Shown here: positions 1 to 20,028 of the stretch, in pieces
How the letters are laid out: each line of letters begins with the position of its first letter
How positions within the stretch are numbered: position 1 is the first letter of the stretch
Virus record (IMG/VR): IMGVR_UViG_3300006929_000176
Location: 1-20,028 of that record
DNA from: a virus
DNA length: 20,028 nt
Strand: one strand, 5' to 3'
Notes under the pieces: model-generated
Database searches by the model: none
What the model was told of the DNA's origin: nothing
What the model saw: only the letters and a program-made list of their open reading frames with translations
Position numbers and translations under genes: made by a program

Positions 1-66
1 AATAGGTTATTAAATAGGTCGGGTCAAGTAGTATACGATGAAAAGACGCAAGAGTGTTTTGAGTAG
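1..66 (+). CDS. C-terminal end of an upstream gene (partial)
   Basis: The frame starting at base 1 is open for 21 codons and ends in TAG at 64-66, giving a tail that contains GQVVYDEKTQECFE. It would overlap the start of the dCMP deaminase gene by 29 bases, which is in keeping with the tight packing elsewhere. The fragment is too short to assign a family. It could also be a chance open frame, since the other two forward frames close before base 32. Confidence 0.3.
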   Translation, partial: NRLLNRSGQVVYDEKTQECFE

Positions 67-499
67 AATATCGTTTAATGATTTGTTTGTAGAAACAACA
101 AAGTTAGTTGCACAACGATCATCTTGTGTAAAAGCTAAACAGGCGGCTTTGTTGATCAAAGACAATAGAATAATTTCTTTCGGATACAATGGGCCACCGT
201 CTGGCTCTTTAAATTGTATAGATGATGGTGGTGAAGAAAAGTGTGGAAAAGATTCTAATGGGTCTTGTTTTATGGGTATCCACGCAGAACAAAATGCAAT
301 AGGTTATGCAGCTCGTAACGGTATTGATACAGAGGGTTGCATAATCTATTGTACTCAAACACCTTGTATAAGTTGTGCTAAACTTGTAGTAGCTGCTGGT
401 ATCAAAAGATTTTACTATATAGATGAGTATCGTATAGGTGATGGTAAAAAGTTTTTAGAGGTATGTGGAGTGCCAGTATGGAAGATAAAAAAACAATAG
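38..499 (+). CDS. dCMP deaminase (deoxycytidylate deaminase)
   Basis: This 153-residue zinc enzyme of the cytidine/deoxycytidylate deaminase superfamily should convert dCMP to dUMP, the precursor of dTMP, in the cytoplasm. The signature is clear: HAE at residues 82-84 (zinc ligand His82, proton-shuttling Glu84) in the string HAEQNAI, and PCISC at 109-113 supplying Cys110 and Cys113. An early NGPPSG segment (51-56) is typical of dCMP deaminases rather than plain cytidine deaminases. Extra cysteines at about 60, 69 and 77 may bind a second zinc, as in ComE-type members. Length is normal. The ATG at 38 follows an in-frame stop at 29-31, but its ribosome-binding site is weak, so translational coupling to the upstream gene is likely. 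It overlaps the next gene by 22 bases. Confidence 0.93.
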   Translation: MKRRKSVLSRISFNDLFVETTKLVAQRSSCVKAKQAALLIKDNRIISFGYNGPPSGSLNCIDDGGEEKCGKDSNGSCFMGIHAEQNAIGYAARNGIDTEGCIIYCTQTPCISCAKLVVAAGIKRFYYIDEYRIGDGKKFLEVCGVPVWKIKKQ

Positions 500-993
500 T
501 TGCAAAAATAAATGAATATATAGATTGGTTGGCAACACCCAATGAATCATTTGGTGGGTTCCCAATCTGCCCCTTTGTAGAAAAGGAAAGAGCTTCTGGT
601 AAATTAAAATATGAAGTTTTTAAGTTAAATAAAACAAAATCTATTTTTGAGATAATAGATGAGTGGGATGAAGAAGATGAATATACGTCTATGATAATCG
701 CACATCTGTCAGATATAAAAATGCATGAGTATAAAAACTTTCAGCATTGGGTTAATAAGGGTTTACGAAAAAGAAAGATGGGTTATATTAAAACTATTTG
801 TTTTCACCCCGATGACACCTTTAACGTAGGTGGCGTAGCCACACGTACAAAAGCACCATACTTTCTTATTAATGTTGCATATATTGATGAATTAAATAAA
901 TCACATTTAGCCTTGACAAACACTGATTATTTTGTTAAATTTAGTAAAGAGAATTTAGAGTATCTAAAAACCACTTTACCGAAAGAAGAATAA
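478..993 (+). CDS. DUF1415-like protein
   Basis: This protein of 171 residues has unknown biochemical function. I chose the ATG at 478 because GGAG (467-470) sits seven bases upstream; an ATG at 463 is too close to any ribosome-binding site. By eye three blocks resemble the bacterial DUF1415 family: GFPICPFV near the N-terminus (family pattern GLNLCPFA), CFHPDDTFNVGG in the middle (family FHP..F.), and TRTKAPYFLINV towards the C-terminus (family TNRSPYP.LHLL). The conserved Cys, the FHP block and the PY block all occur in the right order. It lies inside the operon with dCMP deaminase and overlaps the next gene by one base (TAATG). The family link is my recollection of the pattern and could be a remote similarity only. 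Confidence 0.6.
   Translation: MEDKKTIVAKINEYIDWLATPNESFGGFPICPFVEKERASGKLKYEVFKLNKTKSIFEIIDEWDEEDEYTSMIIAHLSDIKMHEYKNFQHWVNKGLRKRKMGYIKTICFHPDDTFNVGGVATRTKAPYFLINVAYIDELNKSHLALTNTDYFVKFSKENLEYLKTTLPKEE
913..941 (+). promoter_or_regulatory. possible weak internal sigma70 promoter
   Basis: TTGACA at 913-918 is followed after 17 bases by TAAATT (936-941), with TGT just before the -10 (extended -10 pattern). The -35 is preceded by AGCC, making AGCCTTGACA, the same ten bases that precede the two stronger promoters at 1475 and 11807. The site lies within the DUF1415-like gene, about 50 bases before the next start. The -10 is poor, so this may be chance. Confidence 0.28.
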
Positions 994-1466
994 TGAATAT
1001 ATTTTATTTAGATCCACACCCTGCTGTAGCCGCTCAACAATGTTGTGACAAGCATGTTGTAAAGATGATACTTGAGTCAGCACAAATGCTCTCTACAGCA
1101 CACCGTGTTCTTGATAAAAATGATAATGAATTGTTATATAAAGAAGCCCATAAAAATCATCCCTCTACTAAGTGGGTACGTGAGAGTCATCTAAATTATC
1201 AATGGCTATATGCTCATTTTGTTGCTCTTGGTGAAGAGTATACTGCACGTTATGGCAAAATTCATACGTCTATTACCAAACTCAAAACTATTCTTAAGTC
1301 TCCACCCAAACGTATTCCTCAAAAATTATTCTCAGAACCACCCAGTTGTATGCCCTCTGAGTATAAACAAAGCAATACAGTAGAAGCGTATCGTACTTAT
1401 TATCGCAATGATAAGGCAGATTTTGCTACTTGGAAAGAGCCATCAGCTACTCCTAGTTGGTGGTAA
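993..1466 (+). CDS. conserved phage protein, function unknown
   Basis: This protein of 157 residues has a highly recognisable N-terminus, with FYLDPHP at 4-10 and CDKHVVKMILESAQMLSTAHR at about 18-38. I know this pattern from conserved uncharacterised proteins of marine phages but do not know a demonstrated function. Further blocks are HPSTKWVR (56-63) and a Trp/Pro-rich C-terminus ending PSWW. The Cys-Asp-Lys-His cluster and two later histidines could form a metal or catalytic site, but this is speculation. No signal peptide or membrane segment is visible. The start overlaps the stop of the preceding gene by one base, so translation is probably coupled. It is the last gene before the promoter of the polymerase gene. 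Confidence 0.8.
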   Translation: MNIFYLDPHPAVAAQQCCDKHVVKMILESAQMLSTAHRVLDKNDNELLYKEAHKNHPSTKWVRESHLNYQWLYAHFVALGEEYTARYGKIHTSITKLKTILKSPPKRIPQKLFSEPPSCMPSEYKQSNTVEAYRTYYRNDKADFATWKEPSATPSWW

Positions 1467-1474
1467 AAAAAGCC

Positions 1475-1503
1475 TTGACAAAACCTAAAAGATTGTGTAT
1501 ATT
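1475..1503 (+). promoter_or_regulatory. sigma70-type promoter for the DNA polymerase gene
   Basis: A perfect -35 box TTGACA (1475-1480) is followed, exactly 17 bases later, by TATATT (1498-1503), a 5/6 match to TATAAT. The predicted start of transcription is near 1510, leaving a leader of about 20 bases before the polymerase ATG at 1532, with ribosome-binding site GAGAGGA at 1521-1527. The upstream A-tract and GCC, the -35, the spacing and the -10 are all repeated at 11807-11835. Confidence 0.75.
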
Positions 1504-1531
1504 ATGTATATAACTTTTAAGAGAGGAATAT

Positions 1532-4500
1532 ATGCGAGATAAGATAGACAGCTTTACCCATTTACATTTACATTCTGCTTTTGGTAGTCTCCAAGACGGT
1601 GTGGGAAAGCCAGCAGATTACTGTGAAAAAGCAGCAAACATAGGGCAGAAAGCGTTAGCGATTACAGAGCATGGTTCATGTGCCAGTCATTTTGCTTTTC
1701 ATCAAGCTGGTGAATCAACTGACACCCATATCATATATGGGAATGAATTTTACTTTACAGCAGACCATACTTTACGAGGTCTTACTGATGAAGAAAAGGA
1801 TGGGCTTACACCTACAGAAATAAGAGAAGCTAACAAGCTACGACTTCGTAAGTCACATTTATTGTTACTAGCAGAAACAAATGAAGGGTTGGAGAATATA
1901 TATAGGCTCAATTACCATGCGAATATGTCTGGATTTTATGGTAAGCCAACTATAGATATTCCTTTGTTGAGAAAGTATAACAAAGGTGTTATTGCAACAA
2001 CTACTTGTGTAATTTCCCCTATGGCAAGAATGTTGCAAAGCAAAAAGATAGATGATATGAGTGTGTGGTTTGAAGATATGCTTGAGATATTTGGTAAGGA
2101 TAGATTCTTTATTGAGTTACATCCACACGCTTTAGATATTCAGCGAGAATATAATCAAGTACTTATTGAAATGTTTAGAAAGAATTATGATGTAAAATGT
2201 TTGTTGGCAAATGATGTACATTATGTGGAACAAGATCACCATGAAACTCACAACTTCTTGTGGCGGCTTAATACTGATGGTAAGTTTGATGAAGCAGGTA
2301 TAGATAAGTTACACTTTGCCACAGAAGAAGAGATGATACAAAAGTGGTATGACTCCGGTATGGGAGATCTGATTGCTGATGAGTATTTGTATGAAGGAAT
2401 AGAATCTACAAAAACCATAGCTAATCGGTGTAATGCGCAGCTTGATGTTGATACCTTAAAGGAACCCAAGTTTAGTGTGCCAAGTGGATTTAATGACAGT
2501 AAAGCCTATATTTTAGACCTATTAAAAAAGGGTATGGAGAGTAAGGTAAAGAGTAATCTTATTCCCGAAGATGAAATTCCATTGTATATAGATAGGTTGA
2601 AAACAGAGTTGGATTTGATTGCAGATAAAGGTTATGTAGATTATTTTCTTATTACAAATGATTTTACACAATGGGCATATGAGAATGATATACTTATGTC
2701 ACCTGGCCGTGGCAGCGCAAGTGGTTCGTTAATTTGTTGGCTATTGGGTATTACACATTTGAACCCTATAAAATATGACTTATTCTTTGAGCGGTTTATG
2801 AATCCCGAAAGAATCAAGGAGCCAGACATTGACAATGATTTTCAAGACAACCGTAGACCGGATGTTAAAAATTATGTGGCCTCCAAATGGGGCGATGCTA
2901 ATATTGCTTCTGTGTGTGCCTATTCCCGTTATTCTGTTAATACTTTGTTTCGTGACTTGGCGAAAGATAAAGGCATTGACTTCAAACTTTCTAACAAGAT
3001 TGCGAAAACGATTAGCGGTCATATTTCATTAAACAAAGACCTAACAACTTTTACTGATTTGATGAATAGCAATAAAGAGGTAAGAGAGTTTATATCTTCG
3101 TTAGAGTCAAAAGAAGCTGAAGATTTCATTACAACTATTGATACCTTGATCGGCAATCTCAGAAATCAAACTATCGCAGGTGGTGGTGTTATTATATCGT
3201 CACAACCATTATATGATGTGATGCCGTTACGTAAATCAAAAGAAGGTGATTTGGTTACAGAATGGCAGATTGATGAGCTAGCAAAGATGAAGTTTCTTAA
3301 GATTGATATGTTAGGTCTTTCTACTTTGTCAGTGATTATGGAAGTGATGAAAAAGGTTGACATGTCTATTGAAGATATATATACGATGCCGATTGATAGA
3401 GATTTGTTAGATGAAGAAGAACAAAAGTATTATGACAAAGCATATGATTTGTTATGCGAAGGTGATACATATGGGGTGTTTCAGTTTGGGGGAGCAAACA
3501 TAACTCGTTGTTTACAGAAGATGGTACCACGAAACGTAGAAGACATTGCCGCGGTGAATGCGATCTATCGTCCTGGCGTTATTAAGTTGGGAGCTACTGA
3601 AGCGTTCCTTCGTAGAAGGAATGGTCAAGAAGAATCTACTAATGACCATCATCCGTTGTTTGATGATATTCTTAAACCAACTGAAAACATTATGATCTAC
3701 CAAGAGCAATTTATTCAGATGTTTAATTTGCTTGGCCTTAATTTTGGTCAAGGCGATATTCTGAGAAAGATAGCTGAAAGTATGGATCATAAAAAGTGTA
3801 ATGAGTATTTGGAAGAACACTTGTTTGCTCATCCCGACAAGATGGTTTTGTCGGTAGATGAAACACGAGCGGTAGCCAAGAAGCTGATTGACAACGCAGG
3901 TTATTTGTTTAACAAGTCTCATGCGATTAGTTATAGTATCTTAGCTTATTGGACTACTTACTTTAAGGCAAAGCATCCGGCAGAGTTTACGGAAGTAATG
4001 TTAAATGATCACTTGGGTGAGCATGAAGAGATTGCCTTAGGATTAACAATGGGGAGAAGGTTGTTAGGTGAGCCAGTAGTTAGTTTGGGTGATATAAATA
4101 CTTTCTCAAAGGGTTTCTCAGTTGATAAGGAAAACATTACTATCGGTGTAAAGAATATAAAAGGTTTGGGCGATAGTGTACTAAACAAGATAGAAAAGAA
4201 TAGACCTAGTGGTGGATGGTTAGACTTTACAGAGTTTTATACTGACAATATAGAGCTTAAGATGATTCCACACAATGCAATGCAAATACTTATCAAGTTG
4301 GGTTTGTTTGATGGGTTGATTCTGTGCGGAATGAAGTTAAGTAGAAAGGCGCTATGCGATATTACTGATGTGTTTAATCAATTCTCTTTGCAGACTAAGA
4401 AGAACTTTAAGGAGTTGATGGTTAAAATATTTGATGATGAAGATATTGTTTTTGACGATCTTCTTAATAGTAAGAAGGTGGGAAAGATTATGGATGTTTT

Positions 4501-4933
4501 TCATATTAACGTAGAAGAAGAGTATACTGAAAAGGAATTGATTGCTTTTGAGTTAGAGAACATTGGGTTTAGAGTTTCGGAAAACGCTGAGAGAATAGCG
4601 TTGATGAAACAAGTTGTTGGTAATTTAGAACTAGCCCATATATCTGATTACAACGAAGAGGAAGAAAACTCCCCACACTTCTGGACAAAGATTAGTACGG
4701 TAGAAATGTTAAAAACTAAGAAGGGAAAGCCGTATGCAAATGTTAGAGCAGAAGATGGTAGTAGTTTTAGAGTGTGGCATAACAAGCTACAGTATTGTGA
4801 AGACGATTTAATACCAGGTAAAATCATCGCTGTGAAGCTCCAATCGGATAATTTTGGTAGAAGTTTAGCATGGGATAGAAATAGTTTATTGAGTGAGGAT
4901 AATCTATTAAAGTTACAAGAAGAGTTATACTAA
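1532..4933 (+). CDS. dnaE: DNA polymerase III alpha subunit, DnaE type
   Basis: This replicative C-family DNA polymerase of 1133 residues is close to bacterial DnaE length. Domains in order: an N-terminal PHP domain with HLHLHS (10-15), TEHGS (45-49), GNEF (70-73) and a later ANDVHY; its metal-binding residues look intact, so a PHP proofreading exonuclease is possible. The catalytic core follows: PGRGSASGS from Pro391, the palm Asp432 and Asp434 in PDIDNDF, and the third catalytic Asp592 in FLKIDMLGL. GVFQF, YRPG, YQEQF and FNKSHAISY are the usual DnaE blocks. A helix-hairpin-helix-like IKGLGDS and a C-terminal OB-like segment (TKKGKPYANV) complete it. No separate DEDD exonuclease domain is present, so it is not PolC. 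It has its own promoter and ribosome-binding site. It probably copies the phage genome, with or without the host clamp. Confidence 0.96.
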   Translation: MRDKIDSFTHLHLHSAFGSLQDGVGKPADYCEKAANIGQKALAITEHGSCASHFAFHQAGESTDTHIIYGNEFYFTADHTLRGLTDEEKDGLTPTEIREANKLRLRKSHLLLLAETNEGLENIYRLNYHANMSGFYGKPTIDIPLLRKYNKGVIATTTCVISPMARMLQSKKIDDMSVWFEDMLEIFGKDRFFIELHPHALDIQREYNQVLIEMFRKNYDVKCLLANDVHYVEQDHHETHNFLWRLNTDGKFDEAGIDKLHFATEEEMIQKWYDSGMGDLIADEYLYEGIESTKTIANRCNAQLDVDTLKEPKFSVPSGFNDSKAYILDLLKKGMESKVKSNLIPEDEIPLYIDRLKTELDLIADKGYVDYFLITNDFTQWAYENDILMSPGRGSASGSLICWLLGITHLNPIKYDLFFERFMNPERIKEPDIDNDFQDNRRPDVKNYVASKWGDANIASVCAYSRYSVNTLFRDLAKDKGIDFKLSNKIAKTISGHISLNKDLTTFTDLMNSNKEVREFISSLESKEAEDFITTIDTLIGNLRNQTIAGGGVIISSQPLYDVMPLRKSKEGDLVTEWQIDELAKMKFLKIDMLGLSTLSVIMEVMKKVDMSIEDIYTMPIDRDLLDEEEQKYYDKAYDLLCEGDTYGVFQFGGANITRCLQKMVPRNVEDIAAVNAIYRPGVIKLGATEAFLRRRNGQEESTNDHHPLFDDILKPTENIMIYQEQFIQMFNLLGLNFGQGDILRKIAESMDHKKCNEYLEEHLFAHPDKMVLSVDETRAVAKKLIDNAGYLFNKSHAISYSILAYWTTYFKAKHPAEFTEVMLNDHLGEHEEIALGLTMGRRLLGEPVVSLGDINTFSKGFSVDKENITIGVKNIKGLGDSVLNKIEKNRPSGGWLDFTEFYTDNIELKMIPHNAMQILIKLGLFDGLILCGMKLSRKALCDITDVFNQFSLQTKKNFKELMVKIFDDEDIVFDDLLNSKKVGKIMDVFHINVEEEYTEKELIAFELENIGFRVSENAERIALMKQVVGNLELAHISDYNEEEENSPHFWTKISTVEMLKTKKGKPYANVRAEDGSSFRVWHNKLQYCEDDLIPGKIIAVKLQSDNFGRSLAWDRNSLLSEDNLLKLQEELY

Positions 4934-4938
4934 TGCAA

Positions 4939-4965
4939 GTTGATATTTATTATGTCAACGGAGAG
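4939..4965 (+). promoter_or_regulatory. hairpin abutting a ribosome-binding site
   Basis: GTTGATA (4939-4945) can pair with TGTCAAC (4953-4959) in a 7-bp stem containing one G-U pair, with a 7-base loop TTTATTA. The stem ends directly against GGAGAG (4960-4965), the ribosome-binding site for the gene at 4971. It may protect or present the site between the polymerase gene and its follower. No T-tract follows, so it is not a terminator. Confidence 0.35.
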
Positions 4966-4970
4966 ATTTT

Positions 4971-5585
4971 ATGGAGCCTTTAAAGCCAGATTTAAGAAAG
5001 TTTTCTATTGAAGAAATAGAAAGTAAGCCTGGAAGATTAGCTGCTCAAATAGTTTTAAATAGGCTTATTAAAAATGAATTTTATATGTGGTTTGTTGGAA
5101 ATGTAGATGGCAACCAACTTTATACGGTCACATTAAGTAATGAAGAAAAAGCTATTGTAGCTTTTACTGATGAGTATATTGCTTACAATTATATTAATCG
5201 CCGCAGCATTATAAGGCAAATTAATAGAAGTTTTGGCCCAAAAGTGGTGTTGGTTAATATGTCGTTACAAAAAATAAGTGAAATAATGCAGAACAATATG
5301 ACTGCCTCAATTTCTATGGGTCCAGATATGCTAACTCAACAATTAATAAAATCGCCTATAGAAACAGTAATAGTAAATCCTAATGATCGTGACTTTTTCA
5401 TTCCACTTAATATACCTTATATTATGCAATGTTATGATGGAGTAGAAAAGGGTGATTTAATTTCATTAGATACTGATGAAGAAAATAAAGAGTTATCTAT
5501 TTATGAGATTGATAAGGAATTAAAAAGATACGTTTTATGTCCGGATAATATGGGTGGTAGTATTTCGGAATCAGATGGGTTATAA
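4971..5585 (+). CDS. SseB-like domain protein (tentative)
   Basis: This cytoplasmic protein of 204 residues has no signal peptide or membrane helix. The middle reads as alternating strands and helices in the order seen in SseB-type domains: MWFVGNV (about 39-45), then IVAFTDEYIAYNYI (about 63-76), then VVLVNMSLQKISEIM, then TVIVNPNDRDFFIPL (about 134-148). The 'vaFT.e..a' and 'v.vNP' blocks are the ones that suggest SseB. SseB-type domains occur in bacteria and sometimes in phages, with no agreed activity. It follows the polymerase gene by 37 bases with a good ribosome-binding site (GGAGAG at 4960-4965), so it is probably co-transcribed with it. It is also the last gene before a terminator-like structure. 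The family assignment is weak; that it is a real gene is secure. Confidence 0.7.
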   Translation: MEPLKPDLRKFSIEEIESKPGRLAAQIVLNRLIKNEFYMWFVGNVDGNQLYTVTLSNEEKAIVAFTDEYIAYNYINRRSIIRQINRSFGPKVVLVNMSLQKISEIMQNNMTASISMGPDMLTQQLIKSPIETVIVNPNDRDFFIPLNIPYIMQCYDGVEKGDLISLDTDEENKELSIYEIDKELKRYVLCPDNMGGSISESDGL

Positions 5586-5592
5586 AATATAT

Positions 5593-5684
5593 GGGGTTAG
5601 CTACGAATATTTTTAAGTTGGATTATCTCCCACAAAGGTTTTTATCCAACATTAATTTAAGAATAGATGTAGCTAACCTTTTTT
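5593..5684 (+). terminator. two-stem structured RNA ending in a T-tract (terminator or small RNA)
   Basis: GGTTAGCTAC (5595-5604) pairs perfectly with GTAGCTAACC (5669-5678), and two further G-U pairs extend the stem to 5593 and 5680. TTTTTT follows at 5679-5684. Enclosed is a second stem, GTTGGAT (5617-5623) with ATCCAAC (5644-5650), which can be extended by TTAA/TTAA across a bulged A, around a 20-base loop (5624-5643). The long stem followed by six T's fits intrinsic termination after the gene ending at 5585. The enclosed 64 bases and second stem are more than a simple terminator needs. It sits just upstream of the next ribosome-binding site, GGAG at 5691-5694. Confidence 0.6.
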
Positions 5685-5699
5685 AATAAAGGAGTTTTT

Positions 5700-6074
5700 A
5701 TGATTGAGCAAGTAGAAGAAATTGTAGATGTTGAAGAAGATAGGCTAAAATATAGAGTGGAATATATAAGGGAAAATTTAATACAATTATCCCAAAAATT
5801 GCGAGAGCAGATTCCACAAGGCCTTACTGATGAAGATTTAACAAAAGATGGTACCTTTAAAAATTGGGTTGTGGTTAACTCTGTTTATGATGCATCAATG
5901 AAAGATGAAAGTGATGAAGGTTTTAACAGAATGCTTTATTATCTTTATGATAAGTCTAAAGGTAATATCGCTCGTCTAGTAAGCAATTATGACATTGACA
6001 TCAAGTTTAATTCTGCTGGTCAACTAGAAGATATTAAATTGATTGTATTAGAAGAAGAGGGATCTGATGAATAA
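5700..6074 (+). CDS. hypothetical acidic phage protein
   Basis: This unrecognised protein has 124 residues. It is strongly acidic (many Glu/Asp at both ends: EEIVDVEED near the start, LEEEGSDE at the end) and mostly helical by appearance, with a helical stretch at about 15-40. There is no signal peptide, membrane segment, cysteine motif or known catalytic motif. The ATG at 5700 has a clear ribosome-binding site (AAAGGAG, 5688-5694). It is the first gene of a run of short overlapping genes (5700-7364) and overlaps the next by 8 bases, so coupled translation is likely. Its expression may depend on read-through of the structured RNA just upstream. Confidence 0.75.
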   Translation: MIEQVEEIVDVEEDRLKYRVEYIRENLIQLSQKLREQIPQGLTDEDLTKDGTFKNWVVVNSVYDASMKDESDEGFNRMLYYLYDKSKGNIARLVSNYDIDIKFNSAGQLEDIKLIVLEEEGSDE

Positions 6075-6492
6075 GGATTCTATATCTAAAGATTTAGATG
6101 TTTTTATAAGTTTGTTAGGTGAAATAGATATGATAAAATCAGCGGTATCAGCGTTGGATAAGAGTACACATATAGCTTTATCGCAAGATGAGATTTCTAC
6201 GATATTAGGTAATTCTCGTTGTTTTAATATTTTAAAGCTAATAGAAAAACTTAATGCTGATATATCCCTTCTGAATGCCTCATACCTAAACTCTGCTGAG
6301 TTAGTAACCGAAGGGATAGATGATAAAGAAAAAAAAACTAGTAGTTGGTCACAAGATATAGCTGATGGTCGTAAAAAAATAGAAGATCAACAATCATTGA
6401 AAAAGCCTGTTGATAAGGAAAAGCAATCAGAAAATGAAATTATAACAAATATGCTATCTTATTTTAGAGAAAGGTTTGAAAAAAATGAGTAA
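6067..6492 (+). CDS. hypothetical phage protein
   Basis: This unrecognised protein has 141 residues. The first ~85 residues look like a helical bundle (leucine/isoleucine spaced in heptad-like fashion, FISLLGEIDMIKSAVSALD). Residues 90-125 are a charged, probably disordered linker rich in Lys, Glu, Asp and Ser, followed by a short C-terminal helix ending FRERFEKNE. No enzymatic motif is seen. It overlaps both neighbours by 8 bases. The architecture of helical domain, flexible linker and end helix would suit a protein-binding adaptor, but this is inference only. Confidence 0.72.
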   Translation: MNKDSISKDLDVFISLLGEIDMIKSAVSALDKSTHIALSQDEISTILGNSRCFNILKLIEKLNADISLLNASYLNSAELVTEGIDDKEKKTSSWSQDIADGRKKIEDQQSLKKPVDKEKQSENEIITNMLSYFRERFEKNE

Positions 6493-6724
6493 TATTCTAA
6501 CGCCCGATAAAGTTGATATGGCAGCAGAAGCAGAACCGCATGAAGTTTTATTTGCTATTCATAAAAGAATGGTTGATACAGAAAAATTAATGGTTGAGTA
6601 TAGAAATTATTCAAAGAATCAACAGGTGGAAGTTGAAATGTTAAAGGAACGTATTGTAAAATTGGAAGAAAGAGTTAAAGAAGATGAAGATGCTTGGAAA
6701 GAAGTTATGGAAAGGGCTAAGTAA
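6485..6724 (+). CDS. small coiled-coil protein
   Basis: Hypothetical protein of 79 residues. I chose ATG 6485 because GAGAAAGG (6467-6474) lies ten bases upstream. Residues 22-79 form a long amphipathic helix with heptad-like spacing (MVEYRNYSKNQQVEVEM, then LKERIVKLEERVKEDED), so a coiled-coil dimer is likely. The N-terminal 20 residues include a short acidic segment. It overlaps the previous stop by 8 bases and shares the final A with the next ATG. No function can be assigned. Confidence 0.7.
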   Translation: MSNILTPDKVDMAAEAEPHEVLFAIHKRMVDTEKLMVEYRNYSKNQQVEVEMLKERIVKLEERVKEDEDAWKEVMERAK

Positions 6725-6957
6725 TGCCATTAACCAGACAAGAAAGTATTGGATTAGGAGTTGGGGTGTTAAATATATGGGATAAATATGTTGATGCTCA
6801 TTCTATGAGACAACTTGATCTGGTTATTGGACAATATGTTGATGACAATGTTATAGCTTATGTACGACAAGAAGGTGCTGACGTAGGAATAAGAGTGGTA
6901 AAGATGGAAGAATTTAAATGCCTAAGAAAAAACCAAAGTATAATAAAAATAAAGTAA
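6724..6957 (+). CDS. hypothetical small protein
   Basis: This unrecognised protein has 77 residues. Its sequence suggests a small globular alpha/beta domain: a helix (VLNIWDKYVDAHSM) followed by strands around IAYVRQEGADVGIRVVKMEEF. The final 13 codons overlap the start of the endonuclease gene by 40 bases in another frame, the longest overlap in the window. Both frames look genuine, because the endonuclease has its own ribosome-binding site inside this gene. Translation probably begins by re-initiation after the preceding gene (TAATG junction). Confidence 0.65.
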   Translation: MPLTRQESIGLGVGVLNIWDKYVDAHSMRQLDLVIGQYVDDNVIAYVRQEGADVGIRVVKMEEFKCLRKNQSIIKIK

Positions 6958-7364
6958 AGAGGTTAAGGCAAAAGCTTAGCGATTCTCAAAAATATCCACC
7001 GATGAATAGAGCTAAAAGAGAAATGTCTAATCTAGAGCGAATGGTTGCTGATATGTTAGACGATTTAAAAATAGAATATGAAAGAGAAAAGCCTTTAAAA
7101 TATATGCAGGGGTGGAGATATTATGATTTTAATTTAATAGATTATAATATACTAATAGAGGTAGATGGGGCATATTGGCATGGTGATGTAGGAAGTAAGG
7201 CAAGCTATGCAAACATGATGGCTAAAAAAAATGATCTCACTAAAAATTGGTTAGCAAAAAAAGAAGGGTATACGATGTTACGTATAAAAGAAAAAGAGTT
7301 GATTGAAGAATATAATCAAGTGAAAGAAAATATTTCCTCTCTAATTAAGGAGAATAGGAAATAA
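6918..7364 (+). CDS. Vsr/DUF559-like PD-(D/E)XK endonuclease
   Basis: A probable nuclease of 148 residues. After a Lys/Arg-rich DNA-binding-like tail (1-34) comes a Vsr/DUF559-type core: Glu40 in the first helix (NLERMVADML), Asp70 in YYDFNL, the hallmark IEVDGAYWHG (80-89) with Glu81 and Asp83, then DLTKNWLAKKEGY (106-118) and LRIKEKEL (121-128). This order (helix Glu, D-F, E-V-D-G, YWHG, D..K..WA...GY..LRI..EL) is shared by very-short-patch repair nucleases and phage homing-type nucleases. The active site therefore looks complete. The ribosome-binding site GGAAGAA (6906-6912) lies in the preceding gene. Possible roles include mismatch nicking, host DNA attack, or a free-standing homing endonuclease; the sequence does not decide between these. 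No intron or intein is seen beside it. Confidence 0.8.
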   Translation: MPKKKPKYNKNKVKRLRQKLSDSQKYPPMNRAKREMSNLERMVADMLDDLKIEYEREKPLKYMQGWRYYDFNLIDYNILIEVDGAYWHGDVGSKASYANMMAKKNDLTKNWLAKKEGYTMLRIKEKELIEEYNQVKENISSLIKENRK

Positions 7365-7385
7365 AAACCTATCAAAACCTTCTAT

Positions 7386-7394
7386 TGGTATATT
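7386..7394 (+). promoter_or_regulatory. possible extended -10 promoter
   Basis: TGGTATATT (7386-7394) matches an extended -10 element (TGn then TATATT) and continues as TATATTAT, the same eight bases as the -10 region of the promoters at 1498 and 11830. No recognisable -35 lies 16-18 bases upstream. The TGGTATA also pairs as an inverted repeat with TATACCA at 7424-7430, just before the ribosome-binding site GGAGAAG (7434-7440), so part of this signal may instead be an RNA hairpin. Confidence 0.35.
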
Positions 7395-7444
7395 ATTTAA
7401 CCCACTAAGTAATAAACAAAAACTATACCAGTTGGAGAAGTTAG

Positions 7445-7834
7445 ATGGAAGTGGCAAACGCACAACAAATAGAAAATGTTATACAGAGTAACATAAGTGT
7501 TTTGTTGGGCGAATACGGATGGATGTTTTTAGCGGCGTTGGTAATACTTTTTTTTAAAACAACAATAGAATCAGTATTAGCAGGGCTTCTTGTTTTTGTT
7601 GGCAATGATTATAATAATGATGACATTATTATTTTGGATGGTAGACCAGGCAGAATAGTTAGAGTATCAATGTGGAAGACAACTTTTTACCTTTATACTA
7701 TTAAGAACGACAACAGCGGCAAAAAGTTTGTTGCTGGAGGTACTAAATTAATTGTGGAGAATGATAAGTTAAAAGATTTGAAGCTAGAAAAGCCATTAGG
7801 TAATTTTGATTTAGAAACGATGTTTAGTGATTAG
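7445..7834 (+). CDS. miniature MscS-like mechanosensitive channel domain protein
   Basis: Probable inner-membrane protein of 129 residues. One hydrophobic helix (about 25-55, WMFLAALVILFF then ESVLAGLLVFV) corresponds to the pore-lining last helix of MscS. It is followed by the MscS beta domain: DDIIILDGRPGRIVRVSMWKT (about 59-79) resembles the family pattern 'GD.V.l.g..G.V..I....T', and GGTKLIVENDKLKDLKLEKPL (about 98-118) resembles 'dG....iPN..l....i.N.s..P'. MscS proteins are normally much longer (E. coli MscS 286 residues) with three helices and a C-terminal domain; here the first two helices and the C-terminal vestibule are absent. If it oligomerises it could form or modify a pore in the host membrane. 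It has its own ribosome-binding site and possibly its own promoter. Confidence 0.7.
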   Translation: MEVANAQQIENVIQSNISVLLGEYGWMFLAALVILFFKTTIESVLAGLLVFVGNDYNNDDIIILDGRPGRIVRVSMWKTTFYLYTIKNDNSGKKFVAGGTKLIVENDKLKDLKLEKPLGNFDLETMFSD

Positions 7835-7844
7835 GGAGAATGAC

Positions 7845-8183
7845 ATGAGTAGAAAATCCAAGATGGATAATGCTAGCAAACTAATAAATATAATTTCTGA
7901 TCTTATGGAAAAACAAGAAAGACTTTTGCATCACATTGGTGATCTAGAAGAATATATTGAAGTGCTTGAAAATCTAAATGATTTTGAAGAGGGTGAAGAG
8001 TTTATTAGTTTCGCTCCCGATGAAGAGTTTAAAGAGATATTAGATAAGGGGCTAACGAAAGAACAAAAAGAAAGGCTAAGTCAAATTAAAAAAGAAAGAG
8101 AAAAACCCGAGCCACAGAGTTTACATTCTATGGATGATATATTAAGTATGTTTGATGAGAAAGATAAAGACGAAGAAAAATAA
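7845..8183 (+). CDS. acidic helical protein, unknown
   Basis: Hypothetical protein of 112 residues. I chose ATG 7845 because AGGGAGAA (7833-7840) lies just upstream; an in-frame GTG at 7827 has no such site. Residues 10-50 form a likely coiled coil (LINIISDLMEKQERLLHHIG, DLEEYIEVLENL). The rest is very acidic, with a charged tail ending DEKDKDEEK. A SMDDILSMF segment near residues 95-103 could be a short binding helix. No known motif. Together with neighbouring small acidic genes it may encode early host-interaction factors, but nothing in the sequence proves this. Confidence 0.72.
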   Translation: MSRKSKMDNASKLINIISDLMEKQERLLHHIGDLEEYIEVLENLNDFEEGEEFISFAPDEEFKEILDKGLTKEQKERLSQIKKEREKPEPQSLHSMDDILSMFDEKDKDEEK

Positions 8184-8204
8184 TTGGTTACAAAATTGGT
8201 TACA
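8182..8204 (+). repeat. tandem direct repeat of 11 bases, possible operator
   Basis: AATTGGTTACA occurs twice, at 8182-8192 and 8194-8204, separated by one base, so the period is 12. It fills most of the gap between the preceding stop codon and the ribosome-binding site (AGAGGTGAT) of the methyltransferase gene. The position suggests an operator or an RNA-binding site controlling the methyltransferase. Two copies could also be a chance duplication. Confidence 0.55.
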
Positions 8205-8226
8205 TTAAAAAAGAAGAGGTGATATA

Positions 8227-9216
8227 GTGCTGCCGTACATTGGTGGAAAACAGAGAATGGCTCCTTGGATACATAGTTTTATTCCAAAGGGCATAGAGAC
8301 TTATGTTGAGGTTTTCGGTGGAGCTTTTTGGGTTTATATGAAAAGTGATATGGATAATCCTCTGGCAACAAAGCAACACATATATTCGGATGCGAATCCC
8401 TATATGACGAATCTTTATAGGTGCGCATCTAACCCCAAACAATTCAGCAAATTTATTGATGAGAAGAATCCTCCATTACAATCGGGAGAGAATAAAAGCC
8501 CACTTGATGAATGTCGTCAATACTTTAATCAGTGTAAAGAAGATATGTTTGCTACTACCTTTGCTATTAAAAAGCTGAGAGAGGTGTTAGAAGATAAGTC
8601 TATTGTTAAGAAAGAACGCAAAAGCTTAAATGAAACATTAGAGTTTGCACGAAAACGAAGAGTTGAAATTAATAGTCAGATAAGTGAGAAGTTTGGAGAA
8701 AAAATAAAGGCTGGTAAAAAAGATCAAATGGCTGCCATGCAGTATGTATATCTTCTTACTAATTGTTTCTCTGGTGCTTCTGCTGTTGAGGCTACTTTTA
8801 CAGATGACTCAAAAAAGAACAGCTCTAAGTTTGCTGCCTTCCACAAGAAGTTAAATGATGAAGACAACATACGTAGGCTTAAAAACATTACTACTTGTGA
8901 AAATCTTTCCTTTGAGCAAGTAATAGAAAAATATGATTCCCCTCATACATATTTCTATTGCGACCCTCCCTATTGGCAAACTGAAGATTATTACAGCTTA
9001 CATGGTTTTGGTAGAGAACAGCACTTTCAACTACAAGAATGTTTGCACAACATGCAAGGAATGTTTTCTTTATCTTATTATGACTTTCCAGAGCTAAGTG
9101 GAATGTACCCACCGAATGAATTTAAATGGGAAAAGAAAGAGTTTGTGAAAGCTTCTGGTGCTAAGGAAGGTCAAGCTCAAAGTATAGGTCAAGAGTTATT
9201 GATTATGAATTATTAA
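8227..9216 (+). CDS. dam: D12-class DNA adenine (N6) methyltransferase, orphan
   Basis: DNA N6-adenine methyltransferase of 329 residues that should transfer a methyl group from S-adenosylmethionine to adenine in a short DNA site. The N-terminus PYIGGKQRMAPW (3-14) is the family's 'F.GGK....I' motif. TYVEVFGGAF (25-34) is the SAM-binding motif, with Val replacing the usual Pro after Glu28. SDANPYMTNLY is the D.N block, and DPPYW from Asp246 is the catalytic DPPY motif. A helical insert (about 110-165) probably carries target recognition. Translation starts at GTG 8227, preceded by AGAGGTGAT; the protein then begins directly at the family's normal N-terminus. No partner restriction enzyme is adjacent, so it is an orphan, perhaps protecting phage DNA from host restriction or marking it. 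The symbol denotes the family only; the target site cannot be read. Confidence 0.88.
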   Translation: MLPYIGGKQRMAPWIHSFIPKGIETYVEVFGGAFWVYMKSDMDNPLATKQHIYSDANPYMTNLYRCASNPKQFSKFIDEKNPPLQSGENKSPLDECRQYFNQCKEDMFATTFAIKKLREVLEDKSIVKKERKSLNETLEFARKRRVEINSQISEKFGEKIKAGKKDQMAAMQYVYLLTNCFSGASAVEATFTDDSKKNSSKFAAFHKKLNDEDNIRRLKNITTCENLSFEQVIEKYDSPHTYFYCDPPYWQTEDYYSLHGFGREQHFQLQECLHNMQGMFSLSYYDFPELSGMYPPNEFKWEKKEFVKASGAKEGQAQSIGQELLIMNY

Positions 9217-9281
9217 ATAGTTTATAAACCTTACGTTTTTTCTTATAGTAGTAAAACATCTAATCGTTGGAGGCAATGCCT

Positions 9282-9479
9282 ATGAAGACAATAATCCAAT
9301 TAAATGAAACATCGTGGATTCGCCGAGTTGGCGATGATAAAGCGCAGGAGTTAGTAAAGACTGGCAACTGGGCTTATATTGGTAAGGAGAAGTGGAAAAC
9401 TGAAGTTAGAGATATTGATAAAAAAGAAAAAGATGTTGATAAGAAATCTAAGAAGAAGGGAAAGAAAAATGACCAATAA
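9282..9479 (+). CDS. small basic-tailed hypothetical protein
   Basis: Hypothetical protein of 65 residues. ATG 9282 is chosen because GGAGG (9269-9273) lies eight bases upstream; ATG 9276 is too near. The N-terminal half (MKTIIQLNETSWIRRVGDD) looks like a small folded motif ending around WAYIGKEKWK. The C-terminal 25 residues are almost entirely Lys, Asp and Glu (DIDKKEKDVDKKSKKKGKK), probably disordered and able to bind nucleic acid. The intergenic stretch before it (9217-9281) holds a weak TATAGT at 9244-9249 with TTTATA 17 bases upstream, a poor promoter candidate. It overlaps the next gene by 11 bases. Confidence 0.65.
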   Translation: MKTIIQLNETSWIRRVGDDKAQELVKTGNWAYIGKEKWKTEVRDIDKKEKDVDKKSKKKGKKNDQ

Positions 9480-9672
9480 GTATATAGCCGCCTCAATCAT
9501 GCATTTTGAAGCAAAGAAGATAGAAGCAGAAGCTGTCTTAGATACTTATTTCCATAATTCAGTGGGTATAGGTGAACACAGCGATATTCTTGGAGAAATT
9601 AATAAGTGGGTAGGAAGGCTAGCGGAAGCAGAAGATTCTTTGCTCGCCTTAGAAAGGTATAAAGATAAGTAA
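9469..9672 (+). CDS. small helical hypothetical protein
   Basis: Hypothetical protein of 67 residues. ATG 9469 is preferred over an upstream in-frame GTG (9379) because AAGAAGGG (9453-9460) sits eight bases before it, and the upstream extension would read entirely within the Lys-rich codons of the previous gene. The product is two probable helices separated by a GIGEHSD turn: IAASIMHFEAKKIEAEAVLD and LGEINKWVGRLAEAEDSLLAL. No motif is recognised. Confidence 0.65.
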   Translation: MTNKYIAASIMHFEAKKIEAEAVLDTYFHNSVGIGEHSDILGEINKWVGRLAEAEDSLLALERYKDK

Positions 9673-9673
9673 T

Positions 9674-9793
9674 ATGGTTTATTGGGTTCTATCTATCTTT
9701 ACTATAAGTGCCATAGTTGGTGGGTTATGGTTTTGGTATCTATATAACAAAGGAGAGCTTGTAAGTGACTACCCTTATGATGATGAAATGTGA
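9674..9793 (+). CDS. 39-residue single-pass membrane peptide
   Basis: A short open frame starts at ATG 9674, one base after the previous stop, and ends at TGA 9791-9793, which overlaps the next ATG (TGATG). Residues 2-24 are hydrophobic and aromatic (VYWVLSIFTISAIVGGLWFW), clearly a membrane helix; the tail (LYNKGELVSDYPYDDEM) is short and acidic. The nearest Shine-Dalgarno-like AAAGG is about 17 bases upstream, so initiation probably depends on coupling. Its exact fit between two genes supports it as real. Function unknown; small holin-like or toxin-like roles are possible but unproven. Confidence 0.6.
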   Translation: MVYWVLSIFTISAIVGGLWFWYLYNKGELVSDYPYDDEM

Positions 9794-10086
9794 TGTTTGA
9801 GATATTAATAGCACTATTTATTATACTAACTGCGAGCCTAGGAATAGTTCTATACAAGTCAATTAATCGACTTAGCTTTTATGAAGATATGTATGGAGAT
9901 ATGTACGGAAGGTTTGCAACATTAGGAGATAGTATTAGAGGTGTTTTATCGCGGGAAATTTATAGTGACGATCCTGTAATAAGAGATTTTATTAATCAGT
10001 TACAAGATATAGAATACTATTTACAACAATTGGACGAGAGTTATAAATTTAACACATTAGGTGAAGGTGTAGAAGATGAGTCTTGA
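9793..10086 (+). CDS. membrane-anchored small protein, unknown
   Basis: Hypothetical protein of 97 residues. An N-terminal membrane anchor (2-21, FEILIALFIILTASLGIVLY) precedes a soluble helical part. Residues 31-40 hold a short repeat, EDMYGDMYGR. The remainder includes DPVIRDFINQLQDIEYYLQQL, an amphipathic, coiled-coil-like helix. ATG 9793 overlaps the preceding stop (TGATG); an in-frame GTG at 9790 is less likely. It overlaps the following gene by 11 bases. The anchor-plus-helix shape resembles many phage envelope-associated proteins, including some spanin subunits, but no specific family is recognised. Confidence 0.68.
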   Translation: MFEILIALFIILTASLGIVLYKSINRLSFYEDMYGDMYGRFATLGDSIRGVLSREIYSDDPVIRDFINQLQDIEYYLQQLDESYKFNTLGEGVEDES

Positions 10087-10504
10087 TAAACTAAAAGATA
10101 TAAGTTTATTTGAAGGTAAGAGCCTTGATGAGATATTTAATGTTATCTTTAAACAATCTCTTGAGGAAAGAGAAGAAGCTATGGCTACCTTTAAAAGATT
10201 TAGGGAAATGGTAGGTGACAGTGAAGATCTTTTTATGTCGGGAGATAAACCCCATCCGTATTTAGATTCTGCACATAAGGCTACTGAAAATCTTATCAAG
10301 ATGATTACTGCCTCTCATAAACTATTAGACTTAGAATCAGAAAGCAAAGATTCTGTTAACGCAAATGATATTCTTGATCTTTTAGATAAGGAAGGAATCG
10401 CACCCAAACGGTTTATGCCTGAATCTGATGGTGAAAAAGAAAATGATCAAAAAGAAGATGATCAGAGTATTGTTGAGTTTCCACAACTCAACAAAAAAGT
10501 GTGA
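10076..10504 (+). CDS. hypothetical helical protein
   Basis: Hypothetical protein of 142 residues, mostly helical. Residues 29-48 (SLEEREEAMATFKRFREMVG) and 64-86 (DSAHKATENLIKMITASHKL) look like paired helices; the last ~30 residues are acidic and probably disordered (ESDGEKENDQKEDDQ). The helix pattern 'yle.a.kat..likmi...' faintly recalls small terminase subunits of T4-like marine phages, but no large terminase gene follows and I do not assign it. It overlaps the previous gene by 11 bases. Its last codons encode a perfect 9-bp hairpin (10471-10493). Confidence 0.68.
   Translation: MSLDKLKDISLFEGKSLDEIFNVIFKQSLEEREEAMATFKRFREMVGDSEDLFMSGDKPHPYLDSAHKATENLIKMITASHKLLDLESESKDSVNANDILDLLDKEGIAPKRFMPESDGEKENDQKEDDQSIVEFPQLNKKV
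10471..10493 (+). other. perfect 9-bp hairpin at the end of a gene
   Basis: TGTTGAGTT (10471-10479) pairs perfectly with AACTCAACA (10485-10493) around the loop TCCAC. It lies within the last codons of the gene ending at 10504. It is followed by six A's rather than T's, so it is not a normal intrinsic terminator for the + strand. It may be a protein- or RNA-binding site, or an mRNA processing or stabilising element between the small-gene run and the outer-membrane protein gene. Confidence 0.4.
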
Positions 10505-10509
10505 ATGTC

Positions 10510-10534
10510 AAAATGTTAATGTAGCAAACATTTT
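10510..10534 (+). other. AT-rich hairpin before the outer-membrane protein gene
   Basis: AAAATGTT (10510-10517) pairs with AACATTTT (10527-10534) in an 8-bp stem around a 9-base loop, directly before the strong ribosome-binding site AAAAGGAGG (10542-10550). The second arm ends in four T's. The stem is weak (one G-C pair) and may be a poor terminator or a leader structure of the gene at 10558. Confidence 0.3.
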
Positions 10535-10557
10535 CCCTTATAAAAGGAGGATATTGT

Positions 10558-11178
10558 ATGACGAAGTTTATTGCAAAATGTGCAATTTTGTTTGCACTGC
10601 TTGTTAGTGTAACGCCAACCTTTGGTGAAACTGAAGTAGGAGTTGATCTTTTTAGTCGCCACGTATGGAGAGGTACAGCTGGATCGGATAACTTATCTGT
10701 TCAACCTACTGTTAGTGTTCCTTTTGATTCTAATATTGGTACAACCAGTATAGAATTATGGGGCCAAACCCCAATTACTACCGGTGCAACAGAGATTGAT
10801 ATTACTGTTTCGCAGGAAATTGGTGAGTATGCCTCTATTGGTGTTACTTCTTATTACTATGACGGCCCTTTTCTTGATGCCGACAGCCACGATATTGAAG
10901 TAGGTCTTTCTACTTCGTATGCCGGAGTTGATTTATTTGTAGGTAGATTCGTTAATGGCGATGCTGTTAAGGATGATACATACATAGAGCTTGGCTACAC
11001 GTTGGATGAGTTCAACTTGTTCGTTGGTGCTGGTGATGGTGGCTATGTTGCTGAAGGTAGTGACTTTGCCCTTGTCAATGTTGGCGTAGGTGTTGAGACA
11101 GAAGCCGGTTATGGTGCTTCATTCATCTATAATCCAGATACAGAGACACCTTACTTAATCATAAGTAAGTCTTGGTAG
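10558..11178 (+). CDS. outer-membrane beta-barrel protein with signal peptide (Gcw_chp-like)
   Basis: Predicted secreted outer-membrane protein of 206 residues. Residues 1-23 form a signal peptide (MTKFIAKC, hydrophobic AILFALLVSV, then TPTFG before a probable cut). The mature part is rich in alternating-residue strands, Gly, Thr and aromatics, with many acidic turns. The start of the mature protein, VGVDLFSRHVWRG..GSDNLSVQP, fits the proteobacterial Gcw_chp family (TIGR02001) pattern 'vs.dyv.RG...s...pa.q'. The last residue is Trp preceded by IISKS, consistent with the aromatic C-terminal signal read by the BAM machinery. It has the strongest ribosome-binding site in the window (AAAAGGAGG). 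A virus-encoded porin-like protein may alter host permeability or block receptors for other phages. Family membership is moderately sure; export to the outer membrane is a strong inference. Confidence 0.78.
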   Translation: MTKFIAKCAILFALLVSVTPTFGETEVGVDLFSRHVWRGTAGSDNLSVQPTVSVPFDSNIGTTSIELWGQTPITTGATEIDITVSQEIGEYASIGVTSYYYDGPFLDADSHDIEVGLSTSYAGVDLFVGRFVNGDAVKDDTYIELGYTLDEFNLFVGAGDGGYVAEGSDFALVNVGVGVETEAGYGASFIYNPDTETPYLIISKSW

Positions 11179-11184
11179 ATTGAT

Positions 11185-11796
11185 ATGGAATCCAGTGCAG
11201 AGGGGTATTTGCTAGCATTAGATGTTAGTACCTTCTGCACTGGCTATGCCATATGGAACCTTAATGAAAACAAATTAGAAACTGCAGGTCATGTAGCGTT
11301 AAAAAATAAAAAAGATATACACGAAAAAGTTAACACAATGTTTGAGGTTCTAGATACCTTAAGCGAAAATACTGATAAAATAACTGAAGTAGTAATAGAA
11401 GACATCATTACAAAGTTTATCTCTGGTAAATCCAATATAAAAACTATAATCACTCTTGCTGCATTTAACGCCATAATACAACGTAAATGTTATGAGATGT
11501 TAGGTAAGGCTCCTACTATGATGAATGTAATAAGAGCAAGAAACTTAGCTGAGTGTAAAGTGCCGCGTGGTACAAAGTCAAAAGATTTTATCCTAAGAAG
11601 AATATGCGAGCTTCATCCCGAAGTAAAAGAGCTTTTACCTTTGATGAAAACGAAGAGTGAGTTTGCTAAAGAAGCATATGATGTAAGTGATGCAATAGTA
11701 GTTGCCAGAGCAAGAGCGGCAGAAATATTTCCACCTCAAATAGAAGTAGAGTTAAGCCCACCTCCCATTATTGAAGAAGAATTATTACCTTTTTAA
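11185..11796 (+). CDS. RuvC-like Holliday junction resolvase
   Basis: Probable RNase H-fold, Mg-dependent resolvase of 203 residues that would cut four-way DNA junctions during recombination or genome processing. The acidic residues sit at the right places: Asp13 in LLALDVST, Glu72 (with Asp73) in VVIEDI, and Asp166 and Asp169 in AYDVSDAIVVARA, matching the D, E and D..D of RuvC. The segment NVIRARNLAECKVPRGTKSK (about 114-133) resembles the basic DNA-facing region. The Pro-rich tail (PPQIEVELSPPPIIEEELLPF) is an addition beyond the RuvC core and ends in a hydrophobic-acidic peptide, possibly a clamp- or partner-binding tag. The ribosome-binding site before ATG 11185 is weak; a TTG at 11209 after GAGGGG is an alternative that keeps the catalytic Asp. 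Confidence 0.82.
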   Translation: MESSAEGYLLALDVSTFCTGYAIWNLNENKLETAGHVALKNKKDIHEKVNTMFEVLDTLSENTDKITEVVIEDIITKFISGKSNIKTIITLAAFNAIIQRKCYEMLGKAPTMMNVIRARNLAECKVPRGTKSKDFILRRICELHPEVKELLPLMKTKSEFAKEAYDVSDAIVVARARAAEIFPPQIEVELSPPPIIEEELLPF

Positions 11797-11806
11797 TAAA
11801 AAAGCC

Positions 11807-11835
11807 TTGACATAATCATAAAAATTAGTTATATT
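11807..11835 (+). promoter_or_regulatory. sigma70-type promoter for the primase operon
   Basis: TTGACA (11807-11812), a 17-base spacer and TATATT (11830-11835), continuing TATATTAT. Fifteen bases ending in the -35 (AAAAAAGCCTTGACA, 11798-11812) are identical to those at the polymerase promoter (1466-1480). Transcription would start near 11842, with a leader of about 30 bases to the GTG start at 11873. Confidence 0.75.
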
Positions 11836-11872
11836 ATATGTATGTTAAAATTTTATTTGAAGGAATATAGAA

Positions 11873-12814
11873 GTGAATAAGATAGATATTATTTCGCAAC
11901 ATCTTGGAAACTATAAAACAATGGCCGGTGCAAATCATTATTTTGAATGCCCATCTTGCCATCATCATAATCACAAAATGACTATTAATATAGAGAAGTC
12001 TGTATTTAATTGTTGGCATTGTGGGATCAAAGGTAAAAGTTTTTTATATCTATTGAAATTAGCTGGCGCTACAATACTTCCCCAATATAAAAAGATTTTT
12101 AGTGAAGGTGTAAAAAAGAATATAGAAGATATAGATAATCTTTTTGGTACAGAGATAAAAGAAAAAACGTCTTCTAAATTAATATTGCCCAAGAGGTATG
12201 AAAATCTTTTTCGTAATATAGAAAAAGCTTTCTATAAGCCAGCCGTAGAGTATCTGCAAAAGAGAGGGGTGACCAAAGAAGATATTCTAAAATATGATAT
12301 TCATTATAGCGTCAGTGATCAGAGAATATTATTTCCATCTTATGATAGAGAGCATGGTTTAAATTATTATGTGGCAAGAACTATTCAGCCACATGAAAGT
12401 TACAAATATAAAAATGCGGCGGCCTCCAAAAGAGATGTTATATTCAATGAGCATTTAGTTGAATGGGATAAACCTTTGTATATTGTAGAGGGAATATTTG
12501 ATGCTATATTATCTCGTAAGAACGCTGTGCCGATTCTTGGAAGCAATGTAGGTAGTGGGTCATTATTGTTTAAAAGACTCTTAGAAAATAACACACACGT
12601 TATTATAGCTTTAGACGCAGACGCTAAAAAGAAAATGTTTAAAATGATTAACGAATTAGTTAAGTATAACATTCCCGTTACGTATGTGGATTGGAAGAGT
12701 GAAGAAAGAGATATAGCAGAGATGGGGTCCGATAAATTTGAAGAGATAGTAACAAGTGGAAGTGTAAAAAGTTTTACGTTTGAAGATCAAATTAAAGAAA
12801 GGTTATTTAGTTAA
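11873..12814 (+). CDS. DNA primase (zinc-finger plus TOPRIM)
   Basis: DnaG-type primase of 313 residues that should make RNA primers at the phage fork. A zinc-binding domain contributes Cys26, Cys29, Cys47 and Cys50 (CPSC and CWHC), with histidines between them (SCHHHNH). A middle region (about 120-200) carries DQRILFPSYD and VARTIQ, as in the N-terminal part of primase cores. The TOPRIM domain has Glu206 in LYIVEGIFDAI and the acidic pair Asp248 and Asp250 in IIALDADA. It is about half the length of bacterial DnaG and has no C-terminal helicase-binding or helicase domain, so a separate helicase must lie outside the window or come from the host. GTG 11873 is chosen for its ribosome-binding site GAAGGA (11859-11864). 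It overlaps the next gene by one base. Confidence 0.88.
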   Translation: MNKIDIISQHLGNYKTMAGANHYFECPSCHHHNHKMTINIEKSVFNCWHCGIKGKSFLYLLKLAGATILPQYKKIFSEGVKKNIEDIDNLFGTEIKEKTSSKLILPKRYENLFRNIEKAFYKPAVEYLQKRGVTKEDILKYDIHYSVSDQRILFPSYDREHGLNYYVARTIQPHESYKYKNAAASKRDVIFNEHLVEWDKPLYIVEGIFDAILSRKNAVPILGSNVGSGSLLFKRLLENNTHVIIALDADAKKKMFKMINELVKYNIPVTYVDWKSEERDIAEMGSDKFEEIVTSGSVKSFTFEDQIKERLFS

Positions 12815-15800
12815 TGCTAATAGCACATCTAAGTGATATACATATTCGGAAAACAAGAAGGCATGAAGAATACAAAATAGTTTTAGATAATTTGGTTGCT
12901 AGTTTAGAGTCACTCCCAATTGATAGAATTGTTTTAGCAGGTGATTTACTGCATAACAAAACAGATTTATCGCCTGAAGCGGTGCAGCTAGCAAGTGAGT
13001 ATTTGGATAGGCTAAGTGATATTGTGCCAGTTGATTTAATACTTGGGAACCATGATTGTGTTATTAATCAACATAACAGATTAGATAGCTTATCTCCTAT
13101 TGTATCTTTATTAAAGAACAATGGTAAGCCTATAAATCTGTATGAAGAAAGTGGTTTGTATGAGGTTACAGATGGATTGGTGTATGGTATTTTTGCACAA
13201 CAAGATACTAAACATCAGTGGCCTATTGATTTTGATAGACAAGATGGGAAGAACTATGTAGCACTTTATCATGGTGCAATTGATGGTAGTCGCACAAGTG
13301 CAAGCCATCGTATTGAAAGCGACAATGATAAGAGTATATTTCGCAATTATGATTTTGGTATGTTGGGAGATATTCATTCACGGCAACCAATGATATTAGA
13401 TGATAATGGAAAGATTAAGGTTGCATATGCAGGTTCTTTGATTCAACAGAACTTTGGTGAAGAGATAGAGAAAGGTTTTCTTCTTTGGGATTTGGATCAA
13501 AAGAAGTGTATGTTTATAGAGATTGCAAATGATTGGGGGTTTAAAACTTTTAGGTTAGATCAAGACGCTATTGATAATATAGAAAACATTGAATTTGAAC
13601 TACCTACCAAGCCTTATGTACGCATTCTTCTCAACACTGATGATTACAATGTTACTACTGCCAAACACGTAGAATCAGTTATAAAAAATAAGTATAAGCC
13701 AGAGGGTTTATTTATTGAGGTTGATGTTCAATCCACAGTTGATGACCTATCTCTGTCAGGCAAGGCAGAAAATGTTACTGATTTAAAAACTCAACAAGAT
13801 TTACTTAAACAATATTTTGCAAAGCGCCCCACCATTTCTGAGCAAGAAGTAAATGAAATAATTGCCATCCATAAAGATTTTTATGACACTTGCACTACTG
13901 AAGATTATGATACATACAAAGGTAGAAAGTGGGTGATACATAAAGTTTTGTTTGATAATGTGTTCTCTTATGGACCTAACAACATTATTAACTTTGATAA
14001 GATGAAGGGGTTAACAGGTATATTTTCAGCCAACGCTTCTGGTAAGTCTAGTATTCTATATACTATTTTACAAGGATTTTTCAATAGTAGCAACAGAACT
14101 GGTGGTAGAAATGTAGCTGATGTTATTCATAAGAATCAGAACGAAGGCTCTATTGAGATAGAGTTTTCGGTAGATAATCAAAAGTATGTAATTGAAAGAG
14201 TCTTCAAGAGGAATAAAAGAAATCCAAATCGTGCAAACAATAAAGTAGAACTTTATCAAATTGTGCATGGTGATAAGGTTAACATTAGTGGTGAAGCTAA
14301 TGTTAGAGAAACCGAAGCAGCAATACGCAATCTGCTTGGTTCATATGAAGAACACACTATGACTACGTTTAGTCAACAGTTTGATATTACACGATTTATT
14401 GATCATGGTCAAACAAATAGAAAAGATTTGCTAGCTCGTTTCCTCGGCCTAAATGTTATTGATGATTTACAAAAGTCTATAAAAGATGAGACAGCCTCTA
14501 TTCGTACCATTCTAAAAGAGTATCAACAAAATGATTATCCATCTATTCTTAGTCAGTATGAAGAAAGGTTGAAGAAAACTGCTGACAAGATAAAAGTATT
14601 GAATAAAGAGAGACAAGGTTTAGAGGAAGATGTTTCTAAGAATGAAAAAAGCAGAGATGTATTAGTTAAGTCATTGCATCCTACGTATGATGGGCTAAGG
14701 TCAATAAATTCTATTGAAAAAGATATAAATAAATCTAATAAGTCAATAGAAAAGTTAGAAGAAAGTTGGGAGACTAATCAGAAGTTAAAAGTTGATTTGA
14801 TGTCTCGCCATCAACATAGGGTAGATGAGTTGTTTAAGATAAATGAAAAAGGTGTTTTTGAAGATAGAAAAAACATTTACTATAATACAGTTGAAAGTCA
14901 TAATAAGCTTAAATCAGAGTATGATTTAAAAAGTCAGATGGTTAATACTTATGAAAAACAATCGTCTATTCTTAATAAGCATGATTGGTTTGAGACAAAT
15001 GAAACTTGCAAAAAATGTTCATTTCTTACTGGCGCTTTCGTGGCAAGGGGGCAGTTAGTAGAAGAAAGAAAGTGGGTGGAGAATGCTTTAGCAGAGAAGA
15101 AGCGCTTGGGCGAAGAGCTTAACAAGCATTCTGATTTTCCGGAAGATGAAAAATTATATGAAAAATATCAAAAAGAAGTTGGTGAACTAAAGTCTAAATT
15201 AGAAAACTTAGAAATTGTTTTTGAAAATATAAAACTTCAGTTAGAGTTAGAAAGAAATAAGTTGTCATTTTATAAAGATGAAGAGAAGACTTACAAGGAG
15301 AACGAAAACTCTATTAAACATAATGTAGCTGTAGATGTAAAGATAAAAAATGTTGATGGTAAAATAGCTGACATAGACATTAAACTTCGCGATAACAATA
15401 ATAACCATACTAAAGAAAATAGTAATCTTGGTGCTTTAAGTCAAAAGATTATGGATCTTGATGGTAATATTGAAGTGCTAAAAGAAATAGAAAAAAAGTA
15501 TAGTACTCATCAATTATTGATGGATGCGTTTGGTAGCGATGGCATACCTCTAATGATTATGAATAAGGCTGTACCCTTGATTAACAATGAAATACGAAAG
15601 GTTTTGTCTAACATAACAAACTTTGAAGTTTCTCTTGAAGTTGATACCGAAGCTCACGACTTGAGTATATTTATTGATGACGGCACCTCGCGCCGTAGAG
15701 TTGAGTTGGGGTCTGGTATGGAGAAAACTTTGACAGCTTTAACAATCCGTTCTGCATTATCAAATATTAGTCTTTTACCCACTTGCAACCTCTTTGTAAT

Positions 15801-15987
15801 TGATGAAGGCTTTGGCACCCTTGACTCTGAAAACATTAATCATATGAATCAATTGTTGTTATACCTCAAAAGTAAGTTTGAGAATGTTCTTATAATTTCT
15901 CACATTGAAAGTATGCAAGATATTACTAACAATGTTCTAAGTATTCATAAGAATGAGAGGGGGTACAGCAGCATCAAAATTTTATAG
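12814..15987 (+). CDS. single-chain Mre11-Rad50 (SbcD-SbcC) fusion nuclease-ATPase
   Basis: A protein of 1057 residues joining two recombination proteins that are normally encoded separately (SbcD/SbcC, Mre11/Rad50, T4 gp47/gp46). The N-terminal Mre11-like phosphoesterase carries LSDIHI (Asp8, His10), GDLLHN (Asp44), GNHD (78-81), YHGAIDG and GDIHSR, the full metal-ligand set. A linker leads to the Rad50-like ATPase at about 385: Walker A SANASGKSS (about 405-413), a long coiled coil with a zinc hook CKKC (Cys732, Cys735), signature LGSGMEK (965-971) and Walker B FVIDEGFG (Asp997, Glu998). All key parts are present in one uninterrupted frame. It would process DNA ends for recombination-dependent replication. 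The start overlaps the primase stop (TAATG), so the two are translationally coupled. Confidence 0.93.
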   Translation: MLIAHLSDIHIRKTRRHEEYKIVLDNLVASLESLPIDRIVLAGDLLHNKTDLSPEAVQLASEYLDRLSDIVPVDLILGNHDCVINQHNRLDSLSPIVSLLKNNGKPINLYEESGLYEVTDGLVYGIFAQQDTKHQWPIDFDRQDGKNYVALYHGAIDGSRTSASHRIESDNDKSIFRNYDFGMLGDIHSRQPMILDDNGKIKVAYAGSLIQQNFGEEIEKGFLLWDLDQKKCMFIEIANDWGFKTFRLDQDAIDNIENIEFELPTKPYVRILLNTDDYNVTTAKHVESVIKNKYKPEGLFIEVDVQSTVDDLSLSGKAENVTDLKTQQDLLKQYFAKRPTISEQEVNEIIAIHKDFYDTCTTEDYDTYKGRKWVIHKVLFDNVFSYGPNNIINFDKMKGLTGIFSANASGKSSILYTILQGFFNSSNRTGGRNVADVIHKNQNEGSIEIEFSVDNQKYVIERVFKRNKRNPNRANNKVELYQIVHGDKVNISGEANVRETEAAIRNLLGSYEEHTMTTFSQQFDITRFIDHGQTNRKDLLARFLGLNVIDDLQKSIKDETASIRTILKEYQQNDYPSILSQYEERLKKTADKIKVLNKERQGLEEDVSKNEKSRDVLVKSLHPTYDGLRSINSIEKDINKSNKSIEKLEESWETNQKLKVDLMSRHQHRVDELFKINEKGVFEDRKNIYYNTVESHNKLKSEYDLKSQMVNTYEKQSSILNKHDWFETNETCKKCSFLTGAFVARGQLVEERKWVENALAEKKRLGEELNKHSDFPEDEKLYEKYQKEVGELKSKLENLEIVFENIKLQLELERNKLSFYKDEEKTYKENENSIKHNVAVDVKIKNVDGKIADIDIKLRDNNNNHTKENSNLGALSQKIMDLDGNIEVLKEIEKKYSTHQLLMDAFGSDGIPLMIMNKAVPLINNEIRKVLSNITNFEVSLEVDTEAHDLSIFIDDGTSRRRVELGSGMEKTLTALTIRSALSNISLLPTCNLFVIDEGFGTLDSENINHMNQLLLYLKSKFENVLIISHIESMQDITNNVLSIHKNERGYSSIKIL

Positions 15988-15997
15988 GAGAGTTAAT

Positions 15998-16696
15998 TTG
16001 GCATCTACTATTCCCAAATTTGTAAGGCCCATTGAGTTTCAAACAGATAGCCAAAAGGAATATTATAATCTTATAGGAGATAATAAGTCACAAATAGTTT
16101 TATGTCATGGTATGGCAGGTACAGGAAAAACATATATAAGTTTACAAAAAGCAGTTGAAGACATTTTGAAGAGGGGGAATAGCTACTCAAAATTATGTAT
16201 AATAAATCCTACAGTTGATGTAGGTAAAGAAGATGCGCTAGGTTTTTTGCCTGGCACTATAATGGATAAAATAACTCTATATAATGAAAGTGCTATATGG
16301 ATACTTAATCAGATTATCGGAAAGGATCAAACTAAAAAGTTTATTGAAGATGGTAAGATAGAGTTTCGTGTAATAAATCATATGCGTGGGTTGAATTTAG
16401 ACCGAATGTATATTATATTAGATGAGGCACAAAACATATCGCCATTACAAATAAAAACTTTATTGACTAGAATACATGATAGTAGCAAACTCTTAATACA
16501 AGGTGACTTAAGTCAATGTGATAAGTATGGTGATAATTATACGAAGAGTGGGTTTTATGATATATGGCAGCGTCTTAAAAGTATTGACGGTGTGGAGTAT
16601 ATGAAGTTTAGTAAAGAAGATTGTGTAAGAAGTGGAATTGTAGCAAAGATATTGCAGACATATAATTATAATGGAGACAGCATAGAATTAGAATAG
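15998..16696 (+). CDS. phoH: PhoH-like P-loop ATPase
   Basis: PhoH-family protein of 232 residues. I prefer TTG 15998 as start, because AGGAGA (15986-15991) lies six bases upstream and this places it just after the preceding stop; an in-frame ATG at 15953 would overlap the previous gene without a ribosome-binding site. Walker A GMAGTGKT (38-45), the PhoH block INPTVDVGKEDALGFLPGT (about 69-87), Walker B IILDEAQN (139-146) and sensor-like LLIQGDLSQCD (165-175) are all present. PhoH proteins are ATPases, possibly RNA helicases, and are common in marine phages, where their role is unsettled. It lies downstream of the recombination nuclease and is probably co-transcribed. Confidence 0.92.
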   Translation: MASTIPKFVRPIEFQTDSQKEYYNLIGDNKSQIVLCHGMAGTGKTYISLQKAVEDILKRGNSYSKLCIINPTVDVGKEDALGFLPGTIMDKITLYNESAIWILNQIIGKDQTKKFIEDGKIEFRVINHMRGLNLDRMYIILDEAQNISPLQIKTLLTRIHDSSKLLIQGDLSQCDKYGDNYTKSGFYDIWQRLKSIDGVEYMKFSKEDCVRSGIVAKILQTYNYNGDSIELE

Positions 16697-16708
16697 AGGA
16701 GAAGTGTT

Positions 16709-17176
16709 ATGATAAAACGAATAAGTGGATTTTTAGGTATGTTTTTGGTGATGGCTCTAGCGATGGAAAACCCATTAGTTTTTGTTAATGTACCATCATT
16801 AGTTATTGTTTTAGGTTTAACTTTTTTTGCTTTACTAGCGTCTGGAAATAAGATAGTGTCGTTACTATCTTTACTTACACGCAAGGATGTTTTGCCCGAT
16901 GAACTTCACGATGCCTCCTATACTGTTTTTATGGCCGGTCGTTATAGCATGAGTGCTGGTGTAGTGGGGGTTTTGATTGGTTTGGTGTTGATGCTGGCGA
17001 ATCTGGATGATCCAGCAAAGATTGGTCCGGCAATGGCTGTTTGTTTGTTAACCGCTCTTTACGGAACAATTCTTAAGTATTTTATTTATGCACCTATTCT
17101 TCATCGTATTGATGCAAAAATATCAGAATCACATAAACAAGATGATACAGAAATTTCTGATGAGGAGCAAGAATGA
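16709..17176 (+). CDS. shortened MotA/PomA-like proton/sodium channel protein
   Basis: Inner-membrane protein of 155 residues with four predicted helices (about 4-20, 31-47, 82-98, 106-130). FVNVPSLVIVLGLTFFALLAS (about 25-45) matches the second helix of MotA/PomA, and GVLIGLVLMLANLDDPAKIGPAMAVCLLTALYGTIL (about 87-122, pieces shown in shortened form elsewhere) matches helices 3 and 4 and the DDP..IGPA loop of the sodium-type stator PomA. The large cytoplasmic loop between helices 2 and 3, which drives the flagellar rotor in MotA, is cut to about 30 residues. The conserved Pro of helix 3 appears to be Met81. No MotB/PomB partner is nearby. It is joined to the holin gene by an ATGA overlap, suggesting a lysis, membrane-energy or motility-blocking role rather than torque generation. 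Confidence 0.82.
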   Translation: MIKRISGFLGMFLVMALAMENPLVFVNVPSLVIVLGLTFFALLASGNKIVSLLSLLTRKDVLPDELHDASYTVFMAGRYSMSAGVVGVLIGLVLMLANLDDPAKIGPAMAVCLLTALYGTILKYFIYAPILHRIDAKISESHKQDDTEISDEEQE

Positions 17177-17577
17177 TAGGTGTATTAACCGGATTAGCTG
17201 GTAAGCTTTTACCCGAAGCTGGTAAAATTTTAGATGAGTTAGTAACGAGTGGTGAAGAGAAAGCTGCTGCTAAACAAAAACTAGAAGAACTATTCGTAAG
17301 GGCCGAAGCAGATGCACAGAAGGAAGTAACTGAAAGATGGAACGCAGACATGAAAAGCGGCAATTGGTTAGCGGCCAACATAAGGCCGATAACCCTTATA
17401 TTTCTTACTTCGGTGTTTGCTATCCTATCTGTTACAGATGGTAACATTGGAGAGTTTTCCATTGGCGATGCTTACAAACCTATCTATCAAACCCTATTAC
17501 TTACCGTCTATGGTGCTTACTTTGCTGGTAGAAGTATTGAGAAGATAAAAGGTAAGAGCGGTACAGAGAAGAGTTAA
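17173..17577 (+). CDS. holin, GTA-type 3TM family
   Basis: Holin of 134 residues, expected to form lesions in the inner membrane at lysis. An N-terminal amphipathic segment (1-25, with GVLTGLAGKLLPEAGKI) and a charged helix (26-58, EEKAAAKQKLEEL) precede WNADMKSGNWLAANIRP (56-72), the typical lead-in for this family. Two hydrophobic helices follow at about 73-88 and 104-119 (YQTLLLTVYGAYFAGR), then a basic tail. The order and the 'W....RP' block match PF11351-type holins found in gene transfer agents and marine phages. It shares ATGA with the MotA-like gene and its TAATGA stop with the following secreted-protein gene, so the three are translated together. Confidence 0.82.
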   Translation: MIGVLTGLAGKLLPEAGKILDELVTSGEEKAAAKQKLEELFVRAEADAQKEVTERWNADMKSGNWLAANIRPITLIFLTSVFAILSVTDGNIGEFSIGDAYKPIYQTLLLTVYGAYFAGRSIEKIKGKSGTEKS

Positions 17578-18251
17578 TGAAGAAAATTTTAGTAATTGCA
17601 ATATTATTACTAACTACTATGTCGGCTCATGGTGACCATGATGAAGTTAAAACCATCATACCTATAATGTATGAAGGATGGAATTTGCTTGGTTTTTCTT
17701 TGCAACCCTATGTGGTTAATGATAGTATTGTTAGTAGTGGATATGATGCTATAATGTATGCTGCTTTAAATGATAGAGTTTGGTATTTTCATTCAACTGG
17801 ATATGCAATAGCAGATAGTTTTGTGATAGGTGAGGGTTTTTGGCTGAAGTCTTTTGTAGATGCACCTCTTATACAACAAGGAAACGCATCGGAAAAAAGA
17901 ATACATATTTTATATGAAGGGTGGAATATTGTTTCACCTTTAGAAGAAGAAATTCATCCATTGTTGTTAGTGTACTCTCACCAAACTATTGACTCCATTT
18001 GGGGGTGGGATCGTCATAACTATCAGTATAAGGATATGCTAGCAAGACAAGAACATCTAATGCCAGGATATGGTTATTGGATGTATACAACACATGATGA
18101 TACTTTATTTTATGATGGCTTTAGTAATCAAACACCACCGCAAGCCCCTGCAAAAATTGTCGCGACACAAAGTCAAAGACAACCGCCTGACGCACCAGTG
18201 CATGTAGGAACGAAAACTTGGGGTGATGTGAAAAAAACTTTAATTGAATAA
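17577..18251 (+). CDS. secreted protein with two GWN...GxGYW repeats
   Basis: Exported protein of 224 residues with a clear signal peptide (MKKILVIAILLLTTMSAHG, 1-19). The mature part contains two copies of one module: EGWNLLGF at 33-40 leading to GEGFWLKS at 85-92, and EGWNIVSP at 114-121 leading to PGYGYWMY at 163-170. This GWN...GKGYW-type module is known from bacterial extracellular and cell-surface proteins, usually as a stalk or accessory domain; I know no enzymatic role. The DNA of the two GWN regions is also alike (TATGAAGGATGGAAT against TATGAAGGGTGGAAT), so the duplication may be fairly recent. The C-terminal 45 residues are Pro/Gln-rich and probably disordered. Its place right after the holin suggests an envelope role in lysis, or a decoy at the host surface. 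Confidence 0.75.
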   Translation: MKKILVIAILLLTTMSAHGDHDEVKTIIPIMYEGWNLLGFSLQPYVVNDSIVSSGYDAIMYAALNDRVWYFHSTGYAIADSFVIGEGFWLKSFVDAPLIQQGNASEKRIHILYEGWNIVSPLEEEIHPLLLVYSHQTIDSIWGWDRHNYQYKDMLARQEHLMPGYGYWMYTTHDDTLFYDGFSNQTPPQAPAKIVATQSQRQPPDAPVHVGTKTWGDVKKTLIE

Positions 18252-18266
18252 GAAAGGAGAGAAGAG

Positions 18267-18446
18267 GTGAGATGGTTAGGTAAAATTGTTTTTGCAGTAA
18301 TAGCTTCATTTTGCCTGAGTCAAGATATTTTATATTTAACGAAGCCAAAAAAAGAAGTACCAAAGGTTAATGTAATGAAGATTGGGGCACCCCCAAATAA
18401 GAATAAAAACATAGATGATTTATTTATTAACTTTTTATTAAGGTGA
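18267..18446 (+). CDS. 59-residue membrane or secreted small protein
   Basis: A GTG start at 18267 has an excellent ribosome-binding site (AAAGGAGA, 18253-18260). The product begins MRWLGKIVFAVIASFCLSQD, a positively charged end plus hydrophobic core that reads as a signal peptide or membrane anchor. A basic, Pro-rich segment follows (TKPKKEVPKVNVMKIGAPP), then a short hydrophobic end (DDLFINFLLR). The Cys at 16 follows Ser-Phe, so it is not a good lipobox. It fills the gap between the secreted protein and ferredoxin genes. Its position after the holin and its anchor-plus-Pro-rich form recall small spanin-like proteins, but there is no specific match. Confidence 0.6.
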   Translation: MRWLGKIVFAVIASFCLSQDILYLTKPKKEVPKVNVMKIGAPPNKNKNIDDLFINFLLR

Positions 18447-18452
18447 GAAAGA

Positions 18453-18707
18453 ATGACATACGTGATAGCACAACCCTGTATAGATGTAAAAGATAAGGCT
18501 TGTGTAGAGGTTTGTCCGGTTGATTGCATACACCCGATTGATGGCGAAGATGTTAATCAGTTGTTTATTGATCCCGATGAATGTATTGATTGTGGTGCTT
18601 GTGAGCCAGAATGTCCAGTAGAGGCAATCTTTACCGAAGAAGATCTACCAGAAGAGTGGGAACATTTTACTAAAATAAATGCAGATTATTTTTTAAATAG
18701 GAATTAA
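18453..18707 (+). CDS. 7Fe-type ferredoxin ([3Fe-4S][4Fe-4S])
   Basis: Electron carrier of 84 residues like bacterial FdxA/ferredoxin I. The eight cysteines are Cys9, 17, 21, 25, 44, 47, 50 and 54, in [18 protein letters not shown] and [14 protein letters not shown]. Compared with the Azotobacter ferredoxin I pattern, the one missing cysteine corresponds to Cys11 (here Val12), which is not a ligand of the three-iron cluster; its loss favours [3Fe-4S] plus [4Fe-4S] over two four-iron clusters. The segment TYVIAQPCI at the start and [27 protein letters not shown] are canonical. The C-terminal tail is short, ending near FLNRN. Phages carry ferredoxins as auxiliary metabolic genes; the partner here is unknown, with a glutaredoxin directly downstream. 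Confidence 0.92.
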
Positions 18708-18709
18708 AT

Positions 18710-18964
18710 ATGAAAGTAACAGCTTATCTTAAAGAAACTTGTGGATGGAGTGCTGGCGTTAGGGAAGTGTTATCTAGATATAATATCCCTTACGAAACAA
18801 AACTAATTAATGACGCAACTAATTATGCTGAGATGGTTGCTAAAAGCAATCAACCCTTATCCCCTTGTGTAGAGTTTGATGGAGAGATGCTGGCTGATGT
18901 TGGTGGCTCAGAATTAGAAGATTGGTTGCAACAGCAAGGTCATTGGCAGGGAGCAATGGAGTAG
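18710..18964 (+). CDS. glutaredoxin, monothiol CGWS type
   Basis: Thioredoxin-fold protein of 84 residues. The active site CGWS (11-14) has one Cys, like the CGFS monothiol glutaredoxins, with Trp in place of Phe. SPCVEFDG (51-58) holds the cis-Pro52 loop but differs from the usual TVP, and adds a second cysteine (Cys53). GGSELEDWL (65-73) is the glutathione-binding end. Monothiol glutaredoxins often handle iron-sulfur clusters, which would fit its place two bases after the ferredoxin stop. It could instead supply electrons to ribonucleotide reductase, although no such gene is in the window. Translation starts at ATG 18710 with a modest AGGA nearby. Confidence 0.85.
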   Translation: MKVTAYLKETCGWSAGVREVLSRYNIPYETKLINDATNYAEMVAKSNQPLSPCVEFDGEMLADVGGSELEDWLQQQGHWQGAME

Positions 18965-19180
18965 GTGAAAGAAAAAGTTAACCATCCCGATCACTATAAT
19001 AGTGGTAAGTATGAAGTAATGGATGTTATTGATGACGCAGGTTTTACAGAAGGTTTTTGTTTAGGTAATGCTTTAAAATACATTCTGCGAGCAAAACATA
19101 AAGAAAATTATATAGAAGATATTAAAAAAGCTCAATGGTATTTAGAGTATATAATACAAAGGAATGATGATGCAAAATAA
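18965..19180 (+). CDS. DUF3310 protein (SaV-like)
   Basis: Small phage protein of 71 residues of the DUF3310 family. VNHPDHYNSGKYEVMDVI (5-22) and the later NALKYILRAKHK (35-46) and EDIKKAQWYLEYI (51-63) are the family's three blocks: NHP.HY.......E.ID, N..KY..R, and KA.WYL. The family is common in tailed phages and is often annotated as a nucleotide kinase-like or SaV protein, without firm proof of activity. It starts at GTG 18965, directly after the glutaredoxin stop, with GGGAG at 18949-18953. It overlaps the next gene by 11 bases. Confidence 0.88.
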   Translation: MKEKVNHPDHYNSGKYEVMDVIDDAGFTEGFCLGNALKYILRAKHKENYIEDIKKAQWYLEYIIQRNDDAK

Positions 19181-19634
19181 GACAGGTTTTATAGCAAGCA
19201 CGTTTGACATTTATCATCCTGGTTATGCTATGATGCTGAATGAATGTAAAGACAATTGTAACTACTTAGTGGTAGGGTTGCATGAGAATCCAGTATGGGA
19301 AAGACAAGATAAAAATAGTCCCATAATGAGTTTAAATGAGAGGTTTCTTGTATTAAAGTCTATATCATATGTAGATGAAATTGCACCATATAAGAATGAA
19401 AGCGAGCTTTTAAATTTATTGTATTTCTATAAACCTGATATTCGCTTCTTAGGCTCAGATTATGATACACCAGAAATGAAAAAGAAAATAACTGGAAGAT
19501 TTTTGTGTGATGAAATTCACTATATAAATAGGTTTCACGATTATAGTTCATCGGGTATAAGAACAAAAATTTATGAAGCAGAAAAATATAAAGTAGATAC
19601 TGAGACATATATAAGAGAAGAGGCTATTGTATGA
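19170..19634 (+). CDS. cytidylyltransferase-like nucleotidyltransferase
   Basis: Rossmann-type nucleotidyltransferase of 154 residues (glycerol-3-phosphate cytidylyltransferase / RfaE-C-like). Start ATG 19170 is chosen from three consecutive ATGs because AAAGGA (19158-19163) is then correctly spaced. GFIASTFDIYHPGYAMML (6-23) is the nucleotide-binding segment; the usual HxGH reads HPGY, so the second His is Tyr19. YLVVGLHENP (32-41) is the next strand, NERFLVL (56-62) the helix, and YSSSGIRTK (125-133) corresponds to the ISSTxIR motif. The missing His could lower or change activity. Such enzymes activate small alcohols or sugars with CTP or ATP; in a phage it might modify lipids, surface sugars or nucleotides. 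The stop overlaps the next start (GTATGATG). Confidence 0.75.
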   Translation: MQNKTGFIASTFDIYHPGYAMMLNECKDNCNYLVVGLHENPVWERQDKNSPIMSLNERFLVLKSISYVDEIAPYKNESELLNLLYFYKPDIRFLGSDYDTPEMKKKITGRFLCDEIHYINRFHDYSSSGIRTKIYEAEKYKVDTETYIREEAIV

Positions 19635-20028
19635 TGAACTTTTTTACCGAAAGTAAAGATATAGATATTGTGAGAGATGACGAGCGCAACATAGAAGTGC
19701 TGAGATACTCTTCTGGAGTAGATAGTACATTAGGTATATTGTGCGAGAATGGACCACAAGGTAGAGAGTTTCTTGCTTATACTTTAGAAGATGAGTTTAG
19801 AGAAGAGAAGGTAAGTGCTGAAACAAGAATACCAGAAGGCACCTATGATGTTAAGCTTCGCACAGAAGGTGGTTTTCATAATCGTTATATAGACAAGTTT
19901 GGTGCTGATTTCCATAAGGGAATGTTGCACGTCCAGGATGTGCCTGGCTTTGAATATATTCTTATTCACACCGGTAACAATGACGAACATACAATGGGTT
20001 GTTTATTAGTTGCGGATAGCTCTACTCA
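19631..20028 (+). CDS. DUF5675 family protein (cut by window end)
   Basis: Partial gene, 132 residues visible and no stop before the window ends. ATG 19631 (or 19634, ATGATG) overlaps the preceding stop and has GAAGAGG at 19617-19623. TLEDEFREEKVSAETRIPEGTY (51-72, key Glu-Thr-Arg-Ile-Pro) and MLHVQDVPGFEYILIHTGN (98-116), then HTMGCLLV (120-127), are the DUF5675 blocks. The end block, His113, Gly-Asn and Gly-Cys124, recalls the His...GC arrangement of L,D-transpeptidases, so a peptidoglycan-related activity is possible but unproven. With a holin 2 kb upstream it could take part in lysis. I see no other endolysin in the window. Confidence 0.85.
   Translation, partial: MMNFFTESKDIDIVRDDERNIEVLRYSSGVDSTLGILCENGPQGREFLAYTLEDEFREEKVSAETRIPEGTYDVKLRTEGGFHNRYIDKFGADFHKGMLHVQDVPGFEYILIHTGNNDEHTMGCLLVADSST

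Follow-up and report, generated by a model that had tools for sequence, protein, structure and literature searches.

The window analysed here is the whole 20,028-nucleotide stretch of a 20 kb virus record, and the genes that we describe lie on its plus strand, among them those for a PolIII-type DNA polymerase, a RuvC-like resolvase, a DnaG-like primase, an SbcCD-like nuclease, PhoH and a ferredoxin. Two ORFs, positioned as in the preliminary description of this DNA, encode a loop-less MotA/PomA-like membrane protein of 155 residues with four membrane helices (16709–17176, +) and a predicted holin of 134 residues (17173–17577, +). The stop codon of the first overlaps the start of the second in an ATGA (17173–17176, +), again as described earlier. 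A GAGGAG stretch that putatively resembles a ribosome-binding site precedes the MotA-like start (16694–16708, +), and a second GAGGAG lies within the MotA-like gene just before the overlap. Directly after the holin is a gene for a predicted secreted protein of unknown family (17577–18251, +), conserved in L065, L013/L014 and L067 and without a match in Pfam or PHROG; it has an internal repeat-like pattern (EGWNLLGFSL and EGWNIVSPLE), and the protein is conserved in several members of the clade.

Two other window proteins were noted in passing. The 129-residue product of 7445–7834 has one membrane helix and resembles, by eye, a cut-down MscS mechanosensitive channel; its sole PDB match is MscS (E 0.59), it matches no Pfam channel model and it is conserved in L061 at 91%. 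The 206-residue product of 10558–11178 has a signal-peptide-like start and a β-barrel-like look, is conserved in the clade (45–80%) and has no match in Pfam, PHROG or NCBIfam; by these features it would suggest a Gram-negative host.

The product of 17173–17577 is a probable holin on the strength of its match to the ‘holin’ family phrog_3427 (1.8e-27), with the Pfam model GTA_holin_3TM scoring 18.4 bits, below its cut-off of 24.8. Its homologues lie directly after an M15 peptidase/endolysin gene in several phages, and one adjoins an annotated endolysin in Vibrio phage NC_055735. A candidate endolysin is present in the window as the start of a DUF5675 gene (19631–20028, +) cut by the window end, a whole copy of which (L002:8923–9456) matches PF18925 at 3e-26. 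DUF5675 (PF18925, phrog_1501) is a family of unknown function. Comparison of the ORF directly before the holin in L043, L044 and L046 with that in L045, L049 and L050 places DUF5675 in a slot where close relatives carry an M15-peptidase endolysin, and this exchange suggests that DUF5675 may itself be an endolysin. The preliminary description had assigned the pair to a lysis cassette, but the arrangement is less compact than this term suggests: replication genes lie upstream, and the candidate endolysin follows several genes downstream.

The 155-residue protein is homologous to the A subunit of the flagellar stator. The Pfam family PF01618 (MotA_ExbB) matches the window protein at 30.4 bits against a curated cut-off of 22.9, and the L003 and L015 proteins at 27.7 and 36.4 bits. 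The NCBIfam models of sodium-type PomA (6.3e-22) and MotP (4.2e-19) also match, both with scores far below those models' full-length cut-offs, and in the PDB a PomA chain matches (8bri, 2.1e-18). Judged by these profiles, the homology to stators is far above chance. The earlier proposal of a trimmed sodium-type stator A subunit adjoining a holin is thus borne out by the PomA/MotP profiles, the PomA structures and the holin profile, and the profile search that could have failed to find a MotA relation returned MotA and PomA.

The fold agrees with this assignment. Hydropathy delineates four hydrophobic segments (residues 1–19, 23–41, 81–99 and 104–122), and AlphaFold predicts helices at residues 2–18, 28–44, 63–97 and 102–154 (pLDDT 91.9). 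With 47 relatives in the alignment, the ten best fold matches of the model are all flagellar stator subunits (Z 12.1–15.9), the next match falling to 7.9. Because that alignment consists mostly of stators, the fold is tested with less bias by a model built only from the four phage sequences (pLDDT 70); this model matches PomA with a Z of 15.2 over 134 residues, and it has no significant match in a viral structure library.

These comparisons also bear on the idea that the protein targets the Tol-Pal or Ton energisers (TolQ/TolR and ExbB/ExbD), weakening the envelope before lysis. Such a role would be in keeping with a holin as neighbour and would be open to a phage whose host has no flagella; TolQ and ExbB belong to the same Pfam superfamily, PF01618, and give a weaker fold match (Z about 6–8). 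Sequence and fold are nevertheless clearly of the stator type, with PomA and MotP matches of 4e-19 to 6e-22, stator profiles scoring best and Z values of 12–16 against values below 8, and we consider this target improbable.

Of the features expected in a functional stator subunit, the stator fold with its four membrane helices is present according to hydropathy, the predicted model and the fold comparison. The large cytoplasmic loop carrying R88, E96 and D114 is absent: PomA residues ~50–114 (~65 residues) have no counterpart in the window protein. In PomA, R88, K89, E96 and D114 contact the rotor protein FliG, and R88, E96 and D114 are indispensable for motility (PMC10374538). P151 together with the ion-coordinating T158 and T186 is likewise not retained when the four phage proteins are compared, in PomA numbering, with 78 full-length stator relatives. 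P151, a proline in 78/78 full-length stators, is replaced by M, M, I and I; it corresponds to Met81 of the window protein, in agreement with the loss of the helix-3 proline previously proposed. T186 is replaced by A, A, V and V, and T158 reads V, V, T and T, each position being Thr in all 78 full-length proteins. In contrast to these losses, T185 is retained in 4/4 phage proteins (78/78 in full-length stators), as are the FVN.PS block, G154, G157, G161, Y188 and P199.

Mutational work on PomA gives this distribution a possible meaning. The substitutions T158A, T185A and T186A each abolish motility and ion transport, transport loss being read out as normal growth under conditions in which wild-type PomAB without its plug is inhibitory. 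T158A and T186A also abolish Na+ binding, and their loss of transport extends to plug-less PomAB; T185A affects formation of the PomA–PomB complex (PMC6677748). Evolution thus appears to have spared the residues linked to assembly and given up those linked to conduction and torque, a pattern drawn from four sequences that fall into two groups (the window phage with L003, and L015 with L016).

Of the functions previously suggested, a simple pre-holin ion leak is disfavoured by the same data because T186A and T158A abolish transport even in unplugged PomAB, and T186 is replaced in all four phage proteins and T158 in two. Another possible role is that of a mini-stator, which would pair with a B subunit, supplied by the host or by another part of the phage genome, to power something other than the turning of a flagellum. 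The protein does retain the whole membrane-spanning module of the 5:2 rotary motors, and it has a loop-less bacterial cousin that is not accompanied by a holin (L109, described below). Against this, the conduction residue T186 is replaced in all copies, and neither the MotB_plug nor the ExbD model matches in the eight phage records searched, the window among them, which are contigs that may be incomplete. No cognate B gene adjoins the MotA-like gene in any of its four contigs, and hydropathy of the plus-strand ORFs in these contigs reveals no obvious B-subunit candidate. With no B subunit found in the eight contigs, the protein would therefore need a host partner, a point in favour of the action on host stators considered next. 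We regard a mini-stator as the least likely of the functions considered.

Among the proposed functions, a dominant-negative one would best account for which residues are retained and which have gone. As a mechanism we favour, with a probability of roughly 40%, the disabling of host stators by a subunit that enters them but neither conducts ions nor engages the rotor. A phage lineage would have captured a PomA/MotP-type stator A subunit and stripped it of the rotor-contacting loop. Provided that the host has a flagellum and PomB, the protein, inserted into the inner membrane, would use helices 3 and 4 to join host PomA, to capture the membrane helix of PomB or both, and the resulting stators would neither pass ions nor grip FliG, bringing the flagellum to a stop. 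The phage might thereby save ion-motive force during infection and exclude phages that need a turning flagellum; phage chi, for example, is unable to infect when the flagella are paralysed (PMC9266447). The fuller scenario, in which an ion-dead and rotor-blind phage subunit, co-expressed with the holin, poisons host stators, stops swimming and shuts out flagellum-dependent phages, is a little more tentative than the mechanism at its core. Counting against this dominant-negative reading are the constant pairing with the holin, which a purely motility-related role does not predict, the small number of sequences, four in two groups, behind the residue pattern, and the possibly fragmentary state of all the phage contigs, in which a B subunit may have escaped the search.

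Relatives of the window phage were collected from IMG/VR with the holin and the SbcCD-like protein as baits. Three further phage contigs carry the MotA-like/holin pair, their MotA-like proteins being 47–58% identical. IMG/VR scans with the 155-residue protein, either by itself or in an alignment, gave these four phage contigs and no others, and tblastn searches of reference phage records with the window and L003 proteins gave no convincing relative. The MotA-like gene lies directly before the holin in 4/4 phage contigs that carry it, and no further copy was found when the window and the retrieved viral loci, other holin-bearing contigs included, were searched with a profile; the possibility that it occurs mainly away from holins, which would have spoken against the pairing, is thus not borne out in any phage carrier. 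Stop and start codons overlap at the junction in all four contigs, as ATGA in the window and as TAATG in the other three (L065, L066 and L067). We set aside the ATGA overlap as stand-alone evidence because overlaps are common in this genome (14/29 neighbouring pairs in the window).

The interval to the left of the holin is variable. Its conserved left border is a gene for an SbcCD-like fused nuclease/ATPase (12814–15987, +), assigned by resemblance and by distant SbcC-like phage matches, of which all clade members reaching that far have a similar copy in the same place. Between this gene and the holin, the window phage carries a PhoH-like ATPase gene (15953–16696, +; PF02562, 5e-54) as cargo together with the MotA-like gene; PhoH is absent from this interval in L003, L015 and L016. 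In L003 and L016 the MotA-like gene stands alone, in L015 it is accompanied by a gene for a small secreted-looking protein, L011/L012 have a ClpP-like gene and no MotA-like gene, and L013/L014 have nothing.

This arrangement is the basis of the main rival to the disabling of host stators, namely that the protein helps the holin. It would form an oligomer in the inner membrane, either of its own or mixed with the holin, and tune the time of holin triggering, as an accessory holin, an antiholin or a leak channel, with the gene overlap keeping the two products in proportion. The gene sits directly before the holin with overlapping stop and start in every carrier even though the other content of the interval changes, and both products are small membrane proteins. 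Weighing on the other side, the close relatives L011–L014 and other scanned contigs carry the holin without the MotA-like gene, so the holin does not depend on it; about half of the window gene pairs overlap anyway; the holin has a putative ribosome-binding-like site of its own; and replacing T186 or T158 stops transport by the known ion path. On balance we consider a holin helper unlikely, if still the strongest competitor.

The patchy distribution would also suit a partly decayed accessory gene, a host stator fragment acquired along with adjacent cargo and now drifting with no function of its own, in a slot otherwise occupied by PhoH, ClpP or nothing. The loss of ion residues and a dN/dS above that of the neighbouring genes would be in keeping with decay. 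The MotA-like gene is, however, under purifying selection: a Nei–Gojobori script gives a dN/dS of 0.33 for L015/L016 and of 0.28 for the window and L003, the latter with synonymous sites near saturation, values that point to a functional protein. The frame is moreover intact in four contigs, the protein has an invariant residue block and the gene is kept at one genomic location, and decay seems to us improbable.

In a phylogenetic tree, the four phage proteins group together (100/99), and a very long stem attaches them close to PomA of marine gammaproteobacteria, at a placement that has no usable support; the tree of SbcCD does not separate gain from loss of the MotA-like gene. Phages are not the only carriers of the trimmed architecture, since a Hydrogenedentota contig encodes a loop-less MotA-like protein of similar length (L109:3995–4471) in which the counterparts of P151 and T186 are replaced. 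It differs from the phage proteins in its bacterial contig, in its lack of a holin and in an identity of only about 36%. Because this holin-free protein has also lost P151 and T186, the loss pattern may mean something other than the disabling of host stators. The genes flanking it, named by eye, are tRNA-adenosine-deaminase-like and SurE-like, and a partial loop-less relative is found in another Hydrogenedentota genome (L154). Under strict limits, no loop-less relative was found in the classes of an Oceanospirillaceae MAG and a Rhodospirillales MAG or in the phylum Neomarinimicrobiota, and the only frame returned from the phylum to which a Desulfobacteraceae MAG belongs was full-length, at 257 residues; these sets held no positive control, so that the negative outcome carries little weight.

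A PomA query also matched reference phage records, of which the match in Microcystis phage MaAM05 was examined closely. We rejected it as a phage relative: this pomA is full-length and lies beside an OmpA-like gene, fliM, fabI and an acyl-CoA dehydrogenase gene, and looks bacterial. The stretch, deposited as phage (L005; MW495066.1, 100264–112542) and carrying murJ, fabI, fliM, pomA and an acyl-CoA dehydrogenase gene, is probably bacterial DNA.

Among known systems, flagellar stator A subunits are closest, with sodium-type PomA and MotP scoring best. The phage protein shares with PomA, MotP and MotA the four helices, the FVN.PS, GxxGxxxG, DP..IGP.MA, LLT, Y and P199 blocks and fold matches of Z 12–16; it differs in lacking the loop of ~65 residues and the C-terminal helices, in the replacement of P151 and T186 in all copies, and in being phage-borne beside a holin with no cognate B gene found. 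The phage family phrog_21194, of unknown function, matches helices 3–4 at 3e-7, although its model, with 295 positions, is as large as a whole stator subunit. The Zorya defence protein ZorA belongs to the same superfamily and matches the fold weakly (Z about 7). A long tail and the partner ZorB are characteristic of ZorA; the phage-carried protein lacks such a tail, and no ZorB-type partner is present in the contigs searched. If the phage protein does disable host stators, it would resemble in effect the phage product PIT4, which sets a precedent by inhibiting host swimming; PIT4 is unrelated to stators, and its targets are two-component kinases (PMC10714779). A search of openly available journal papers for a phage-borne or holin-linked MotA protein returned nothing relevant, and in the papers searched we found no description of a loop-less phage stator beside a holin, the stator superfamily itself being known.

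If the dominant-negative reading is correct, the flagellar motor's own stator would have been turned into a phage weapon, a compact and natural dominant-negative stator. It would then also provide a natural test of which residues serve stator assembly and which serve ion conduction and rotor contact, because evolution would here have separated the one set from the other.
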